A stretch of 64,000 nt of DNA from Candidatus Aegiribacteria sp. MLS_C (GTDB taxonomy: Bacteria; Fermentibacterota; Fermentibacteria; Fermentibacterales; JCC-6), in contig LQBI01000003.1 in NCBI GenBank assembly GCA_002030045.1, positions 34,225 to 98,224 on the forward strand, given 5' to 3'. Within the stretch, counting starts at the first letter, position 1; each line of letters begins with the position of its first letter. Position numbers and translations under genes: made by a program. Of this stretch, positions 1-64,000 are shown piece by piece. The notes below the pieces were generated by a model. It made no database searches, was not told the DNA's origin, and saw nothing but the letters and a program-made list of their open reading frames with translations.

Positions 1-3000
1 AGCAGCTGCTGAAAGCGGATTTCGGGGGGGAGTTCCGCAACGTCGCATCGATGTTCACAGGCATCCGGTGGGACGGCAACGAGGAAATCGATCCCGTGGT
101 GGAATCGGTCCTGTCCAGGACCCGGGACTACGGCGGTTACTTCAACGGAATGTTCTTCGACGAGAAGGGACCCCATGCCCTCGTTGTGTTCGGTGCTCCG
201 GTGTCCTGGGAGAACAACGCCGAGAGGGCCCTGGACCTTGCCCGGGCACTTCGGGACCGGCACCCGGGAAGTCTGAAGACCGGGATTACACAGGGCAGGG
301 TTTACGCCGGGTTCGTGGGCAGCGGAAGGCGTTGCTCCTATACGGTCCTCGGGGATTCGGTGAACCTGGCCGCCAGGCTGATGGAGAACGCGGAGTGGGG
401 CTCTGTGCTGGTGCCGGAAGGCATGGCTAAAGCTGCCCGGGGGGAAGAATCCGCCGACGAGCCCTTCGAGATACAGGTAAAAGGCAGGTCTCGGCCGGTC
501 AGGGTATGCGACGCAGGGTCCTTCGGCGGAGGGTCGCGGAGGACGGTCTTCGAAGGCTCCATGGTGGGCCGGGAGAGGGAGACCGCAGCCCTTCGGGAAC
601 TGCTGGAACCCATGCGCCGGGGCAGGTTCGCCGGAGTCATCTACGTCTACGGGGAGGCCGGCATCGGAAAGTCCCGCCTGGTCTCCGACCTCGCCTCCGG
701 CATGCACGGTGCCAGCACCTACGTGATGCAGACCGACGAGGTCCTCCGGCGGGGGCTGAACCCCTTCGCCTACCTGCTGAAGGATTTCTTCGGCCAGGCC
801 GAGAGCGCGGACAGGTTCATCTTCGGCGCCAGGTGGGACAGGCTGATGGAGAGCCTGGCCGCCCACCCGGACCATGAACGGTCTTCCTCGCTGGCCGCGG
901 AGCTGAAGCGTACAAGGTCGTTCCTGGCCGCCCTGACGGAGAACTGCGAGGAGGGCTCCCTGTACTTCCAGCTGGACGCCAGGGGCAGGTTCGACAACAC
1001 CGTCCTGGGCCTGAAGGCTTTCTTCAAGGCGCTGAGCCTCGTCAGGCCCTCCATCTTCGTCCTGGAGGACCTGCAGTGGCTGGACGGGGAATCCGGCGCG
1101 GTCCTGAAGACCCTCACCCAGAACGTAGAGGATTACCCCTTCGCCATCATCGCTCCGTCCAGACCGGAGGACGACGGAACGAAGCCGTCCCTGGCGCTGG
1201 ACGAAAGCGTGCCCGTCTCGGAGATAATGCTGAGGGCCCTGGAGGGTGAACCTGAGATGGACCTGGTCCGCCTGCGCCTGGAACGCGAACCATCCGCCGG
1301 GCTCCTGCGGTTCATAATGGACCGCACCGAGGGCAATCCCTTCTACATAGAACAGTTCTGCCTCTACCTCAGGGAACAGGACCTGCTGGAGGAGAGTGAC
1401 GGCAGGCTGCACCTGGCGGAGAGAGACCCGGACATTCCCCAGAGCGTCAACGCCGTGATCGTTGCCAGGCTGGACAGGCTCTCCATGAGGCTCAGGCAGC
1501 TTGTGCAGACCGCCTCGGTCCTGGGGCGGGAGTTCGACGTAAAGGTTTTGTCCACCATGCTCAGGAGCGATGCGGCCGGACTCCAGCGGCTGCTCCGCGA
1601 GGGATCGGGAGAGGCGATATGGTCCGCCCTCAGCGAGATCATCTACATCTTCAGGCACGCCCTCCTCCGCGACGTGGCCTACGACATGCAGCTGCGGAGG
1701 CAGCTCCAGGAACTCCATGCAATGGCCGCGGGAGCCATGGAGGAACTGTTCCCCGGGGTCAGCTCAAGGTACGCCGACATCGCCTACCACTACGAGAAGG
1801 CGGGCATTCGGGACAGGACGCTGGAGTACCTGCTAAAGGCGGCGCGCTTCGCCGAGCGGGAGTACAGGAACGAGGAGGCAGTGGACCTCCTGAAGAGGCT
1901 GGCGGCGCTCCAGGACGACACGGAAGCCAGGATACGGACCGAGCTGGACATGGTCCAGATCCTGGTGATGCTGGGCAGGTGGGAGGAGGCTGAGGAGATC
2001 ATCCTGCGGGACCTGGCACTCGCCGTGGAAAAGGGTCTGAGAGGCTCTCAGGCCGAGTGCCTCAAGTCCCGTGCGGCCCTGAAGCACAGGAGAGGCGCCA
2101 ACCAGGAGGCGATAGGCTACCTGGAGGAGGCCGAGCGGATATTCGAGGAGCTGGACGACGCGCTGTCCCTGGCCAGGATGCGCAACGTGTCGGGCAACAT
2201 AAATACGGTCCTTGGCAACTTCGATGCGGCGCAGGAGGACCTGGAGGAGTCGGTGAGGAACGCCGAGACGACAGAAAACAGGGAACTCATGGCGCTGAAC
2301 ATCTCCGACCTGGGAAACGTGTACCTGTACCGTTACCAGCTGGAAAAGGCGGAGGAGTGCTTCGTCAGGGCCAGGGCCCTCTGCGAGGAGATCGGCGACA
2401 GGAGGACGGACGCCAACATCGTAAACAACCTGGCCGTGATAGAGTACTACCGACGCAACTACGGAAGGTGCCGCGAGCTTCTGGACCACTACCTGGAGAT
2501 ATCCGCGGAGGTGGGCGACAGGGAGAGCATGACCTACGTCCTCGGGAACATTGGCGTTCTGAGGCAGGAGATCGGCGAGCTGGACGAGGCCCTTTCCTAC
2601 TACAACCGGCAGCTGGCCCTGGCCGAGGAGCTGGGCAGCGACTACAACAGGGCCTTCGCCTTCCGTCAGATAGGACATCTCCACTGGATACGGGGCGACT
2701 ACCCGGGTGCCCTGGAGAGCATGGAGAAGGGGCTTGCCATAGCCGAGAGGACCGGAGAATCAAGGGGCATAGCCCTGACGACCAAAGAGATAGGCAAGAT
2801 ACACTTCGAGATGGGTGATTTCGAAAAGGCAGCTGAATACATCGAGAGGTCGATGGAGAAGTCCCGGAATACCGACAGGGAGGTGTACTGCGACGGGCTC
2901 TTCTTCATGGCCAGGCTGGCCATGCGCCGTGGCATGCACGAAGCCGCGGTAACCAGGGTCGAGGAGCTGATCGGGATCAGGCGAGACATAGGGGAGGCCT

Positions 3001-3383
3001 ACCCCCTTGCGGACTCTCTGATAGACTGCGGCGAGATAATGCACACCATCGGCCGGAAGGAACGGGCGCGGGAACTCGTTCGCGAGGCACGGGGGATCGT
3101 GGATTCACTGGAGGACCCGGAAAAGCTCGCGCACTACCTGAAGCTGGGTGAGATGGTCCTGGCAGGGACCGAAGATCCCGATGCGGCCGGGAAGGGTCTC
3201 CTGGAACTGCTGGAGGAGCAGGACATCGGTGAGGAGTTCGCGGCCCGGGTATACCTTCACCTGTGGCGCATGACCGGCGGTGACGGGTACCGGGACAGGG
3301 CTTCGGAACTCTACCGCAGGTTTTACGACCAGGTAAGGAACTCGGAGTACAGGGAGATACTGGAGGAGCTTGACCGGCGGTGA
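1..3383 (+). CDS. Cyclase-like domain / STAND-type ATPase / TPR signalling protein, 5' truncated by window edge
   Basis: The reading frame is open from base 3, so the N-terminus lies outside the window; the first in-frame ATG is at 51. Counting from it, residues 1-150 form a class III nucleotide cyclase domain. It has DEKG where a catalytic half carries its second metal-binding GD, but keeps N and R in GDSVNLAARL. This resembles the second (C2-like) half of tandem soluble adenylyl cyclases, so a catalytic first half is expected upstream. Next comes an AAA/STAND ATPase with Walker A GEAGIGKS at 201-208 and VLEDLQWLD at 337-345. From about residue 600 the protein is tandem TPR helices. It is probably a cytoplasmic ligand- or protein-sensing switch. 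A second, complete relative lies at 24375-27896. Confidence 0.85.
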   Translation, partial: QLLKADFGGEFRNVASMFTGIRWDGNEEIDPVVESVLSRTRDYGGYFNGMFFDEKGPHALVVFGAPVSWENNAERALDLARALRDRHPGSLKTGITQGRVYAGFVGSGRRCSYTVLGDSVNLAARLMENAEWGSVLVPEGMAKAARGEESADEPFEIQVKGRSRPVRVCDAGSFGGGSRRTVFEGSMVGRERETAALRELLEPMRRGRFAGVIYVYGEAGIGKSRLVSDLASGMHGASTYVMQTDEVLRRGLNPFAYLLKDFFGQAESADRFIFGARWDRLMESLAAHPDHERSSSLAAELKRTRSFLAALTENCEEGSLYFQLDARGRFDNTVLGLKAFFKALSLVRPSIFVLEDLQWLDGESGAVLKTLTQNVEDYPFAIIAPSRPEDDGTKPSLALDESVPVSEIMLRALEGEPEMDLVRLRLEREPSAGLLRFIMDRTEGNPFYIEQFCLYLREQDLLEESDGRLHLAERDPDIPQSVNAVIVARLDRLSMRLRQLVQTASVLGREFDVKVLSTMLRSDAAGLQRLLREGSGEAIWSALSEIIYIFRHALLRDVAYDMQLRRQLQELHAMAAGAMEELFPGVSSRYADIAYHYEKAGIRDRTLEYLLKAARFAEREYRNEEAVDLLKRLAALQDDTEARIRTELDMVQILVMLGRWEEAEEIILRDLALAVEKGLRGSQAECLKSRAALKHRRGANQEAIGYLEEAERIFEELDDALSLARMRNVSGNINTVLGNFDAAQEDLEESVRNAETTENRELMALNISDLGNVYLYRYQLEKAEECFVRARALCEEIGDRRTDANIVNNLAVIEYYRRNYGRCRELLDHYLEISAEVGDRESMTYVLGNIGVLRQEIGELDEALSYYNRQLALAEELGSDYNRAFAFRQIGHLHWIRGDYPGALESMEKGLAIAERTGESRGIALTTKEIGKIHFEMGDFEKAAEYIERSMEKSRNTDREVYCDGLFFMARLAMRRGMHEAAVTRVEELIGIRRDIGEAYPLADSLIDCGEIMHTIGRKERARELVREARGIVDSLEDPEKLAHYLKLGEMVLAGTEDPDAAGKGLLELLEEQDIGEEFAARVYLHLWRMTGGDGYRDRASELYRRFYDQVRNSEYREILEELDRR

Positions 3384-3422
3384 ATCGTTCCCCGGTAACA
3401 GGATCGGAGGAAGGAAATCCTG

Positions 3423-3854
3423 ATGACTGACAGGTATGCGGAACTGAAGAGTGAGGCCTGGGGCTGGCTGAAGCCGATCCAGACCGTCCACCTGGCCACA
3501 TGGGACGGCCGGTACCCCAGGGTGAGGCCCGTGAGCATGATCTTCGACGAGGGGAGGTTCTGGGTGTCAACCGGCGCTTCCGACGCGAAGGTCAGGCAGA
3601 TCGGCGAGCATCCGGTCTTCGAGTTCTCACTGATGCTGAAGAAGGGTGACGAAGGCGGGACGCTCAGGTGCTCCGGTGCCGCCGCAATAGTAACCGATAC
3701 GGAGACTAAGAGGACGATGTCCCGGCGCATACCCTTCTTCGGCCAGTACTGGAATACTCCGGATGACCCCACCTTCTGCCTTGTAGAGCTGCTGGTGGAG
3801 GAAGTTGAGTACATGCGCCCCGGGGACATGACGGCCCTGCGATTCAGCGTATGA
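3423..3854 (+). CDS. Pyridoxamine 5'-phosphate oxidase family flavin-binding protein
   Basis: This 143-residue protein has the split beta-barrel pattern of the PNPOx-like superfamily. Near the N-terminus HLATWDG is followed by RPVSMIFDEGRFWVST and then a KVRQIGEHP helix. Relatives bind FMN, F420 or haem and reduce small substrates; the substrate cannot be told here. The start is supported by a GGAGGAAGG Shine-Dalgarno sequence ahead of the ATG. It sits 39 bases after the TPR signalling gene and 33 bases before the DUF188 gene, all on the plus strand, so the three may be cotranscribed. It is too short and lacks the C-terminal motif of true pyridoxine biosynthesis PdxH, so a general stress-protein-26-like role is more likely. 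Confidence 0.75.
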   Translation: MTDRYAELKSEAWGWLKPIQTVHLATWDGRYPRVRPVSMIFDEGRFWVSTGASDAKVRQIGEHPVFEFSLMLKKGDEGGTLRCSGAAAIVTDTETKRTMSRRIPFFGQYWNTPDDPTFCLVELLVEEVEYMRPGDMTALRFSV

Positions 3855-3887
3855 TTCTGGCGCCTTCAAGACGGAGCGGACAGGCCG

Positions 3888-4349
3888 ATGCTTGACATCT
3901 ACGTCGACGGCGACGGCTGCCCGGTCAAGGACGAGGTTTTCAGGGTAGCCTCCAGGTACGATCTGAAAGTATTCGTGGTATCCAATTCCTGGATGCGCAT
4001 ACCCGAATCCAGCCGCGTCCAGCTCATCCTGGTGGAGGAGGGGACCGACGTGGCGGACGACTGGATAGCGGAGCACGTCGAAAAGGACGACATAGTCATC
4101 TCCGGGGACATACCCCTGGCCTCCAGGTGCCTGAAGAGGGGGGCCGGGGTCATAGGCAACACCGGCAGGCCCTTCGACGAGGACAACATCTGCGACGCAC
4201 TCTCGGTCCGCAACCTCCTGCACGGCCTGCGGGAGGAGGGCATGATGATCGGAGGGCCGAAGCCCTTCGACAGGAAGGACCGGTCGAGGTTCCTCCAGGC
4301 GCTGGACGAGATGATCGTCGGGATCAGGAGGAGGAACGCTTCCCGGTGA
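3888..4349 (+). CDS. YaiI/YqxD family (DUF188, UPF0178) protein
   Basis: The 153-residue protein opens with the family signature IYVDGDGCPVKDEV and continues with VVSNSWMRIPES, DDWIAEHVEKDDIVISGDIPLA and a central GxxxIGNTGRPF block. This matches the widespread YaiI/YqxD family, which has a PIN/NYN-like fold with clustered acidic residues. No biochemical role is firmly established for the family; a nuclease-like fold is inferred from the Asp pattern. It is the last gene of the plus-strand run, and a strong hairpin follows immediately. Confidence 0.85.
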   Translation: MLDIYVDGDGCPVKDEVFRVASRYDLKVFVVSNSWMRIPESSRVQLILVEEGTDVADDWIAEHVEKDDIVISGDIPLASRCLKRGAGVIGNTGRPFDEDNICDALSVRNLLHGLREEGMMIGGPKPFDRKDRSRFLQALDEMIVGIRRRNASR

Positions 4350-4355
4350 GACAGT

Positions 4356-4401
4356 GCCGGAAAGAGACGGCGGCCCTCGGGGAGGGCCGCATCTTTCCGG
4401 C
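4356..4401. terminator. Bidirectional hairpin between convergent genes
   Basis: The inner stem is an exact 8-bp repeat (4370-4377 with 4383-4390, loop CGGGG). It is enclosed by a second exact 10-bp repeat, GCCGGAAAGA with TCTTTCCGGC (4356-4365 with 4392-4401). It lies between the convergent stops of the DUF188 gene and the secreted-protein gene at 4415, which suits a two-way transcription terminator. There is no long T run. Confidence 0.75.
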
Positions 4402-4414
4402 TTGCCCGGAACGT

Positions 4415-5263
4415 TCAGAACTGGGACTTGATGGCTCCCCAGGTCTCGTTCTGAAGGGCGGAGGGGGTCCAGTCTATGTCCAGCTTGTAGAGGTTGTCGT
4501 TCTGGGGGTAGACCCACAGGTATTCACCGTCGTAGTCGACCCCTCCTGCGCTGCTTGAACTCTCTGTGAACACGCAGGACCATACCGGTGTCATGTTGAC
4601 GCTTCCGTCCGGCTCGAGAGCGAAGATGAAGATGTTGTCGGCGCCGGTTATCTGGCAGCAGACGAACAGGTAATCTTCCCAGACGGACATTCCCGACACG
4701 GTGGCGAAGGACGCTGTGGTCCAGGTTACCGATGTCTCAGTGCCGGTATAGGGACCCCAGGCTATCTCATCGGCGAAGAAATCCGAAGCGTAGATGTTGT
4801 CGTGGCCAGCCCCGACACCGCATACGGCCTGCCATCCGGCAGGACCCGCCAGGTTGCCCGAGAAGTAGGGATCCGCTCCGGTTGTGGATACATCGTAGAC
4901 CGCTATGAGACTGCCGGCCCAGTCTCCGAAGAAGAACTGGTTGGGGGACGAGGCGTACTCGCAGTAACCCATGTCGTCGGGATCGACCCCGCTGCTGATG
5001 GCCCAGGTGTTGCCTGTGGGCGAGCCGGTCGACATGTCGAACTCGTTGTTGAGAACAGGGGTGTACTGGGATATCCAGATGCTGTTCGTCACGTCGTCCT
5101 GAATGGCCAGACCGTAGGCGGAACTGAGCCCCACCGCGTAGGAATCCTCTACGGTATAGGTGCCCCTGACCAGAGCACTGCCGTTGTAACCCGGGTTCCC
5201 CGTCCTCTCCGAGGCCTGAGCCGCGAGGAACATGCAGAGGACCAAGAATACTGCCACTTTCAT
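4415..5263 (-). CDS. Secreted protein with predicted beta-rich repeats and a WGAIK C-terminal motif
   Basis: 282 residues starting with a clear signal peptide (MKVAVFLVLCMFLAAQA) after a GGGAG ribosome site. The rest is rich in Gly, Trp, Tyr and acidic residues, with repeated short units such as GLAIQDDVTNSIWIS, GMSVWEDYLFVCC and GVDYDGEYLWVY, spaced like blades of a beta-propeller. Its last residues are NETWGAIKSQF, which resemble the end of another secreted protein in this window (30043-30738: GTFGAVKASFSP). The function is not recognised. An extracellular or outer-surface location is inferred from the signal peptide. It may be monocistronic, since the next upstream sequence is a relic and repeats. 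Confidence 0.7.
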   Translation of the reverse strand: MKVAVFLVLCMFLAAQASERTGNPGYNGSALVRGTYTVEDSYAVGLSSAYGLAIQDDVTNSIWISQYTPVLNNEFDMSTGSPTGNTWAISSGVDPDDMGYCEYASSPNQFFFGDWAGSLIAVYDVSTTGADPYFSGNLAGPAGWQAVCGVGAGHDNIYASDFFADEIAWGPYTGTETSVTWTTASFATVSGMSVWEDYLFVCCQITGADNIFIFALEPDGSVNMTPVWSCVFTESSSSAGGVDYDGEYLWVYPQNDNLYKLDIDWTPSALQNETWGAIKSQF

Positions 5264-5432
5264 ACTGTCTCCCTTCAGTCATTACGGAACTCCCGCTAAC
5301 TCTAATTCATCATTCCGCTGGAGATGTCAACCCTTTCAGATGCCGACTATTCTCAGATGGATCTTATATCGTTATCTGTCAAAGTATTAATAAGTCTTTG
5401 ACGTGGCGGGACGCTCTCCCGCTGCGGTAACC

Positions 5433-5511
5433 GATCCGGATTTGCGATCCGGATTTGCGCTCCGGGTTTGAGATCCGGGTTTGGGATCCGGATTTGAGAT
5501 CCGTATCCCGA
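5433..5511. repeat. 13-bp tandem repeat, about six units
   Basis: Six consecutive units of the form GATCCGGATTTGC with a few substitutions start at 5433, 5446, 5459, 5472, 5485 and 5498. The unit length is not a multiple of three. The array lies in the non-coding gap between the secreted-protein gene and a decayed type IX relic. Confidence 0.85.
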
Positions 5512-5529
5512 GTCCCGGACCGGGCCCAC

Positions 5530-5805
5530 TCACCGTCCCGCCTGCACCATCTTGACCGTAAAGCGAACAGATACTGACTCGAGGCGGCGGAAGTAGACCC
5601 CGCTCTCCAGAGGTGCTCCGTCACCGCTGCTGCCGTCCCATACCGCTACGTGAGGACCCGCTCCGATTACGGAATCGACCAGCTGTCTCACCAGCCTTCC
5701 AGAGGAGTCGTTAATGCTCAGAGTGGTTCCTGCCGTGAGCCGGCAGGTCTGAGTGTATGGAAGCGCGGAGACTGACGGGTTCGGCCTGCAGCTGGTGCCA
5801 ATGCA
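5530..5805 (-). pseudogene. C-terminal relic of a secreted protein with a FlgD-like / type IX sorting domain
   Basis: The reverse strand reads PNPSVSALP, then LTAGTTLSINDSSGRLVRQL, then HVAVWDGSSGDG, then LESGVYFRRL and a terminal KMVQAGR followed by TGA. This is the usual layout of a FlgD Ig-like C-terminal sorting domain (PNP, beta strand with DxxGR, WDG, GxY). No start codon, signal peptide or body is joined to it, and upstream the frame runs into the antisense of the transporter gene. It is best read as the tail of a gene whose body was lost. The left boundary is approximate. Confidence 0.55.
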
Positions 5806-5972
5806 CCCCAAACGCATGAGGATCCCGATGGCTTTCCGGAATCGATATACGAGTGAACAGGCGGACGGCCAACTCGGTACGGCGATACAGGAAGATCGGA
5901 ATGACATGAAGATGTCGGAAGGATGGGCGGGCCGTGGAGTGAGCGATCCCGAAGGGCCGGCGGGATCCCTGC

Positions 5973-7427
5973 TCAGAACGGGAAGAAGAACGGTATCAGT
6001 ACTATCAGGAGAGCTATCACTATCATCTGAAGTATCCAGCCTGCCCTCAGGTAATCGCCGAAGGAGTATCCGCCGGGTCCCAGGACCAGGGTGTTGGGCG
6101 GAGTGGCAACCGGGGTCAGGAAACAAGCGGAGCACCCAAGGGCCACTCCCATCAGCAGCGGGGCGGGGCTGCAGCCCATGAGGACCGCAACCTCCATGGC
6201 AACCGGAGCGAGGAGGGCCGCGGTGGCGGTGTTGGACATGAAATTGGTCACCACTGCGGAGGCCAGCACCAGCATGGCCAGTGTCGCGTGATCCGGGCTC
6301 AGGTGGAGCGACCCGGCGAAGCCTATCATGCCGCCGGCCATGAAGTCAGCGGCACCGGTGTTCAGCAGGGCCGGTTTCAGGGAGAGCATGCCGGCGAACA
6401 GGAATATGGTCCTCCAGTCCACGGCGGCGAAGGCTTTCTCCACCGTCATGACCCTGGTCACGAACAGAACCACCACGCCGATCACGGCATAGGCGGTGAG
6501 GGGAATGCCGCCGAAGTACCCGGAGACCGAGGGGAACAGTTTCGGCCAGACCGGCGCCATGGCCATGGAGAATACCACCAGAAGGAATACCGCCGCTGCG
6601 ATGCGGGCACCGCCGGGGGCTCCTTCCCCGCCTGACGCGGATCCATCCACGGGTTCGCTTCTCTCCTCTACTCCCCCGTCAGCGCCGGCGGGAATGAGCC
6701 TCCTTCCCAGGAGGGCGAGGAAGAGCATTCCGGCTGCGAAGACGAATATCCCCACCTTTGCGTACTCGAAGAAGCCGAAGTTCGTTCCGGTCATTCCCTC
6801 GTAGGTGGACTGAACGATGCCGTTGGGGGGAGTGCCGATCACCGTCAGCGACCCGCCCAGGGAAGTGGCGAAGGCCATGGGCAGGAGCAGCCTTCGGAGT
6901 GGGACACCGCTGCTCCTCGATACCGCCACCGTTATCGGCAGCAGGCAGGCGGCGGTGCCCGTATTGCTCAGGAATGCCGACATGACACCGGCCACCAGCA
7001 TGATGTGGACCACCAGGCCCCTCTCCTTCCCCGAGGCGTGCCTGACCATACTCCTTCCCATCCTGTCGGCTATGCCGGTCTGGAAGAGGGAATCTCCGAT
7101 GATGAACATGAACAGGAAGAGGAGCACCCACCTGTCCGCGAAGCCGGCGAAGGCCTCCTCGAAGGTGACCAGCCTGAGCATGACCAGCAGCGATGGGACA
7201 AGCATTGCGGTGGCCACGATGGGAATGGCCTCCGTGAGGAACAGCACCGCTGCGAGGAGCAGTATTCCCAGCACCAGATAGATGCCGGTGTCATTCCCGG
7301 AGGTCCCGTCCCCTTCCGACGCGGCAGCGGAGGGCGTTGACCACGGGACCACCGCGATCAGCAGGAGAAGCAGGAACAGCGTTCCGTATCTGAAGGCAGC
7401 ACCTCCCATCCGCTTCTCTGTCCGCAC
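5973..7427 (-). CDS. DASS/SLC13 family sodium:anion (dicarboxylate or sulfate) symporter
   Basis: 484 residues with about 11-13 hydrophobic segments. The two inverted repeats each carry the substrate/sodium SNT motif (SNTGTAA near residue 155 and SNTATAA near 400), followed by GTPPN and ATPPN respectively, as in the divalent anion:Na+ symporter family. A Gly/Ser/Glu-rich stretch near residue 260 is the cytoplasmic linker between the repeats. It lacks the RCK (TrkA-C) domains present in the second family member at 41392-43125. Substrates in the family include succinate, malate and sulfate; which applies here cannot be told. It is transcribed alone. Confidence 0.85.
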   Translation of the reverse strand: MRTEKRMGGAAFRYGTLFLLLLLIAVVPWSTPSAAASEGDGTSGNDTGIYLVLGILLLAAVLFLTEAIPIVATAMLVPSLLVMLRLVTFEEAFAGFADRWVLLFLFMFIIGDSLFQTGIADRMGRSMVRHASGKERGLVVHIMLVAGVMSAFLSNTGTAACLLPITVAVSRSSGVPLRRLLLPMAFATSLGGSLTVIGTPPNGIVQSTYEGMTGTNFGFFEYAKVGIFVFAAGMLFLALLGRRLIPAGADGGVEERSEPVDGSASGGEGAPGGARIAAAVFLLVVFSMAMAPVWPKLFPSVSGYFGGIPLTAYAVIGVVVLFVTRVMTVEKAFAAVDWRTIFLFAGMLSLKPALLNTGAADFMAGGMIGFAGSLHLSPDHATLAMLVLASAVVTNFMSNTATAALLAPVAMEVAVLMGCSPAPLLMGVALGCSACFLTPVATPPNTLVLGPGGYSFGDYLRAGWILQMIVIALLIVLIPFFFPF

Positions 7428-7455
7428 GGCGGACCATAATCAGAAAGAGAGTGCC

Positions 7456-7755
7456 CTACAAACCCCGGTGGTCCGACCGGACCTCCCCGTCGGAGTCCAG
7501 CAACTGTACTGCAACGGTACCGGAGCAAGGGAGGGTTCGGAGGAGGGATCGGATCCAGCCGGCCGGAGAAGCTCCCGACAGGGGAATGGTGAATTCCTGG
7601 AAGGCGAAGGAGAACAGTATTCCGAGTAACCTGTCCCGGCGGCCGACGGCGCACAGGACCAGGGACACCGCCGGATTGCCGGCCGCCATGACCACTCAGA
7701 AGAGGAGAAAGATCAGCAGATGCCGGCTCACGGGCCGGGTTCCTTTCCCGATCAT
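7456..7755 (-). pseudogene. Possible decayed small secreted-protein gene
   Basis: In the 392-base gap between the transporter and the 7820-8398 gene, the minus strand has an ATG at 7755 and a basic-then-hydrophobic leader (VSRHLLIFLLF). The leader is stopped by TGA at 7696-7698, after which the frame stays open to 7456 (VVMAAGNPAVSLVLCAV onward). This could be a signal-peptide gene with a nonsense mutation, or chance. No family is recognised. Confidence 0.25.
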
Positions 7756-7819
7756 GAACACTGGTTTCCGGATCTTGACGCCAAGGTCGGAACACGACTG
7801 TTCCCGGCAGCCCCTCGGG

Positions 7820-8398
7820 TCACAGGAAGAGGCCAAAGCCGAGACCGAAGCAGGGACCCGTGAAATCGTGGTCTCCGCCGGTCATCCGGCCCTCTACCAT
7901 CCTCTCGACTTCCATTACGCGGTGGTCGATCCCCAGGTCCAGCCACAGCGCGAGGTTCTTCCAGGCATACCCGGGGCTCAGCAGGACCTGCAGTCCGAAC
8001 CCCTCGGCGGTTTCGTACGGGTACTCCGGTGGAGGTTCGGGAGTATCTCCGTCGACCAGTATGACTATCACGTGCTCGGGCCACATATGGAAGCGGAGCG
8101 CGGAAGCGGATACCCGCACCGCAAAGCCCTCCATGGGATGAACCGGCAGCCATGCAGTCTCAACGCCGTAACTCACCTGGTTCCCGATTATGACGAGAGA
8201 CGGCACAGGTATCGTGGCCCTGGCGCCGAGGAAGAGGTCATCGAATACCTCCAGGCCTATGCAGTATTTGAACCCCCATTGAAGACTGCGCCCGTGCTCC
8301 CAGTCCAGGCAGCTCATGTCAAGGCCGGATGAGAGACTGCCCCGGCCTCCATTACAGGCGGCCGCCGCGGCCAGCAGGATGATCAGCGGTATTCTCAT
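7820..8398 (-). CDS. Small exported protein, possibly an outer-membrane beta-barrel
   Basis: 192 residues with an N-terminal signal sequence (MRIPLIILLAAAAACNG) in which the Cys could be a lipidation site. A GGAGG ribosome site precedes the ATG. Alternating hydrophobic and polar stretches follow (GARATIPVPSLVIIGNQVSYG, VRVSASALRFHMWPEHVIV, NLALWLDLGI), and the protein ends in GLGFGLFL. Such amphipathic strands and an aromatic, hydrophobic C-terminus fit a small outer-membrane barrel. No named family is recognised. It lies 187 bases from the sensor kinase stop on the same strand. Confidence 0.6.
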   Translation of the reverse strand: MRIPLIILLAAAAACNGGRGSLSSGLDMSCLDWEHGRSLQWGFKYCIGLEVFDDLFLGARATIPVPSLVIIGNQVSYGVETAWLPVHPMEGFAVRVSASALRFHMWPEHVIVILVDGDTPEPPPEYPYETAEGFGLQVLLSPGYAWKNLALWLDLGIDHRVMEVERMVEGRMTGGDHDFTGPCFGLGFGLFL

Positions 8399-8585
8399 GG
8401 ATCAGCCTCCTCCATTGCGGGTCCGGCAGAGGCACTTCGGGGTCCGGAACCACGAAGTCCGAGTATGGCGCGATTCCGCATGCCCAGCCCGGGATCCTCC
8501 TCGCCGGGCAGGAAAAAGCACCGTTCTATCAGTCCGGGCCACAGGCCCCGGGGAGTCGGTCGGCGGGGCGGAGAAGCCCTCCGTA

Positions 8586-11072
8586 TCAGTCGTCTTCGCC
8601 GGGCCGGTCCCTGCCGCTGCAGATCATCTCGCCCACGGTATTCAGGAAATCCCTGGTGGAGAAGGGTTTGGAGATGAAGCGCGAACCCGGTGGCATGCTG
8701 CCGCTCCTGGCAAGCGCCTCCTGGATGTAGCCGGACATGAAGAGTACGCTCAGGTCCGGCTTTGTCTCCAGCAACCTCCTGGCTACCTGTATACCGTCCA
8801 GGCTTCCCGGGAGGACCACGTCCGTGACCAGCAGGTCTATATCATCGCGGTCGGCCCTGAAGAGTTCCATTGCGGCGGAGCTGTCCGATGCTTCCAGAAC
8901 TCTGTACCCGCTCAGGCTGAGGACGTTGGAGACCACGTCCCGAACCCCCATCTCGTCCTCCACAAGCAGGACCGTCCCTCTTCCAGTCTCCATGCCGCCG
9001 GTCTCGGCGGGACCGGACAGATCGACGGGCTGACCGGCGGCCGGTGGAATATGTATCCTGAACTCGGTCCCCTCTTCCGGGGTGCTGTCGACCTCTATGA
9101 AGCCGCCGCTCTCGGTCACTATTCCCTGCACGGATGCAAGTCCCAGCCCGGTCCCCTTGCCCTTCTCCTTGGTGGTGAAGAATGGGTCGAAGGCCTTGTC
9201 CAGAACTTCAGGCGTCATTCCGAGCCCGGTGTCCCGCACGCTGACCACGACCATTCCCTGCGATCCTCCCGCAGGCAGCCCGCCCTCGGACTCCTGTGCG
9301 ACGTGCGGGACCATGGACGTGGATATGCTCAGCGTACCGCCCCTGGGCATCGCGTCCCTGGCGTTGACCGCCAGGTTCAGCAGGACCTGCTCCATGTGCA
9401 CCGGGTCGATCTCAATGGGAGGAAGGTTCTCCTGAAGGCTGATCTCCAGCCTGATGTCCTCACCTATCACGTGTTCCAGCATTCCGGACACGCCTCGAAC
9501 GAGAGCGTTTGGATCCACCGGGACCGGGTTCGTAACCTGCTGGTGGCTGAACGCCAGGAGCTGCTCCGTCACCGCTGCGGCCCGGCCGGCGGCTTCCAGC
9601 ACCTGCTGGAACCTTGACCTGAGGCCCGGAGTCAGTTCCGTGTCCATGAGCGTGATCTCGCAGTTGCTGATTATCACAGTCAGGATGTTGTTGAAATCAT
9701 GGGCTATACCGCCGGTCAGCCTGCCCACCGCCTCCATCTTCTGGGCGTGGAGGTACTGCTCCTCCGATCTCCTGAGCGCGCTCTCGACAATCTTCCTCGG
9801 CGTTATGTCCTGAAGGGAAACGAAGAGCCTGGACTTCCCTCCCCGGTCCTCCGGCGGGCAGGCGAAGTGCGCCGCCACGTGCCTGGTCTCGCCCTTCAGT
9901 GTCGTCAGTTCCGCCTCCGAGAAGAAACTCGGACACCCGCTGGCAATGCAGTGCAGTGCGTCCAGGAGTATCCTCAGCGATCCCGCGGGAACGTACTCGC
10001 TGAAGTCCCTCAGGTCTTCGATGGAACCCGCCTCCAGCAGCTCAAGACCGGCCCTGTTCACGTCTATGATATCAATGCCGTCCAGGAGTCTCTCGGAATT
10101 CTCATGGAACCATTCCCGGCCATCCCTGCCCCCGGTCTCCAGCAGATCCCTGATTTCCGACAGGTCCAGTTCCCAGAGGGAGATCGGGGAATGCTGGAAG
10201 AGGTTCCGGTACCTGGCCTCGCTCTTCTTGAGCGCGTCCTGCACCTCCCTGTAGGCCTCCACCTGGTCCTCCAGTCCCCTCAGGGCCTGGTGCAGTCTCT
10301 CGGTCATGGAGTTGTAGGCGTTGGCCAGCTCGCCTATCTCGTCGTTCCTGGATACCTCCAGCTTCTCCTGCAGGCCCTGGGGCTTCAGGGACCTCACCGA
10401 GGATGCCAGGTATTCCACGGGACGGATGACGCTGGAGGCAGTCAGGATAGCTGTCAGGGGACCCAGGATAATGACAAGGACGACGGCGGCGATCAGGAGG
10501 TTCCTCAGGGTCTCCCTTCCGCCGGCCGCCGACTCGATATCCCCTGTCACCTGCAGGGTTATCTCATCGTGAAGCCTCTCCAGATGGCCGTCCATCCTTC
10601 TCTGTATGGATGCGAGGTCCGTATGGTGAATTATCTGGGCCCTGGCCCAGAGGCCATGCCTGGCCGCCGATCCGATGGAATCCACCGCAACGACCGCTTC
10701 GTCGGCACAGCCGGAAAGCTCCGCCAGCTCATCCTCCATACCGATATCCGCAGCCGAGCGCTGAAAACGATCCATGGCCTCCGAAAAACCGTCGACGGCT
10801 TCCCGTATGTTACTTCCGGCCACGGAACTCTGCCTGGTGAGAAGGATGCCGTCCAGCGTGGTCATCATCTGTTCCCATTTCAGGCTTATCTCGGTCAGGA
10901 GCCGGATCCTCTCGGACCCGGAGACGATGGCGTCGATGGTTCTCTCGGTGGAACCGATGTGCACAAGGGAAAGCACCGAGGCGGAGAGGGCCAGCAGCGA
11001 GATGAGGGAATAGCCGATGATGGTCCTTGCCCGAATGGAAAGGCCCGTTCTGGAGACGAGGGGCGATCTCAC
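8586..11072 (-). CDS. Hybrid sensor histidine kinase (TM, extracytoplasmic helices, HAMP, PAS, HisKA, HATPase, REC)
   Basis: 828 residues from a GTG with GGAG upstream. A first membrane helix (~17-38) is followed by a helical extracytoplasmic region (~40-190) like four-helix-bundle sensor domains. A second membrane helix (~193-215) leads to HAMP and a coiled coil, a PAS-like domain (~290-430), HisKA with phospho-acceptor His458 in GGIAHDFNN, an ATPase domain with ARDAMP, DTGLGM and GLGLAS, and a receiver domain (~695-815) with Asp751 in VTDVVLPG. It starts 15 bases after the stop of the periplasmic binding protein, so the two are surely cotranscribed. The kinase probably reads the ligand state of that protein, as in LuxP-LuxQ or TorT-TorS. 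No DNA-binding output domain is present; a separate response regulator or phosphotransfer partner is not in the window. Confidence 0.9.
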   Translation of the reverse strand: MRSPLVSRTGLSIRARTIIGYSLISLLALSASVLSLVHIGSTERTIDAIVSGSERIRLLTEISLKWEQMMTTLDGILLTRQSSVAGSNIREAVDGFSEAMDRFQRSAADIGMEDELAELSGCADEAVVAVDSIGSAARHGLWARAQIIHHTDLASIQRRMDGHLERLHDEITLQVTGDIESAAGGRETLRNLLIAAVVLVIILGPLTAILTASSVIRPVEYLASSVRSLKPQGLQEKLEVSRNDEIGELANAYNSMTERLHQALRGLEDQVEAYREVQDALKKSEARYRNLFQHSPISLWELDLSEIRDLLETGGRDGREWFHENSERLLDGIDIIDVNRAGLELLEAGSIEDLRDFSEYVPAGSLRILLDALHCIASGCPSFFSEAELTTLKGETRHVAAHFACPPEDRGGKSRLFVSLQDITPRKIVESALRRSEEQYLHAQKMEAVGRLTGGIAHDFNNILTVIISNCEITLMDTELTPGLRSRFQQVLEAAGRAAAVTEQLLAFSHQQVTNPVPVDPNALVRGVSGMLEHVIGEDIRLEISLQENLPPIEIDPVHMEQVLLNLAVNARDAMPRGGTLSISTSMVPHVAQESEGGLPAGGSQGMVVVSVRDTGLGMTPEVLDKAFDPFFTTKEKGKGTGLGLASVQGIVTESGGFIEVDSTPEEGTEFRIHIPPAAGQPVDLSGPAETGGMETGRGTVLLVEDEMGVRDVVSNVLSLSGYRVLEASDSSAAMELFRADRDDIDLLVTDVVLPGSLDGIQVARRLLETKPDLSVLFMSGYIQEALARSGSMPPGSRFISKPFSTRDFLNTVGEMICSGRDRPGEDD

Positions 11073-11087
11073 TGGACGGTCACTCCT

Positions 11088-11996
11088 TCATCTCAGTATC
11101 AATGCGAGGTCGACGATTATGGAATCCGGGACTTCCCGCCCCGACAGGTAGTCCACGGCGGTCTCGACCCCCAGTCTGCCCATTTCGGCCGGTCTCTGGG
11201 CCACCGTCGCCAGCAGCTCCCCGCTCTCGACTGCTCCTATGGCCTCTTCTATGGCGTCGAAGCCGATGAAGAGGATACCACCGGCCTTGGCCGCACCGGC
11301 GGCTTCCATGGCCCCAAGTATCATGTCGTCGTTGTGGGCGAACACTCCGTCCACCTGCACCGTATCCTCGAGGAAATCCAGGATTCCCTCCATGGCCAGG
11401 TCCCTGTCGAACTCGGCGTGGAAGGAATGGACGATTTCTATCTCGGGATGCATGGACAGCGCCTCCCTGAAACCCTCTCCCCGCTCCATGGCGGCGGAGG
11501 AGCCCTCTGTGCCCATTATCTCCACCACTCTGCCCCGCCTGTTGAGCGCTTCCGCCAGGTAGTCGCCCGCCATCCTGCCCCCGGCCCTGTTGTCCGAGGC
11601 AATATGGCTCACTACCCTGTCCGAGCTTATCCCCCTGTCGATGGTAAAGACGGGAACACCCATCGATGTCACTGAATCAAGGGCCGGAATGACCGCATCG
11701 CTCACCGGATTGAGGAGTATGGCGTCCATCCCCTCATCAGCAAGGTCCAGTATCTGGCGGGACTGAAGCTGAGGATCCTCGCAGGCGTAGACGGGTATTA
11801 TCTCCGCGTTCAGCCTGCGGGCGGATTCCTCCGCACCCTCCAGCAGCGACAGGAAGAAGGGAGTTTCGGGAGCCATGCATATGGCGAGGCCTATCCTGTA
11901 AGCATCCCGGCCGTTCCCTGCGGTCTCGGGATGGTCCGTCCCGCCGCAGCACACCAGGAACGCTACGGACATCGTGACGGTGAACGCTATGCCCAT
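11088..11996 (-). CDS. Periplasmic sugar-type binding lipoprotein (RbsB/LuxP-like)
   Basis: The chosen ATG at 11996 follows AGAGGGGG and gives a leader MGIAFTVTMSVAFLVCCGG with a lipobox-like LVCC. A longer frame reaches 12095 but has an implausible N-terminus. The mature part is a type I periplasmic binding fold: IGLAICMAPETPFF, then GMDAILLNPVSDAVIPALD, VPVFTIDRGI, SHIASDNRAGGRMAG, VVEIMGTEGSSAA, DGVFAHNDDMILGAMEAA and LFIGFDAIEEA, all typical of ribose or autoinducer-2 binding proteins. No permease or ATPase gene is nearby, and the next gene is a sensor kinase. The likely job is therefore ligand sensing rather than import. Confidence 0.85.
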   Translation of the reverse strand: MGIAFTVTMSVAFLVCCGGTDHPETAGNGRDAYRIGLAICMAPETPFFLSLLEGAEESARRLNAEIIPVYACEDPQLQSRQILDLADEGMDAILLNPVSDAVIPALDSVTSMGVPVFTIDRGISSDRVVSHIASDNRAGGRMAGDYLAEALNRRGRVVEIMGTEGSSAAMERGEGFREALSMHPEIEIVHSFHAEFDRDLAMEGILDFLEDTVQVDGVFAHNDDMILGAMEAAGAAKAGGILFIGFDAIEEAIGAVESGELLATVAQRPAEMGRLGVETAVDYLSGREVPDSIIVDLALILR

Positions 11997-12186
11997 TCGA
12001 AGCCCCCTCTGGATGCGCAAACAGCCGCATGAGCAGTAACACGGCCAGTTCGGATGCCCGGTTCTTAAATACATGTTCAGCGGCCTCGAAGTCAATCCAC
12101 TTCCGCGTCACCGGAGTCAATCCTGTTCCGCACCCTGTTCTCAATGCCTATCCGGTCTCCGCCGCCAATTACGGACAAGGCCAAGA

Positions 12187-12215
12187 TTGATTAAGGTCCG
12201 CCGGGCTCATATGTT
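12187..12215 (+). promoter_or_regulatory. Candidate sigma-70-type promoter of the PII-EIIA-Mrp operon
   Basis: TTGATT at 12187-12192 and TATGTT at 12210-12215 are separated by exactly 17 bases. The predicted transcript would start near 12222, about 78 bases before the first ATG at 12300. The same -10 hexamer is seen ahead of the TetR gene at 59736. Confidence 0.5.
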
Positions 12216-12299
12216 CCCTGCATCACCCTGCCGGGAGCGTGGCCGGACCTCGGGCAGAGGGGTGCCGTTCATCCCGGGATCACGTGGAGGGCGGCGGCG

Positions 12300-12644
12300 A
12301 TGAAGCTGATGGTGTTCGTTCTCAACAACGAGGAGCTGCTGGAGCAGGTGCTGGAGGCCTACACCGAGGTGGGTATGCCCGGAGGCACCATCCTGGACTC
12401 GGAGGGGATGGGTCGTTTCCTGACCTACGAGATACCCCTTTTCGCAGGCTTCCAGAAGTTCATGAAGGGCAACAAGCCCTACAACAAGACGATATTCTCG
12501 GTGGTCCGCGACGAGAGCCTCATACCGAAGCTGCACAAGCTGCTGAACGAGATCTGCGGCGACCTGAGCGGCCCGGGTACAGGCATACTGTTCACCGTGC
12601 CGGTGGACTGGGCCGCTGGACTGGTGGAGGAGGAGGAGGAATGA
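12300..12644 (+). CDS. PII-like small regulatory protein
   Basis: 114 residues with the size and strand/helix pattern of the PII/CutA-like superfamily. It starts with a strand MKLMVFVLNN, then helix EELLEQVLEAYTEVGMPGGTILDSEG, a loop region, and a second beta-alpha unit TIFSVVRDESLIPKLHKLLNEICG with final strand GTGILFTVPVDWAAG. Classical PII T-loop residues are absent, so it is a divergent PII-like protein rather than GlnB. It heads an operon with an EIIA-type protein and a cation antiporter. PII-like proteins often bind nucleotides and control neighbouring membrane transporters, so antiporter control is inferred. GGAGGG precedes the ATG; the stop overlaps the next start (ATGA). Confidence 0.7.
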   Translation: MKLMVFVLNNEELLEQVLEAYTEVGMPGGTILDSEGMGRFLTYEIPLFAGFQKFMKGNKPYNKTIFSVVRDESLIPKLHKLLNEICGDLSGPGTGILFTVPVDWAAGLVEEEEE

Positions 12645-13105
12645 CCGCGAAGCTGTGCGAGATGCTGAAACCTGAGAGCATAGAACTGGACCTTTCCGAG
12701 AGGAAGAAACCGGAAATAATCCGGGAACTGGTCCGGCTCGTTTCCCTTTCGGCGGATATAGCCGACCCCGAAGCCCTCATCGAGGCGCTGATGGAGAGGG
12801 AGAGCATCAGCAGCACCGGAATAGGCAACGGAATCGCCATTCCCCACTGCCTTACGCAGCAGGTCGGATCCACCCACATAGCGTTCGCCCGCAAGCCCGA
12901 CGGGGCGAAGTTCGACTCAGTCGACAACCAGCCTGTGGCGCTGTTCTTCCTTCTGGTGGGACCCGAGGACAATCCCAACATGCATCTGCAGGTTCTCAGC
13001 AGGCTGGCCCGGTACCTCCATGACAGCATTTTCTGCGACCTGCTGCTGACCGCCGGGTCGCCGGAGGAAGTGATACAGGCCTTCAGGACCAAGGAACTGG
13101 TCTGA
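12641..13105 (+). CDS. PTS EIIA (fructose/nitrogen-type) domain protein
   Basis: 154 residues forming a single EIIA type 2 domain. It opens with the LKPESIELDL motif, then ALMERESISSTGIGNGIAIPHC with the phosphorylatable His at residue 69, then VALFFLLVGPEDNPNMHLQVLSRLAR and a final AFRTKEL. EIIA(Ntr) proteins act as phosphorylation-dependent regulators, including of cation transport, and standalone copies without sugar-specific EIIB/EIIC are usually regulatory. No PTS permease is in the window. It overlaps the PII-like gene by four bases (ATGA) and MrpE by one (TGATG), so translation is coupled with both. Confidence 0.9.
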   Translation: MTAKLCEMLKPESIELDLSERKKPEIIRELVRLVSLSADIADPEALIEALMERESISSTGIGNGIAIPHCLTQQVGSTHIAFARKPDGAKFDSVDNQPVALFFLLVGPEDNPNMHLQVLSRLARYLHDSIFCDLLLTAGSPEEVIQAFRTKELV

Positions 13106-13617
13106 TGAACCTCAGGGCGCGATGGAACCTGGTCCGCTTCTTCATCACCTTCATATCCCTCTTCTCCGGATGGCTGCTCTTCACATGGTCCCTGGACACG
13201 GGGTCCCTGGTGGCGGGGGTCGTCTCCTGCATCGCTGTCTCGCTTGTAACATGGTCCATATTCGTGGACGAGACGGAGGCGGGAAGGCGGGCCCACCTGC
13301 CCAGGCCCCACTACTTCCTGCTCTTCCTGGGAGTGCTGGTGTTCAACATGTACGTGGCCAGCTTCAAGGTTCTCTGGCAGATAGTCAGGGGGAACATAAA
13401 CCCGAGCATGGTACACTTCCGCACCCACCTGAGGACTGACATAGCCCGGGTGGTCCTCACCAGCTCGATCACACTGACCCCGGGGACCATCACCGTGGAC
13501 CTGAACGAGGACCATCTGGTGGTGCACTGGCTCGACGCGCAGACCACCCATTCCCGCTATGCCGGAAAGCTCATCAAGGGCATCTACGAGAAACTGCTGA
13601 GGCGCGTATGGCTCTGA
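13105..13617 (+). CDS. mrpE: Mrp/Mnh-type cation antiporter subunit E (MbhA-like)
   Basis: 170 residues with two or three N-terminal membrane helices (FFITFISLFSGWLLF, LVAGVVSCIAVSLVTWSIF, YFLLFLGVLVFNMYVASFKV). A soluble domain follows with the family hallmark TSSITLTPGTITVDLNEDHLVVHWLD. This is the E subunit of Mrp antiporters, equivalent to MbhA of the archaeal membrane-bound hydrogenase. It overlaps its upstream gene by one base and the F subunit by ten. Confidence 0.92.
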   Translation: MNLRARWNLVRFFITFISLFSGWLLFTWSLDTGSLVAGVVSCIAVSLVTWSIFVDETEAGRRAHLPRPHYFLLFLGVLVFNMYVASFKVLWQIVRGNINPSMVHFRTHLRTDIARVVLTSSITLTPGTITVDLNEDHLVVHWLDAQTTHSRYAGKLIKGIYEKLLRRVWL

Positions 13618-13874
13618 CGCTGGTCTGGACGATAAGATTCCTGGTGGTCTCCATCGTGGTCAGCATGGTGCGGGTGGTGATCGGACCCACTGTTGCGGAC
13701 AGGATGATAGGCCTGAACCTGGTGGCGGCACAGACCCTGGCCCTCCTGGTGCTCATATCCGTGTCCATGGACAGGACCATCCTCCTGGACGTGGCCCTGG
13801 TGTACGACATCTTCGGTTTCGTGGGCCTGCTGGTCATGACCAGGTACTTCTCGGGGAGGAAGGGAGAGCTGTGA
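13608..13874 (+). CDS. mrpF: Mrp/Mnh-type cation antiporter subunit F (MbhB-like)
   Basis: 88 residues with three membrane helices. VVIGPTVADRMIGLNLVAAQT, followed by DVALVYDIFGFVGLLVMTRYF, is diagnostic for the MnhF/PhaF subunit. It overlaps MrpE by ten bases and MrpG by four (GTGA). It belongs to the small-subunit part of the complex that couples Na+ and H+ movement in the cytoplasmic membrane. Confidence 0.92.
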   Translation: MALTLVWTIRFLVVSIVVSMVRVVIGPTVADRMIGLNLVAAQTLALLVLISVSMDRTILLDVALVYDIFGFVGLLVMTRYFSGRKGEL

Positions 13875-14200
13875 ACATAGGCACGGTCATCTTCTTCGTC
13901 CTGGGGGCGGTATTCAACATCATGGGGAACCTGGGCGTCATCATCTTCCCCGACGCGTACACGAGGCTGCAGGCCTCCTCCACCTGCAGCACCACCTCGG
14001 TCCTCTCCTTCCTCATAGGATGCATGTTCCTGGTGGGCCTGGGACCGATGCTGGGAAGGCTTCTTGTCATAACCATCTTCTTCTTCGTGACCAGCCCCAT
14101 ATCCGCCCACATCATAGCCCGTTTCGCGTGGCAGAACGGCATGGTCGCCTGGCGTCGCAACTTCAGGATGACCGGGGGAAGGGGAAGAGCAGATGGTTGA
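13871..14200 (+). CDS. mrpG: Mrp/Mnh-type cation antiporter subunit G (MbhC-like)
   Basis: 109 residues from a GTG. The motif FNIMGNLGVIIFPDAYTRLQASS matches the G-subunit signature (GxxRxPDxYxRLHA-like), and FVTSPISAHIIARFAW matches its C-terminal TSP-AHxxARAA block. Three membrane helices are visible. The stop overlaps the next start. Confidence 0.92.
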   Translation: MNIGTVIFFVLGAVFNIMGNLGVIIFPDAYTRLQASSTCSTTSVLSFLIGCMFLVGLGPMLGRLLVITIFFFVTSPISAHIIARFAWQNGMVAWRRNFRMTGGRGRADG

Positions 14201-14426
14201 GGCGCTCCTGGTGCTGATGCTGATCTCCTCCGTATTCGCCCTCCTCATCAGGGACATGCTGGCGGCGGTCCTGCTCCTCGGCGTCTTCAGCATGCTCAGC
14301 TGCCTCGTCTTCTTCCTGCTGAGCGCTCCCGACGTGGCCCTCACCGAGGCGGCGGTGGGCACCGGCGTGGGAACGGTGATACTCATCTGGATAGTCTACA
14401 GGACCGAGAGGAGGGACAGGACGTGA
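14193..14426 (+). CDS. DUF4040 (MbhD-like) antiporter subunit
   Basis: 77 residues, almost wholly hydrophobic, with DMLAAVLLLGVFSMLSCLVFFLLSAPDVALTEAAVG. APDVALTEA is the DUF4040 signature, found in MbhD of archaeal hydrogenases and in the C-terminal part of the MrpA subunit of ordinary Mrp antiporters. Here it is a free-standing gene, as in mbh operons. It overlaps MrpG by eight bases and the next gene by four. Confidence 0.88.
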   Translation: MVEALLVLMLISSVFALLIRDMLAAVLLLGVFSMLSCLVFFLLSAPDVALTEAAVGTGVGTVILIWIVYRTERRDRT

Positions 14427-14737
14427 AGTCAGGAAGGCTGACGGCTGCGGCGGAGATCCTTGTCCTCCTGCTCACGGCATTCTTCCTCTACCAGGGCCTT
14501 CGGGGGGACCATGGCGAAGAATCCGAGATAAGACGGCACATCATAGAGAACGGCAGCAGTGAGACGGGGGCTCTTAACCTGGTGACCTCCATATACCTGG
14601 GCTACAGGGCCTTTGATACTCTGGGCGAGACCATGGTTCTGCTGCTGGCGGTCTCGGGAGGACTCTTCCTGCTGAAGCCCGGGAGCAGCGGGAACGGACA
14701 TGATGAACGCGGGGAGGACGGGTATGGACAGGACTGA
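14423..14737 (+). CDS. MbhE-like antiporter subunit (equivalent to an MrpA C-terminal segment)
   Basis: 104 residues from GTG with two membrane helices. The stretch ALNLVTSIYLGYRAFDTLGETMVLLLAVSG, especially NxVTxIxxxYRxFDTxGE, is the signature of MbhE and of the corresponding end of MrpA. The C-terminal tail after residue 90 is polar and overlaps the start of MrpB. Its place between DUF4040 and MrpB reproduces the archaeal mbhD-mbhE-mbhF order. Confidence 0.88.
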   Translation: MKSGRLTAAAEILVLLLTAFFLYQGLRGDHGEESEIRRHIIENGSSETGALNLVTSIYLGYRAFDTLGETMVLLLAVSGGLFLLKPGSSGNGHDERGEDGYGQD

Positions 14738-15173
14738 CACGGGCAGGGCGGGCATGAACAGGAAGACAACCATCCTGGACCTCATATCCAGGAAGCTGGC
14801 CCCCTTCATGCTGCTCTTCGGCCTCTACGTCCTCACCTACGGTCATGCCTCCCCGGGAGGGGGCTTCCAGGGAGGAGTGGTCATAGCCTCCGGCGTCATA
14901 CTGCTCTTCGTGGCCCAGGGAGTTGAAGCCGCCGAGAGGCTGTTCCCCTTCGCCACCCTCTCCCGGGTGGAGACGATGGCCTTCCTGGCGTTCATAGGCG
15001 CCGGTCTCGCAGGAATAGCGGCCGGAATCGGCTTCCTGGGCAATCCAATGGTCCTGGTCGAGGTAAGTGCGGCACCCAGGGCGGGCATGGTACTTCTGCT
15101 CAACCTGGTGATCGGCATCGAGGTGGGCTCCGGTGTCAGCCTCATCTGCCTTAGGCTCTTCAGGGAGGAATGA
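14724..15173 (+). CDS. mrpB: Mrp/Mnh-type cation antiporter subunit B (MbhF-like)
   Basis: About 149 residues; the frame is open from 14700, but GGGGAGG at 14711-14717 sits six bases before the ATG at 14724, which is preferred. The family motif FGLYVLTYGHASPGGGFQGG is present, followed by VVIASGVILLFVA and three more membrane helices. The GH and SPGGGFQ motifs line the ion path in Mrp B subunits. It overlaps the MbhE-like gene by 14 bases. Confidence 0.92.
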   Translation: MDRTDTGRAGMNRKTTILDLISRKLAPFMLLFGLYVLTYGHASPGGGFQGGVVIASGVILLFVAQGVEAAERLFPFATLSRVETMAFLAFIGAGLAGIAAGIGFLGNPMVLVEVSAAPRAGMVLLLNLVIGIEVGSGVSLICLRLFREE

Positions 15174-15511
15174 TGACCTGGATACTGATAGGCGCCATCC
15201 TCATGGCGGGTCTCTGGGGCGTGGTGAACAGGCCCAACATGATAAAGAAGGTGATGGCCCTCAGTATAGCCAACAGCGCCGTGATACTGATGTTCGTGTA
15301 CCACGGCTCCCTCTCCGGCGACACGGCCCCCATCGAGGGCAACGGAGGTACCATGGTGGACCCCCTGCCACAGGCCCTGATGCTCACCGCGATAGTGGTG
15401 GGCGTCTGCGTGATGTCCATGGCCCTGGTGCTGGTCTACCGCCTCCACCGGAAGTACGGCACCCTGGACATGAGGGAGGTCGAGGGAAAGGCCTGGAAGC
15501 TCCGTGACTGA
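15170..15511 (+). CDS. mrpC: Mrp/Mnh-type cation antiporter subunit C (NuoK-like, MbhG-like)
   Basis: 113 residues with three membrane helices. The protein matches the NuoK/MnhC fold: WGVVNRPNMIKKVMALSIANSAVILMFV in helices 1-2, then DPLPQALMLTAIVVGVCVMSMALVL, in which DPLPQALxLTAIVI is the C-subunit signature. The start ATGATG overlaps the MrpB stop, with GAGGA just upstream. Confidence 0.93.
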   Translation: MMTWILIGAILMAGLWGVVNRPNMIKKVMALSIANSAVILMFVYHGSLSGDTAPIEGNGGTMVDPLPQALMLTAIVVGVCVMSMALVLVYRLHRKYGTLDMREVEGKAWKLRD

Positions 15512-17153
15512 GACAATGATGGTCTGGGTACTGCTCTCCCCCATGCTGGGAGCCACTGCAGCCCTCTTCGGAAGCCTGTTCGAAAGGTTCAGGGGAACGG
15601 CCTGCGTCATCTCCACCATATCCCTGGCGGTGCCGGCAGTTCTGCTGGCCCTCCTTACGGGACCGGTCATGGAGGGGGAGGTGCTCCAGCACTCTCTCGG
15701 GGGATGGTCCCCGCCCTGGGGAATAAACCTGGTCATGGACGGCCTGGCATGGGTTTCCGCCTCCCTCACCACGCTCATAGCGGTCGCCGTCGCCCTGTTT
15801 GCCCTGGACTCGGGGAAGTACGGGGCAAGGTTCTTCTTCTTCCTGCTTATGATGGCGGTCGGTATGTACGGCGTCGCTCTCACCGGCGACCTCTTCACCA
15901 TGTTCGTCTGTTTCGAGATAATCGCGGTATCGGTGTACGTGCTGGTGGCCTGGGAGGGAACAGGGACGGGGCTGGCGGCCAGTCTGAAGTACCTGATACT
16001 CAGCACCACCGGCATAATGATCTTCCTTTTCGGAGTTTTCCTTATCTACAGGGACCTGGGGGTGCTCTCCATCTCCGGAGTGTCCGAGGCGCTGCGGGCG
16101 GCGGGAGGTGTCCGGAACACACCGGTCATGCATCTGGCACTGGCTTCGCTGTGCGTGGGCATAGGCGTCCGCACGGCGTTCATACCCTTCCATACCTGGC
16201 TGCCCGAGGCCCACGCCTACGCCCCCCACCCCATATCCGCCTTTCTCTCAGGCGCCATGATCAAGATTTCGTTCTTCGCCATGGTCAGGATCGTCCTGGA
16301 GTTCGGAGGCGACTACCTGATGGACCTGCTGATGTGGATAGGGGCCTTCACCGCCCTGGCAGCGGTCCTCAGCGCCCTGTCCCAGACCGACGTGAAGAGG
16401 CTCCTGGCCTACCATTCCATATCCCAGCTGGGCTACATACTGGCTGTTTTCGGAGCCGGCTCCTCCCTCGCCCTGACGGCATCCTTCCTTCATGCGCTCA
16501 ACCACGCCCTCTTCAAGAGCCTGCTCTTCCTCACGGTGGGCGCGGCTGTGAGCTTCACAGGAGAAAGGAACATCTACCGCATCCACGGCCTGGGAAGCAG
16601 GATGCCGGTGGTGGCCGCTGCCTTCTTCGTGGGGGCGCTCTCCATCTCCGGCATTCCGCCGTTCAACGGCTACGCCAGCAAGGCATTCATAACCATGGGC
16701 ATGAAGGGCAGCGGTGCCTACCCCCTGCTCTGGGCCACCAGCTTCCTCACCATGGCAAGCTTCATCAAGCTTGGGCGGATCTTCCTGCCCTTCTCGCGAA
16801 GCGGCGCAGAGTATGACAGGAAGGAAAGACCGCCGGGAATCCTTGAGACCTCGGTGGTGGCCGTTCTCGCACTGATGTGCCTGGGGACCGGGGTTTTCGG
16901 ATCACAGGTGGCGGGTTTCATGCACTCCATGCTCTACGGGACCGAACTGGTCACCGCCCCCCGGCTCTTCACCGCGGGGAGCCTGCTGAAGACACTGCCG
17001 ATGATCGCGCTTGGAATACTCGCCTGGAGGATGGTGCTAACCGGACCGGGCAGGTCCCTGTCCGGCCGGGTCAGGGCACTGGCGCCCCAGCTCAGGACGG
17101 TGCTGATATTCTTCTTCGCGGGACTGCTGGCCTTCGCGGCGGTGGCCTACTGA
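15504..17153 (+). CDS. mrpD: Mrp/Mnh-type cation antiporter subunit D (NuoN/ND5-like proton channel, MbhH-like)
   Basis: 549 residues with about 14 membrane helices. ALTGDLFTMFVCFEIIAVSVYVLVA carries the conserved Glu of helix 5. FIPFHTWLPEAHAYAPHPISAFLSGAMIKI and LAYHSISQLGYIL carry the Lys and His ion-path residues of complex-I-type antiporter subunits. The frame opens with GTG at 15504; an ATG at 15516 is an alternative. This is the only large antiporter-like subunit; a full-length MrpA is absent, as in archaeal mbh modules. The operon ends here at a strong hairpin. Confidence 0.93.
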   Translation: MTETMMVWVLLSPMLGATAALFGSLFERFRGTACVISTISLAVPAVLLALLTGPVMEGEVLQHSLGGWSPPWGINLVMDGLAWVSASLTTLIAVAVALFALDSGKYGARFFFFLLMMAVGMYGVALTGDLFTMFVCFEIIAVSVYVLVAWEGTGTGLAASLKYLILSTTGIMIFLFGVFLIYRDLGVLSISGVSEALRAAGGVRNTPVMHLALASLCVGIGVRTAFIPFHTWLPEAHAYAPHPISAFLSGAMIKISFFAMVRIVLEFGGDYLMDLLMWIGAFTALAAVLSALSQTDVKRLLAYHSISQLGYILAVFGAGSSLALTASFLHALNHALFKSLLFLTVGAAVSFTGERNIYRIHGLGSRMPVVAAAFFVGALSISGIPPFNGYASKAFITMGMKGSGAYPLLWATSFLTMASFIKLGRIFLPFSRSGAEYDRKERPPGILETSVVAVLALMCLGTGVFGSQVAGFMHSMLYGTELVTAPRLFTAGSLLKTLPMIALGILAWRMVLTGPGRSLSGRVRALAPQLRTVLIFFFAGLLAFAAVAY

Positions 17154-17205
17154 CACACGGGGCTCAGCTGTATCTCAGGAGAATGCTTTTCGGACGGAAG
17201 GGATG

Positions 17206-17228
17206 GGGGGCGGCCGGCGGCCGCCCCC
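17206..17228. terminator. Bidirectional GC hairpin at end of the antiporter operon
   Basis: Exact 10-bp inverted repeat GGGGGCGGCC / GGCCGCCCCC with a three-base loop, 52 bases after mrpD and just before the convergent DUF378 stop. There is no long T run. Confidence 0.65.
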
Positions 17229-17234
17229 GGAAGG

Positions 17235-17429
17235 CTACACTTTTCCCGGTCTGACGAAGAGAAGCGACCATACACCGGCCACACCCACGACTATGTAGAC
17301 GATCCTGCTGATGTCCCAGCCCAGGTTGAGGAAACCGGCTATGAGGTCCTTCTCCAGAATCGCGAGGATGCCCCAGTTGATGGCGCCTACGGCGGCGATG
17401 ATCAGCGCGAGCCAGTTGAGGAACTTCAT
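17235..17429 (-). CDS. DUF378 family small membrane protein
   Basis: 64 residues from the ATG at 17429 (the frame is open further up to 17546, but that part is not protein-like). The sequence LNWLALIIAAVGAINWGILAI followed by DLIAGFLN and RIVYIVVGVAGVW is the two-helix DUF378 pattern, with GAINWGL as its core. Function is unknown for the family. The ribosome site is weak, so the exact start is uncertain. Confidence 0.75.
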   Translation of the reverse strand: MKFLNWLALIIAAVGAINWGILAILEKDLIAGFLNLGWDISRIVYIVVGVAGVWSLLFVRPGKV

Positions 17430-17581
17430 GTTTCTTGTGTTCACCCCCCCTCGAATGTCCATTGACCCAATTCTGCACAGCGGAGGCGCCGTTGGCAATG
17501 GTGCTGTCCATTGCCGGAGATGATCACCAGGATACCATCGATCCACCGGGACTCAGGGCCGAAGCTCACAGCCTGATCAGT

Positions 17582-17597
17582 CTTGTTCCTGAACAAG
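17582..17597. promoter_or_regulatory. Perfect 16-bp palindrome, possible operator
   Basis: CTTGTTC-CT-GAACAAG is exactly self-complementary. It lies in the 338-base gap between DUF378 and the cysteine-rich gene, about 150 bases upstream of DUF378. I see no gene in the rest of this gap. Confidence 0.3.
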
Positions 17598-17767
17598 CCC
17601 TGCCGTCCGACGGAATCACCGTATAGACCCCGGAGGGGAGGCGGGAGCGTGAAGGCCGGGCGGCAGTACCCGGTCGGAGCTGAATGCCGGTCGGTAATCA
17701 AAGGAAAAGGGGAGCGGGAGCGGCATGCCACTCCCGCTCCTTATCATCCAGTCAGCGATCCTGCCTT

Positions 17768-18103
17768 TCAGTGGCAGCCGCCGCAGTGGCCGGAATCCAC
17801 CTCCGGCACCTCCTCGTGGTGTCCGCAGCCGCAGTCCTGATGGGAATCCACGCATTCTCCGGAGGCGCAGTCGTCACATTCACCCGCGCAGCCTTCCACT
17901 TCGCCGCCGCAGCAGCAGTCCGTGTCGTGGTCTTCGGCGCAGTCGCACTCTTCGCAGTCCGCGCAGTCCCCGGCGCAGTAATCCTTTTCGCCGCCGCAGC
18001 AGCATTCGGCGCTCTCCGTCGACACCGGGTCCTCCTGTGCGCCGGCGATCATGAAGACACCGGCGACGGCAACTATCATGAAGGGTATCAGCAGTCTTCT
18101 CAT
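17768..18103 (-). CDS. Cysteine-rich secreted protein with an internal duplication
   Basis: 111 residues: a signal peptide (MRRLLIPFMIVAVAGVFMIAGA) and a mature acidic region of about 85 residues with 19 Cys and several His. Two copies of a module are visible: CCCGGEKDYCAGDCADC near residue 34 and CCCGGEVEGCAGECDDC near residue 65. A Cys/His tail follows (CGCGHHEE, HCGGCH). The pattern fits metal chelation or a disulfide-rich envelope protein. It lies downstream of an ArsR-type regulator on the same strand, and its ATG overlaps the stop of the small ORF 18100-18240 (ATGA). Metal storage or sensing is inferred; no known family is recognised. Confidence 0.75.
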   Translation of the reverse strand: MRRLLIPFMIVAVAGVFMIAGAQEDPVSTESAECCCGGEKDYCAGDCADCEECDCAEDHDTDCCCGGEVEGCAGECDDCASGECVDSHQDCGCGHHEEVPEVDSGHCGGCH

Positions 18104-18240
18104 CTGTCCTTCTTCTCCCTGCCGCAGCAGTCGTGGCGACTGTCCTCGCCGTGGCATTCCCTTACCTGTTCCGGCGAACAGTCCTCCGGTCTGCCCTTCA
18201 GCCTGTCAGGCCTTTCGCATCTTCGGCTTCCTCCGCACAT
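18100..18240 (-). CDS. Small cysteine-containing ORF between ArsR and the Cys-rich gene
   Basis: 46 codons beginning inside the 3' end of the ArsR gene and ending in a TGA that overlaps the ATG of the Cys-rich gene. The product would contain six Cys, including a terminal HDCCGREKK. The tight coupling supports a translated ORF. It has no recognised family and no clear ribosome site of its own, so it may be fortuitous. Confidence 0.35.
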   Translation of the reverse strand: MCGGSRRCERPDRLKGRPEDCSPEQVRECHGEDSRHDCCGREKKDR

Positions 18241-18566
18241 GTCCTGCCTCCTTCGGGTCTGCATTCGAACCTGCCTCCAGCCCTCTCCGCGAACAGCCGC
18301 CGAAGAAGGTGGAGCATTCCATCGAGTTTTTCCCTGTCGACGCTGTAGTGGACGAAATAACCTTCCCTCTCGGACCTTACGAGTCCGTTCAGATGGAGCA
18401 GCCGCAGGTGCTGCGATACCGCGCTCTGTGAAATACCCAGATTCCTGGCCAGTCCGTTCACGCATATGGAGTCGTATTCAAGGAGCAGGTCTATCAACCT
18501 GAGCCTGCTCTCGACCCCTATGATGCCCAGGAACTCGGCGAGAAGGGAAAGTTCTGTGTCCTCCAT
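18198..18566 (-). CDS. ArsR/SmtB family transcriptional regulator
   Basis: 122 residues with the winged-helix pattern of ArsR proteins: RLRLIDLLLE, then SICVNGLARNLGISQSAVSQHLRLLHLNGLV, then a wing SEREGYFVHYSV. The metal-site helix has ICVNGL, so only the first Cys of the classical ELCVCDL pair is kept (Cys35). Two more Cys lie in the tail (102 and 110), which could complete a different site. It is preceded by AAGGAAG and by a 12-2-12 palindrome overlapping its promoter, so autorepression is very likely. It probably governs the Cys-rich gene just downstream. Confidence 0.9.
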   Translation of the reverse strand: MEDTELSLLAEFLGIIGVESRLRLIDLLLEYDSICVNGLARNLGISQSAVSQHLRLLHLNGLVRSEREGYFVHYSVDREKLDGMLHLLRRLFAERAGGRFECRPEGGRTCAEEAEDAKGLTG

Positions 18567-18578
18567 CGTCTTCCTTTC

Positions 18579-18604
18579 AGTATATGAGTATCTACTTATA
18601 TACT
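18579..18604. promoter_or_regulatory. 12-2-12 ArsR/SmtB-type operator
   Basis: AGTATATGAGTA, TC, TACTTATATACT: the arms match at 11 of 12 positions. It lies 13-38 bases upstream of the ArsR ATG (18566) and covers the predicted -10 region. Arm length and spacing are those of classical SmtB/ArsR operators. Confidence 0.75.
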
Positions 18605-18617
18605 ATTTCGATGTCAA
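18589..18617 (-). promoter_or_regulatory. Candidate promoter of the arsR gene
   Basis: On the minus strand TTGACA (18617-18612) is followed after 17 bases by TAGATA (18594-18589). The -35 is perfect and the -10 weak; the operator covers the -10 and most of the spacer, so binding would block RNA polymerase. Confidence 0.5.
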
Positions 18618-18678
18618 GCCGGAATGCGGTTATGCAGGAACGGTGTCCCCAGGGCAGCTTTGAATGAAGGGTCCGAGG

Positions 18679-19209
18679 CTACTCCGCCGCCTCCCTGCCC
18701 CTCTGAAGGAGCACCTGCACCACGGACATGGCCGGGTCGTTCACCGTCAGGAAGGTCTGCACCGGTTCTTCCATTCCCGGGAACCAGGCCTCCATGGAGA
18801 CCTCGCCTGTGGCCGGAGTGAAGAAGGGCCGGTAGCAGTGGTTGATGATGTACCAGAGTTCCTCCGGGTATATCATCACGTTGCTCCGCAGGTCACCGCT
18901 GTTGTAGAAGAGGGCGTGCTGGCCGTAGACCAGGTATTCGTCGCCTGCCCTGAGGGTGAAACGGGCGTCTTCGTCGTACATGACGTCCCACATCTCCTCC
19001 ATGGTCATATGCCCGTAGGGGGTCCCGTACTCCCAGTGGTCGGGGCGGCCGTCACCGGTGATCACGATGACGGTTATGTCGCCGTCCTCCCTCTCGTAGT
19101 AGCGGGGGTACTCCATTCCTCCCCAGTAGGGATAGGGTGAATACGGATGGAAGGTCTGTGCGGCAAGGGGCACGGCAAGAGTCAATGACAGGACAAGCAA
19201 TATTCTCAT
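18679..19209 (-). CDS. Secreted protein of unknown function
   Basis: 176 residues from the ATG at 19209, chosen because GGAGGTGA lies five bases upstream and the product then begins with a signal peptide (MRILLVLSLTLAVPLAAQ). The mature part begins FHPYSPYPYWGGMEYPRYYE and continues with DGDITVIVITGDGRPDHWEYG and an acidic helix. It ends QVLLQRGREAAE. I do not recognise a family. The aromatic, Pro-rich N-terminal stretch looks like a surface-exposed linker. Its nearest upstream neighbour on the strand is the HPP membrane protein, 70 bases away, so they may share a transcript. Confidence 0.65.
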   Translation of the reverse strand: MRILLVLSLTLAVPLAAQTFHPYSPYPYWGGMEYPRYYEREDGDITVIVITGDGRPDHWEYGTPYGHMTMEEMWDVMYDEDARFTLRAGDEYLVYGQHALFYNSGDLRSNVMIYPEELWYIINHCYRPFFTPATGEVSMEAWFPGMEEPVQTFLTVNDPAMSVVQVLLQRGREAAE

Positions 19210-19279
19210 TACGTTCACCTCCTGTGTATCTACCCTGAATAACCGCCCTGTGTTCCCGCGGCTCCGGTTCACCGCCCTG

Positions 19280-19837
19280 TCAGATGAGGTCCCTCAGGTG
19301 CTTCTTGAAGGAGAACCTCACCAGCACCAGGAGCAGTACGGCAGCACCTATCACAAGGATGGACATCGCGTTCCACCTGTTGATCACCAGCGCCAGGGCT
19401 ATGGCCGCCGCCGGGGGGTGCTCGGTATCCGTCAGTACCATGAGGAACGTCGAAAGGCCCACGGCCACTCCACCCATGACGATGGGAGTCCCCGCCCAGC
19501 AGATATCCGTGACGGGAGAGATCGACCTGCCGAGAATGGTGCAGACCACCCCGGAGACCACTCCCACGGAGTAGCCTCCCAGGAGCGACCTGTAGCCGGC
19601 GGGCTGGGAGCCGGGAGAGGTGAAGACCATGAAGGCCGATGCTCCTATGGAGGCTATGATGGCGGTCTGGTCGGTGTAGTCCAGGACAAGCAGGACACCC
19701 ACCACGGTGGCCATGGCCAGGAAGCACTGGAACAGGTAGTACCAGGCGTAGCGAAAGAAGTCCGGGTCCAGCAGCTTCCGCCTTCCGCGTTCCCTCTGTC
19801 CGGGTCTCTTCTCCCTGTCCAGTCCGTCGTCCCTCAT
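19280..19837 (-). CDS. HPP family integral membrane protein
   Basis: 185 residues with a basic N-terminus and four membrane helices. The family signature EHPPAAAIALALV is in the loop before the last helix, preceded by IGASAFMVFTSPGSQPAGYRSLLGGYSVG. HPP proteins are found widely and have been linked in some organisms to nitrite transport; a specific role here is not evident. GGGAG precedes neither Met strongly, so the start could be slightly different. Confidence 0.85.
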   Translation of the reverse strand: MRDDGLDREKRPGQRERGRRKLLDPDFFRYAWYYLFQCFLAMATVVGVLLVLDYTDQTAIIASIGASAFMVFTSPGSQPAGYRSLLGGYSVGVVSGVVCTILGRSISPVTDICWAGTPIVMGGVAVGLSTFLMVLTDTEHPPAAAIALALVINRWNAMSILVIGAAVLLLVLVRFSFKKHLRDLI

Positions 19838-19892
19838 GGAAGGGAGAATAACCTCCCCGCGGCTCCGGGGTCAAGGAAACCGATCGGGTGGA

Positions 19893-19921
19893 TTGACCGG
19901 ACCGGACCTCCCAAATATTAT
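19893..19921 (+). promoter_or_regulatory. Candidate promoter of the CotH gene
   Basis: TTGACC (19893-19898), 17-base spacer, TATTAT (19916-19921); five of six consensus bases in each box. It is about 50 bases upstream of the CotH ATG. Confidence 0.55.
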
Positions 19922-19971
19922 GATGACTGGTAATTACTTTTTCATGACTCTTCAGAGGCGAATACCGGCAT

Positions 19972-22512
19972 ATGCTGATGTCCATCCTTGCGGCGGTCCT
20001 GCTGGCGGGCACTCCTCCCGTGTACCGTCTCACCATAGAGGACCAGTACCTGGCGGAGATGCTGGCGGACCCATACTCCGACGTATGGTACCCGGCACAC
20101 ATCGAGTGCCCCGGCGGCGAATCCGACTGCCTGGTCAAGATCCGGGGCAATACATCCCCGGAATTCCCGAAGAAGAGCCTTGCCATCAATCTGGACGATC
20201 CGGGAGTGCTCGGCAGGACCAGGCTCAACCTCAACGCCCAGTACAGGGACCTGAGCCAGATGAGGGACGGGCTTGGAATGCTGTTGACGAGGCTGATGGG
20301 TTTCCCGTCACCCCTGACCAGCCACGCCCTGCTCTACGTGAACAACGAGTACTGGGGCGTCTACCTGGAGATAGAGAGGGTGGACGGGGATTTCCTGTCC
20401 AGGAACGGTTACGGGCCGGGTCCGCTCTTCAAGGCCACGGACCATACCGCCCGTTTCGGCTGGCTGCCCTCGGGAGTCTCCCAGACCTTCGGCTACCGGC
20501 CCATGTCCGACAGCGAGGTGTACCTTCCCGACCTGCTTCGGCTGATCGATGCCGTCCTTCTGGGAGAGGGCTTCCCCGACATCGATACCGAGATGTTCCT
20601 TGCATACTACGCCGTGGTCCTGGGCATCGTGGACAACGACGGCGGCTCCATGAACTTCTATCTCCACCGTGATGACGACGGCAGCTGGAGGGTATTCCCC
20701 TGGGACAGGGACAGCAGCTTCGGAAGCGAATGGGGCGGATTCTACAACCCGGAACTCTACCGCTGCACCTCCCTCCTTCACCTTCAGCGAACGGCCCTCT
20801 ACTGCAGGCTTCTTCAGGACACGGACATGAGGGTCCTGTTCGACCAGTACCTGATGCAGATCTCGGACCTGATGGAGGAAGAGCTGCTTGCGTCGGTGGA
20901 CTCCATCTACGAGGAGATAAGGGGATTCGTCTACACGGACACCATGAAGCAGGGGAGCAACGCGGATTTCGACCAGGCCTACCTGGACCTGAGGGAGTTC
21001 CTGCTCCAGAGGTCCTCCTTCATTCAGGACAGCATGATGGGACTCTACCGGCCGGTGCCGGTCTGCTCGATCTCCATAGACCCGGTGAACCCCTCCTGCG
21101 ACCATACGCTGATCGGGATAACCGCCTGGACGGAGGAACCGGTGGCGGAATGCTGGCCCTTCATAACCGTGGACAGGGGCGAGACCTTCGGTTTCTATCT
21201 CGAGGAGGTCCCCGGCTCCGGCGGCACCCAGTGGTCCGGGTTCTTCCTGATGCCCGTCAAGACCTACGCCGCCTACTATTCCTTCAGGACGCTGAGCCTG
21301 CAGGCCGAGGAACGGGGATGCCCTGTCTACTTCCACTTTTTCCCCGAGTACGGGTACATGATCTACCAGCACGACTACTGGCTGAGCACCCACCCGGCCT
21401 CGGTGGTCAGGCTCGCGCCGTTCAGACCGGATGAACTGGTGGTGGGGGTCCCGGTACGGTACGGGCCGGACCTGTGGCTGCTTCCACTGGTCAACGGAAG
21501 TACCGGCCCCATGGACCTTTCGCTGTGCTCCGTGGAGCTGGGGGAACCTCCGGGGAGGGTCTTCTTCCCCGAGAGCACGGTGGTGCAGCCCGGGAACACC
21601 CTCTTCATAGCCAGCGACCTGGAGGCTGCGGAGAGCCAGTGGTCCGGCAGGAGCTTCATGGGAAGCAGCGGCGTACAGGACCCCGGAGGCACCGCCCTGA
21701 AACTTCTGGATCCCGCCTGGAAACAGGTCATGGAGGAACAGGTCCCCCAGTCGGCATCCGGTATCCTCCAGGGCTTCCCCCTGGTCATATCGGAGATAAA
21801 CCACTCCGGCGGCGGTGCCTTCGAATGCGGCGACTGGCTGGAGCTGTACAACCCTTCGGAAGAGGCGGTGGACGTAGGGGGGTACCTTCTCGAGGACGGG
21901 GACGGGAACGTCTCCATGGTCCCCTACGGAGGAGGGGAGATCGGACCTCGCGGTTTCCTGGTCCTGTGCAACGACATCGACCGCTTTCGAAGAAGCTTCC
22001 CCGATGTGTCCAACGTCCTGGAGGGTCTGGGCTTCGGTCTATCCGGGGACAGGGAGGAGATCCGTATCTACGACCGTGGAGGCAACCCCTCCGAATCAAT
22101 GTACTACATGACCTCCACTCCCTGGCCGGACAGCAGGGACAGGATACTGAGCCTCCTCTCCCCTCTCGGGGACTGGCACCGCTCCGACAGCTGGGAGGCG
22201 GTGGACAGGCCGGGCACTCCTGGATCGGCCAACCCCGGATGGTTCCATTACGGGGACTGGCTGCAGCTCGGTGCTGTGGACCCCAATCCCTGCAGGGGCT
22301 CCATCATGTTCGATTATTCAGCCGAGAACGCACCGGTGAGAGGCATGATCTTCGATCTTGCCGGCAGACTGGTACTTGACCTGGGAATCCTGCCCCCGGA
22401 GGGAGGTTCCATGATCGCGGAACTGCCGGAAAGGGAGTTCCCTCCGGGCACCTACTTCCTTATGCTCCGCGCAGGCGGCCGGACGGCCTGCAGGAAGTTC
22501 GTCGCGCTCTGA
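19972..22512 (+). CDS. CotH kinase family protein with lamin-tail domain and type IX C-terminal sorting domain
   Basis: 846 residues with a short signal peptide (MLMSILAAVLLAGT). The CotH kinase region spans about 20-370 with the conserved KIRGNTSPEFPKKSL, a central DNDGGSMNFYLH and the catalytic-type VFPWDRDSSFGSEWGG. A middle beta-rich region is followed by a lamin-tail domain (~600-750) starting LVISEINHSGGG with GDWLELYNPS. The last 85 residues begin DPNPCRGSIMFDY and end in GTYFLMLRAGGRTACRKFV, the usual type A Por sorting domain. CotH proteins phosphorylate spore-coat or surface proteins in other bacteria; here an exported, surface-attached kinase or structural protein is inferred. It stands alone behind its own promoter. 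Confidence 0.88.
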   Translation: MLMSILAAVLLAGTPPVYRLTIEDQYLAEMLADPYSDVWYPAHIECPGGESDCLVKIRGNTSPEFPKKSLAINLDDPGVLGRTRLNLNAQYRDLSQMRDGLGMLLTRLMGFPSPLTSHALLYVNNEYWGVYLEIERVDGDFLSRNGYGPGPLFKATDHTARFGWLPSGVSQTFGYRPMSDSEVYLPDLLRLIDAVLLGEGFPDIDTEMFLAYYAVVLGIVDNDGGSMNFYLHRDDDGSWRVFPWDRDSSFGSEWGGFYNPELYRCTSLLHLQRTALYCRLLQDTDMRVLFDQYLMQISDLMEEELLASVDSIYEEIRGFVYTDTMKQGSNADFDQAYLDLREFLLQRSSFIQDSMMGLYRPVPVCSISIDPVNPSCDHTLIGITAWTEEPVAECWPFITVDRGETFGFYLEEVPGSGGTQWSGFFLMPVKTYAAYYSFRTLSLQAEERGCPVYFHFFPEYGYMIYQHDYWLSTHPASVVRLAPFRPDELVVGVPVRYGPDLWLLPLVNGSTGPMDLSLCSVELGEPPGRVFFPESTVVQPGNTLFIASDLEAAESQWSGRSFMGSSGVQDPGGTALKLLDPAWKQVMEEQVPQSASGILQGFPLVISEINHSGGGAFECGDWLELYNPSEEAVDVGGYLLEDGDGNVSMVPYGGGEIGPRGFLVLCNDIDRFRRSFPDVSNVLEGLGFGLSGDREEIRIYDRGGNPSESMYYMTSTPWPDSRDRILSLLSPLGDWHRSDSWEAVDRPGTPGSANPGWFHYGDWLQLGAVDPNPCRGSIMFDYSAENAPVRGMIFDLAGRLVLDLGILPPEGGSMIAELPEREFPPGTYFLMLRAGGRTACRKFVAL

Positions 22513-22519
22513 CCCCGTC

Positions 22520-23164
22520 TCAGATATCCTCCGGACCAAGCTCCGGGGGAAAGTAGAGATCTATGGGACCGAAGACGTAAGCCGCCACCTGGTAGGGCGG
22601 GAAGATGACCCGATAGCCCGCCGTCCCTCCCTCGCCGTCGGGCAGGGGCAGAAGACTGTGGTAATTGTCGGGATCGGCCGATGCACCCTCCTCTATCCAT
22701 CCCTCGTCGTCAAGTATCCCGTTCAGTCTCGCCATAACGGAATCGGCGAATGCCCCGAACTCCTCCTCCCCTCCGAGCAGTTCCACGGGACCTATGAAAT
22801 CCTCCAGTTCCAGGTCGTAGACGAACGCCCTGGTCCAGCTGTTCCCGTGTGCGCCTCCCGAGTACTCCCAGGTCCACGCCATGACGCATACCAGGCCGTC
22901 CGGCGAGGGCTCGTCGGTGAAGGTTATCTCCAGGTTCCACTGGGGCATGAACGGATCGTCCAGTGAGTATTCGTCGAACCGGGCCCTGAAGGCCGGAACC
23001 TGCTTCGAGACGTACGCCTCAAGGCTGTCGCCTATGGCCCGGTTCTCCATTGCCGCATCGGAGTAATGAACCGATATCGAGTAACCATCTCCCGCCTCCG
23101 CCCAGTCGCTTCCCTCGATCGAGGCCCGGGGAGCAAGAAGCATCAGCGCAAGAAAGAACGGCAT
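22520..23164 (-). CDS. Exported RsiV/DUF3298-like protein
   Basis: About 214 residues from the ATG at 23164, six bases after GGAAGGAG. A signal peptide (MPFFLALMLLAPRAS) precedes a DUF4163-like part (ISVHYSDAA, then AYVSKQVPAFRARFDEYS). The DUF3298 part follows, with the family motif WEYSGGAHGNSWTRAFVYDL and a closing VIFPPYQVAAYVFGP. RsiV and relatives are lysozyme-binding proteins; many exported homologues have unknown partners. It ends eight bases from the CotH stop in convergent arrangement. Confidence 0.8.
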   Translation of the reverse strand: MPFFLALMLLAPRASIEGSDWAEAGDGYSISVHYSDAAMENRAIGDSLEAYVSKQVPAFRARFDEYSLDDPFMPQWNLEITFTDEPSPDGLVCVMAWTWEYSGGAHGNSWTRAFVYDLELEDFIGPVELLGGEEEFGAFADSVMARLNGILDDEGWIEEGASADPDNYHSLLPLPDGEGGTAGYRVIFPPYQVAAYVFGPIDLYFPPELGPEDI

Positions 23165-23382
23165 GCCCACTCCTTCCGATATATCCTCCGGTATCGTGCC
23201 CGAAACTCAGCCATCCCCCGTTTGCATCCGGTGGATCCAGCGCCGCCCGCTCGGAAGGCTCCGCGACACTTCCCGCAGACGGAGGGACACCTCCCCGGTA
23301 CTCCAGGTCCCGAGTGTGCTTCCGGATCCTAAAGGTAACCGAATCCGTTCCGGCGGACCAGTGAAACACTGAGGAGGATGGA

Positions 23383-24250
23383 ATGAGGGCGATCACGGCG
23401 GCTCTGCTCCTGGCTGCGGCGGCAGGTGCGGACTGCGTGGAGATAGGCTCCGGGGGCACCCCGGTCACCAACCGGCCCTTCTGCGGCTCCTGAGGGGACC
23501 CGGGACGAAGGTACCGGGTCCTGGTACTCGAAGAGGAGATGAACGGTCGGGCATCCATAGAGCGCATCGAACTCTATTCCACCCATGACTTCCAGGCGGA
23601 AGGGTACTACTGCGATTTCGAGATGCCGGTCTGCAGCACGGAGGTATCATCCCTGTCGACATACTTCGAGGCCAGCTACGGGGGCAACCCGCCAGTCCCG
23701 GTCCTCTTCCTCGATACCCTGACAACAGACCGGGCCGACTCCACTCCCGGATGGAACGGCTTCGATCTCGCCGGGCCCTTCATCTACCAGGGCACCGGCA
23801 ACCTGCTGTTCGAGTTCAGGTACATGGGAAGCAGCGGCACCACTGTGAACGTCGGGGCAGCGTCCCTACCGTCGGCGGACAGGTGCCTGGACGGGGAGGG
23901 TATCCCTCCTGCCCCGTGGGCGAAACCATGTCGTTCCTCACCTCCGTGCGCGTCCACTACGCCTCAACGGGAACGGGTCCTCCCCCGTCCCCCCCCTGTC
24001 GATCGCCCCGGCATCGGTGCCCTGCGGGTGTTCCACGGAGCTTCACCTCCTGGTACCGGAGGATGGCGCCGTCTCGCTTTCACTGCTGGACCTGTCGGAA
24101 GGACAGTGCTCAATGTCCTCGACGGCGAGTTCATGGATTCGGGCTGCCACCTCCTGCCCGTGGACCTCTCCGGTCAGCCGCCGGGCGTTTGCCCGGCCCT
24201 GATGCGGATACGGAACGAGGCCGCCGCCTGCGGTCTGGTCAGGATCCGAC
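23383..24250 (+). pseudogene. Broken gene for a secreted protein with type IX-like C-terminus
   Basis: A GGAGG-preceded ATG gives a signal peptide (MRAITAALLLAAAAGADC) and the start of an Ig-like domain, then TGA at 23491-23493. The same frame continues with VLVLEEEMNGRASIERIELY and GTGNLLFEFRYMGSSG to about 23910. Reading then shifts to frame 3 (ETMSFLTSVRVHYAST), to frame 2 near 24000 (CSTELHLLVPEDGAVSLSLL), and back to frame 1 near 24110 (LNVLDGEFMDSGCHLLPVDL and AAACGLVRIR). The last part is a typical sorting-domain end. One nonsense codon and three frameshifts make this a decayed gene, unless the assembly is poor here. The 3' limit is approximate. Confidence 0.75.
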
Positions 24251-24374
24251 ATCGCCTGAGGTTTCAGCTGATCCCGTTCGAAGCAGCGGCATTCGCTCGG
24301 TCCTATCCTCCGGTCCGCGTTTTGAGTATTCTATTCTCTGGCGAATCCATGAAACCCTTTCGTTCGGAGGTCTC

Positions 24375-27300
24375 ATGGGGACCGATATCAAGCGACATCT
24401 CTGGGACGACATCCGCAGGCTCTCGGAAGTCATAGAGGTCCGCTCCGGCGAGACACCCAAGCTCAGGGAGGGCGAGAGGCGCGACGTCGCCATTCTCTTC
24501 CTGGACCTGAAGGATTTCACCGCACTCTCCGAGGACATGGACCCGGAGGCCCTGTACCTGCTGCTGAACAGCCTCATGAAGACCCTGTCCGATACCGTCG
24601 AGGCCTACGGCGGATACGTGGACAAGATCCAGGGCGACTCGATAATGGCGCTGTTCGGAGCCAGGAGGGCTGACGAGAACGACAGCGTACGGGCGGTGAC
24701 CGGCGCACTCAAGATGCTGGAGACCATAGGGGAGGCCAACGGCATACTCGACCAGGTGGGCGTAAGGATAACAGCAAGGGTGGGAATATCATACGGAACA
24801 GTCACTGTGGCTCCCGATCCTTCCGGACACCTCACGGCCATCGGCGACGAGGTCAACCTGGCCTCCAGGCTCGAGGAGGCCGCTCCGGACAACGCGGTAT
24901 TCGTCTCCGCCCAGGTCAGGAGGCAGTGCGGCGAGGTCTTCGAGTGGGAGGACCTGGGCCAGATGGCGATAAGGGGAAGGAAGAAGCCGGCACACGTGTT
25001 CAGACCCACCGGACCGGGTTCTCTGCAGCAGGCCCGCTGGGAGAGGGCAGCCAGGGTCGCCAGGTCACCTCTGGTTGGCCGCGAAGGTGAGATGGAAGTC
25101 CTCAGGAATGCCTGGCGGAGGCAGATGTCCGGGGAACTCGGAGAGAACCGCCTCGGAGGAAGCCGGCACCTGATGATCCTCCTCAGCGGAGAGGCCGGGA
25201 TCGGAAAATCCAGGATGGTGCACGAATTCATAATGGAGAAGAAGTCGGGCAATGAGCCGTTCAGGCTTCTTTTCGGCCGCACCCTCTCCTACGCGCAGCA
25301 GCCGTTCTGGCTCTGGATAACCCTCCTCAGGGGCTACTTCAAGATCGACCTGGGCGACCGGGACGCGGCAACGATACTGAAGGACCGCCTGGAGGAGCTG
25401 GCGGAGGCTTCCGGCCACGGGACGCTGATGGAATACCTGCCCTTCCTGGCCTCGCTACTCTCAATACCCGTGGAGGACCCGTCCTTCGAGGGCCTCGACC
25501 CCGAATCCAGACACGGCGGCACCGTGATGGCCGTAAGGAACTTCGTGGAAGCTGTGGCCATGACCGGGCGTCTGATGGTGGTGCTGGAGGACCTGCACTG
25601 GATCGACTCCGCTTCAAGGGAGGTGCTGGATTTCGTGGTCTCAAACTGCGTGACCGGCGACCCCGTGTTATTCCTGTGCGTGTACAGACCGGTGTGGGAC
25701 GTGGGCGACCCGCTCCGCCCCGAAACCTACGAGAGGTCCGCCGAGGTGCGCACGATGGAACTGGAAGCGGTACCAAAGCATGGATGCCGCAAGCTCATCG
25801 GCCACATGCTGGAGAAAAGCTACCCGGAGGAGGTCGAGGATTTCCTGCTGGAACGGTCAGGAGGCAACCCCTTCTTCCTGGAGGAACTTGTGCTGGACCT
25901 GATCGAGGGAGGCGTCCTGGAGGAGGTGGAGGACAGGTGGACCTTCGCCGCCCCTCCCGACGAGGTCTACGTACCCACAACGCTCAGCAGCCTGATCAGG
26001 TCCAGGATAGACAGGCTGCCCGCGCTCTACCGCAGCGGTCTTCAGCACTGTTCCGTCCTGGGAATGGATTTCCTGATGCGTCTCTACCGCAGGCTCCATG
26101 AGAAGGTCACCGGCGGCGGTGAACCCGAGGAGATAGTATCGGAGCTGGCCCGAAGGGATTTTCTTCGAATGGTGGGGGACGCCCAGGGTACGAAGTTCAT
26201 CTTCAGGCACTTCCTGATACACGACTCCGTGTACGACACCCTGCTGCACAGGAACAGGAGGGTGCTGCACAGGTACGCGGCGGAGGCCATAGAGGAACTC
26301 TTCGCGGATGAGTCCGGCGACCTTGCTTCGGTGATAGCCCACCACTGGGAGAGGGCGGGCAACCGGGAGAAGGCACTGGCCTGGGGTCTCAGAGCGCTGG
26401 ACAGCTGCCGGAGGACCTTCCAGCACGAGGAGGGGCTGCGATGGGCGGACAAGCTGTCGGAGTGGCTGGAGGAGGACGACGCCGAAAAGCGTATCCAGGT
26501 ACTCAGGGAGAAGCAGGAAATACTGAGCATACTGGGACGGAGTGATGAGCAGCTGGCCGTCATAGAACAGATCTCCAGGATCGCGGAGGGTTCAGGTCAG
26601 GAACGTCTCTCGGCGCTGGCGCTCATGCTCAGCGGTTCCTTCAGAAGCCTTGAGGGTCGGATCGAGGAGGCCCAGGCTGACTTCGAGAAGTCGCTGGAAC
26701 TCAGCGAGGATTCGGACAGGGCCCAGGTCTACTACCACCAGGGGGATAACTACTTCAGGGGAAGCAGGTATAACGAGGCCCTCGAGTGCAACGAAAAGGT
26801 GCTCGCCCTCACCGAAGACCTGGTCCTGAAGACCAGGGTGGAACTCTCCTCGGCCTTCATTCACAAGATCCTGGGCAGGCAGGACCAGGTGGAGAAGCAC
26901 CTTTCCCGGGCCTGGAGCATGCTCCAGGAAAGCGCCGGCAGCGGACTCAGCCTGCTGAGGGCCCAGTACTTCGCGCGTTATGCCGGCTTCCTCGGGGACA
27001 GGAGAGACGCTGAAGGGTCGCTGGACTACTACCTCCGATCCCTGGAGCTGTTCAGGAGCTGCGGCGATCTTTCAGGGGAGGCCATGGTCCTCAACAACAT
27101 GCACGGTATCTATTCCGCAAGGGGCGATTACAGGAAGAGCCTCGAGGTGTTGCTGGAGACCGCTGGCATATACACCGAGACCGGCGAGCAGCTGGGCATT
27201 GCCATTGCCTTCTACAACATCGCCATGACCTACATGGCCATGAAGAACACTGACAGGGCCCTGGACTACTTCAACCGTTACCTCGAACTCAGCGAAAGGA

Positions 27301-27896
27301 TAAGCAACGAACTCGGGGAGGCGTACGGCAATTTCGGCCTGGGCAGCCTCTGGAACGCCGAAGGGCAGACCGACAGGGCTGTGGAACACTTCAGGAAGGC
27401 CATCGAGGTCTGCCGCCGCCTGGGAAGCAGGGAAATGGAATCGGCGTCCAGAATGACCCTGGCCCGGGTCCTGGCGGAAGCGGAAAGACCGGAGGAGGCC
27501 CGGAAGGAGATCGCGGTGCTGAGGGCCGGAGGAATGGAGGCGGGTTACGGGGACACCCTTGAGTACGTCGATGGTCTCATCACGCAGTCGGAAGCCGGAG
27601 GGAACACGGAGCTGCTGGGTTCCGCGGCCGCTTCAATATGCCGGTCCCTGGAGGATACCGCAGACCTGGAAAGGTCGGATGTGGCCGAACGGAACGTCCG
27701 TCTGTGGGGAATACTGGACGGGCTGGGAAGACATGACGAATGCAGGCGGACCCTCTGCAGGGGCTCGGAACTCCTGAGCGGAATGCTGGATGAGGTGGAC
27801 CCGGCCTTCCTCGGTGATGTAGTCGAGTACGAGAACCTGGCCAGGTTCATAACACTCTGCTCGGAAGCTGGGTGTCCGGTCAGGCTGCCTTCATGA
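24375..27896 (+). CDS. Adenylyl cyclase / STAND-type ATPase / TPR protein
   Basis: About 1173 residues from the ATG at 24375 (GGAGG four bases upstream); the open frame extends to 23751 but that part is the decayed gene. The N-terminal class III cyclase is complete: Asp44 and Asp88 for metals, Lys84 and Asp158 for adenine recognition, and Asn161 and Arg165 for the transition state. It should therefore make cAMP. The ATPase domain has Walker A GEAGIGKS (272-279) and VLEDLHWID (~403-411). TPR repeats run from about 660 to 1100 (for example ALDYFNRYLELSERI and QTDRAVEHFRKAIEVCRR). It is a soluble signalling hub related to the protein at 1-3383; no cAMP receptor gene is in the window. It has a hairpin terminator downstream. 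Confidence 0.9.
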   Translation: MGTDIKRHLWDDIRRLSEVIEVRSGETPKLREGERRDVAILFLDLKDFTALSEDMDPEALYLLLNSLMKTLSDTVEAYGGYVDKIQGDSIMALFGARRADENDSVRAVTGALKMLETIGEANGILDQVGVRITARVGISYGTVTVAPDPSGHLTAIGDEVNLASRLEEAAPDNAVFVSAQVRRQCGEVFEWEDLGQMAIRGRKKPAHVFRPTGPGSLQQARWERAARVARSPLVGREGEMEVLRNAWRRQMSGELGENRLGGSRHLMILLSGEAGIGKSRMVHEFIMEKKSGNEPFRLLFGRTLSYAQQPFWLWITLLRGYFKIDLGDRDAATILKDRLEELAEASGHGTLMEYLPFLASLLSIPVEDPSFEGLDPESRHGGTVMAVRNFVEAVAMTGRLMVVLEDLHWIDSASREVLDFVVSNCVTGDPVLFLCVYRPVWDVGDPLRPETYERSAEVRTMELEAVPKHGCRKLIGHMLEKSYPEEVEDFLLERSGGNPFFLEELVLDLIEGGVLEEVEDRWTFAAPPDEVYVPTTLSSLIRSRIDRLPALYRSGLQHCSVLGMDFLMRLYRRLHEKVTGGGEPEEIVSELARRDFLRMVGDAQGTKFIFRHFLIHDSVYDTLLHRNRRVLHRYAAEAIEELFADESGDLASVIAHHWERAGNREKALAWGLRALDSCRRTFQHEEGLRWADKLSEWLEEDDAEKRIQVLREKQEILSILGRSDEQLAVIEQISRIAEGSGQERLSALALMLSGSFRSLEGRIEEAQADFEKSLELSEDSDRAQVYYHQGDNYFRGSRYNEALECNEKVLALTEDLVLKTRVELSSAFIHKILGRQDQVEKHLSRAWSMLQESAGSGLSLLRAQYFARYAGFLGDRRDAEGSLDYYLRSLELFRSCGDLSGEAMVLNNMHGIYSARGDYRKSLEVLLETAGIYTETGEQLGIAIAFYNIAMTYMAMKNTDRALDYFNRYLELSERISNELGEAYGNFGLGSLWNAEGQTDRAVEHFRKAIEVCRRLGSREMESASRMTLARVLAEAERPEEARKEIAVLRAGGMEAGYGDTLEYVDGLITQSEAGGNTELLGSAAASICRSLEDTADLERSDVAERNVRLWGILDGLGRHDECRRTLCRGSELLSGMLDEVDPAFLGDVVEYENLARFITLCSEAGCPVRLPS

Positions 27897-27903
27897 CACC
27901 GAT

Positions 27904-27926
27904 AACCCTGACCTGATATCAGGGTT
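27904..27926. terminator. Hairpin between convergent genes
   Basis: Exact 8-bp repeat AACCCTGA / TCAGGGTT with a seven-base loop. It follows the cyclase stop and overlaps the stop codon of the convergent gene ending at 27919. Confidence 0.5.
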
Positions 27927-28549
27927 CGCCGAGGTTCCAGTCTGCCGGGTCGTCGGGGAGCCATTCACCCTGCGGCGACAATTCCAGCCTTCCGGGACGG
28001 GTAAGCATTTCCCAGTTCTCCGTATCGTAGTACATCTTGTCGAACACCACGGTGGAGTCGTCGACCCATGCGGCGTTGACGGGACCCCAGGGGACGGATA
28101 CATCCTCGAAGTCAAGTACCAGCCCGTCGTCGTCCACCCTCCAGACCTGTATGCCGTTGGGTATGAAACCCGCGGATATGTCCTCCTTGAAGCAGAGGAG
28201 CCTTGAGCCGTCCGGGCCCGGGCAGGGGCGCCGAGATGGCGGTGAAGCTCTCCCCCGTCTCCCCGTTTACCAGTCTCCAGTCCACCCACTCGTAACCTCC
28301 GGCCTCGATCACCCAGTAGTCTATCCCCTCCAGGTAGTCGACAAGGGAATACCTTGCGAACTCCTCGGCGTACACTGTCTCACCGCCGGTATTCCGGAAG
28401 GACAGCGTGTCCCCCTGCCCGGTGACCAGGCAGAGGGTTCCGGGGGATGGCCTGAAGACCCTTTCACCGTATAGTTCGAGCATGGCGTCCTCGGTCATTA
28501 CGGCGAAGGCGGAGGCCGCCAGGAGCAGCGGAACTATGACAGCTCTCAT
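27919..28549 (-). pseudogene. Secreted-protein gene with a single frameshift
   Basis: From the ATG at 28549 (AAGGAAA upstream) a signal peptide (MRAVIVPLLLAASAFA) is followed by a normal-looking reading frame through GGYEWVDWRLVNGETGESF. Near 28215, in a run of C and G, the frame shifts by one base. The other frame then continues plausibly: LLCFKEDISAGFIPNG, DDDGLVLDFEDVSVPWGPVN, and finally DPADWNLGEP. The total length is 3n+1, so one extra base explains it. Either a recent frameshift mutation or a consensus error in a G/C run is possible. No family is recognised; the C-terminal half resembles beta-propeller-like strands. Confidence 0.6.
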
Positions 28550-28584
28550 GGTTGTTTCCTTTCGATGCAATCCGCCGGCTCCGT

Positions 28585-28968
28585 CTATTCGGTTCCCTCG
28601 GCCTGCAGGTGTGCGTACAGGACCTGCCATTGGCCCTGGTCGTCCCTGGTCTCCACCGTCGCCGAGTCACCCCTGATCCAGAAGGTCAGCATTCCGTCGT
28701 CGGTATACCTGGCGCCGGATCCTGACACGGACTGGGGCAGCGTGCACTCGACCCCTTCGGGCAGGTTCAGCTTCACGAAGTTCAGGCTGCCGTCTGAGAG
28801 TGAGTAGAACCTTGCGGTAACGGACTGTCCGTCGGCGTTCACGTATTGCACGGGTTCGCCTCCGGTCACGGACAATCCATGGCCATCGCCGTTCCCGCAG
28901 CCCGAAACAAGTACCAGGACCGCCATCAGAACCGAAACCCGGGTCGAACCGAATCCGAATGCAATCAT
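28585..28968 (-). CDS. Lipoprotein with MliC-like (C-type lysozyme inhibitor) domain
   Basis: 127 residues with a lipoprotein signal (lipobox VSGC near residue 24). The domain contains VQYVNADGQSVTARFYSL and then SGSGARYTDDGMLTFWIRGD. The SGARY-xxG-xxxFWxKG-like block is the hallmark of the MliC/PliC family, membrane-bound inhibitors that plug the active site of C-type lysozyme. The two Cys that normally form a disulfide are not obviously conserved. The start could be moved a few codons. It lies between two other exported-protein genes on the same strand. Confidence 0.75.
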   Translation of the reverse strand: MIAFGFGSTRVSVLMAVLVLVSGCGNGDGHGLSVTGGEPVQYVNADGQSVTARFYSLSDGSLNFVKLNLPEGVECTLPQSVSGSGARYTDDGMLTFWIRGDSATVETRDDQGQWQVLYAHLQAEGTE

Positions 28969-29008
28969 CGACCTGCCTCTTCCACCTTTTCCATGTGTTA
29001 TTCCGCGC

Positions 29009-29872
29009 TCAGTCAGGAAGGACTATGGAGGTCACCTCCACTATCTCCTCACCGTAGTCGAAGGGCGGGAAGTAGGTGATGACCTCTCTCCACTCGTACT
29101 CTATCGTCCGGCCTTCGTAGTATTCCGGGTCCCGGAACAACTCAAGCCATGGTCCCCGACAGCTTGGGGAGAGGTAGCAGACCCTGATCCTGTCGTGAGG
29201 TCCTCCCCTGAATTCCAGAACCATGTATCCGTCCTCGTCGGCGATGCCGGCGAACCGGGCCGTGGAGATGCCGGAAGCCAGCTCGGTATCGTAGAACCTT
29301 CCTCCATTGTTGAGAAGGGTGTTGCCCTCCATAGTGAGACCCGGGACCAGGCTGTCCTCCTGCATCAGCCCCTGTCCCTCGAAATGGACCGCCCAGAGGG
29401 TGTTACCGTGTATGAAGTTATCCTCGAGGAACACATCCCCGCAGTTGAAGGCGTAGACACCTATCGCGCCGCACCCGCTGATGTCGCAGTTCCTGATTGT
29501 TATTCCGTCCGAACTGTCCAGCGCGAAGACGTTCCCGTAACAGCGCTCGTCCTCCGACGGCTGTATGTGGGCGGCTGCGAACCCGCTGACGGTGACGCTG
29601 TCGCAGTTGACTATCCACATGACGTTGTTCAGCATGCTCGTGCATACCAGCGAAGCTCCCTCCTCGGCGATCAGAACAACGTTCCGGACACCCCATAGTT
29701 CCAGTGACAGGTCCGACTCGTACACACCGGCGGTCACAAGCACCGTGTCCCCGTCCTCCACTTCAGGCAGGGCCTCCATGGGAGAGCGGTAATCCAGTCC
29801 ATCCCCGATCTGGATGGTCCTTCCGAAGGCCGCAGCAACTGCCAGAAACGGTACCGCGGGGAATCTACTCAT
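29009..29872 (-). CDS. Exported right-handed beta-helix protein
   Basis: 287 residues from the ATG at 29872, chosen because GGAGGAGGAAC lies just upstream and the product then begins with a signal peptide (MSRFPAVPFLAVAAAF). The sequence IGDGLDYRSPMEALPEVEDGDTVLV is the standard opening of pectin-lyase-like parallel beta-helices. It is followed by repeated strands such as NVVLIAEEGASLVC, DSVTVSGFAAAHIQ, GITIRNCDISGCGA and GDVFLEDNFIHGN. The C-terminal 80 residues leave the helix pattern. The catalytic activity, if any, is unknown; relatives bind or cleave polysaccharide. Confidence 0.8.
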   Translation of the reverse strand: MSRFPAVPFLAVAAAFGRTIQIGDGLDYRSPMEALPEVEDGDTVLVTAGVYESDLSLELWGVRNVVLIAEEGASLVCTSMLNNVMWIVNCDSVTVSGFAAAHIQPSEDERCYGNVFALDSSDGITIRNCDISGCGAIGVYAFNCGDVFLEDNFIHGNTLWAVHFEGQGLMQEDSLVPGLTMEGNTLLNNGGRFYDTELASGISTARFAGIADEDGYMVLEFRGGPHDRIRVCYLSPSCRGPWLELFRDPEYYEGRTIEYEWREVITYFPPFDYGEEIVEVTSIVLPD

Positions 29873-30042
29873 TCCGTTCCTCCTCCCGGCCGGTGATTCC
29901 TTCGGCGTACTATTCTCCATGAAGGTGTTCCGGTAAATACCCGCAAACATTGACGGACCTGAATACCGGGTGTACAGTTACGGAACGGGTTCCTCGGAGA
30001 GCCTTACGACGGCACAGTGTGAACGGACAGGGAGGGTTTCAG

Positions 30043-30738
30043 ATGAGGTTCGCAGCGCTACTTGCGGCATTGATTACGGCCATGGCCGCGGGGGATTTCT
30101 TCGACGATTTCGAGTCTTACTCGACAGGTGACGATCCCGGGGATTCCCCGGACTGGTCCAGGGAACCCACCGGAGGCTACGTTCTGGTGGCCGATGACGG
30201 AGGCGACCAGGTCATCGAATCCTATTTTCCCGACTCCGCCTTCACAGGATACCTTTGCGACGGGGCCGGATTCTGGGACGACGGGAACGTCTCAATGGAA
30301 TTCAGCGTGACCGGCAGCGGCGTCATGGTCAACGTGTTCTCAAGGATGCAGCTGATGACCGGGGAGGCCTACGTAGGAGGGCTCATCTTCTGGATGCAGC
30401 CTCTGACCTTCGTCTACATAGCCCACGTATCGGTCACCGGCGATTACGAGATCCTCCTCCAGACCGCCGGCCCGTCAATGCCTGCCGGCACCTGGGCGGA
30501 CGTAAGACTCGAGGCGGCCGGGACCGACCCGGTGACCCTGACCCTCTACTGCAAAGACCAGCTGGCGGGCCAGGTCGAGGATTCCGTCTACGTGCTCGGT
30601 CCGGGCCTGAGCGGTTTCGCATTCATATACGATGACCAGGTTCCGACGATACTGGCCGACGACTTCCAGGTGACGGAAACACCCCAGGCCCTTCTTCAGG
30701 GGACGTTCGGGGCGGTCAAGGCCTCTTTCTCACCCTGA
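30043..30738 (+). CDS. Secreted concanavalin-like protein with a GAVK C-terminal motif
   Basis: 231 residues from the ATG at 30043 (GGAGGG upstream) with a signal peptide (MRFAALLAALITAMAAG). It starts with FFDDFESYSTGDDPG, a typical opening of concanavalin-like beta-sandwich domains, and shows matching strands such as VSMEFSVTGSGVMVNVFSRM, DVRLEAAGTDPVTLTLYCK and GFAFIYDDQVPTILADDFQV. It ends ALLQGTFGAVKASFSP, like the end of the secreted protein at 4415-5263. A surface or extracellular carbohydrate-binding role is possible but unproven. Confidence 0.7.
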   Translation: MRFAALLAALITAMAAGDFFDDFESYSTGDDPGDSPDWSREPTGGYVLVADDGGDQVIESYFPDSAFTGYLCDGAGFWDDGNVSMEFSVTGSGVMVNVFSRMQLMTGEAYVGGLIFWMQPLTFVYIAHVSVTGDYEILLQTAGPSMPAGTWADVRLEAAGTDPVTLTLYCKDQLAGQVEDSVYVLGPGLSGFAFIYDDQVPTILADDFQVTETPQALLQGTFGAVKASFSP

Positions 30739-30820
30739 ACCCCGGACCGGCGGGCACCTTTGGCGCTTTTTCGAGTATATTGTATGGAAATCTCGAACCA
30801 GCACCGGAGGTACGGCCTTG

Positions 30821-31240
30821 ATGACCATTCTGATCGCAGTCGCGACCCTTGCCCTGCATGCGCAGGCATTGCAGCCTGGAGGAGGAGGCGCCGGACACGG
30901 CTCCTACAGCAGCGAACTGGTTTCCGGCAGCCCGGTGATCACCCGCACCGGCAGGACAGTTGTTGTCCCTCCGGAGCTTGGCCTCTTCATAAACACCGTG
31001 ATCGAGGAGGAGGGCTCCTCGGAGATCAAGGTATCCTACTCCATCGTGGAGAACTCTGAAGCGGCCCTGGGTCTGTACAGCATGGAAGGCGAACTCATCA
31101 TTCTGATAGCCGACGGCTTCCACGAGATCGGCAACCACCTGGCATGGTTCGACGCGGACGGTCTGGAGCCCGGTATGTACATCATCCGCCTGGACGCCCT
31201 GGGCGGATACGCCTACAACAGGATATACCTTCTCAGGTAG
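30821..31240 (+). CDS. Small secreted protein with a type IX C-terminal sorting domain
   Basis: 139 residues from ATG at 30821 (GGAGG ten bases upstream; a TTG one codon earlier gives closer spacing). A signal peptide (MTILIAVATLALHAQA) is followed by a Gly-rich segment. A single beta-sandwich then makes up the C-terminal 85 residues: IKVSYSIVENSEAALGLYSM, HEIGNHLAWFDADGLEPGMY and IIRLDALGGYAYNRIYLL. This is essentially a free-standing sorting domain, with little or no cargo, which is unusual. It converges with the hydrolase gene at 31253. Confidence 0.75.
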   Translation: MTILIAVATLALHAQALQPGGGGAGHGSYSSELVSGSPVITRTGRTVVVPPELGLFINTVIEEEGSSEIKVSYSIVENSEAALGLYSMEGELIILIADGFHEIGNHLAWFDADGLEPGMYIIRLDALGGYAYNRIYLLR

Positions 31241-31252
31241 CACCCCCCGGGA

Positions 31253-32650
31253 CTAGTCCCCCGAGTTCCGCAGCTCCTCCAGCCACATCGTAAGCGTGTC
31301 CCTGAAACCCGCTGTGAACTCCGGCTCGAGGACCGCATACTCGTCCACGCTGCCGGTCACCGCATCCTGGAAGAGGTGGTTGGCGCCTTCCATCACTGCG
31401 ACCAGGGCACGGGGGTTGTCCGCCAGGAACTCCTGCATCGGACCCAGGTTGGTCCCGGGGATCACCTGGATGTCCAGTTCGCCCAGCAGGCAGAGCACCG
31501 GTACTTCAACCCGCCTGATGTATTCCGCCGGGTCGTTGGTCAGGAAGTTCTCGAACCACGGGTCCAGGGTCGAGGCTGCGGAGGCCGCCACCGCCCGGTC
31601 AAGATAGGCATCCAGGTCGCCCAGGGACTCCCTGGCATCGCCGGGAAGAGCCATTATCTCCTCCAGGGCCCATGCCCTCATAAGGGAGTCCACCAGGGTG
31701 GAATCGTTTTCCAGCGCAGCGTCCATGATCATGTACTGGGCCTCGAGCCTGTCCGATACCTGCTCCTCGCTGAAACCCTCCATCGCCAGGATAGCCCGGA
31801 GCTGGCTTGGAATGAGATCGTAGCCCGGGACTGCGGGACCCGCCATGCTTATCACGAAAGCCACGTCATCCGGCCTCTCCGCGGCAAGCATGAAGGCCGT
31901 GGTGGAACCCTCGCTGTGACCCAGTATCCCTATGTGGTCGGGGTCGATCCTCGGGTCCTCCAGCATGTGTGCCAGCATCAGCCCGGCATCGTGGAGCAGC
32001 ACAGAATCGCTGAAGCTCTCCAGGCCTCCTATCGAACCGCCCGTGCCCCTGTCGTCGCACCTCAGGACCGCGTACCCGGCGCCGTCCACCAGCCGCGCCA
32101 GCTCCACGAAGACCGAGAAGCCCATCACGTACTCATCCCTATCCTGGAGTCCGCTTCCGGAGAGCAGTATGACGCAGGGATACGGGGGCTCGCCCCCGGG
32201 AAGAGTCAGCGTGCCTGCCAGGACCACGTCCTCGTCTGTTATCGTTACCTCTTCCCCCTCCCTCTCTGCGGGACCTGTCTCCATTGAGGTCCTAACCAGC
32301 TGGAAGGTCCCCCGGAAACTGCCCTGCAGGAAATCCCCCCTCAGGGTGTCGCCCGACATCGCTCCCATGAACCGGGCCCTTCCGAGGTTGGAGGGAAGCG
32401 AGAAGGAGAGGCTGTCGCCGGACAGGACGAAGTTCTCCAGTTCAAGTCCCCGGGCGAACTGCTGCGGTATGTCCAGGGTACCGGTGACCGTTCCACCTTC
32501 CATGATGAAGACAGCCCTGAGCTGAAGCTCCAGGCCTTCCCCCGCGATACTGCCCTCCCATGTCCCGGTGGGGTCCGTAACGCTCTCCGGTGCTCCGCAC
32601 GAGCCTATCACAAACGCCAGCAACGAAACAAGCAATACTCTCGATACCAT
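31253..32650 (-). CDS. Lipoprotein alpha/beta hydrolase (prolyl-oligopeptidase-like esterase)
   Basis: 465 residues with lipoprotein signal (lipobox IGSC at about 16-19). An N-terminal beta domain (~25-125: GTWEGSIAGEGLELQLRAVF and onward) precedes an alpha/beta hydrolase domain. The hydrolase has LSGSGLQDRDEY (oxyanion region), nucleophile Ser246 in GHSEGS, an acid in LLGELDIQV and the His in EGANHLFQ. This architecture is common in exported esterases or dienelactone-hydrolase-like enzymes; the substrate is unknown. The ATG is preceded by GGGGGAGGG. Confidence 0.88.
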   Translation of the reverse strand: MVSRVLLVSLLAFVIGSCGAPESVTDPTGTWEGSIAGEGLELQLRAVFIMEGGTVTGTLDIPQQFARGLELENFVLSGDSLSFSLPSNLGRARFMGAMSGDTLRGDFLQGSFRGTFQLVRTSMETGPAEREGEEVTITDEDVVLAGTLTLPGGEPPYPCVILLSGSGLQDRDEYVMGFSVFVELARLVDGAGYAVLRCDDRGTGGSIGGLESFSDSVLLHDAGLMLAHMLEDPRIDPDHIGILGHSEGSTTAFMLAAERPDDVAFVISMAGPAVPGYDLIPSQLRAILAMEGFSEEQVSDRLEAQYMIMDAALENDSTLVDSLMRAWALEEIMALPGDARESLGDLDAYLDRAVAASAASTLDPWFENFLTNDPAEYIRRVEVPVLCLLGELDIQVIPGTNLGPMQEFLADNPRALVAVMEGANHLFQDAVTGSVDEYAVLEPEFTAGFRDTLTMWLEELRNSGD

Positions 32651-32673
32651 GATCCCTCCCCCTGAGAAATCGG

Positions 32674-33132
32674 CTACTCTGCCTCTTCAACGCTTACGTA
32701 GAGCTGCATGAGGACTCCCTCATCCGACGGGACGAACTCCTCGGGATAGTACTCGAAATCGCAGCCTCCGCCCCTGACCCAGCCCGATACCGGAAGCCAC
32801 TCATCGTAGACGAAACCGTAGATCTCGTCCACCATGTCGAACTCGAAGGTGAACACGGCGTACGTACCGGATCCGATCTCCACCGATGTCATCCCCCGGG
32901 GAAGCTCTCCCTCCCCGCTCCAGGCGGTGCCAGCCATATAGGTGAAATCGCCGGTCTCCGGATCGTAGTCCATAAGGATGCCGTAACCGTCATCCTCGGG
33001 ATACTTCCCCGGTATTCCGTCCGCCTGCTGCACGAAGTCCGTCCAGAGCTGCACGATACCCTCGGGATCCGTCCCGGTGTACTCCATTCCTGCGACTGAA
33101 ACGCCCATGAAGGGCAGTATCTCGACCTCCAT
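32674..33132 (-). CDS. GyrI-like small-molecule-binding domain protein
   Basis: 152 residues without a signal peptide. The pattern matches the SOUL/GyrI-like fold used as a free-standing multidrug-binding module: MEVEILPFMGVSVAG, then IVQLWTDFVQQ, GILMDYDPETGDFTYMAG and IGSGTYAVFTFEF, then an acidic C-terminal strand set with FEYYPEEF. GGGGGA lies five bases before the ATG. It ends 23 bases before the start of the alpha/beta hydrolase gene on the same strand, so the two may be cotranscribed. Confidence 0.75.
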   Translation of the reverse strand: MEVEILPFMGVSVAGMEYTGTDPEGIVQLWTDFVQQADGIPGKYPEDDGYGILMDYDPETGDFTYMAGTAWSGEGELPRGMTSVEIGSGTYAVFTFEFDMVDEIYGFVYDEWLPVSGWVRGGGCDFEYYPEEFVPSDEGVLMQLYVSVEEAE

Positions 33133-33276
33133 GAAGTCCCCCGTGTCCTCCTGCCCTTACGCGAGACAGGATGAACCCACCATTTAACGCAACATAGATC
33201 CTCATACTCCCTCCTGATCATTCCGTTAGCCAGACAGCCGAGATCCTCGAATCGAGTCGAAAGGCTTACAAGTGCT

Positions 33277-33305
33277 TTGACATACCACGACAATCATTAT
33301 ATAAA
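33277..33305 (+). promoter_or_regulatory. Near-consensus sigma-70-type promoter of the TPR kinase gene
   Basis: TTGACA (33277-33282), a 17-base spacer and TATAAA (33300-33305). It is the best match to the housekeeping consensus seen in the window. The predicted start is near 33312, giving a leader of about 33 bases to the TTG at 33345. Confidence 0.75.
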
Positions 33306-33344
33306 ACTCTCTGACAGTGAATCCCTACACTGACAGGGGTCGAA

Positions 33345-35405
33345 TTGGACGATACCATTGCGGAACTGGAGCAGCGTCTTACTTCCGCGGAGAACAATTC
33401 GGAAAAGTCCAGGATAATGGCCGACCTGGCCTGGTCGGTGAAGTACTCGGATCCCGCGAAAGCAGTTCAGCTGGGCATGGAGGCCATGGACCTGGCTCGG
33501 TCCTCGGGCGAACCCTCCGTCTTCCCCAGGGCTTCGATGGCCATCGCCATGGGGCAACTCCACATGTCGCACTTCGAAGAGGCGGAGAAGGCGGGCCTGG
33601 CCGGCCTGCAGCACTACAAGGACGAGGAGAGCCTTCCGGGTATAAGGCACGCACTGAATGTTCTGGGCTCCATCTACAGCCACTGGGGCAAGCTGGGCCC
33701 GGCACTGGACAACTACCTGGAATCCAGCCGGGTCGACCGCCAGCTGAGCAGCACTCCCGATCCGGGCATAATGAGCAACATCGGCAGCGTCTACATGAGG
33801 CTGGGAGATTACGAGAAAGCCCTGGACTACTTCCTGGAGGTCAGCGAGATAGCAGCCGGAATGGAGGGCCCAGCGGACCTCAAGGCCGCCGCCAGCCTGA
33901 ACCTTGGCGAGGTCTACAGGTCCATGGAGATGTACGACGAGGCCCTGGAACGCTACCAGCAGGGGTGCGAGGTCTGCAGGAGCAACGACATGAAGAGCTA
34001 CCTGGCAACCACCTGTGTGAACATAGGCAATATATACGTGGAAAAGAGCGACATCATCGCCGCGATGGAAAACTTCGAGGAAGCGCTTTCGATATACAAC
34101 AACCTTGGCGACAGGCTTGGTGCCGCGGACGTCCTTCAGAACATGGGCGAGAGCAACCTGGTGATGGAAAGGCCCAGAATAGCCCTGAGCTTCTTCGAGG
34201 AGGCGCTGCTCATCTACCGAGAGCTGGATTCCGTGGATGGAGCATCGTCGTCGCTGCTTGGGGTCGCCTCCTGCCTGTATTCCACGGGCAGGAACGAAGA
34301 GGCGCTGGACAGGCTTCACAAGGCGGAATCGGCTGCGACGGAGAACGGCATAAGGCCTCTGCTGGTGAGAATACTCGGAGAGCTGTCCAGGGCGTACGAA
34401 TCGCTGGGAATGACATCGGAAGCCCTGAAGTACGCCCGCATGGAGCACTCCCTGGAAAGGGAACTCCATTCCGAGAGGACCGAGGAGAGGCTCCTCAGAC
34501 TCCGCATAACCCATCAGGTGGAGAAGACCCGCAGGGAGGCCGAGATATACAAGCTCAGGACCGAGGAGCTGGTCAGGGACCGGGACATCCTGGAGCAGGC
34601 CGTCAGCAGGCGCACCCTGGAACTCGAGAGGCTCATGGAAGAGAAGGAGATGACCCAGCACGTCCGCAGCCAGCTGGAGATGGAGCTGGGAAGGGACAGG
34701 AGACTGGCGAGCCTCGGCGAGATAGCGGGAGGCATAGCACACGATTTCAGGAACCTCCTCAGCGTCATCTCCGGGAACGCTGAACTGGTGATGGACGGGG
34801 AGTCGCTTTCGAAGAGCAGCCGCGAGAGGATGAAGAGCATAGTGGACGCGACGGTGACCGGCGCCGCCCTTGCCGGACAGTTGATGTCATTCGGCAGGCA
34901 GCTCCCCGATGAGCGGGGACCGGTCAACCTGAACGAAACAGTCACCAGCATGGCCGGAATGCTGGAAAGGACGGTGGGTGAAGGCATCGAGATAAGCTGC
35001 GTTCTGGATCCCTCGAATCCCCGTATCATCGGGGACAGGCTCCAGCTGGAGAACCTCCTGGTGAACCTGGTGATAAACGCCCGGGACGCAATGAGGGACG
35101 GAGGGATGATAGAGATACGGGTCTCCAGGCTGAATGCGGGTGAAGCGGGGACCCCTGAAGGCCTTTTTGCCGCCTCCGACCCCCTGGTCAGACTGGATGT
35201 CATCGACCAGGGGCACGGCATCATGGAGAATGACATGGACAGGATATTCGACCCCTTCTTCACCACCAAGCAGAAGACCGGCGGGTCCGGCCTGGGACTC
35301 TCCGTCGTTCACAGCATAGTCGTCCAGCACAAGGGCTGGATAAAGGTGGAAAGCGCAGTGAACAAAGGAAGTACCTTCAGCATCTTCTTCCCGGAGGACA
35401 GGTGA
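33345..35405 (+). CDS. Soluble TPR-repeat sensor histidine kinase
   Basis: 686 residues from a TTG, with AGGGG five bases upstream and no in-frame ATG nearby that would keep the first repeats. Residues 1-370 are TPRs (for example YEKALDYFLEVSEIAAGM, YDEALERYQQGCEVC, RIALSFFEEALLIYREL). A coiled coil (~370-450) leads to HisKA with His466 in GGIAHDFRN, and an ATPase domain with NLVINARDAM, DQGHGIME, DPFFTTK and GGSGLGLSVVH. There is no membrane segment, so it senses a cytoplasmic partner. No receiver or regulator gene is adjacent. It is the third TPR-based signalling protein of the window. Confidence 0.92.
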   Translation: MDDTIAELEQRLTSAENNSEKSRIMADLAWSVKYSDPAKAVQLGMEAMDLARSSGEPSVFPRASMAIAMGQLHMSHFEEAEKAGLAGLQHYKDEESLPGIRHALNVLGSIYSHWGKLGPALDNYLESSRVDRQLSSTPDPGIMSNIGSVYMRLGDYEKALDYFLEVSEIAAGMEGPADLKAAASLNLGEVYRSMEMYDEALERYQQGCEVCRSNDMKSYLATTCVNIGNIYVEKSDIIAAMENFEEALSIYNNLGDRLGAADVLQNMGESNLVMERPRIALSFFEEALLIYRELDSVDGASSSLLGVASCLYSTGRNEEALDRLHKAESAATENGIRPLLVRILGELSRAYESLGMTSEALKYARMEHSLERELHSERTEERLLRLRITHQVEKTRREAEIYKLRTEELVRDRDILEQAVSRRTLELERLMEEKEMTQHVRSQLEMELGRDRRLASLGEIAGGIAHDFRNLLSVISGNAELVMDGESLSKSSRERMKSIVDATVTGAALAGQLMSFGRQLPDERGPVNLNETVTSMAGMLERTVGEGIEISCVLDPSNPRIIGDRLQLENLLVNLVINARDAMRDGGMIEIRVSRLNAGEAGTPEGLFAASDPLVRLDVIDQGHGIMENDMDRIFDPFFTTKQKTGGSGLGLSVVHSIVVQHKGWIKVESAVNKGSTFSIFFPEDR

Positions 35406-35460
35406 CGGGGTCGTACCGATAAGGCATGATCGTCCGTTAATCAGGATCACTCATCCAGGA
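35404..35460 (+). repeat. Dispersed intergenic repeat, copy 1
   Basis: Starts at the stop codon of the TPR kinase gene with GACGGGGTCGTACCGAT and continues AAGGCATGATCGTCCG. A clear relative lies at 59517-59574 after another gene on the same strand, and a shorter one starts at about 59477. The rest of the 328-base gap to 35734 holds a promoter candidate but no gene that I can see. Confidence 0.55.
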
Positions 35461-35645
35461 CAGAGCATCAGCAAAAGTGCTCAGACCGTGAAAACGGCAA
35501 ACGGACTTATTCGGAATCAGTCTGGAACCCTTGACAGGCATCTCTGCCGGCAATACCTGATGGATGTGTCCTCTGTGCGAAGACAGACTGCCGCTCCGGG
35601 CCATTGTGATGTCGGCGGTCCCTCAGACGGTGATTGCCGGCCGTG

Positions 35646-35674
35646 TTGACATGCAGTCCTGTCCATGTTATCAC
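35646..35674 (+). promoter_or_regulatory. Candidate promoter of the Fpg/Nei-type glycosylase gene
   Basis: TTGACA (35646-35651), 17 bases, TATCAC (35669-35674). The ATG is at 35734, giving a leader of roughly 53 bases. Confidence 0.45.
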
Positions 35675-35733
35675 GAAAAGAGTCAGTTAACATAGAATGA
35701 CCTTTCATCCATTCAGCGGGACCCGGTGATACC

Positions 35734-36519
35734 ATGCCAGAGCTTCCGGATGTGGAAACCTTCAGGAGGTACCTGGCGTACACTTCGCTGCACAAGAAGA
35801 TCGTGAAAGTCCATCTGCCGGGTAAGGAACTGATTTACGGAATAACGGCCACCACCTTACGCAGGCACCTGCTCGGCAGGGTCCTGAACAGGACAGAAAG
35901 GCACGGCAAGCACATGTTCGCAGGCACCGACGCCGGGGAATGGCTGCTCCTGCACTTCGGAATGACCGGATTCCTCAAGTACTACAGGGATGAGGACGGA
36001 GAACCGGGGCACCCGCGCCTGATACTCGATTTCGACAACGGCTACCACCTGGCCTACGATGATCAGAGGAAGCTGGGAAGGATCGGGCTGGTCATGGACA
36101 TCGATGGCTACATCGAGCGGCGGAACCTGGGACCTGATGCTCTCGGGATCGATCTCGAGACCTTCCTGAAAGCTTACGAAGACAGGCGCGGAGCCGTGAA
36201 ATCAGCCCTGATGGACCAGAGCGCCATGGCCGGAATAGGCAACATCTACGCCGACGAGATCCTGTACCAGGCGGGGATAAATCCGGAGACCAGGGTGGCG
36301 GAACTGGATGACGACGCAATGGAGCGGCTGTTCCGGAACATGAACAAGGTTCTGAAGAAGGCCGTCGAGTGCGGGGCAAAGCCCGATTGCCTTCCCGACT
36401 CGTACCTGATCCCGCACAGGACCAAAGGCGGCACCTGTCCCCGATGCGGGCGGGAAGTAACCAGAACGAAGGTCTCAGGCAGGACTACCTATTACTGTCC
36501 GTACCGCCAGGGTGGTTGA
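35734..36519 (+). CDS. Fpg/Nei family DNA glycosylase
   Basis: 261 residues beginning MPELPDVETF, with catalytic Pro2 and Glu3. Further hallmarks are the base-recognition HFGMTGFL, the helix-two-turn-helix MAGIGNIYADEILYQAGI, and a C-terminal zinc-finger region with CPRCG and, at the end, TYYCPYRQ. The family usually ends CPxCQ; here the fourth Cys is Arg, so the finger has three Cys. The enzyme should excise oxidised bases (for example 8-oxoguanine) by beta/delta elimination. The PELPDVE form differs from PELPEVE of true MutM, so I assign no gene symbol. It is monocistronic. Confidence 0.88.
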   Translation: MPELPDVETFRRYLAYTSLHKKIVKVHLPGKELIYGITATTLRRHLLGRVLNRTERHGKHMFAGTDAGEWLLLHFGMTGFLKYYRDEDGEPGHPRLILDFDNGYHLAYDDQRKLGRIGLVMDIDGYIERRNLGPDALGIDLETFLKAYEDRRGAVKSALMDQSAMAGIGNIYADEILYQAGINPETRVAELDDDAMERLFRNMNKVLKKAVECGAKPDCLPDSYLIPHRTKGGTCPRCGREVTRTKVSGRTTYYCPYRQGG

Positions 36520-36615
36520 TATCCGGCAGGGCCCGGGCCGGACCTCGCCTCTGTCCTTCCCGAAGCCGGGAACCGCAGTTATCGGGAACTGCTGCTGCAG
36601 TGAAACTTCCGATAT

Positions 36616-37290
36616 CTACGATGCGGCCCTGAGTTCCTCGATGACCTCCGTGTCACTCATGTCGTGGAAATCACGGTAGTAGCCAGCCACCGCGAAGGAT
36701 GGTCTGTCCTGCGCCATGAGGCAGTATTTCTCATTGAACATGCCGTTTATCATCCTCAGTGTTGATTCCGGCGACACCGGTACGGCCAGCGTCATGGAAG
36801 CCGGGTCCATTCCGCTCAGCATCCTGCCTGCAGCCAGTACGCTGTAGCCTGTTGCCAGACCGTCGTCCACCAGGTAGACCCTTCGCCCGGACACCCGGGG
36901 CACCTCCAGTGTGCCGGAGTACTCCATCGCACGCCTGCTGATCTCGCTCATCACCTCAGCCGTCACCCGGCGCACCGTTTCTTCATCTATTCCGAAGGTC
37001 TCCAGAACCCGGTTGTTGAGGACCACAGTGCCGTCGATGGCTGCCGCCCCGAAACCCATCTCCGGGGAACTCGGTATCGGCAGCTTCCTGACCGCTACCG
37101 GATGGAGTTCTCCGTCAAGCGCCTCCGCAATGGGACGGGCCACGGGGACGCCGCCCCTGGGAAGAGCCATCACCATGGATCCGGTGTCGGGTTCGGGGTC
37201 TATGAAGGCCGCCAGCTGCCTGCCTGCGTCCGACCTGTCCTGGAAGGCGGTAACGGGTCCTCTCACATGTCTGTATACGTGTATCGTCAC
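36616..37290 (-). CDS. Phosphoribosyltransferase family protein
   Basis: 224 residues with a type I phosphoribosyltransferase core: VMALPRGGVPVARPIAEAL near the N-terminus, VAVRKLPIPSSPEMGFGAA, and the PRPP-binding loop RVYLVDDGLATGYS. The layout with FEDR/FQDRSDAGRQLA at the front matches a widespread family of stand-alone PRTase-like proteins, some fused to hydrolases, with no settled substrate. No purine or pyrimidine genes are close. The stop is about 100 bases from the convergent glycosylase. Confidence 0.82.
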   Translation of the reverse strand: MTIHVYRHVRGPVTAFQDRSDAGRQLAAFIDPEPDTGSMVMALPRGGVPVARPIAEALDGELHPVAVRKLPIPSSPEMGFGAAAIDGTVVLNNRVLETFGIDEETVRRVTAEVMSEISRRAMEYSGTLEVPRVSGRRVYLVDDGLATGYSVLAAGRMLSGMDPASMTLAVPVSPESTLRMINGMFNEKYCLMAQDRPSFAVAGYYRDFHDMSDTEVIEELRAAS

Positions 37291-37337
37291 TGGATAATCA
37301 CCTCTCAGTTCATCCTGTCATCATTCATGGTTCGCGG

Positions 37338-38042
37338 TCAAGCGCTCCTCTTCCTCCTGTCGATCATCCTGGCGAGTCCCAGGAGCGCCGCCTCGACCCT
37401 CTTCCTGAAAACAATGGCCAGGACGCCAAGCAGCATGGCACCTCCCAGAAGCAGGACCTGCCCGGTTGTGCCCATGCTTCCGGCTTCAGCGCCTATCCAG
37501 CTGCTGACAACCATTCCGGGGAGCCTGCCTATGGCGGCAAGCAACAGGATGAAGGGGATGGAGAGCGGACTCAGACCCACGGCGAAACAGGCCAGGTCGT
37601 CTGGAAGCATCGGCAGAAGGAAGACGAGGAAGAAGAAGATGTGACCCCGCCTGTGGGCCATCCGGTCGAGTTTCTCGATGTTGTCGCTTCCGACCAGCCT
37701 GACGACCAGGGGCCTTCCGAACGCCCTTCCCAGGAGCATTGCCACCGCAGACCCGATCACCAGTCCCGCCATGCTGTAGACCGTTCCCATGAGGATCCCG
37801 AACAGGTATCCGTTGGCGAGCCCTATGACATGGCCCGGAACCGGTGCCAGCACGACCTGGAGCGCGTTGACGCCTATACTGACCAGCGGGGCCCAGGCAC
37901 CGAACCCTTCCAGCCAGCGCCCGACCTTCTCCCGGTCGCCCAGGAATTCAGCAAGGGGTCCTCCCCAGAGGATCACAGCGGCAACTACTGCGGCTGCAAG
38001 AGAAACAGCTGTCAGATAATGTAATACCGTCCTTCCGTTCAT
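37338..38042 (-). CDS. TVP38/TMEM64 (VTT domain) family membrane protein
   Basis: About 234 residues from the ATG at 38042 (the frame is also open to 38084). Six or so membrane helices surround the VTT domain: NALQVVLAPVPGHVIGLANGYLFG, then GLVIGSAVAMLLGRAFGRPL, and FLLPMLPDDLACFAVGLSPLS with GRLPGMVVSSWIGA. FLPMLPxDxxCxxxG is the signature. Relatives act in lipid or ion movement; the substrate is unknown. It lies 47 bases from the PRTase start on the same strand. Confidence 0.85.
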   Translation of the reverse strand: MNGRTVLHYLTAVSLAAAVVAAVILWGGPLAEFLGDREKVGRWLEGFGAWAPLVSIGVNALQVVLAPVPGHVIGLANGYLFGILMGTVYSMAGLVIGSAVAMLLGRAFGRPLVVRLVGSDNIEKLDRMAHRRGHIFFFLVFLLPMLPDDLACFAVGLSPLSIPFILLLAAIGRLPGMVVSSWIGAEAGSMGTTGQVLLLGGAMLLGVLAIVFRKRVEAALLGLARMIDRRKRSA

Positions 38043-38151
38043 GACATCTACACCCGTCGATGGGGGTATCGATCTGTCCCGCATGCCATGCCCGGTCCTG
38101 CCTGGCGCCTGAGTCTGCGGAGGCGATGCTGAGGGAGGCCTCCGGATCGGA

Positions 38152-38523
38152 TCAGAGGCCGGCGATGACCATCGCCACGAAGGCGATGATCAGTATCCAG
38201 AAGAAGCAGCCGAAAACAGCCATGGTCTCCGCCGCCGTCTCCGCCTCGAGCTCAGTCCTTCGTCTGTATCTGCGCCAGTCTGGAGCGGACACAGCCATTA
38301 TCACGAGGGTTACGAAGAGCCCGGCCAGGAGTACTCCGAGCCACGGCGTCCCCTGGTAGACCGGCCCCCATTCCGGCATCCATGAGGCAGCCGCCCACAT
38401 CGCTATCAGCAGGACTACGAAGAGGAACAGCACCGAGGCTGCCGCCGTACGGGTCCCCGCCGGGTGTCTCCATCCCAGTCCCCATCCCAGTATCGAACTG
38501 AGTATGAGTGCGAAGAGTATCAC
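38152..38523 (-). CDS. Small membrane protein of unknown function
   Basis: 123 residues, with three membrane helices: LSSILGWGLGW, FLFVVLLIAMWAAASW plus LGVLLAGLFVTLVIMAV, and a last one FFWILIIAFVAMVIAGL. The only standard start is GTG at 38523, which lacks a ribosome site. Eleven codons upstream in frame, an ATA follows a strong AAGGGAAGGAAGGG, so translation may begin at a non-standard or mutated start near 38556. I recognise no family. Confidence 0.5.
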   Translation of the reverse strand: MILFALILSSILGWGLGWRHPAGTRTAAASVLFLFVVLLIAMWAAASWMPEWGPVYQGTPWLGVLLAGLFVTLVIMAVSAPDWRRYRRRTELEAETAAETMAVFGCFFWILIIAFVAMVIAGL

Positions 38524-38589
38524 GATAAGTATGTCCGCGAGTAATATGATCCTTATCCCTTCCTTCCCTTTCTCCTGTCATCTCCCCAG

Positions 38590-38614
38590 GGGACGGGCCG
38601 CATTTACCCGTCCC
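38590..38614. terminator. Possible hairpin terminator
   Basis: GGGACGGG (38590-38597) and CCCGTCCC (38607-38614) form an exact 8-bp stem with a nine-base loop. It lies downstream of the GAPDH relic on the minus strand. Confidence 0.35.
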
Positions 38615-38862
38615 TCGCTTCCGGGGCAACGCTCTCCCTTTTCAGCAGCCCGCACCATATGCCGCTATCAGTTCATTCTCGACTGCCGAGGCACCCCCCT
38701 GCAGAGCTTTCCTCACCGCTTCGGTGATCTCCCGGTCTATCATACGTCCTGCGCCGGAAGCGAACCTGTTCCGAACACGAAAAGGAGAGCCAGCGCCATC
38801 ATTGTTCTCTCGGAGCTTCTCCCCGGATATCTCATGCTCTCCTCTTACCTTCCTGTCGCTTC

Positions 38863-39099
38863 TCATACCGGGAGGGCCGCCCATATCATCTGCCGGGTGT
38901 AGCTCCATTCGTTGTCGTACCAGCTCATTATCCTGACCAGGTACCCGTCCATCCTCAGGTTGTCCCCGTCCAGTTCCACCCTCACCGGCAGGTTTCCGCA
39001 GGCGGTATCGTGCCTCTGGAGGTAGGCCGTGTTCTCAGGCTCCATCATGTCGTTCACAGCCACCAGTTCCAGGACGTCCTCCTCCATGTCCAACCTCAT
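38863..39099 (-). pseudogene. Internally deleted glyceraldehyde-3-phosphate dehydrogenase relic
   Basis: The 78-codon frame joins two distant parts of GAPDH. Residues 1-55 (DVLELVAVNDMMEPENTAYL, then VELDGDNLRMDGYLVRI) match the region after the NAD-binding first strands. Then MSWYDNEWSYTRQMIWAAL is the C-terminal SWYDNEWGYS motif. The roughly 230-250 residues between them, including the catalytic Cys, and the GxGRIGR start are missing. A GGAAGG site precedes the ATG. It cannot be an active enzyme. The remaining bases between 38580 and 38863 carry only a weak ORF (minus strand, other frame) that I do not support. Confidence 0.65.
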
Positions 39100-39259
39100 G
39101 GCGGCCCTTCCGATCCGGCCGATCCCATTATATTGATATTATAATCATTAATATTTCTTTCGTTCCGTTCGAAACGACAACTTCCCGCCTGCAGCGCGGT
39201 CCGTTCCCGGAACCTTCCGCCTTTTCCGCCGGGATTACAGGTTATGGAAAGCAGGTGGG

Positions 39260-39285
39260 GCTCTCCCGCAGCACGGCGGGAGAGC
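39260..39285. terminator. Hairpin downstream of the dodecin gene
   Basis: Exact 10-bp inverted repeat GCTCTCCCGC / GCGGGAGAGC with a six-base loop, 13 bases beyond the dodecin stop on the minus strand. Confidence 0.6.
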
Positions 39286-39297
39286 ATCGTTCTCCGG

Positions 39298-39501
39298 TCA
39301 GTCGTCCAGGACGAAGGTCACCTTCATGTCGACCCTGTACCTTGAGACACGGTTGTCCTCGACGTCTATGTTGAACTCCTTAATCCAGGCTCCCCTGATG
39401 TTGTTCAGGGTCCTGGCGGCCCTTTCCAGGCCTTTCCTGATCGCGTCCTCGAAACTCTCCTGCGAGGTCGAGCTTATCTCGGTCACCTTTGCTACAGGCA
39501 T
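39298..39501 (-). CDS. Dodecin family flavin-binding protein
   Basis: 67 residues from the ATG at 39501, placed by GGAAGGAAATATC directly upstream. It begins MPVAKVTEISSTSQESFEDAI and continues RKGLERAARTLNNIRGAWIKEF and VDMKVTFVLDD, the complete dodecin pattern. Dodecins form hollow 12-mers that store or buffer flavins (riboflavin, FMN) or CoA. The Trp in AWIKEF is the residue that stacks on the isoalloxazine ring. It is monocistronic, flanked by hairpin and promoter candidates. Confidence 0.92.
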   Translation of the reverse strand: MPVAKVTEISSTSQESFEDAIRKGLERAARTLNNIRGAWIKEFNIDVEDNRVSRYRVDMKVTFVLDD

Positions 39502-39575
39502 GATATTTCCTTCCAGTTGCTGCTGCTGCCGACTTGCCCTGTATTCCATGCCGCGAGACTAGAATACACTTGATT

Positions 39576-39611
39576 ATTATACCGGATATGGACTGGTGGG
39601 GAGTTTGTCAA
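39576..39611 (-). promoter_or_regulatory. Promoter region candidate of the dodecin gene
   Basis: On the minus strand a perfect TATAAT (39581-39576) lies 75-80 bases upstream of the dodecin ATG. TTGACA (39611-39606) is present but 24 bases away from it; with a 17-base spacer the paired -10 would be TATCCG. The two boxes cannot both be used together at normal spacing. The rest of the gap from 39612 to 39855 shows no supported gene. Confidence 0.35.
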
Positions 39612-39855
39612 GGGTGGAGTGATACATTCTTGACGCTTTTCCTCCGTCATGCGCCTCATTGAGAGAAACGAGGAGGGAATCGCCGGAACCAGACGGAGAC
39701 TGCCCGGTGGAGGCGGTGTATCTGCAGATGATCCGGATCACCAGCGTTCGGAATCGTTCTGCATCGACACGACACCTGTGCGGATGTGGGAGCATCGGAA
39801 CGGTCAGACCGGACCGGATGTGAAACTGATAGCGGGATTCTGGACCCGGAAAAGC

Positions 39856-40421
39856 TCAGGTACCGACAAGCTCGGCAACGCCGGGCAGTTCACGGATGCT
39901 CTCTATCCGGCAGTCGCCGTCCACTCCTATTCCCACTGTCACGCATCCGGCCTCCCTGCCCGCCTCCATGTCACTGGGCGAATCCCCTATCAGTATGCAG
40001 TCACCGGGATCAGCCCCCAGTTCCTCAATGGCAAGCATCACCATGGAAGGATCCGGTTTACCCTCCTCCACCATGTCGCTGGTGACTATGACGTCGAAGT
40101 ACCCTTCCAGGCCGTGGCTTGTCAGGATTTCGCCGGTGCATCCCCGCGTGGTGTTGGTGATCACTGCCTTCGGTCCCGCCAGGGAACCGAGTACCTCCCG
40201 GGCTCCGTCGATCTTCCTTATCTCCCCTGCATGGCGCGGGAACAGTTCTCCGCATATCTCCTCCCTGCCGGTGTCCAGCCGGGAAATGTTCTCCGAAAGG
40301 TCCCTGCCCCAGTACTCCTCCTCGAAATCCTCCCTCGAGACCCTTCCGCCTCGTTGAAGGTCCTGAACCGGGCTTCCCTGGAATCCACGAGGACTCCGTC
40401 CATGTCGAACAGGTAATGCAC
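39856..40421 (-). pseudogene. HAD superfamily (phosphoglycolate-phosphatase-like) hydrolase with one frameshift
   Basis: From the ATG at 40421 the sequence reads MHYLFDMDGVLVDSREARFR (HAD motif I) to TFNEAEG near 40345. There the frame shifts by one base. The rest is intact: REDFEEEYWGRDLSENISRL, motif II in AVITNTTRG, motif III in EEGKPDPSMV and motif IV in CILIGDSPSDMEAGREAG. Total length 3n+2 fits a one-base deletion. All catalytic motifs survive, so the lesion is recent or is an assembly error. As read it would not make an active enzyme. Confidence 0.75.
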
Positions 40422-40615
40422 GTGCAGTAACCCCTTCCAGCCGAGACCAGCATGACCCTGCAGGGGCCACTTATGTTATTGTTCTCCATCACTATTCATT
40501 ACATCCAATACCGGCGCCGAGAACTGCCCGGTGGACGTTATCAGGTTCGAGGAATCCTGACGCGTCTGCTGAAGTACGGCACCATCCGCCGTCTTCATGT
40601 GCGTGCAAGCTGCTG

Positions 40616-41062
40616 TCAGGGCGCGTATGTGCCGTACAGCCCGGCCTTCTCTATCACATGGCCCTCCATCGCCCTTTCCAGGTCGTCACCGGTGGCGGAT
40701 TCAGGCAGGTCCAGCCTGGTGTCCAGGGCGAAGAGCCTGAACCTGTAGCTGTGAACACCGTCGGGTGGATCGGGCCCGCCGTAGCCCATTTCACCGTAGT
40801 CGGTCATGCCTTCTTTCGACCCGGGAGGAGGGGATCCTTCGGGAATGGACCCGGTATCAGGATCCATGTTCCATAAGACCCAGTGGTCCCATACCTTGCC
40901 CGCGGGTTTCACCGCGTCCGGGTCGTCCATGACAAGGGCAAGGGATTCCGTCCCAGGGGGCACCTCGACGATATCGAGGGGAGGGCTGACATTGTCCGCC
41001 CTGTACCCGTACTTCCTTGGAATGGCCTCCCGGTCGTGGAACGCGGGACTTCTAAGTAACAT
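40616..41062 (-). CDS. YbhB/YbcL (PEBP, Raf-kinase-inhibitor-like) family protein
   Basis: 148 residues with the PEBP core: PRKYGYRADNVSPPLDIVEV, then SLALVMDDPDAV, WDHWVLWNM, and GYGGPDPPDGVHSYRFRLFALD. These form the phosphate-binding pocket (DPD, HW, GP-PP-GHR-like; here HSYR). The cellular role in bacteria is unknown. GAGAGGAG precedes the ATG. It overlaps the ferredoxin gene by 11 bases and is the last gene of the long minus-strand run that starts near 51900. Confidence 0.9.
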   Translation of the reverse strand: MLLRSPAFHDREAIPRKYGYRADNVSPPLDIVEVPPGTESLALVMDDPDAVKPAGKVWDHWVLWNMDPDTGSIPEGSPPPGSKEGMTDYGEMGYGGPDPPDGVHSYRFRLFALDTRLDLPESATGDDLERAMEGHVIEKAGLYGTYAP

Positions 41063-41348
41063 TTTTTGCTCCTCTCTCTTCGAGGGAACAGCGGCTGCTC
41101 CCTCCGTTGATCCGGTCGATAGTACCTGCCGTATCGACCCTTTCCGCTATTCCTGCTCCCTTACCGATATCGCTTCGGTTGGGACAGGCGGCGACCGCCT
41201 TCAGCACTGCAGCCCGGTAGACCTCAGGCACAGGGTCCTGGACGACCGCGGCCCTCTTGTCCCCGGTACGGAACCTGAACACCTCGGGGCATATCATCAC
41301 GCACCTGCCGGTGCTGTCGCATCTCTTCAGGTCGATCTCGACGTGCAT
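41052..41348 (-). CDS. Single-cluster ferredoxin
   Basis: 98 residues. The N-terminal CDSTGRCVMICPEVFRF and a later ACPNRSD give CxxxxxC-xxx-CP and CP, the pattern of monocluster (3Fe-4S or 4Fe-4S) ferredoxins with C-x5-C-x3-C-P. The wider first spacing suggests a divergent cluster site. It sits between the DASS transporter and PEBP in the run that contains 2-oxoacid:ferredoxin oxidoreductase, so it may serve as its electron acceptor. The 3' end overlaps the PEBP start; the last 25 residues are polar. Confidence 0.8.
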   Translation of the reverse strand: MHVEIDLKRCDSTGRCVMICPEVFRFRTGDKRAAVVQDPVPEVYRAAVLKAVAACPNRSDIGKGAGIAERVDTAGTIDRINGGSSRCSLEERGAKNVT

Positions 41349-41391
41349 GAGTTCTCCTTTCCTGTTCGGCTTCCCGAACGACGTTCCTTAC

Positions 41392-43125
41392 TCACAGAGG
41401 CCATATCAAGGGTATCAGGATGGAGCCCAGTACCCACAGGAGGATGCTGAGGGGTATTCCCACCCTCATGAAATCGCTGAACGTGTACCTGCCGGCGTTG
41501 TAAATCATGGTGTTGGTCTGGTAGCCCACCGGCGTTGCGAAACTCAGCGAACTGCCGAAGGCCAGGGCGAAGAGGAATGTCCTCGGATTCACGGACATGG
41601 TCTCCGCCGCTGTTACCATCACGGGGGCAAGGAGGACCGCGGATGCCTGGTTGGACAAGATGTTGGTCAGCAGCATGGCCAGAAGGAAGAACCCTGACAG
41701 GACGGCATGCGGACCCAGCGACTTGAGTATCGCGAGAAGCCAATCGGCAAGCATTGCTGCCGCCCCTGTCTTCCCCATGGCTATACCAAGCGGAAGCAGG
41801 CCTGCGAGGAGAAAAACCACCTTCCACTGCACTGCGTTGTATGCCTGTCTGGTGGTGATCGTTCCGGTCAGCACCAGGACGAGGGCCCCTGTCACAGCAC
41901 CGAACACGACGGACAGCAGGTCCAGCACGGCGGCTGCCACAACGCCGGCCAGCACCGCCGCGGAGATGATGACCTTCCTCCTGCTGCATTCCTTGAGTTC
42001 CACACGGGAAACCACCAGCAGGTCCGGGCTCTCCTCCAGCATCGGTATCCTCTCGTGGGAAATGGACAGGAGCAGTGAATCCCCGCCGGAGAGCCTCACT
42101 TCAGAGTAGCCTTCGCGCAGGAGTCTGCCCCTGTGTCTCATTGCCAGCACCATCGCCCCGTAGTTCCTCTTCATGCTCGCCTGTTCCGGAGTCTTTCCCT
42201 CCAGCCCGGAGTCGGGAGCCACCGAGACCTCCACCAGCGTGTCCATTTCCTTTATAAGGTCTTCGTCGGTCCATTCCACTGGCGGTCTGATCCTGAGCCT
42301 GTTCTTCCGGCTGAGACCCTCAACGGCCTCCCTGCTACCCCTCGCTCTGATTACGTCACCGCTCTCCAGGCTGGAACGGGTCCTGGCTGCGGACTCAGAA
42401 CCCTTGCGTTTGAACACCCTGATGAGGTCCAGGTCCAGGTCATCGGTGAGGATGCTTTCCTCCAGGGGCTTTCCCAGGCTTTCAGATTCACCTGTCAGCT
42501 CAAGGTCGTACAGGTATCCACCCATGTCGTACCGGCGGGTGAGGTCCGGATACCTGCCGAAGTCGGGTATCCTCCTGTTCCCGTAGATGAAGAGATACAG
42601 GAAGCCCGTCGCCATGAACACCAGTCCCACGGGAGCGAACTCGAACATGGAGAACTCCCTCAGACCGCTGTCCACCGCTATGGAAGCTACCAGGATGTTG
42701 GTGGAGGTGCCTATCAGTGTGCAGGTCCCTCCGAAGATGGAGATGAAGGAGAGTGGCATCAGAAGCCTTGAGCTGCCTGTCCCGAGCGTCCCGGAAAGGC
42801 CGATGAACACCGGGATGAATATGGCCACTGCCGCGGTGTTGTTGATGAAAGCGGATACTGCCCCCACTATGAGCAGTACGGTGAGGAAGCCCCTGCGCTG
42901 ATGCCTTTCAGCAATCCTTTCGAAGAGACCGCCCAGCACGCGAAGCGCTCCGCTCTCCCGGAACCCGGCGCTGATCACGAACATGGCGCCGATGGTTACG
43001 GTTGCGGGGTTGCTGAATCCCGAAAGCCCCTCCTCCACCGTCAGAATGCCAGTGACCATCAGTACGCCGGTCACCAGGAGCGCCGTTACGTCGAAGGAGA
43101 CCTTCTCGCTGATGAAGAGGGCCAC
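41392..43125 (-). CDS. DASS/SLC13-type transporter with TrkA-C (RCK_C) domains
   Basis: At least 577 residues. Two hydrophobic halves carry AFINNTAAVAIFIPV with GTSTNILV, and ILSNQASAVLLAPV with TPVGYQTN. Between them is a cytoplasmic insert (~215-400) with two TrkA-C-like units (LGKPLEESILTDDLDL...; VVSRVELKE). The annotated GTG at 43125 cuts the first helix. Fifteen codons upstream a CTG at 43170 has GGAG seven bases before it and restores the helix, so translation may start there. It begins right after the KorB-like stop, in the same frame. Substrates of such transporters are di- or tricarboxylates or sulfate; a 2-oxoacid is attractive from context but unproven. Confidence 0.88.
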   Translation of the reverse strand: MALFISEKVSFDVTALLVTGVLMVTGILTVEEGLSGFSNPATVTIGAMFVISAGFRESGALRVLGGLFERIAERHQRRGFLTVLLIVGAVSAFINNTAAVAIFIPVFIGLSGTLGTGSSRLLMPLSFISIFGGTCTLIGTSTNILVASIAVDSGLREFSMFEFAPVGLVFMATGFLYLFIYGNRRIPDFGRYPDLTRRYDMGGYLYDLELTGESESLGKPLEESILTDDLDLDLIRVFKRKGSESAARTRSSLESGDVIRARGSREAVEGLSRKNRLRIRPPVEWTDEDLIKEMDTLVEVSVAPDSGLEGKTPEQASMKRNYGAMVLAMRHRGRLLREGYSEVRLSGGDSLLLSISHERIPMLEESPDLLVVSRVELKECSRRKVIISAAVLAGVVAAAVLDLLSVVFGAVTGALVLVLTGTITTRQAYNAVQWKVVFLLAGLLPLGIAMGKTGAAAMLADWLLAILKSLGPHAVLSGFFLLAMLLTNILSNQASAVLLAPVMVTAAETMSVNPRTFLFALAFGSSLSFATPVGYQTNTMIYNAGRYTFSDFMRVGIPLSILLWVLGSILIPLIWPL

Positions 43126-43185
43126 CGCCGATGCTATCAGTGCGAACAGGAAACCTATCTCCAGGGTCAGGGTGCCGTCTCCGGA

Positions 43186-44052
43186 TCAGACCTCATACTC
43201 GCCCGCCAACCGCCTCAGTTCCTCCAGGTCCGGCCCTCGCCTGAACAACGGCGTGCCGTCCTCCTCCCAAACCGGCTGCTGCTCCTCGAAGGTCTTCCTG
43301 TCCTCGTTCCTGTAGATGACTCCCAGTGCCAGCTTCTCGGAGCCGACGGCAAGGCTGAAGGCCGCCTCCCTGTTGGTGGGGTCGTGGTCGTCGCCGACCT
43401 CGAAGGAATTCTCCCGGAACCAGTCGTAGTCGTTGACTCTGTTGAAGGAGACGCAGGGCTGCAGTATGTCCACCAGCGCATACCCCCTGTGCTTCACCGC
43501 CTCCACTATGATCCCTGAGAGATGGTCGGGATCGCCGGCGAAGGACCTTGCCACGAAGGAAGCGTCCAGTGCGACAGCCACGGCCACCGGGTCGAAGGGC
43601 CTGAGTATGACGCCCTCCGGCTGCACCGGTGTCTCGAATCCGATCATGCTGGTGGGCGAGGCCTGACCCTTGGTAAGGCCGTACACCATGTTGTCGTGCA
43701 CCAGGTGGGTGATGTCGGGGTTACGGCGTACGCAGTGGATGAAATGGTTGCCTCCCTCCCCGTACATGTCACCGTCGCCGCCTTCGGCTATCACTGTGAG
43801 GTCGCGGTTGCAGACGGCAATGGCCGTGGCCGGGGGAAGGGCCCTTCCATGCAGGCCGTTGAAGCAGCTGCACTTAATGTAGTGCGGCATCTTAGCCGCC
43901 TGGCCGATGCCTGAAACCACCACCAGCTCCTCCGCGGGGATCTCCAGATCCTCCAGCGCCTTCAGGAGGGCGTTCCTTATACCGAAGTTGCCGCATCCCG
44001 GGCACCAGGCCATGTCCAGTCCCTCTGTTCCGTGTCTGTATGCCATGGTCAT
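43186..44052 (-). CDS. korB: 2-oxoacid:ferredoxin oxidoreductase, beta subunit
   Basis: 288 residues starting at an ATG that overlaps the alpha stop (ATGA). Hallmarks are the cluster and TPP-binding residues: AWCPGCGNFGIRNALLKAL (CxxC), IGQAAKMPHYIKC, and the TPP/Mg motif EGGDGDMYGEGGNHF, then NMVYGLTKGQASPTS and a late LQPCVSFN. It converts 2-oxoacids plus CoA to acyl-CoA and CO2 with reduced ferredoxin, or the reverse. Sequence alone does not decide between 2-oxoglutarate and other substrates. There is no separate delta or gamma gene, as expected for the two-subunit Kor type. Confidence 0.9.
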   Translation of the reverse strand: MTMAYRHGTEGLDMAWCPGCGNFGIRNALLKALEDLEIPAEELVVVSGIGQAAKMPHYIKCSCFNGLHGRALPPATAIAVCNRDLTVIAEGGDGDMYGEGGNHFIHCVRRNPDITHLVHDNMVYGLTKGQASPTSMIGFETPVQPEGVILRPFDPVAVAVALDASFVARSFAGDPDHLSGIIVEAVKHRGYALVDILQPCVSFNRVNDYDWFRENSFEVGDDHDPTNREAAFSLAVGSEKLALGVIYRNEDRKTFEEQQPVWEEDGTPLFRRGPDLEELRRLAGEYEV

Positions 44053-45758
44053 ATCCCTTCCAGCTGGGACGACAGCTGCTCCGCCAGGGTGTCCGCCCTG
44101 AAGGGAAGTCCGTCGTACCTCAGTATCTCCGCGTCCGGCGTGATCCCCGTGAGATCCCTCAGGAGCCGGCCGAACTGCCCGGTGGCGTTCCCTTCCACCG
44201 TTATCACCGCATCGGCTCCTTCCAGTATCTCCCCCACCTTCCGGGAGAGGGGATAGGGCTGGCACACGTGGAGCACGGCCAGGTCGTCCCTGCCGGTCAG
44301 GGCCGCCGCTTCCAGGCAGGCATTCCGGGTGGAGCCCCAGCTGACGACGATTATCGATCCTTCACCGCATAACTCCGGTTCCAGGACGTCCTCCGCGATG
44401 CCCTCCATCTTTCCCAGCCGCTTGTCCACCATTCGGACCCGCAGGTCCAGGTCCTCGGTGATGTGTCCCTCCTCGTCATGCTCGTCGCTGTCCAGGCATA
44501 CGAGGCCGGTGCCGCTCCCGGGCACGGCCATGGGAGAGGGAGGGCCCTCGTCGAGGGAGTACCTGCGGTAGTCCTCCCCGGCTTCCGCCAGGAACCTGGT
44601 CGTATCCACATCGTCAAGTGGAAGCTCCCTGACCTGGTAGAAGGTGTCCATGAGGTTCTGGTCCGTGAGCAGGAACACTGGCACCTGGTGCTTCTCCGCA
44701 AGCATGAAGGCCCTGGCGGTGAGGGCGAAGGCCTGTTCCAGCGTTCCCGGAGCCAGCACGATACGGGGGAATTCCCCGTGTCCCGCGTGCAGCACCAGCT
44801 CCAGGTCCTCCTGGCCGGTCCTGGTCGGGAGGCCTGTGGCGGGTCCGGGTCTCTGAGCCACATGGAAGACCATGGGTGTCTCCAGCATGCCGCAGAGGCT
44901 CACCCCCTCGGCCATGAGGGAGAGACCGCCCCCGGAGGTTGTCACCATCGCCCTTGCTCCCGTGTACCAGGCTCCCAGGCCCATATTGACAGCGGAGATC
45001 TCGTCCTCTGCCTGTTCGACCACTATTCCGAATCGCCTTGCATGCCGGGCAAGGAACACCAGCACCGCGGTGGAAGGGGACATCGGATAGGAGCAGATGA
45101 ATCTCACCCCGCCCGCCAGGGCGCCCATTCCGACCGCGTCCCCCCCGCTCATGAGCAGCATGCCGGCGGCTTCGCCGGGTTCGATCTCGAGACCGGCATC
45201 GAGATCGCCGCCCTTTTCGAAACCCGCTTTGAAGGCCTTCGTGTTGCCCTTCACATCCTCGCTGTCCGGATCGCCGAAGAAACCCTCCAGTACCGGCAGG
45301 CATTCCTCCAGGGGAAGACCCAGGACCCCGGCTGCCACTCCGGCGGCAACGGTGTTGGAGTAGACCTTTCTCCCGGCCTCTTCCGCCAGTCCCTCCAGGT
45401 CCACTGGAGCCTTCCTGGCCCTGATGCCGACCCGGTCTTCCAGGTCCCCGGGAGAGGCCACCACCAGGGTCTCCTCCGTTATCCTCCGCTCCATGTGACC
45501 TATGGCCGGGCCGTCCAGCGCCAGCAGCAGGTCCACCCTTTCCACGGGACAGTCCACGGCTTCCGCGGAGACCCTGAGGTCGGTGGAGTTGCTGCCGCCC
45601 CGCACCCGGGACATGTACTCCTTGGTGGAGAAGACGAAGCGCCCTGTCCTGCCCAGGAGCTTGCCGAGAAGCTTCTCCACGGTTTTGATGCCCTGTCCTG
45701 CGGCTCCGCTCACTACCAGGTTGACATCCGCTCTTCCGCCGTTTCCCATTTCTTTCAT
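44049..45758 (-). CDS. korA: 2-oxoacid:ferredoxin oxidoreductase, alpha subunit with fused gamma domain
   Basis: About 569 residues from the ATG at 45758 (a longer frame reaches 45788). The gamma domain (~1-185) has LVVSGAAGQGIKTVEKLLG, YMSRVRGGSNSTDLRVS and VYSNTVAAGVAAGVLGL. The alpha part follows with GNTKAFKAG, FICSYPMSPSTAV, VVEQAEDEISAVNMGLGAWY, MVTTSGGGLSLM, PTRTGQEDLE and a C-terminal VSWGSTRNA and VEGNATGQF. It forms a heterodimer with the beta subunit. It is 36 bases downstream of the copper ATPase gene. Confidence 0.92.
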   Translation of the reverse strand: MKEMGNGGRADVNLVVSGAAGQGIKTVEKLLGKLLGRTGRFVFSTKEYMSRVRGGSNSTDLRVSAEAVDCPVERVDLLLALDGPAIGHMERRITEETLVVASPGDLEDRVGIRARKAPVDLEGLAEEAGRKVYSNTVAAGVAAGVLGLPLEECLPVLEGFFGDPDSEDVKGNTKAFKAGFEKGGDLDAGLEIEPGEAAGMLLMSGGDAVGMGALAGGVRFICSYPMSPSTAVLVFLARHARRFGIVVEQAEDEISAVNMGLGAWYTGARAMVTTSGGGLSLMAEGVSLCGMLETPMVFHVAQRPGPATGLPTRTGQEDLELVLHAGHGEFPRIVLAPGTLEQAFALTARAFMLAEKHQVPVFLLTDQNLMDTFYQVRELPLDDVDTTRFLAEAGEDYRRYSLDEGPPSPMAVPGSGTGLVCLDSDEHDEEGHITEDLDLRVRMVDKRLGKMEGIAEDVLEPELCGEGSIIVVSWGSTRNACLEAAALTGRDDLAVLHVCQPYPLSRKVGEILEGADAVITVEGNATGQFGRLLRDLTGITPDAEILRYDGLPFRADTLAEQLSSQLEGI

Positions 45759-45794
45759 CCCTTCATGTCCTCCCGTCGATAGGACCACCCCTGC

Positions 45795-47819
45795 TCATGA
45801 AATCTCACTCTTTCCCCCGTCGAACGAGACCAGCCTGGCGTTCACCGCCACGATCACTGTGCTCAGTGACATCACGAGGGCTCCCACCGCGGGAGGAAGG
45901 ACCACGCCCCACGAGTAGAGGACTCCGGCGGCAAGCGGTATTGCTATAACGTTGTAGCCTGTCGCCCATGCCAGGTTCTGCTTCATCTTCCTGCCGGTCT
46001 TCTCCGATAGTATCAGTACATCCAGGACTCCGGCCGGGTCGTTCTCCACCAGTATCACGTCGGCGGTCTCCGCCGCCACGTCCGTGCCTGCGCCTATTGC
46101 TATTCCGAGGTCTGCCACGGCCAGGGCGGGAGCGTCGTTGACCCCGTCTCCCACCATGGCCACCCTCGAGCCTTCGGACCGCAGTTCCCCTATCCTGTCC
46201 GACTTGGCGTCGGGCATCACCTCCGCGAACCAGTCGTCAATGCCCAGCTCCTCCGCCACGCTGCGAGCGGTCTCGCTGCTGTCGCCTGTTATCATGTAGA
46301 CCCTGATACCCCTGTCCCTGAGGCCGTCCACGGCGGAGCGGCTGCTCTCCCTCACGGTGTCGGCCAGCCCTATGAGACCCTTCACTTCCTCCCCGGAGAT
46401 GACGAAGACCACCGTCATGCCCTTCGAGGAAAGCTCCTCCGATGCTTCCTCAGACTTCCCGTGATCGCCGGCCGTCTCCTCCAGCAGCTTCCTGTTGCCT
46501 ACCTGGACCGTCTCCCCGGAGACCTCGGCCTTCGCACCTTTCCCCGGCACGGCCTGAAAACCACTGGAATCCGGAACGCCAATATCCCTATCCGCGGCTT
46601 CCTTCACGATGGCCCGGGCGATCGAATGCTCCGAATCCCTGTCCACCGCGGCGGCCAGGGCCAGCACCTCATCCTCGCCGCTGTTTCCGAGGGGTTTAAC
46701 GGAGACCACCCGAAACTCACCGGTGGTGAGGGTGCCGGTCTTGTCGAAGACTACCGTATCGATGCTCCTTGCACCCTCGAAGGAGGTGCGGTTCCGTATG
46801 AGAAGTCCGTTGCGGGCGGCGATGCCGGTTATGACCGATATCACCAGGGGTACCGCCAGTCCCAGGGCGTGGGGACAGGTTATCACCATCACGGTTACCA
46901 TCCGCTCCAGCGCGAACACGAACTCCCTGCCCAGGATCAGCCATGCGCCAAGGGTCAGCGAACCGGCGGCGATGGCTGTGATCGTCAGCCAGAAGGCGGC
47001 CCTGTCCGCCAGACCCTGGGCCCTGGACTTGCTCTCGCCCGCCTTCTTCACCATCTCCACCATCCCGGACAGGTAGGAGTCCTCTCCGCTCCCGCTCACC
47101 TCCACCGTCAGGGACCCGTTGCCGTTGACGGAGCCTCCTATCACCTGGTCTGATTCAGACACGGAGACAGGTTCCGATTCGCCGGTCACCATGGACAGGT
47201 CAACCTCGGACTCACCCTCAACGATCCTTCCGTCCGCCGGTATCCTCTCCCCGGGTTTCACCAGGAGCCTGTCCCCCCGGCTGACCCGGTCCAGCTCCAC
47301 GTCCTCCGTCGAACCGTCGTCCCTCAGCCTGTGGGCCCCGGAGGGCATCAGCTCCACCAGTTCCTCCAGCGCCCTGGAAGCCCCCATGACCGAACGCATC
47401 TCCATCCAGTGTCCCAGGAGCATCACGTCCACCAGGGTCACCAGCTCCCAGAAGAAGACCTTGCCCCTCACTCCCAGGGCCACCAGGGAGCTGTACACGA
47501 AGGCCACCGTAAGCGCCAGGGATATCAGGGTCATCATGCCAGGAAGGCCTTCCCTCAGCTCTCCGGCCCCTCCCCTCAGGAAGGGCCAGCCGCAGTAGCC
47601 GTATACGAACGAGGACAGGGCCAGCATGACTGCCGTGTCCCCGGTGAAGGACAGGGAATAGCCCAGGATGGTCTGTATCATCGGGGACAGGACCAGGACC
47701 GGGAGCGACAGCCCCAGGGCTATCCAGAAACGCCTCCTGAAGTCCCTCAGCATACTCCGGTGCTGCTGCCCGGAATCCTCAGTCCGCGTCCCGTCCGTCA
47801 GCGTCCCGTCCGTCCGCAT
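45795..47819 (-). CDS. copB: Copper-type P1B ATPase with CPH motif (CopB-like)
   Basis: 674 residues. Eight membrane helices, with the metal-path CPH at residues 315-317 (CPHALGLAVPL), mark the P1B-3/CopB class rather than CopA (CPC). Further motifs are TGES in the actuator, phosphorylated Asp359 in DKTGTLTTGE, a nucleotide domain, and GDGVNDAPAL near 560. There is no N-terminal heavy-metal (HMA) domain and no His-rich tail; instead the first 17 residues are encoded partly by a 15-bp tandem repeat. It should export Cu (I or II) or Ag from the cytoplasm. The stop of the upstream SufB-like gene is 66 bases away. Confidence 0.92.
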   Translation of the reverse strand: MRTDGTLTDGTRTEDSGQQHRSMLRDFRRRFWIALGLSLPVLVLSPMIQTILGYSLSFTGDTAVMLALSSFVYGYCGWPFLRGGAGELREGLPGMMTLISLALTVAFVYSSLVALGVRGKVFFWELVTLVDVMLLGHWMEMRSVMGASRALEELVELMPSGAHRLRDDGSTEDVELDRVSRGDRLLVKPGERIPADGRIVEGESEVDLSMVTGESEPVSVSESDQVIGGSVNGNGSLTVEVSGSGEDSYLSGMVEMVKKAGESKSRAQGLADRAAFWLTITAIAAGSLTLGAWLILGREFVFALERMVTVMVITCPHALGLAVPLVISVITGIAARNGLLIRNRTSFEGARSIDTVVFDKTGTLTTGEFRVVSVKPLGNSGEDEVLALAAAVDRDSEHSIARAIVKEAADRDIGVPDSSGFQAVPGKGAKAEVSGETVQVGNRKLLEETAGDHGKSEEASEELSSKGMTVVFVISGEEVKGLIGLADTVRESSRSAVDGLRDRGIRVYMITGDSSETARSVAEELGIDDWFAEVMPDAKSDRIGELRSEGSRVAMVGDGVNDAPALAVADLGIAIGAGTDVAAETADVILVENDPAGVLDVLILSEKTGRKMKQNLAWATGYNVIAIPLAAGVLYSWGVVLPPAVGALVMSLSTVIVAVNARLVSFDGGKSEIS

Positions 47820-47844
47820 CCCGTCCGTCCCCTTCCCGTCCTCC
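47785..47844. repeat. 15-bp tandem repeat at the copB start
   Basis: Four units of CGCRTCCCGTCCGTC type start at 47785, 47800, 47815 and 47830. They cover the first dozen codons of copB and the 25 bases upstream. The unit is a multiple of three, so changes in copy number inside the gene would keep the frame. Confidence 0.8.
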
Positions 47845-47885
47845 GGGCTCCCGGTTTCCTTCCGCCCCTTCGGCCGCCTCCTCGG

Positions 47886-48842
47886 TCACCGTGTGACTTC
47901 CGCCTTGTACCTGGGCGAGAGCAGTCCCGCGATTATCATGTCGGTGGCCTCGTCCTCGGTGAGGCCGCGGGCCATCAGCGTTTCCAGCTGTTTGGAGTCC
48001 ACGCTCCCCAGGGCGGCCTCGTGCGTCACGTGGGCCAGTGGATGGGTAACCTCGATCACCGGCACCGCCCTCGCAGTGGCGCCGTCGCGGACGATCTCCC
48101 TGCAGTCCACGTGGCCTCGGGCGTACGCGGCCTCGGCCCTGATGGTGTTCCTTATGTCGGCCCATGCCGAGTCCCTGACGGCTATGTTGGTCGTGAGGAC
48201 TCCCCTGGAGTGCTCTCCGGAGAGGGTGGCCTTCTCGTGTATCCTTATTCTGTCGTCTCCGCTGCCGCTGATACGGGCGTTCATCTCGAGAACGCTACTT
48301 GCCGCGCAGACTGCTTCGTACACGATGTCCAGCTCCCCCGCCCTTCCCCTCAGCATTTCGAAGTCGGCCATGAAGGATGCCCCCTCGCCCAGATCCACGA
48401 AGCTCCTGGGCACGACCTTAACTCCCCCTCCGGGACTGTGGACGTGCCTCTCGAGGTAGCTGTACTCGGACCCGGGTCCGAGCCTTACCACCGCCTGCAT
48501 CTCGTGAAGCACATCCACGGCGTTGGGGAAGGTGCAGCTGGAGACGACAGCGGCGGCTGCATCCTCGCCCACTTCCACGTCCATCTCTATTCTCTGGACG
48601 CCTTTCTCGGGTATGAGACCGAAACACATGTTGACGGGTTTCTCTATCCTGGCTCCGTGCTCTATCCTGACCATGGCCCTTACGCCGTCTTCGCGCTCCT
48701 CGGCCTCCACGACGAGTCCCGGCACCAGGTGGAGCCCCAGGACGGTGTTCCCGTGAATCTCTATGTGGGCCACGCCGGGAGATGTGATGCATCCCTCCCC
48801 GAGACTCTCGTACATCTTCCTCACCAGTTCGCTGTCACCCAT
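47886..48842 (-). CDS. sufB: SufB/SufD family Fe-S scaffold protein (short form, SmsB-like)
   Basis: 318 residues, shorter than SufB (~480) or SufD (~420). The SufBD beta-helix core is visible: RIEHGARIEKPVNMCFG, SCTFPNAVDVLHEM, YLERHVHSPGGG, DIRNTIRAEAAYARGHVDC and IEVTHPLAHVTHEAALGSVD, ending MARGLTEDEATDMIIAGLL. Only this gene and sufC are present, with no sufS, sufE or sufU. This fits the minimal SufBC-like system (SMS) proposed as an ancestral Fe-S assembly machine. It starts one base after the sufC stop. Confidence 0.88.
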   Translation of the reverse strand: MGDSELVRKMYESLGEGCITSPGVAHIEIHGNTVLGLHLVPGLVVEAEEREDGVRAMVRIEHGARIEKPVNMCFGLIPEKGVQRIEMDVEVGEDAAAAVVSSCTFPNAVDVLHEMQAVVRLGPGSEYSYLERHVHSPGGGVKVVPRSFVDLGEGASFMADFEMLRGRAGELDIVYEAVCAASSVLEMNARISGSGDDRIRIHEKATLSGEHSRGVLTTNIAVRDSAWADIRNTIRAEAAYARGHVDCREIVRDGATARAVPVIEVTHPLAHVTHEAALGSVDSKQLETLMARGLTEDEATDMIIAGLLSPRYKAEVTR

Positions 48843-48843
48843 G

Positions 48844-49578
48844 TCAGCACCCCTCTTCCGGACGGTTCTTGTGGTCGCAGGGTATGCAGCGGCCGGCGTA
48901 GAACTCCGTTATCTTCTCCACTCCGCCCTTGTCCTGTATGCTCCCGCAGCAGAGCAGGAAGGCGTGGTCGGCCTGCTCCAGGACCGTCATGCTGTGGGTG
49001 ATGAGGAGGACTGTGGAGCCCATCCCCCTCAGCACGGATATCGCGTCGAAGATCCGCTTCAGGGCCTCCACGTCTATTCCCGAATCGGGCTCGTCCATCA
49101 TGACCAGCCTGGGCGCCTGCGCAAGGATGGACGCCAGCTCGATCCTCTTCCTCTCTCCTCCGGACAGGGTTCCGTCAACCGCCCGGTCCAGGTACTTCTC
49201 AGGGTCCAGGTCCACCTTCATCAGGCAGTCTGCGGCCTTCTCCGCGGACTTGTCCTCCGAACCGCTGAGGATGAAGTCCTCCACTCCCAGTCCCCGGAAA
49301 CGGGCCGGCTCCTGCCATGCCATGCCGATCCCGAGCCTGGCCCGCTGATCGACGCTCAGCCCGTAGAGGTCATTCCCCAGGAACTTCACGGTGCCGGTGT
49401 ACTCCCTGTAGCCAGAGAGACCCATGACCGTGTTGGCCAGGGTGGACTTCCCGGCCCCGTTCGGACCGACCACAGCGTGGACGTGGCCCTCCCAGAGGTC
49501 CAGTGAGAGACAGTCCAGGATCCTCCTGCCGCCCAGCTCCAGTGTCAGGTCATCTATCTCCAGTATGCTCCTGTCCAT
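48844..49578 (-). CDS. sufC: SufC-type ABC ATPase
   Basis: About 244 residues from the ATG at 49578, with GAGGTG eight bases upstream. An in-frame coupling start at 49638-49641 is possible but would add a non-conserved 21-residue tail. Motifs are ILEIDDLTLELGG, Walker A GPNGAGKST, SGYREYTGTVKFLG, MAWQEPARFRGL (Q-loop), signature LSGGERKRIE, Walker B LVMMDEPDSGID and the H-switch LLITHS. The C-terminus FYAGRCIPCDHKNRPEEGC is an unusual Cys tail, with CxxC and a final Cys, absent from common SufC. It energises the SufB-like scaffold. Confidence 0.9.
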   Translation of the reverse strand: MDRSILEIDDLTLELGGRRILDCLSLDLWEGHVHAVVGPNGAGKSTLANTVMGLSGYREYTGTVKFLGNDLYGLSVDQRARLGIGMAWQEPARFRGLGVEDFILSGSEDKSAEKAADCLMKVDLDPEKYLDRAVDGTLSGGERKRIELASILAQAPRLVMMDEPDSGIDVEALKRIFDAISVLRGMGSTVLLITHSMTVLEQADHAFLLCCGSIQDKGGVEKITEFYAGRCIPCDHKNRPEEGC

Positions 49579-49637
49579 GGCGTCAGCACCTCGTCCCTTC
49601 GATGATCTTCCCTTCCGGTCCCTCGAATCCGGCGGCA

Positions 49638-50618
49638 TCACGAAGCCTCCATCTCCACCAGGGAGAACCAGTCCCGGCAGTCGCTGAACATGCGCATGAT
49701 CCTCATCCCCCCTCCCTCCGCGAGATCCTCCAGCATCCCGGTGGTGTACTTGTAGGAGTTCTCGGTATGTATCCTCTCGCCCCTGCGTATCCTCAGCGGT
49801 TCCTCGAGATGCGGGATTTCGATCCGAATGTCGCTGCGTGCCACCGGGTGCATCTCCATCCGGCTCTCATCATCGTTGAAGAAGGACAGGTGGTCGAAAC
49901 ACTTCGACGGTATGTCTGCGGAGAGTATCCCGCCCGTCACGTTCAGGATGTTCCGGTTGAAGCAGGCGGTTACACCTTCGATGTCGTCGTATGCGTCTTC
50001 CATCAACGAACGCTCCTTGAGCATGTCGACGCCCATGATGAAGCTGTCCCCTTCCTCCATCTGATCCGCAATGCCTTTAAGCAGTGATTTCGCTTCATCG
50101 GGTTCGAAGTTTCCCACCGTGCCGCTGAAGAGCAGGAAAAGCCTTCTCCTTCCCTCGGGGACTTCGTCCAGCTGACGGCAGAAATCCGCGACTATCCCCC
50201 TTATCCTCAGCCCCGGGAATCTCGTCAGTAGTTCCAGGGCTGAAGTCTCCATCGCCGACCTGCTCACGTCCACGGGAATGTACCTGGTTTCTGCCAGGGA
50301 ACCCTCCGGAATGGACTCCAGTACCATGGATATCTTGGAGCAGTCACCGCTTCCCAGTTCAACGAGCTCCCTGAAGTCCATCCCGGGGATGATCCCCGGC
50401 AGTACGTTCCGCAGTATGGCTTTCTCCGTCCTTGCCGGATAGTACTCCTCGAGACGGGTTATCTCCCGGAAGAGCCGGGATCCCCTGCGGTCATAGAAGT
50501 ATCTGGACGGCAGGCTCATGGGCCTGTTCTCAAGCCCCCTGACCAGTTCCGCCCTCTTCTCGGAGGGGTCCATGCGGCCGTAGCTGTCGCGGATGCTGAC
50601 ATCCGGTCCGTTCTCCAT
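49638..50618 (-). CDS. eanA: L-histidine N-alpha-methyltransferase of anaerobic ergothioneine synthesis (EgtD/EanA-like)
   Basis: About 326 residues; the ATG overlaps the preceding stop (TGATG). The family start LPSRYFYDRRGSRLFREITRLEEYYPART is present, followed by the SAM-binding ELGSGDCSKI, then LFSGTVGNFEPDEA, and the substrate-binding end IHTENSYKY. EgtD/EanA trimethylates histidine to hercynine. The neighbour EanB then inserts sulfur without oxygen. The methyltransferase fold and the pairing make this more likely than a general DUF2260-type enzyme. Confidence 0.88.
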   Translation of the reverse strand: MENGPDVSIRDSYGRMDPSEKRAELVRGLENRPMSLPSRYFYDRRGSRLFREITRLEEYYPARTEKAILRNVLPGIIPGMDFRELVELGSGDCSKISMVLESIPEGSLAETRYIPVDVSRSAMETSALELLTRFPGLRIRGIVADFCRQLDEVPEGRRRLFLLFSGTVGNFEPDEAKSLLKGIADQMEEGDSFIMGVDMLKERSLMEDAYDDIEGVTACFNRNILNVTGGILSADIPSKCFDHLSFFNDDESRMEMHPVARSDIRIEIPHLEEPLRIRRGERIHTENSYKYTTGMLEDLAEGGGMRIMRMFSDCRDWFSLVEMEAS

Positions 50619-51904
50619 CACCTTCCCACCTCACCCGGGATTCCCGATTCCACCGGGTTTTCCGGATCGCTGCTCCACTCCATCCATCCTCCGTCGAAGA
50701 CCGCTATGCGGTCCCAGCCCAGGAAGTGTGTGCAGAAGAAGGCTTCGCTGGCCCTCCAGCCGGTCCCGCAGTAGAAAGCGGTCCTCCTCTCCGGGGAAAG
50801 TCCCGCATCAAGCCAGTTCCTCTCTATCTCGCCGTATTCGCGCATGGTGTGGTCCGGGTTCCTGAAGTTCTCCATGTGGTAGGCGTCGCTGCCGCAGTCT
50901 CCGAAAACGGCTCCGGGTATCCTCCCGGCCCGGTCTATGTAGCCGTATCCGCTGACCTCTCCAGTGAACTCCTTCCAGCTCCTCACGCTCACCAGGTCGG
51001 CGTCGTCCGCGGCCAGCATCTCCCTGGCCCCGGGGACATCGATCATTATTCCCGGCCTGCCGGGCACCTCGATCCCGAAATCATCCGCCGGGGCGGGAAG
51101 CTCCCTCGAACTCTCAAGGCCGAATCCCAGGTCCTCCCACGACATAAGGCCTCCGTCGAGGATCCTCACGTCTCGCACTCCGGCAAACATCATTATCACT
51201 GCGCATCTCATCGCCGCGATCTGACCGGCACTGCTCCCGGGGAAAGGATCCCCGTCGTCGTGGTCCCGGTGCCTCCCGTAGAGAATGACGGCGGTGTCTG
51301 CCGTTATCCCCATCTCGAGGAGGGATTCCTCCAGTTCTCCGGGGGTCCTCCTGTTCCACATCCCGGGTTCCTCCATGCTGAGGGTGTCGAGAGGGATGGC
51401 TCCCAGTATGTGGCCTTCGCTGTAATCACCCGGATTCCTGTAGTGGGCGTGGCATACCACGAAGGAACCCTGCGGCGCTGCCTCCGGTGTTCCACCGTCG
51501 ATCAGTTCATCCAGCCATTCCGGATTCACGAGAAGTGAGTGCCTTTCCAGTCTTTCGAGGGGAAGGCCGCCGTCATTCACCCATTCATCCGCAAAGGACC
51601 CGTAGAACCTTACATCTTCGAAGCCCCGCTCATGAAGGGCCTTCGCAACCTCTGCGGCCTCTTCGGCCGTCCGCCCGTAGACCGTCGTGGGAATGCCGGG
51701 TTCCAGCCCTCTCTCGGAGACGGCAGGATCCATGCAGTGCTTCTCCAGCCATGCGAAGGGAAGACTGCGGGCTCCGGGAATGTGCCCTCCCCTGGGCTCC
51801 CCCTTCATCCTCCATCCGTTGTACGCATGGACGGGTCTTGCATCGACAAGATTGTACCGTCCACCGATCATCCTCCAGAGTTCACCAGTAACCGTCTCCC
51901 TCAT
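50618..51904 (-). CDS. eanB: Three-domain rhodanese, EanB-like sulfurtransferase of anaerobic ergothioneine synthesis
   Basis: About 428 residues from the ATG at 51904; an ATG twelve codons earlier has no ribosome site. Three rhodanese domains are visible: ~10-115 (YNLVDARPVHAYNGW), ~130-265 (SLLVNPEWLDELIDGG; VVCHAHYRNPGDYSEGHILGAI) and ~280-420. Only the last has the active-site Cys (FYCGTGWRAS, residue 379). The first two have YGRTAEE and YGRHRDH where a Cys would be. In Chlorobium, EanB of this build moves a persulfide sulfur directly onto hercynine, giving ergothioneine in one anaerobic step. Together with eanA it makes a complete pathway. Confidence 0.87.
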   Translation of the reverse strand: MRETVTGELWRMIGGRYNLVDARPVHAYNGWRMKGEPRGGHIPGARSLPFAWLEKHCMDPAVSERGLEPGIPTTVYGRTAEEAAEVAKALHERGFEDVRFYGSFADEWVNDGGLPLERLERHSLLVNPEWLDELIDGGTPEAAPQGSFVVCHAHYRNPGDYSEGHILGAIPLDTLSMEEPGMWNRRTPGELEESLLEMGITADTAVILYGRHRDHDDGDPFPGSSAGQIAAMRCAVIMMFAGVRDVRILDGGLMSWEDLGFGLESSRELPAPADDFGIEVPGRPGIMIDVPGAREMLAADDADLVSVRSWKEFTGEVSGYGYIDRAGRIPGAVFGDCGSDAYHMENFRNPDHTMREYGEIERNWLDAGLSPERRTAFYCGTGWRASEAFFCTHFLGWDRIAVFDGGWMEWSSDPENPVESGIPGEVGR

Positions 51905-51993
51905 TCTCCGGTCATCCTTCGCTGTTCCTTTCCCTGTCATGATAGTCGGAAATACGTCCCGAGGGCAGCCGCGGAGCGCTTTCTTTAATTTCC

Positions 51994-52022
51994 CTCATAT
52001 CAGGACCGGTGCTTCCTGTCAA
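51994..52022 (-). promoter_or_regulatory. Candidate promoter of the ean-suf-cop-kor run
   Basis: On the minus strand TTGACA (52022-52017), 17 bases, TATGAG (51999-51994). It is about 90 bases upstream of the eanB ATG at 51904. It may drive the whole 11-kb run. Confidence 0.5.
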
Positions 52023-52337
52023 GGATGGTCCTGCAGGCAGGAGACAAGGAGGTCATTATTTATGTGTATGATAAATATGTTCTTAACTTTACATAATCCT
52101 CCGGGCTATCCGTTGTTGTGAGCAGCGCTTCTACGGGGGCGGCATCCCGGATACACGGATCGTACTGACAATGCAGATGATTGAACAGAATCAAATTCGA
52201 TTGCTGGGGGGTTGATAGGGTAATACAAATTGAATATATAATAAGTATAGAGTTTTATAAATAGTTTACATAATTTAATATTTAGTAACAAATCAAACCT
52301 CTATCTCTCAGTAAAGAACCGGAAGGAGGCAGCAAGG
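52023..52337. other. AT-rich divergent intergenic region
   Basis: The gap between eanB and the small gene at 52338 is strongly AT-rich at 52060-52090 and 52190-52300, unlike the rest of the window. I see no gene in it. It carries promoter candidates for both directions and probably holds the control region of both transcripts. Confidence 0.45.
52212..52242 (+). promoter_or_regulatory. Candidate promoter of the protease / stress operon
   Basis: TTGATA (52212-52217) followed after 17 bases by TATATA (52235-52240), with a TATAAT two bases further (52237-52242). It is about 95 bases upstream of the ATG at 52338. Confidence 0.45.
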
Positions 52338-52601
52338 ATGGAATCGCATGCAGGAGATGAAGCCAGCCTGAATCACATGGGACCGACGAAACTCGACAGT
52401 CTCCGCAACGCGGAGAACAGGCTGATAAGCCTCCGCTCGGAGATAAGGGACCTGGACCGTCGTATCAGGGAGTTCGCCGACGGGATGGGCGTCCGTTCCA
52501 GGTCAGGCGGCGAGGTCCGCGCCCGTCCGCCCCAGAGCGTTGCCAGGATAGATGCCCCGGTGATGGGTACCGCAGCGGAAGCAGGGACAAATGAAGAATG
52601 A
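52338..52601 (+). CDS. Small coiled-coil protein of unknown function
   Basis: 87 residues, no signal peptide. A heptad-like stretch (NAENRLISLRSEIRDLDRRIREF, residues ~24-46) predicts a short coiled coil; the rest is polar and Pro/Arg-rich. GGAAGGAGG is upstream of the ATG. It overlaps the protease gene by 11 bases, so it may be a regulator or partner of it. No family is recognised. Confidence 0.6.
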   Translation: MESHAGDEASLNHMGPTKLDSLRNAENRLISLRSEIRDLDRRIREFADGMGVRSRSGGEVRARPPQSVARIDAPVMGTAAEAGTNEE

Positions 52602-53757
52602 TCCGGGCAGCGGACCGGCCAGGGGACGCGGAGGTTCCTACGGCGGAACGCCGCTCTTCCGGCTGGCGGGTTTCCAGGTCAGCATGGACCTGAGCTGGCT
52701 GGTGATAGCCTTCCTGGTGACATGGACCCTGGCGTCAGGCGTTTTCCCCTCCGAATACCCTTCCCTGAGTCCGCTGGATTACTTGGGCATGGGAATCGCA
52801 TGCTCTGTCGGTCTGCTCCTTTCGATCGTGGTTCACGAGTTCTCGCACTCCATCGTCGCCAGGAGGTTCGGTCTTCCCATCGGGGGGATAACCCTCTTCA
52901 TCTTCGGGGGCATAGCCCACATGGAGTCACAGCCCAGGGGTCCCAGGGCGGAGGCCATGATGGCTCTGGCCGGCCCTCTCTCGAGCATTCTCCTGGGAGG
53001 AGCCTTTCTGGGACTGCATTACATCATTGGCGGGAATGCTCCTCTGCAGCTTAGAGGTGTGATACGGTACCTGGCGCTGATCAACCTGGTCCTGGCGGGA
53101 TTCAACCTGATCCCCGCATTCCCCATGGACGGGGGCAGGGTACTGAGAGCCTTGCTGTGGGCCTGGAAGAAGGATATCAGGAAAGCCACAAGGATCGCGT
53201 CGACCACCGGCAGGGTATTCAGCTACATCCTCATAGGCCTCGGGATGCTGGCCCTTCTCTCCGGCAATCTCATTACAGGAATATGGTGGGGGCTTATCGG
53301 GCTGTTCATAGGGAGCGCCGCCCGCAGGTCCTACAGGCAGATGGTACTGAGACAGGAACTGTCAGGGGAGCCAGTCCGGAGGTTCATGCAGGCCGATCCG
53401 ATCACCGTGCCGCCGGACATCACGATCAGCACTCTTCTGGACGATTTCGTATACAGGTACTACAAGAAGATGTTCCCGGTGGCCTCGAACGGCACACTGG
53501 TGGGCTGCATATCCACCGCCGAAATAAAAGAGGTCCGGGAGAAGGAACGGGACTCCACCACCGTGGGCGATGTCATGTCCCCCTGTGACGGGTCGAACAC
53601 CATCGCTCCCGACGAGGACGCCTCCCGAGCCCTCTCCGTAATGAGCAGCAGGGGAATAAGCAGGATGGTGGTAGCCGATGAGGGCAGGGTGGTGGGAGTG
53701 ATAACACTGAAGGACCTCCTTCAGTTGCTTTCGCTGAAGATAGATCTCGAGGAATGA
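52591..53757 (+). CDS. Site-2 protease (M50) with C-terminal CBS pair
   Basis: 388 residues. Six membrane helices carry the zinc motif HEFSHSIVARRFGL (HExxH) and the third ligand in NLIPAFPMDGGRVLRAL (the NPDG-type motif, here PAFPMDGG). TM segments follow to about residue 235. From about 260 to 388 two CBS domains (EPVRRFMQADPITVPPDI and VGDVMSPCDGSNTIAPDEDA) bind adenine nucleotides. Enzymes of this build cleave membrane proteins in regulated proteolysis; CBS binding may gate activity by energy status. A universal stress protein follows 27 bases later. Confidence 0.92.
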   Translation: MKNDPGSGPARGRGGSYGGTPLFRLAGFQVSMDLSWLVIAFLVTWTLASGVFPSEYPSLSPLDYLGMGIACSVGLLLSIVVHEFSHSIVARRFGLPIGGITLFIFGGIAHMESQPRGPRAEAMMALAGPLSSILLGGAFLGLHYIIGGNAPLQLRGVIRYLALINLVLAGFNLIPAFPMDGGRVLRALLWAWKKDIRKATRIASTTGRVFSYILIGLGMLALLSGNLITGIWWGLIGLFIGSAARRSYRQMVLRQELSGEPVRRFMQADPITVPPDITISTLLDDFVYRYYKKMFPVASNGTLVGCISTAEIKEVREKERDSTTVGDVMSPCDGSNTIAPDEDASRALSVMSSRGISRMVVADEGRVVGVITLKDLLQLLSLKIDLEE

Positions 53758-53784
53758 TGATGCGCGGAGAGAGAGGAGAGCATT

Positions 53785-54270
53785 ATGAATACGTTTGGAT
53801 CGATACTGGTCCCCGTGGACCTTGGTGGTTCCACCGAGAGGATACTCAGGACGGCCGGTGAACTGGCCGAAGCCATGGATGCCAGTGTTTCGGTGCTCCA
53901 TGTGGTACAGCCCATGCCTTTGCTCCCCCTTGCGGCCGGGGATGAACAGATGGCGCCTCAGACAGCAAAGGGATTCAACATACCCGTCTACCAGAAGACC
54001 ATAGAGGACAGGGCCAGGAGCGCCATGGAAGAGCTGGTCGGCAGGACCATTCCAGGGGAGAGGGTTGCAGCCCTTCAGGTAAGGACCGGTACAGTAGGTA
54101 CATCCATACTGGATGAATGCCGAAGCGGCGACTACGACCTGGTGATAATGGACAGCGGAGAGGACCACCTGCTCACCAAGCTGTTCGGTTCGGTGACCGA
54201 CAAGGTGGTGAAGAACGCCCCGGTGCCCGTGCTGGTGCTCAGGGGCCCGAAGCAGGAGGAAGAGGAATAG
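53785..54270 (+). CDS. Universal stress protein (UspA family)
   Basis: 161 residues: FGSILVPVDLGGSTERILRTAGELAEAMDASVSVLHVV at the start and a closing DLVIMDSGEDHLLTKLFGSVTDKVVKNAPVPVLVL. The nucleotide-binding loop has DSGEDHLLTKLFGSVTDKV in place of GxxG-x9-GS, so ATP binding is possible but divergent. It has GAGAGAGGAGAG upstream and follows the site-2 protease in one operon. Confidence 0.88.
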   Translation: MNTFGSILVPVDLGGSTERILRTAGELAEAMDASVSVLHVVQPMPLLPLAAGDEQMAPQTAKGFNIPVYQKTIEDRARSAMEELVGRTIPGERVAALQVRTGTVGTSILDECRSGDYDLVIMDSGEDHLLTKLFGSVTDKVVKNAPVPVLVLRGPKQEEEE

Positions 54271-54327
54271 AGGAAAAGGGATCAGGTTTTCCGCAGACGA
54301 CTCGAGAAGGAGGCGACGAATAGCATA

Positions 54328-55391
54328 ATGGCGAAGATGAAGGCATTCGTGATGATGGAGATAGGCAGGACAGGCATTGCGGAGAAGGACGTACCGATGG
54401 ACCCCGGCCCAGCGGCGCGGTGATCAGGACGACGAAAACCCTGATATGTACCTCCGACACCCACACGGTTGCGGGGTCCATCGGGCAGAGGAAGAACCTT
54501 ACCCTCGGCAACGAGGCGGTGGGACTGATCGAGAAGCTGGGGAGCGAGGTCGAGGGGTTCAGCAGGGGCGACCGCGTCGCTGTGAACGCCATCACGCCAG
54601 ACTTCTTCTGCCACAACTGCCAGAGGGGCTATTCGTCACATTGCGGCGAGATGCTTGGCGGCTGGGAGTTCGCCAACATAAAGGACGGTGTCTTCGCCGA
54701 GAGGTTCCATGTGAACCAGGCGCAGGCCAACCTGGCTCCGATCCCGGACGACCTTCCCGACGAGAAGGCTGTCTACGCCTGCGACATGCTCTCCACGGGG
54801 ATGGCAGGCGCCGAGAACGCCGATATACCGATGGGCGGCACCGTCACGGTGTTCGCCCAGGGACCGGTGGGGCTCATGGCCACCGTCGGAGCGCGGCTGC
54901 TGGGAGCCGGTAGGATAATCACCGTGGAATCGGTCCCGGAGAGGATGGATCTTTCGCGTCACTACGGTGCCGACGATGCTGTCAATTTCGAGGAGACAGA
55001 TCCCGTCGACGCGATAATGGGACTCACCGGCGGGGAGGGCGTCGATTCAACCATCGAATCCCTGGGGGCCCAGGTCACTTTCGAGGCCTGAGTCAAGGTA
55101 ACCCGTCCCGGGGGCACGATTTCCAACATCGGCTACCACGGCGAAGGCGACTACGTGAAGATACCCCGCCTGGCATGAGGCGTAGGCATGGGGGACAAGA
55201 CCATAAGGACGGCCCTCTTTCCGGGAGGCAGCCAGAGTATGGAGAGGCTGTTCCGTCTCATGGGGAGAGGCCGCGTGGACCCGACCCCCATGACCACCCA
55301 CGAGTTCGAATTCAAGGACATCGGGAAGGCTTTCGATCTCATGAAGAACAAGGAGGAAAACATCATCAAGCCGCTTATCAGTTTCCTCTAG
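54328..55391 (+). pseudogene. Broken zinc-dependent secondary alcohol dehydrogenase
   Basis: The gene can be followed across its whole length but has at least four lesions. After MKAFVMMEIGRTG the frame stops at TGA 54421, because one base is missing near 54410 (run of C and G). The main part reads LICTSDTHTVAG, LGNEAVGLIEKLGSEV, AITPDFFCHNCQRGY, CDMLSTGMAGAENADIPMGG and AGRIITVESVP. TGA interrupts at 55089-55091 (before VKVTRPGGTISNIGYHGEG) and at 55176-55178, where homologues have Trp (before GVGMGDKTIRTALFPGG). The second zinc ligand, His in GHEAVG, is Asn here. Homologues reduce ketones or oxidise alcohols with NADPH. Confidence 0.85.
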
Positions 55392-55487
55392 GGGAGAGGG
55401 GCATACGAGGACACGGTGAAGCGGTCCGATGCATGTACAGCGTCGTGCTGGAAGAGCAAGGTAAGGGAATAAATGAAGGAAGGAGCG

Positions 55488-55877
55488 ATGATGCTGAACG
55501 AGGAACTTCAGAAGGCCGACTGGAAGAACGAGAAGCACGTGCCGGTAATAGAGGCGGGAAGTGCGAAAAAGGACGAGATGTTCGACGTGAAGGTGACCAT
55601 CGGCAAGGAGGTAGCACACCCGAACACGACGGGACACCACATCAGGTGGATAGAGCTCTACTTCAAGCCCGAGGGTGCCAGTTTCCCGTTCCAGGTGGGA
55701 AGGGTCCAGTTCACCGCACACGGCGAATCCACCGAGGGCGTCGACGAGGGACCGGTCCACACCCACCACAGCTGAGTCTTCACCATGAAGACACAGAAGC
55801 CGGGCACGCTGATGGCCATGTCCTACTGCAACATCCACGGTCTGTGGCAGAGTTCGGCAGAACTCGAACTGAACTAG
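55488..55877 (+). pseudogene. Superoxide reductase (neelaredoxin-type) interrupted by an in-frame TGA
   Basis: From ATG 55488 (AGGAG upstream) the frame has EKHVPVIEAG, then EVAHPNTTGHHIRWIELYF with the iron-ligand His residues, and FPFQVGRVQFTAHGES, up to VHTHHS. It is stopped by TGA at 55773. In the same frame it continues VFTMKTQKPGTLMAMSYCNIHGLW and ends at TAG 55875-55877; YCNIHG gives the ligands Cys and His. So all six expected ligand positions survive, but two lie past the TGA. An exact 7-bp hairpin follows the TGA (55776-55792). It is read as a pseudogene; readthrough is possible. Confidence 0.7.
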
Positions 55878-55888
55878 ACACACCCGAA

Positions 55889-56030
55889 GGGGACGGAGGC
55901 CCCTCCGTCCCCGCCTCGACCTGAACGTCAGGGGAACGAGGCCCCTCTGTCCCCGTTTGTCCGTTACCTGATGGGACAGAGGCACTCTGTCCCCGTTTGT
56001 CCTTTGCCTGATGGGAAAGAGGCACCGTCA
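55889..56030. repeat. Cluster of GGGACAGAG-type palindromic repeats
   Basis: An 11-bp exact hairpin (55889-55912, GGGGACGGAGG / CCTCCGTCCCC) is followed by two direct copies of a roughly 41-bp unit (CTCTGTCCCCGTTTGTC, then a gap and CTGATGGGA). A perfect palindrome GGGACAGAG-GCA-CTCTGTCCC lies at 55973-55993. The left hairpin may terminate the superoxide reductase transcript. The layout resembles REP/BIME elements. Confidence 0.6.
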
Positions 56031-56048
56031 TCCCCACCGCCCGGCAGT

Positions 56049-57257
56049 TCACGGTAACACCAGGTATCCCTCCGGGGCGAGCGCCGTGGACAGCATCACG
56101 GAGTTGATGTCCCGATGCTCGATCCATGTCCTGTTGCTGCGGTTGCCGGGATCCATCCAGAAACTCACGATGTCCCTCCCGATGGTCTCATGGTCCCCCA
56201 GTCCGGCAAGTCCTTTCTCCAGGCCAGCCCTTACCAGTCTCATACCCTGTCCGGAGGCTATGTTCCTCCTCACCCAGGACACTCCCAGCAGTCCGATGGA
56301 CAGCCCCAGTTCCCTGAAGGCCAGGCGGTCGGAGGGTTCCCTTACCAGGGTGAAGGAGCCGGCGAAATGCTCCAGGCCGCTTCCGGCGGCTCGAAGAAGC
56401 TCCGCCAGGAGTTCCGTATCCCCGGACCCGTCCATGAGTATCAGCTGGTAGAGCCTGGTGATGTCCGTCAGCAGTCCTCCCAGGCCCAGGGGATCGGTGG
56501 TCTCCAGCGGCCTGGCCCTGACCATCACGGAAAACACGGTGGACCACTCCCGCAGCCTGCTCCTCTCTTCCATCACCTCCGGTGAGTCTCCCTGCAGCTG
56601 TTCCGCGGTCCCGGACAGCTGAAGGGACGTGATGTATCCGTCCAGCGGGTCGTGCTGGCCCATTGAGGGCACCAGGGGCAGCGTCAGGTCGGTGTTCATC
56701 TTCCAGAACATACCGAAGCCTCCGCGCCTGTCCCTGTACACGAAAGACCTCGAAGCCGTCTCCATAAGCTCCCTGGACCAGCGGGCGAAGACGGGGTCTT
56801 TCATCTCCCTGGCCGCCTTGTCCAGCGCATGCATCCATTTGGAGAGGTAATGGAAGTACTGGCCGTCCCTTCTCCATTCAAGGTCGGGGTCGTAGGGTTC
56901 GTCGGGCATCCGTTCAGGCAGTTCCTTTCCTATCCTCAGACCACCGGCGGTGGGGTGCTCCAGTCCCTCCTCATCCTGGAGACCGCTCAGACGGCCGCAG
57001 CGCGGATCGTCTTCACGGAACCGTCCGAGGATCCCGTGGACCGCGTCAACGAGTGCCAGGGCCCTATCCAGGTAGAGCCTGTTCCCTGTCGCCTTGTGGT
57101 GCCCCAGGTAATTGCAGACGGCGAACGCATCCGTCCACAGGTACCGCTTCTGAGGGTTGTCCGAAGCCAGACCCGTTCTTGCCGCGTAATCCTCCATCAG
57201 GGAGATCGACCGTTCCAGGTCGGTTGATCCCCCACTGTCCTTGATCTCAAATTTCAT
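56049..57257 (-). CDS. Uncharacterised helical protein, possibly an alpha/alpha-barrel
   Basis: 402 residues, no signal peptide. It is mostly helical, with pairs of helices every ~45-60 residues: RYLWTDAFAVCNYLGHHKATG, LYLDRALALVDAVHGILG, YFHYLSKWMHALDKAAREM and FARWSRELMETASRSFV. Conserved-looking WTDAF, HYLSKW, GMFWKMN and IEHRDINSVMLS blocks suggest an (alpha/alpha)-type toroid as in epimerases or glycosidases. I cannot name a family or substrate. The ATG has no strong ribosome site. It is the first gene downstream of the broken MBL gene. Confidence 0.6.
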   Translation of the reverse strand: MKFEIKDSGGSTDLERSISLMEDYAARTGLASDNPQKRYLWTDAFAVCNYLGHHKATGNRLYLDRALALVDAVHGILGRFREDDPRCGRLSGLQDEEGLEHPTAGGLRIGKELPERMPDEPYDPDLEWRRDGQYFHYLSKWMHALDKAAREMKDPVFARWSRELMETASRSFVYRDRRGGFGMFWKMNTDLTLPLVPSMGQHDPLDGYITSLQLSGTAEQLQGDSPEVMEERSRLREWSTVFSVMVRARPLETTDPLGLGGLLTDITRLYQLILMDGSGDTELLAELLRAAGSGLEHFAGSFTLVREPSDRLAFRELGLSIGLLGVSWVRRNIASGQGMRLVRAGLEKGLAGLGDHETIGRDIVSFWMDPGNRSNRTWIEHRDINSVMLSTALAPEGYLVLP

Positions 57258-57317
57258 GTTCCATTACCCGTCCACAATGCATGTTCCCTGTCAGTATCCA
57301 TATTGGACCCGCGGCTT

Positions 57318-58045
57318 TCATCTGAGGATCCTCTCCATTCCGTCGTATGCGATTCTCACTTCCACTCCCCGTCAACGCCCCATCCTCCTGAGCGCCGCAC
57401 CCATATTCCTTTCATCCCCCTTCACTATGCCTGAACCGCAGCGGGTCACGCTCATCTCCGGCACACCTTCCCTGCCGCACCAGGTAAGCTGGGTCCTGAT
57501 CGGGCATGGCCGACGAGGCTGTCGCCGGGTTTCCTGACCATCGAGCGGGAGATCGAGGCGCCGTCACCTATGTACAGCCGTACCCCGCTGAGGGCGCTGT
57601 TCAAATCCTCTATGAAGACTACGTCCGGGACGTAGAGCATCGTCACCCTCCCTGCCGATATCCTGTAACCAACTGCGGAAGCTCTGGTGGAATGGGCAAC
57701 CGGGAATGCCTCGAGGAGGGTGCCTTCGATATCACGTGTGCTGCGATGCCCGATGGTCCTCCTGTCCCTGATGGGGAAACTGCATATCTCCCTTTCCGCC
57801 CATGTATAACCGGTTGCGTAGACGGGACACGGAGCCCCCTCCTTCAGACCGAATGCATGGTCCGAATGGCCATGCACGAGCACCACCGCACCGGGCGATA
57901 TGTTTCCCGGCTTTCCCAGCCAGGTCTCGCCGCAGTCCGGCATCACACTGCGGCCGAGGTATTCCACCAGCAGTGAGGAATGCATTCCGTGCCGACTGCT
58001 GCTCGCCTCTATGTTCCCCCTGGTCCCAAGGAAGGTCAGCTTCAC
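57318..58045 (-). pseudogene. Metallo-beta-lactamase-fold hydrolase with a frameshift and a TGA
   Basis: The GTG at 58045 overlaps the DUF72 stop (GTGA). The first 177 codons are intact: VKLTFLGTRGNIEASSS, LVHGHSDHAFGLKEG (the HxHxDH metal motif) and MLYVPDVVFIEDL. Near 57505-57530 the frame shifts by one base. The other frame continues with IRTQLTWCGREGVPEMSVTR and KGDERNMGAALRRMGR. TGA follows at 57372-57374, then the same frame resumes RGVEVRIAYDGMERILR to TGA at 57318. The product would lose its C-terminal quarter. Homologues are generic metal-dependent hydrolases. Confidence 0.65.
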
Positions 58046-58782
58046 CGGCGTATCATCCTCTCGAGGCTCAGGGCATCGGAGGCTGCGTACCCTTTCTGGT
58101 CGTTGTCGAAGTAGCAGTACACATCCCTTCCGGTCCCCGCCCAGGAGGAGAACGCCCCAGCCCATCCGGCAAGCACACTCTTGCCGTAAGAGCCCTCGTA
58201 GGCCGCACCGGGACCGTGAAGCCGTACGTACACGAAATCGGCGGTCACTTCCTTGGGGGAGGTGAACCCTTCCAGGTCATAGATGCAAAGGGCTGCGTCA
58301 TTGTTCCGGAGCATGGAGAAGACCTCTCCGTTCAGCCAGCTCCTGTCCCTGAACTCGAAGGCATACCGGTAACCGCCGGGCAGGACGCGGAGGAATGATC
58401 GAAGCCTGTCGGGATCGCACCCCCATGAGGGGGGCAGCTGGAAGAGCAACGGTCCTGTACTCCCGCCCAGGGGGCCTATCCCGTCGAAGAAGCGTCCCAG
58501 AGGTTCCTCCGGGTCATTGAGCTTCTTCATGTGGGTTATGTACCTGCTGACCTTGACAGAGAAAACGAACCCGCTGCCGGCGGTATCCGCCCATTTCCCC
58601 GCCGTCTCCCTGGAGGGTACCCGGTAGAAGGAGCTGTTGACCTCAACTGTGCGGAACCTCCTGCAGTACAGCTCCAGCATCTCGACAGGATCCGCGTCCT
58701 CGGGGTAGAAGCTTCCCTTCCAGTGGCTGTACTGCCATCCTGAGGTACCGACATGGATCCTTGCTGCGAGTTCCTCGTTCAT
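58042..58782 (-). CDS. DUF72 (YecE) family protein
   Basis: 246 residues with the DUF72 start RIHVGTSGWQYSHWKGSFYP, then VEVNSSFYRVP (ExNSTFYR-like), KVSRYITHMKKL, GPLLFQLPPSW, FEFRDRSWL and a closing DFVYVRLHGP with DVYCYFDND. This TIM-barrel-like family is widespread but of unknown activity. It is followed by the broken MBL gene with a four-base overlap. Confidence 0.92.
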   Translation of the reverse strand: MNEELAARIHVGTSGWQYSHWKGSFYPEDADPVEMLELYCRRFRTVEVNSSFYRVPSRETAGKWADTAGSGFVFSVKVSRYITHMKKLNDPEEPLGRFFDGIGPLGGSTGPLLFQLPPSWGCDPDRLRSFLRVLPGGYRYAFEFRDRSWLNGEVFSMLRNNDAALCIYDLEGFTSPKEVTADFVYVRLHGPGAAYEGSYGKSVLAGWAGAFSSWAGTGRDVYCYFDNDQKGYAASDALSLERMIRR

Positions 58783-58968
58783 ACCGTCCCCGTCAACTGA
58801 TTCTGTTAAGATACCTGATTATAAGTTAAACAGCTTATCCTTCAGGTCAAGCCCCCCGTCGGGTTCGAAGCGACGTTCGCGTTGGATCCCTCCGGAGTGC
58901 CGGCAGGAATAGTTCCGCCGGATACCTGGCTCTCGAGAAGCTTCAGGGACCCGGGGACGGTATAGTAC

Positions 58969-59481
58969 GTGTATTGCCGGTACGATGTCGAAAGACGGAG
59001 GTGTACTCTGGAAGAGCAACGGCTGCCGTTCTGGGCCCTGCTGATGTCCCTGGCCCCTCTTGCGGTGCTTGCCGCCGGGTTTCTCCCTCCTCTCATGGAA
59101 GCCCTTTCCATGGACGGTCCAGCTGAAGGCCTGCGCAGCGGCATGCGCCTCATGTGCCACGGAATACCCGGCCGGTGCCCCGAAGTGCTTGGCGGACCCG
59201 CGGCACTCTGCGCCAGGTGCATCGGCATCTACTCGGCCCTGTTCGTCGGATGCGCCTTTTTGTTTCCCGTTGCCAGGTACCGCATGTCCACGAGGACATC
59301 CCTGCTTCTGGCGATAGCCGCCAACCTGGTCATGGCAGCAGAGTGGTCGCTGGAATACGCCGGCTTCCTGTCCCCTCCCCTTCTTCTGAGGGCCGCGACG
59401 GGTTCCATCTGGGGAGCATGCACCGGCCTTGCCCTGTGCATGGCCGGTCCTGAGGGGGTCGTCCTGAGGGGGTCGTCCTGA
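58969..59481 (+). CDS. DUF2085 family membrane protein
   Basis: Up to 170 residues from GTG 58969; a CTG at 59008 has GGAGGTG four bases upstream and may be the true start, giving about 157 residues. The core MCHGIPGRCPEVLGG, then ALCARCIGIYSALFVG, is the DUF2085 signature (CH-xxxxRS-xxxG-xxxPVCARCTGIYxG), with Cys pairs that may bind metal. Four membrane helices are visible. The last residues and the stop lie in a 14-bp tandem repeat. Function is unknown. Confidence 0.82.
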   Translation: MYCRYDVERRRCTLEEQRLPFWALLMSLAPLAVLAAGFLPPLMEALSMDGPAEGLRSGMRLMCHGIPGRCPEVLGGPAALCARCIGIYSALFVGCAFLFPVARYRMSTRTSLLLAIAANLVMAAEWSLEYAGFLSPPLLLRAATGSIWGACTGLALCMAGPEGVVLRGSS

Positions 59482-59490
59482 GGGGGTCGT
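59449..59490. repeat. 14-bp tandem repeat over a gene end
   Basis: Three exact units of CCTGAGGGGGTCGT start at 59449, 59463 and 59477. The TGA stop of the DUF2085 gene is in the third. Variants of the unit recur at 59515 and 59574 and, 24 kb away, at 35403. Confidence 0.85.
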
Positions 59491-59516
59491 ACGTTACTTA
59501 GGGTCACTTAGTCTTG

Positions 59517-59574
59517 GAGGGGTCGTACGATCAGGCATGATCGGCCGATACTTCGGGTCACTTAGCCTGATCCT
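59517..59574 (+). repeat. Dispersed intergenic repeat, copy 2
   Basis: GGGGTCGTACGATCAGGCATG with following TCGGCCGATACTTCGGGTCAC resembles the 57-base copy at 35404-35460; about three quarters of positions match by eye. Both lie 3' of plus-strand genes. Confidence 0.55.
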
Positions 59575-59661
59575 GACGGGGTCGATGGATCGCGATCCCG
59601 ATCCGATCATCCAGAATTGATTTCGACCTTTTCCAATGATCTCTCCAGCGTAGTCCGGCAC

Positions 59662-59690
59662 TTGTTATACATACGATTCAATCATATGTT
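59662..59690 (+). promoter_or_regulatory. Candidate promoter of the TetR gene
   Basis: TTGTTA (59662-59667), 17 bases, TATGTT (59685-59690), about 45 bases before the TetR ATG. Confidence 0.5.
59670..59688. promoter_or_regulatory. TetR-type operator candidate
   Basis: A 19-bp imperfect palindrome, CATACGATT-C-AATCATATG, with one mismatched pair. It fills the spacer and overlaps the -10 box of the preceding promoter, as expected for an autorepressor site. Confidence 0.55.
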
Positions 59691-59735
59691 TCTTTCAAGG
59701 ATGACCGGTATATCATGCTCTGAGAGGGGAGTCAC

Positions 59736-60395
59736 ATGGATATAGGAGAGAAGACCAGGCGAACTATCCTGGAAACAGCCGAGAAGCTGATAGGCACGGA
59801 GGGTGTCTGCTCCATCACCACCCGCAGGATAGCGGAGGAGGCTGGGGTCAATCCGGCGGCTCTCAACTACCACTTCGGTTCGAAGGAAGAGCTTGTTGAC
59901 AAGGTACTGAACAGAATGCTCGGTAGATTCTTCGGAGACTGGAGCAGGATCTTGGATATCGATGAGATGTCCCTGCCTGTGAGGTTGTACTGCCTGTTCG
60001 ACCATACCATGGAAACGATAATGGAATACCCGGGAATGCTGAGTTCACACCTCTTCGATCCCATGGTCGAGAAAGGCAGGAAACTTATCTTCGCGGAAAA
60101 GATAGGTGGGTTCCTGCGTGAACTCCCTGTCAAACTCGAGGAACACCTCCCGCTGCAGGCGAAGGAGATCAGGCTCCATCTCGGCCAGGCCATGCTGACT
60201 GCTATATCGGCCGCCTCGATACCTGAGCTTTTCAGGGAGATCACGGAAGAGGAAGTATCCTCTGGTCCTGCAAGGAGCAGGTACATAACAGGGTTGATGA
60301 GGAGATTCCTAGGGATAGAGCTAAGGGCATCGGACATCATCCATAGCGATATAGCGAGAGTCAGGAAACTCGCCTTCGCACCGAAGGAGCAGTGA
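59736..60395 (+). CDS. TetR/AcrR family transcriptional regulator
   Basis: 219 residues. The N-terminal DNA-binding domain reads KTRRTILETAEKLIGTEGVCSITTRRIAEEAGVNPAALNYHFGSKEELV, a complete TetR helix-turn-helix. The C-terminal two thirds are helical and match no specific ligand class. GAGAGGGGAG lies just before the ATG. It forms a pair with the Dabb gene, one base downstream. No efflux or enzyme gene is divergent from it, so its own operon is the likeliest target. Confidence 0.92.
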   Translation: MDIGEKTRRTILETAEKLIGTEGVCSITTRRIAEEAGVNPAALNYHFGSKEELVDKVLNRMLGRFFGDWSRILDIDEMSLPVRLYCLFDHTMETIMEYPGMLSSHLFDPMVEKGRKLIFAEKIGGFLRELPVKLEEHLPLQAKEIRLHLGQAMLTAISAASIPELFREITEEEVSSGPARSRYITGLMRRFLGIELRASDIIHSDIARVRKLAFAPKEQ

Positions 60396-60396
60396 C

Positions 60397-60690
60397 ATGG
60401 TAAGACACATCGTCATGTGGAGTTTGGACAAAGTGCCCAGTGAAATGTATGATCATACAGTTTCAGAACTTAGAGAAATGCTGCTCATACTCGGGGACAG
60501 CATAAGCTCGGTTCTCCATGCGGAGGTTGGCGTACAGGATGAGGATCCCCCTCTTATTGTCCTGAACATGGATTTCAGGACCTGGGAAGATCTGGAGGCA
60601 TACAGGGTGCACACTGAGCACGAGGCGGCTGTAAAAGTTCTCAGGAAGTACACTACCAAACTCGGAGCCGTGGACTACGAGATCCCGTGA
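60397..60690 (+). CDS. Dabb (stress-responsive A/B-barrel) domain protein
   Basis: 97 residues beginning VRHIVMWSLDK (the Dabb start hxHhVhhkhk) and containing VLHAEVGVQDEDPPLIVLNMDFRTWEDLEAYRVHTEHEAAVKVL, in which H-x-x-H and the aYxxHPxH-type block are seen. Dabb proteins are small dimeric barrels, some active in polyketide cyclisation or decarboxylation; many have no known substrate. Its ATG starts one base after the TetR stop, so it is probably the regulator's main target. Confidence 0.85.
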   Translation: MVRHIVMWSLDKVPSEMYDHTVSELREMLLILGDSISSVLHAEVGVQDEDPPLIVLNMDFRTWEDLEAYRVHTEHEAAVKVLRKYTTKLGAVDYEIP

Positions 60691-60721
60691 AATGTCCCTT
60701 TCCGGTGCCGGCCGGAAACGA

Positions 60722-60806
60722 CGTGCCGGGCCCGGAAAATGAGACATGTTTGTGTTTGTACAAATAATGTAGTATTAAGAATGTCCCATTTCCCGGGCCC
60801 GGCACG
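60722..60806. repeat. Large inverted repeat enclosing a promoter-like loop
   Basis: Arms 60722-60747 and 60781-60806 match at 24 of 26 positions (around GTGCCGGGCCCGG). The right arm also begins ATGTCCCA, whose exact complement TGGGACAT recurs at 60811-60818; AATGTCCC is also at 60691-60698. The 33-base loop is AT-rich with TTTGTACAAA. Confidence 0.7.
60750..60778 (+). promoter_or_regulatory. Promoter candidate inside the inverted repeat
   Basis: TTGTGT (60750-60755), 17 bases, TATTAA (60773-60778), all within the loop. The next gene starts at 60901, leaving a long leader that includes the right arm. Confidence 0.35.
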
Positions 60807-60900
60807 AATATGGGACATTATCCATTGTGCGGGGGATCTATTAGTGTTCATGCGTGTCATGAAAGCAGCCGTATAAACGCGGCGATCAGGGAGGGTATCA

Positions 60901-61914
60901 ATGAGATATTCAGTTATGCTGTTCGCTCTTCTCGCCATGGTGTGCATGGCACGTCCTGTATCCTCGATACCCCGCCTGGCGGATATCTGGGAGGAGAATC
61001 AGTACATTTTCCCCTTCGTCGAGGACGTTCCAGCCTCCCTCCTCTTCGATGGAGTAACCGGCCTGATAGTAGCCGGGGTGCCTACGGGTGATCTCGCCAT
61101 GACCCTCTACCTCCTGGGCGACAGCCCCGACGGACCGGAGGTCCTCGCATCGGGTCCCTATCAGGGCGAGTACAACTTTGCAAAGTCCTTCGCCTACTGG
61201 ATTCCGGATGAAGAGCTTCTGGAGATCACTTTCCAGATGCCCTTCTCCGCAAGGTATGCGGGTGCATCCTACCAGTGGTTGGGTTCCGAACTCATACCGG
61301 TGGAATGGCTCTCGGGAGACCCTTCGATGGACGCCCTCATGAACATCGATTCGCTCCTTGCCATCGGTGAAGTGGCCGAAGCCGCCGATGAGCTGGCCAT
61401 GATGTTCTATCCGGGGCATTACTACTCGCAGGGGGAGATGACGATGAAGTTCCTCCGCAGTGCACACGAGCATGGCCTGGAAGAGTTCCGGACCGGAGAT
61501 CCGGAGGGTGCGGTGGAGCTGTTCGAGGAAGCCGAAGAGGCCGTGGAATGGCTGGCGATACGGTACCCATGGTACAGGGCCTACGAGGACAGCTCTGGCT
61601 TCAGCGAGGCCGATATATCGAACTATTCCACCATAGGTGAGTTCACGATGATAGCCAACGACTACGGATTCTTCCTCGAACAGTCCGGCGACTACGAAAA
61701 GGCCATAGACGTCCTGTACGGTGTGCTCACCCTGGATCCCGGCAGGATGGTGGCCTATCTGAACCTGGCCGATGCCCTGTGGGAACTTGGAGAATACCAC
61801 AATGCAGTTGATCAGTACCTTGTCTACAAGCAGATGATGGAAGCGCTGAACCTTGAACAGGACATACCGGCCAGAGTAGACCAGAGGGTCCTCAATTATT
61901 CCGGACCACAATGA
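60901..61914 (+). CDS. Secreted TPR-repeat protein
   Basis: 337 residues with a signal peptide (MRYSVMLFALLAMVCMARPVSS). The mature N-terminal half is beta-rich (FPFVEDVPASLLFDGVTGLIV, LEITFQMPFSARYAGASYQW). The C-terminal third shows TPR helix pairs (ALMNIDSLLAIGEVAEAADELA; DYEKAIDVLYGVLTLDPGRMVAYLNLADALWELGEYHNAVDQYLV). The function is unknown; a periplasmic scaffold or protein-binding role is inferred. Its long leader carries the inverted repeat. Confidence 0.75.
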   Translation: MRYSVMLFALLAMVCMARPVSSIPRLADIWEENQYIFPFVEDVPASLLFDGVTGLIVAGVPTGDLAMTLYLLGDSPDGPEVLASGPYQGEYNFAKSFAYWIPDEELLEITFQMPFSARYAGASYQWLGSELIPVEWLSGDPSMDALMNIDSLLAIGEVAEAADELAMMFYPGHYYSQGEMTMKFLRSAHEHGLEEFRTGDPEGAVELFEEAEEAVEWLAIRYPWYRAYEDSSGFSEADISNYSTIGEFTMIANDYGFFLEQSGDYEKAIDVLYGVLTLDPGRMVAYLNLADALWELGEYHNAVDQYLVYKQMMEALNLEQDIPARVDQRVLNYSGPQ

Positions 61915-62093
61915 ACATTGCTCGGGGTTAGTCAACAGTCTGAATTTTCCTCAGCAAATCGCCGGCTGATAATACCGGCGTTCGACATGGAAACAACTCC
62001 AGGGATATTTCTCATCGTAGCAGTTCCATGCCTGTCGGCTTAGGTTAGGATTGCTCCGTGAATCCGATAAACACTCCGGAAAGAGGTTCCGCC

Positions 62094-63545
62094 ATGAGTC
62101 CCCGCTGCATGCTACTTCTCTCACTGTTCTCGATCCTCGGCATCATCAACGCCGCCGACGTCGACCAGGCAATGGTGAAGATCTACGCCACCAGCGCCAA
62201 TCCCAACTATTACATACCATGGATAATCGAAGCCCCCTACGAGGTCTTCGGTTCGGGCTGCGTGATTGATGACGGACTCATACTCACCAATGCGCACGTA
62301 GTCAGCAACACTACTTATCTACAGGTAAGGAAGGAAGGTGACCCCAAGCGGTATCCGGCAGTAATAGTGGCGGTATCACACGAAGCTGACCTGGCCCTTC
62401 TGACAGTAGAGGGTGAAGGTTTCTTCGACGGTATGGAGCCCCTGGAACTGGGAGAGCTGCCCAAGACCATGGAGCAGGTAACCGTATACGGCTACCCGGT
62501 GGGAGGGGATGCCCTCAGCACTACTCAGGGTGTCATCTCCAGGATAGAGACTTCAAACTACACGCACAGCAACCTGTCCCTGCTGTCGGTGCAGCTGGAC
62601 GCTGCCATAAATCCCGGAAACAGCGGCGGCCCGGCCATAGTGAACGGCAAGGTCGTGGGGGTCGCCATGCAGACCAGGACGCAGTCGGAGAACATAGGCT
62701 ATGTAGTACCGGTACCTGTGATAGAACACTTCTTCCAGGACATAGAGGACGGCTATTACGATGGGTTCCCCTCAGCCGGGTTAAGCTTCCAGCAGATCAG
62801 GAACCCTTTCATCACCCGGATGTACTCCATCAGTGAGGAGCAGCTCGGTGTTCTCGTCACAGGAACTGCCTGGAACTCCCCTGCATCGGAGATCCTGCGG
62901 GAAGGCGACGTGATAATCCAGATGGACGGCCTCGAAATTGCCGGCGACGGAACGATACAGATAGCGCCCGGCATTAGGACTACGCTGGATTACCTTATCA
63001 CCAGGAGACAGGTGGGCGAGAGCATTCCGATGCTGGTGGTCCGGGACGGCGAAACCATGGAAGTGGAGATGCTCCTGGATGAAACCTTCGATGAGCTTTG
63101 CCTTGTACCGCACAAGGAATACGACCGGATGCCGAGTTACTTCGTATACGGAGGTCTGGTGTTCATGCCGCTATCCCTCAATTATCTCGAATCCTGGGGA
63201 AACGAATGGTACAACAATGCCCTCGACTACTTCACGATGCCCTACCGCTACAACAACTGGCGGACAGAGGAACGCAGCAGAATAGTGATAATAACTTACG
63301 TTCTTCCCGCAGAGGTCAATACAGGTTACCAGAGTATAAGGAACGAAATAGTCAGCCAGGTTAACGGACAACAGGTCAGTGGACTCGCAGACCTTTTACA
63401 AAAGCTGGAGGATGCCGAGGGCCAGTATGTGGTCATTACAACCAACCTCAACAACAGGATCATCCTCGATCATTCGGAAGCTGTCGGATCCAATGCGGAG
63501 ATAATGGCAAGGTACGGTATACCTGCCGACCGACGTATGGATTAG
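62094..63545 (+). CDS. Exported Deg-type serine protease with PDZ domains
   Basis: 483 residues from the ATG at 62094, with GAGG eight bases upstream (the frame is open from 62058). A signal peptide (MSPRCMLLLSLFSILGIINA) precedes a trypsin-like domain with catalytic His68 in TNAHVV, Asp99 in ADLALL and Ser177 in PGNSGGP. PDZ-like regions run from ~215 to 340 (LGVLVTGTAWNSPASEILREGD; VIIQMDGLEI) and again in the last 120 residues (VLPAEVNTGY, IVSQVNGQQV). The long C-terminal part resembles the plant Deg9/DegP2-type layout rather than DegP. It should degrade or regulate misfolded envelope proteins. Confidence 0.9.
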   Translation: MSPRCMLLLSLFSILGIINAADVDQAMVKIYATSANPNYYIPWIIEAPYEVFGSGCVIDDGLILTNAHVVSNTTYLQVRKEGDPKRYPAVIVAVSHEADLALLTVEGEGFFDGMEPLELGELPKTMEQVTVYGYPVGGDALSTTQGVISRIETSNYTHSNLSLLSVQLDAAINPGNSGGPAIVNGKVVGVAMQTRTQSENIGYVVPVPVIEHFFQDIEDGYYDGFPSAGLSFQQIRNPFITRMYSISEEQLGVLVTGTAWNSPASEILREGDVIIQMDGLEIAGDGTIQIAPGIRTTLDYLITRRQVGESIPMLVVRDGETMEVEMLLDETFDELCLVPHKEYDRMPSYFVYGGLVFMPLSLNYLESWGNEWYNNALDYFTMPYRYNNWRTEERSRIVIITYVLPAEVNTGYQSIRNEIVSQVNGQQVSGLADLLQKLEDAEGQYVVITTNLNNRIILDHSEAVGSNAEIMARYGIPADRRMD

Positions 63546-63597
63546 GGGATGATGGAGCGGGTTATGGAGCGAAGCGACATCCCCGCGTGAATACGAA

Positions 63598-63631
63598 AGA
63601 ACGCGGTCAGTATATGTGCTGACCGCGTTCT
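63598..63631 (-). terminator. Hairpin with 13-bp stem, copy A of the tRNA terminator repeat
   Basis: AGAACGCGGTCAG / CTGACCGCGTTCT, exact 13-bp stem with an eight-base loop. On the minus strand it is followed by TTTCG, as expected for terminators of the flanking tRNA-like units. Confidence 0.5.
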
Positions 63632-63668
63632 AAGCTTGGAGCGGGAAACGGAGAAATCGAACCCGCCT

Positions 63669-63838
63669 CGGACGAAGTCCCCGCGTCAGTATGAAAGAAA
63701 GCGACCGGGTTGCCGGCCGCTTTCTACGCTTGGAGCGGGAAACGAAGATCTTCTACAAAGCTCGGACGAAGTCCCCGCGTCAGTATGAAAGAAAGCGACC
63801 GGGTTGCCGGCCGCTTTCTACGCTTGGAGCGGGAAACG
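63669..63838. repeat. 94-bp tandem repeat carrying tRNA-Gly 3' end and terminator
   Basis: A 76-bp block is present twice with no mismatch (63669-63744 and 63763-63838), period 94. It ends in the last bases of the tRNA-Gly gene (TGGAGCGGGAAACG, minus-strand 3' end). A third, divergent unit lies at about 63571-63667 with its own hairpin and tRNA T-arm-like ATCGAACCCGC. Confidence 0.85.
63790..63819 (-). terminator. tRNA-Gly terminator hairpin
   Basis: AGAAAGCGACCGG / CCGGCCGCTTTCT forms a 13-bp stem with one mismatch and a four-base loop, six bases beyond the tRNA 3' end. On the minus strand TTTCAT follows. An identical hairpin lies 94 bases away at 63696-63725. Confidence 0.6.
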
Positions 63839-63900
63839 GGACTTGAACCCGCGACATCTACCTTGGCAAGGTAGAGCTCTACCAACTGAGCTATTCCCGC
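63825..63900 (-). tRNA. tRNA-Gly (anticodon GCC)
   Basis: On the minus strand the sequence folds into a full cloverleaf: acceptor GCGGGAA / TTCCCGC, D-arm with GCTCAGTTGGTAGAGC, anticodon stem CTACC/GGTAG with loop TTGCCAA (anticodon GCC), T-arm GCGGG-TTCAAGT-CCCGT. The discriminator base T and an encoded CCA end the gene. 76 nucleotides in all. Confidence 0.97.
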
Positions 63901-63909
63901 TCGGTTATG

Positions 63910-64000
63910 TTCTTCGCTCCTGCACGAGCGGGGAACGAACCTGTCGTTACCCGCGCATTGCTTTCTTCGCTCCTGAACGAGCGGGGAACGAACCTGTCGT
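63910..64000. repeat. 38-bp direct repeat upstream of the tRNA gene
   Basis: Two copies with one mismatch lie at 63910-63947 and 63963-64000 (begin TTCTTCGCTCC, end GAACCTGTCGT), period 53. Each has a small CGCTC / GAGCG hairpin. The second copy touches the window edge, so more copies may follow. Confidence 0.8.

Follow-up and report, generated by a model that had tools for sequence, protein, structure and literature searches.

A candidate metal-stress operon in Candidatus Fermentibacterota: an ArsR-family repressor with a widespread small partner protein and an exported cysteine-rich protein

A three-gene operon of Candidatus Aegiribacteria sp. MLS_C probably forms a self-contained metal-stress unit, in which an ArsR sensor would act together with a small protein of the ECHG family, as its partner or metal donor, and with an exported metal trap. 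On sequence evidence, the ECHG protein is the most widespread component of the operon: a conserved ArsR-partner protein or domain that is frequently fused to ArsR. It appears to be undescribed. ArsR regulators and cysteine-rich proteins are of known kinds; what appears new is the partner protein, its fusions to ArsR and the proposed exported trap. No description of this system was found in the literature searched, and nothing useful came up there on TsoR, on ArsR proteins carrying this motif or on fused small cysteine-rich proteins, most subscription journals lying outside its scope.

Results

Three overlapping genes on the minus strand

The operon lies in a window of 64,000 nucleotides, the whole stretch of DNA that was analysed (contig LQBI01000003.1, positions 34,225–98,224, assembly GCA_002030045.1). 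Candidatus Fermentibacterota was sampled here through metagenome-assembled genomes. Three overlapping genes are read from the minus strand of the window in the order arsR (18198–18566), P0002 (18100–18240) and P0001 (17768–18103). They encode an ArsR/SmtB-family repressor of 122 aa with orthologues in the genus, an ECHG-family protein of 46 aa and a secreted, acidic, cysteine-rich protein of 111 aa. The 5′ part of P0002 overlaps the 3′ end of arsR by 43 nt, and its stop shares an ATGA overlap with the start of P0001 (18103). An earlier interpretation of the same DNA, made without database searches (the sequence-only reading), had recognized the ATGA coupling; its anatomy needs one correction, in that the small ORF precedes the cysteine-rich gene. 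An intrinsic terminator with a 13-bp stem and a T-rich tail (17711–17740, minus strand) is found ∼28 nt past the P0001 stop. Programmed frameshifting between arsR and P0002 was considered and dropped as unnecessary, because the ER(R/K) codons before P0002 form its Shine–Dalgarno sequence (AAGGAGG). On the same strand, an ORF at 18679–19272 has a possible signal peptide and no match in Pfam or NCBIfam.

The identification of ArsR, already made in the sequence-only reading, was borne out by matches above the curated cut-offs to HTH_5 (PF01022; 44.4 bits against 22, E = 1.5e-11) and to the metalloregulator ArsR/SmtB model NF033788 (73.8 against 55, E = 7.1e-21). The window ArsR scored far below the cut-offs of the equivalog models CmtR, Rv2640c and TsoR.

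A single operator with a fixed spacing

The same reading had placed a 12-2-12 operator, with arms matching at 11 of 12 positions, over the arsR promoter, and this held up. The inverted repeat AGTATATAAGTA-GA-TACTCATATACT (18604–18579, minus strand) has a spacing of 2 and lies between a −35-like TTGACA element (18612–18617, minus strand) and the arsR start, covering the expected −10 region. When the 142-nt upstream stretch was shuffled at the mononucleotide level, an 11 of 12 match at any spacing from 0 to 4 was reached in one of 2000 shuffles. The promoter is putative: a strict promoter scan called none, and an equally placed TT(G/T)ACA recurs with the same operator layout in relatives.

The repeat contains the motif AGTAT-N8-ATACT. 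With at most one mismatch, this motif was found upstream of arsR at 11 of 13 Fermentibacterota loci and at 16 of 26 other unfused loci, against a mean of 0.1 in shuffles, a comparison that overstates the significance of the operator since the motif was picked with the sequences in view and the loci share ancestry. Outside the Fermentibacterota, no spacing other than 8 stands out for AGTAT/ATACT; inside the phylum spacing 0 stands out too, from an overlapping genus-level palindrome. At loci where ArsR is fused to an ECHG domain, TTAAGT-N8-ACTTAA with up to two mismatches was present in 10 of 16 (null 0.1), in A+T-rich regions where spacings of 4 and 12 also reached 8 of 16. A fixed N8 spacing across phyla would still be hard to obtain otherwise. 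Judged from these sequences, AGTAT-N8-ATACT is the element kept across phyla, and the 12-2-12 palindrome is a local elaboration.

The 64-kb window contains no second copy of the operator, and the genome as a whole no other close copy; the extra sites matched by a looser pattern were at chance level and fewer than those of a reversed-pattern control. Most congeners have an arsR orthologue. Of 19 congeners, 15 have the operator upstream of arsR, with an additional two-mismatch site in one genome; it is absent from the remaining four, and the same four lack both the arsR orthologue and P0001. ArsR apparently governs this operon only, and its output, whatever the signal, would apparently be limited to ArsR itself, P0002 and P0001.

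This gene order recurs within the genus and extends to a second genus of its family and to a single genome from a different family of the order. The middle ORF is divergent in some members of the family, yet its place and several of its cysteines are kept. In a homologue search of the kind that the sequence-only reading had proposed as a check, a P0001 profile found relatives in 26 of 290 genomes, all Fermentibacterota and in all 26 beside this arsR, and none in the ∼248 genomes from outside the phylum.

One conserved cysteine in ArsR

The window ArsR has the cysteines that had been described from its sequence, one in the metal helix α3 (C35) and two in the tail (C102 and C110). Cys35 aligns with the α3 cysteine of SmtB (ELCVGDL), and this first α3 position is a cysteine in all 55 ArsR proteins from ECHG loci. 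The other cysteines, including those of the tail, vary among family members, and 9 of the 39 unfused ArsRs, that of L047 for example, have none beyond α3.

We compared these proteins with the sensing sites known from the family. The α3N site of SmtB and CadC is incomplete, the second α3 ligand being absent and the N-terminus having no conserved Cys or His. The D.H of the α5 site of SmtB and CzrA is missing from the α5 region in all 55 ArsRs. The α2/α5 cysteine pair of BigR and SqrR is not present either, with Asp at the α2 position of the window ArsR in its alignment to HlyU, no conserved cysteine in α5 and a single cysteine in several family members.

A widespread partner protein

P0002 belongs to a family with the motif C..P..LKGKPE.C[ST]PEQI.ECHG…HPC, which is not covered by any Pfam, NCBIfam or PDB entry (PDB by profile search). 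Profile searching confirmed 202 ECHG loci in GTDB genomes, in Planctomycetota, Desulfobacterota, Chloroflexota, Bacillota, Fermentibacterota and other phyla; the family is uncommon in a broad sample outside the Fermentibacterota (9 of ∼343 genomes). As PEQ[IV]x[EK]CHG was used as the scan pattern, the conservation of those residues is by construction, and the residues that are invariant independently of it are C8, P11, L14, C21 and C38.

At the 68 ECHG loci outside the Fermentibacterota, ArsR is encoded directly upstream in 26, fused in 16, nearby in 8 and absent in 18, some of these last sitting on short contigs or being cut by contig ends. In the fusions, the ECHG domain is at the C-terminus of ArsR (L050, L065, L066, L071, L073, L075, L076, L078, L081, L091, L095, L098, L112, L117, L119 and L121). 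An AlphaFold model of a fused protein is confident for the ArsR domain and unreliable for the ECHG domain (pLDDT ∼55). An internal Shine–Dalgarno sequence and ATG are kept just before the ECHG domain in 14 of the 16 fused genes, so that a free ECHG form may also arise.

The permeases near these 68 loci are of ABC-2 type (32), TauE type (4), MOT1 type (5) and a split ArsP-like type (3). The ArsP-like halves match the SO_0444-type transporter family weakly, and the SO_0444-type Cu/Zn transporter cluster of Nitratiruptor, whose expression Cd and Cu induce (PMC10092412), is therefore only a distant hint to the identity of the metal. Since hgcAB can have ArsR-like genes nearby (PMC7438021), a connection with mercury methylation was considered, and dropped as the hgcA signature was absent from 80 ECHG loci.

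Several other arrangements were seen. ArsR-ECHG, or ECHG alone, stands before a DrrA-like ATPase/ABC-2 permease pair at L047, L066, L071, L081, L108 and other loci, L108 being from the cultivable Natroniella acetigena. The ECHG module occurs in tandem copies within a single reading frame at L051, L071, L075 and L076. One Fermentibacterota arsR-ECHG pair (L113) has no downstream cysteine-rich gene. Four ECHG genes from Dehalococcoidia (L070, L080, L089 and L093) have no nearby ArsR, and the genes that come after them belong to one shared cluster; an ArsR-independent role of ECHG is thus possible there.

We infer that ECHG is a partner of ArsR from its invariant Cys and His residues, its adjacency and fusion to the repressor, and the existence of ArsRs without any other cysteine. 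Given the fusions, and the absence from ArsR of the α5 DxH, of N-terminal ligands and of the α2 cysteine, ECHG would be the natural supplier of further metal ligands. A somewhat unlikely alternative is that ECHG works outside the sensor, as a cytoplasmic metallochaperone or buffer similar to ArsD, CopZ or a small metallothionein, with the tail cysteines of ArsR completing the site and P0001 being an independent trap. The window ArsR does have its own C102 and C110, and ECHG is often a free protein near exporters, sometimes in tandem copies; the 18 of 68 loci without a nearby ArsR, some of them cut by contig ends, also fit this alternative. However, fusion to a repressor at 16 loci would be odd for a bulk buffer, an objection weakened by the internal start sites that could release free ECHG from 14 of them, and the 9 of 39 unfused ArsRs with no cysteine beyond α3 have no tail cysteines with which to complete a site.

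Non-metal signals can also be sensed by ArsR-family proteins. By sequence, the closest solved relatives of the window ArsR are HlyU proteins, which belong to the BigR/SqrR branch. An ArsR that senses reactive sulfur or redox state, with P0001 as a thiol-rich polysulfide or redox sink, would suit the several ECHG hosts that are sulfate reducers or sediment anaerobes according to their record titles, and the TauE-type permease near four ECHG loci. We consider this highly unlikely: the α2 cysteine of HlyU (LCML) is replaced by Asp in the window ArsR (IDLL), the α5 cysteine is unconserved, and an intramolecular cysteine pair is impossible in those unfused ArsRs (9 of 39) that have a single cysteine.

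The exported cysteine-rich protein

The sequence-only reading had described P0001 as an exported protein with 19 cysteines and a duplicated module, and our analysis agrees. All 19 cysteines of the 111-aa protein are within the predicted mature part, which is 21% Cys and 30% Asp/Glu. Over 29 positions, the two CCCGG modules share 14 identical residues; among near relatives, the duplication was seen in only one other protein, that of G006. The relatives also have a signal-peptide-like N-terminus. Across the family the composition is 15–27% Cys, 23–42% Asp/Glu and 0–4% Lys/Arg, with aromatic residues nearly absent. The mature parts of the relatives contain 9–23 cysteines, odd counts included, with strongly varying spacing; all of them keep a core CxC...C...C..C and a CxxC at the C-terminus. 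This composition and the CxC, CC and CxxC motifs of P0001 appear compatible with thiolate metal clusters.

P0001 falls into no Pfam or NCBIfam family, and like the ECHG protein it has no match among known metal-binding families; none of 18 relatives matched a metallothionein model, and a PDB search with the cysteine-rich profile gave no match. The AlphaFold model, built on an alignment of 18 rows, had a pLDDT of 48.5 and no confident fold beyond the signal helix. One congener has a second short cysteine-rich module (L173; G009 C295:1253–1375) on a contig other than that of its arsR operon.

Exported cysteine-rich proteins are commonly disulfide-bonded, and duplicated modules like that of P0001 are frequent in disulfide domains. 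Nevertheless, the possibility that P0001 is an ordinary extracytoplasmic protein with structural disulfides only, which the sequence-only reading had itself set against its proposal, is improbable given the variable number and spacing of the cysteines, the lack of a confident fold and the place of the gene in the operon of an ArsR whose regulon has one site. In addition, DsbA, DsbB, VKOR and Thioredoxin_4 had no match in the genome (97.65% complete) and matched in control genomes, another oxidant being possible. The variable cysteine count, the acidity, the absence of a predicted fold and the missing Dsb and VKOR genes thus favour metal–thiolate binding over disulfides, and reduced, metal-binding cysteines in P0001 are the favoured reading. 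The trap suggested earlier, secreted, metallothionein-like and served by a sensor of its own, is kept as the best interpretation. It is strengthened by the conserved operon, by a regulon of one site, by how the cysteine-rich family is composed and varies, and by the lack of recognizable disulfide-forming enzymes; the small ORF, which the sequence-only reading had treated as an accessory detail, takes a central place.

Discussion

We propose the following mechanism for the operon. In the absence of a signal, an ArsR dimer would occupy the operator over its own promoter and hold the three genes off, as we infer from what is known of the family. Once in the cytoplasm, a thiophilic metal or metalloid would be bound through the invariant Cys35 of α3, and the remaining ligands may come from the tail cysteines of ArsR, from the ECHG protein as a dedicated partner or metal donor, or from both. 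Metal-loaded ArsR would then leave the DNA, yielding additional ArsR and ECHG together with exported P0001, an acidic, probably disordered and cysteine-packed protein that may hold metal in thiolate clusters, in the periplasm or beyond it, and thereby lower the influx. The output of the sensor module appears to be an ABC-2 exporter or an ArsP-like permease in other phyla, and an extracytoplasmic trap in the Fermentibacterota.

More tentatively, these systems may be instances of a general two-part sensor, in which the α3 cysteine of ArsR is combined with Cys/His ligands of a separate or fused ECHG protein. Such a sensor could be present in many anaerobic phyla, with a fixed-spacing operator of the AGTAT or TTAAGT type and interchangeable outputs: an ABC-2 exporter, an ArsP-like permease or, in the Fermentibacterota only, a metallothionein-like trap. 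We regard this wider scheme as possible, short of an even chance.

In the usual account of metal sensing by ArsR, the ligands are inside the ArsR dimer. If the proposal is correct, a widespread mini-protein that travels with, or fuses to, single-cysteine ArsRs would offer a novel means of building and tuning a sensor, and the ECHG link would give a handle on the cargo of many anaerobic ABC-2 exporters. A metallothionein-like protein that is exported, and whose regulator serves one operon only, would likewise be an unusual defence, with metal trapped before entry. The Fermentibacterota are a phylum whose physiology is little known, and both ideas can be tested on small proteins.

SmtA of cyanobacteria is a cytosolic zinc-finger metallothionein under the control of SmtB. 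The operon resembles SmtB–SmtA in pairing an ArsR/SmtB-family repressor with a small cysteine-rich, probably metal-chelating protein, in having a palindromic operator over the promoter and in the α3 cysteine that aligns with that of the SmtB ELCVGDL motif. Unlike SmtA, which has a zinc-finger fold (PMC7558416), P0001 is exported and acidic and has no relation to the metallothioneins of Pfam. The α5 DxH of SmtB is missing from the window ArsR, and SmtB has no ECHG partner. Csp1 is also an exported cysteine-rich protein, for which a role in holding metal extracytoplasmically has been proposed (PMC7558416), as P0001 may do. Csp1, however, carries a Tat signal and folds as a rigid four-helix bundle (PMC7558416), whereas the low-confidence model of P0001 shows no fold past the signal helix; P0001 also has a Sec-like N-terminus and a place in an ArsR operon. 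BigR and SqrR share the ArsR fold, and HlyU is the closest solved structure by sequence, but the window ArsR has Asp in place of the α2 cysteine and the α5 cysteine is unconserved. CadC, CmtR and the E. coli-type ArsR belong to the same family and, like the window ArsR, have cysteine in the DNA-binding domain, to which the window ArsR adds those of its tail; it differs from them in having one α3 cysteine instead of a CxC pair, in lacking the N-terminal cysteine pair and in its ECHG partner, separate or fused.
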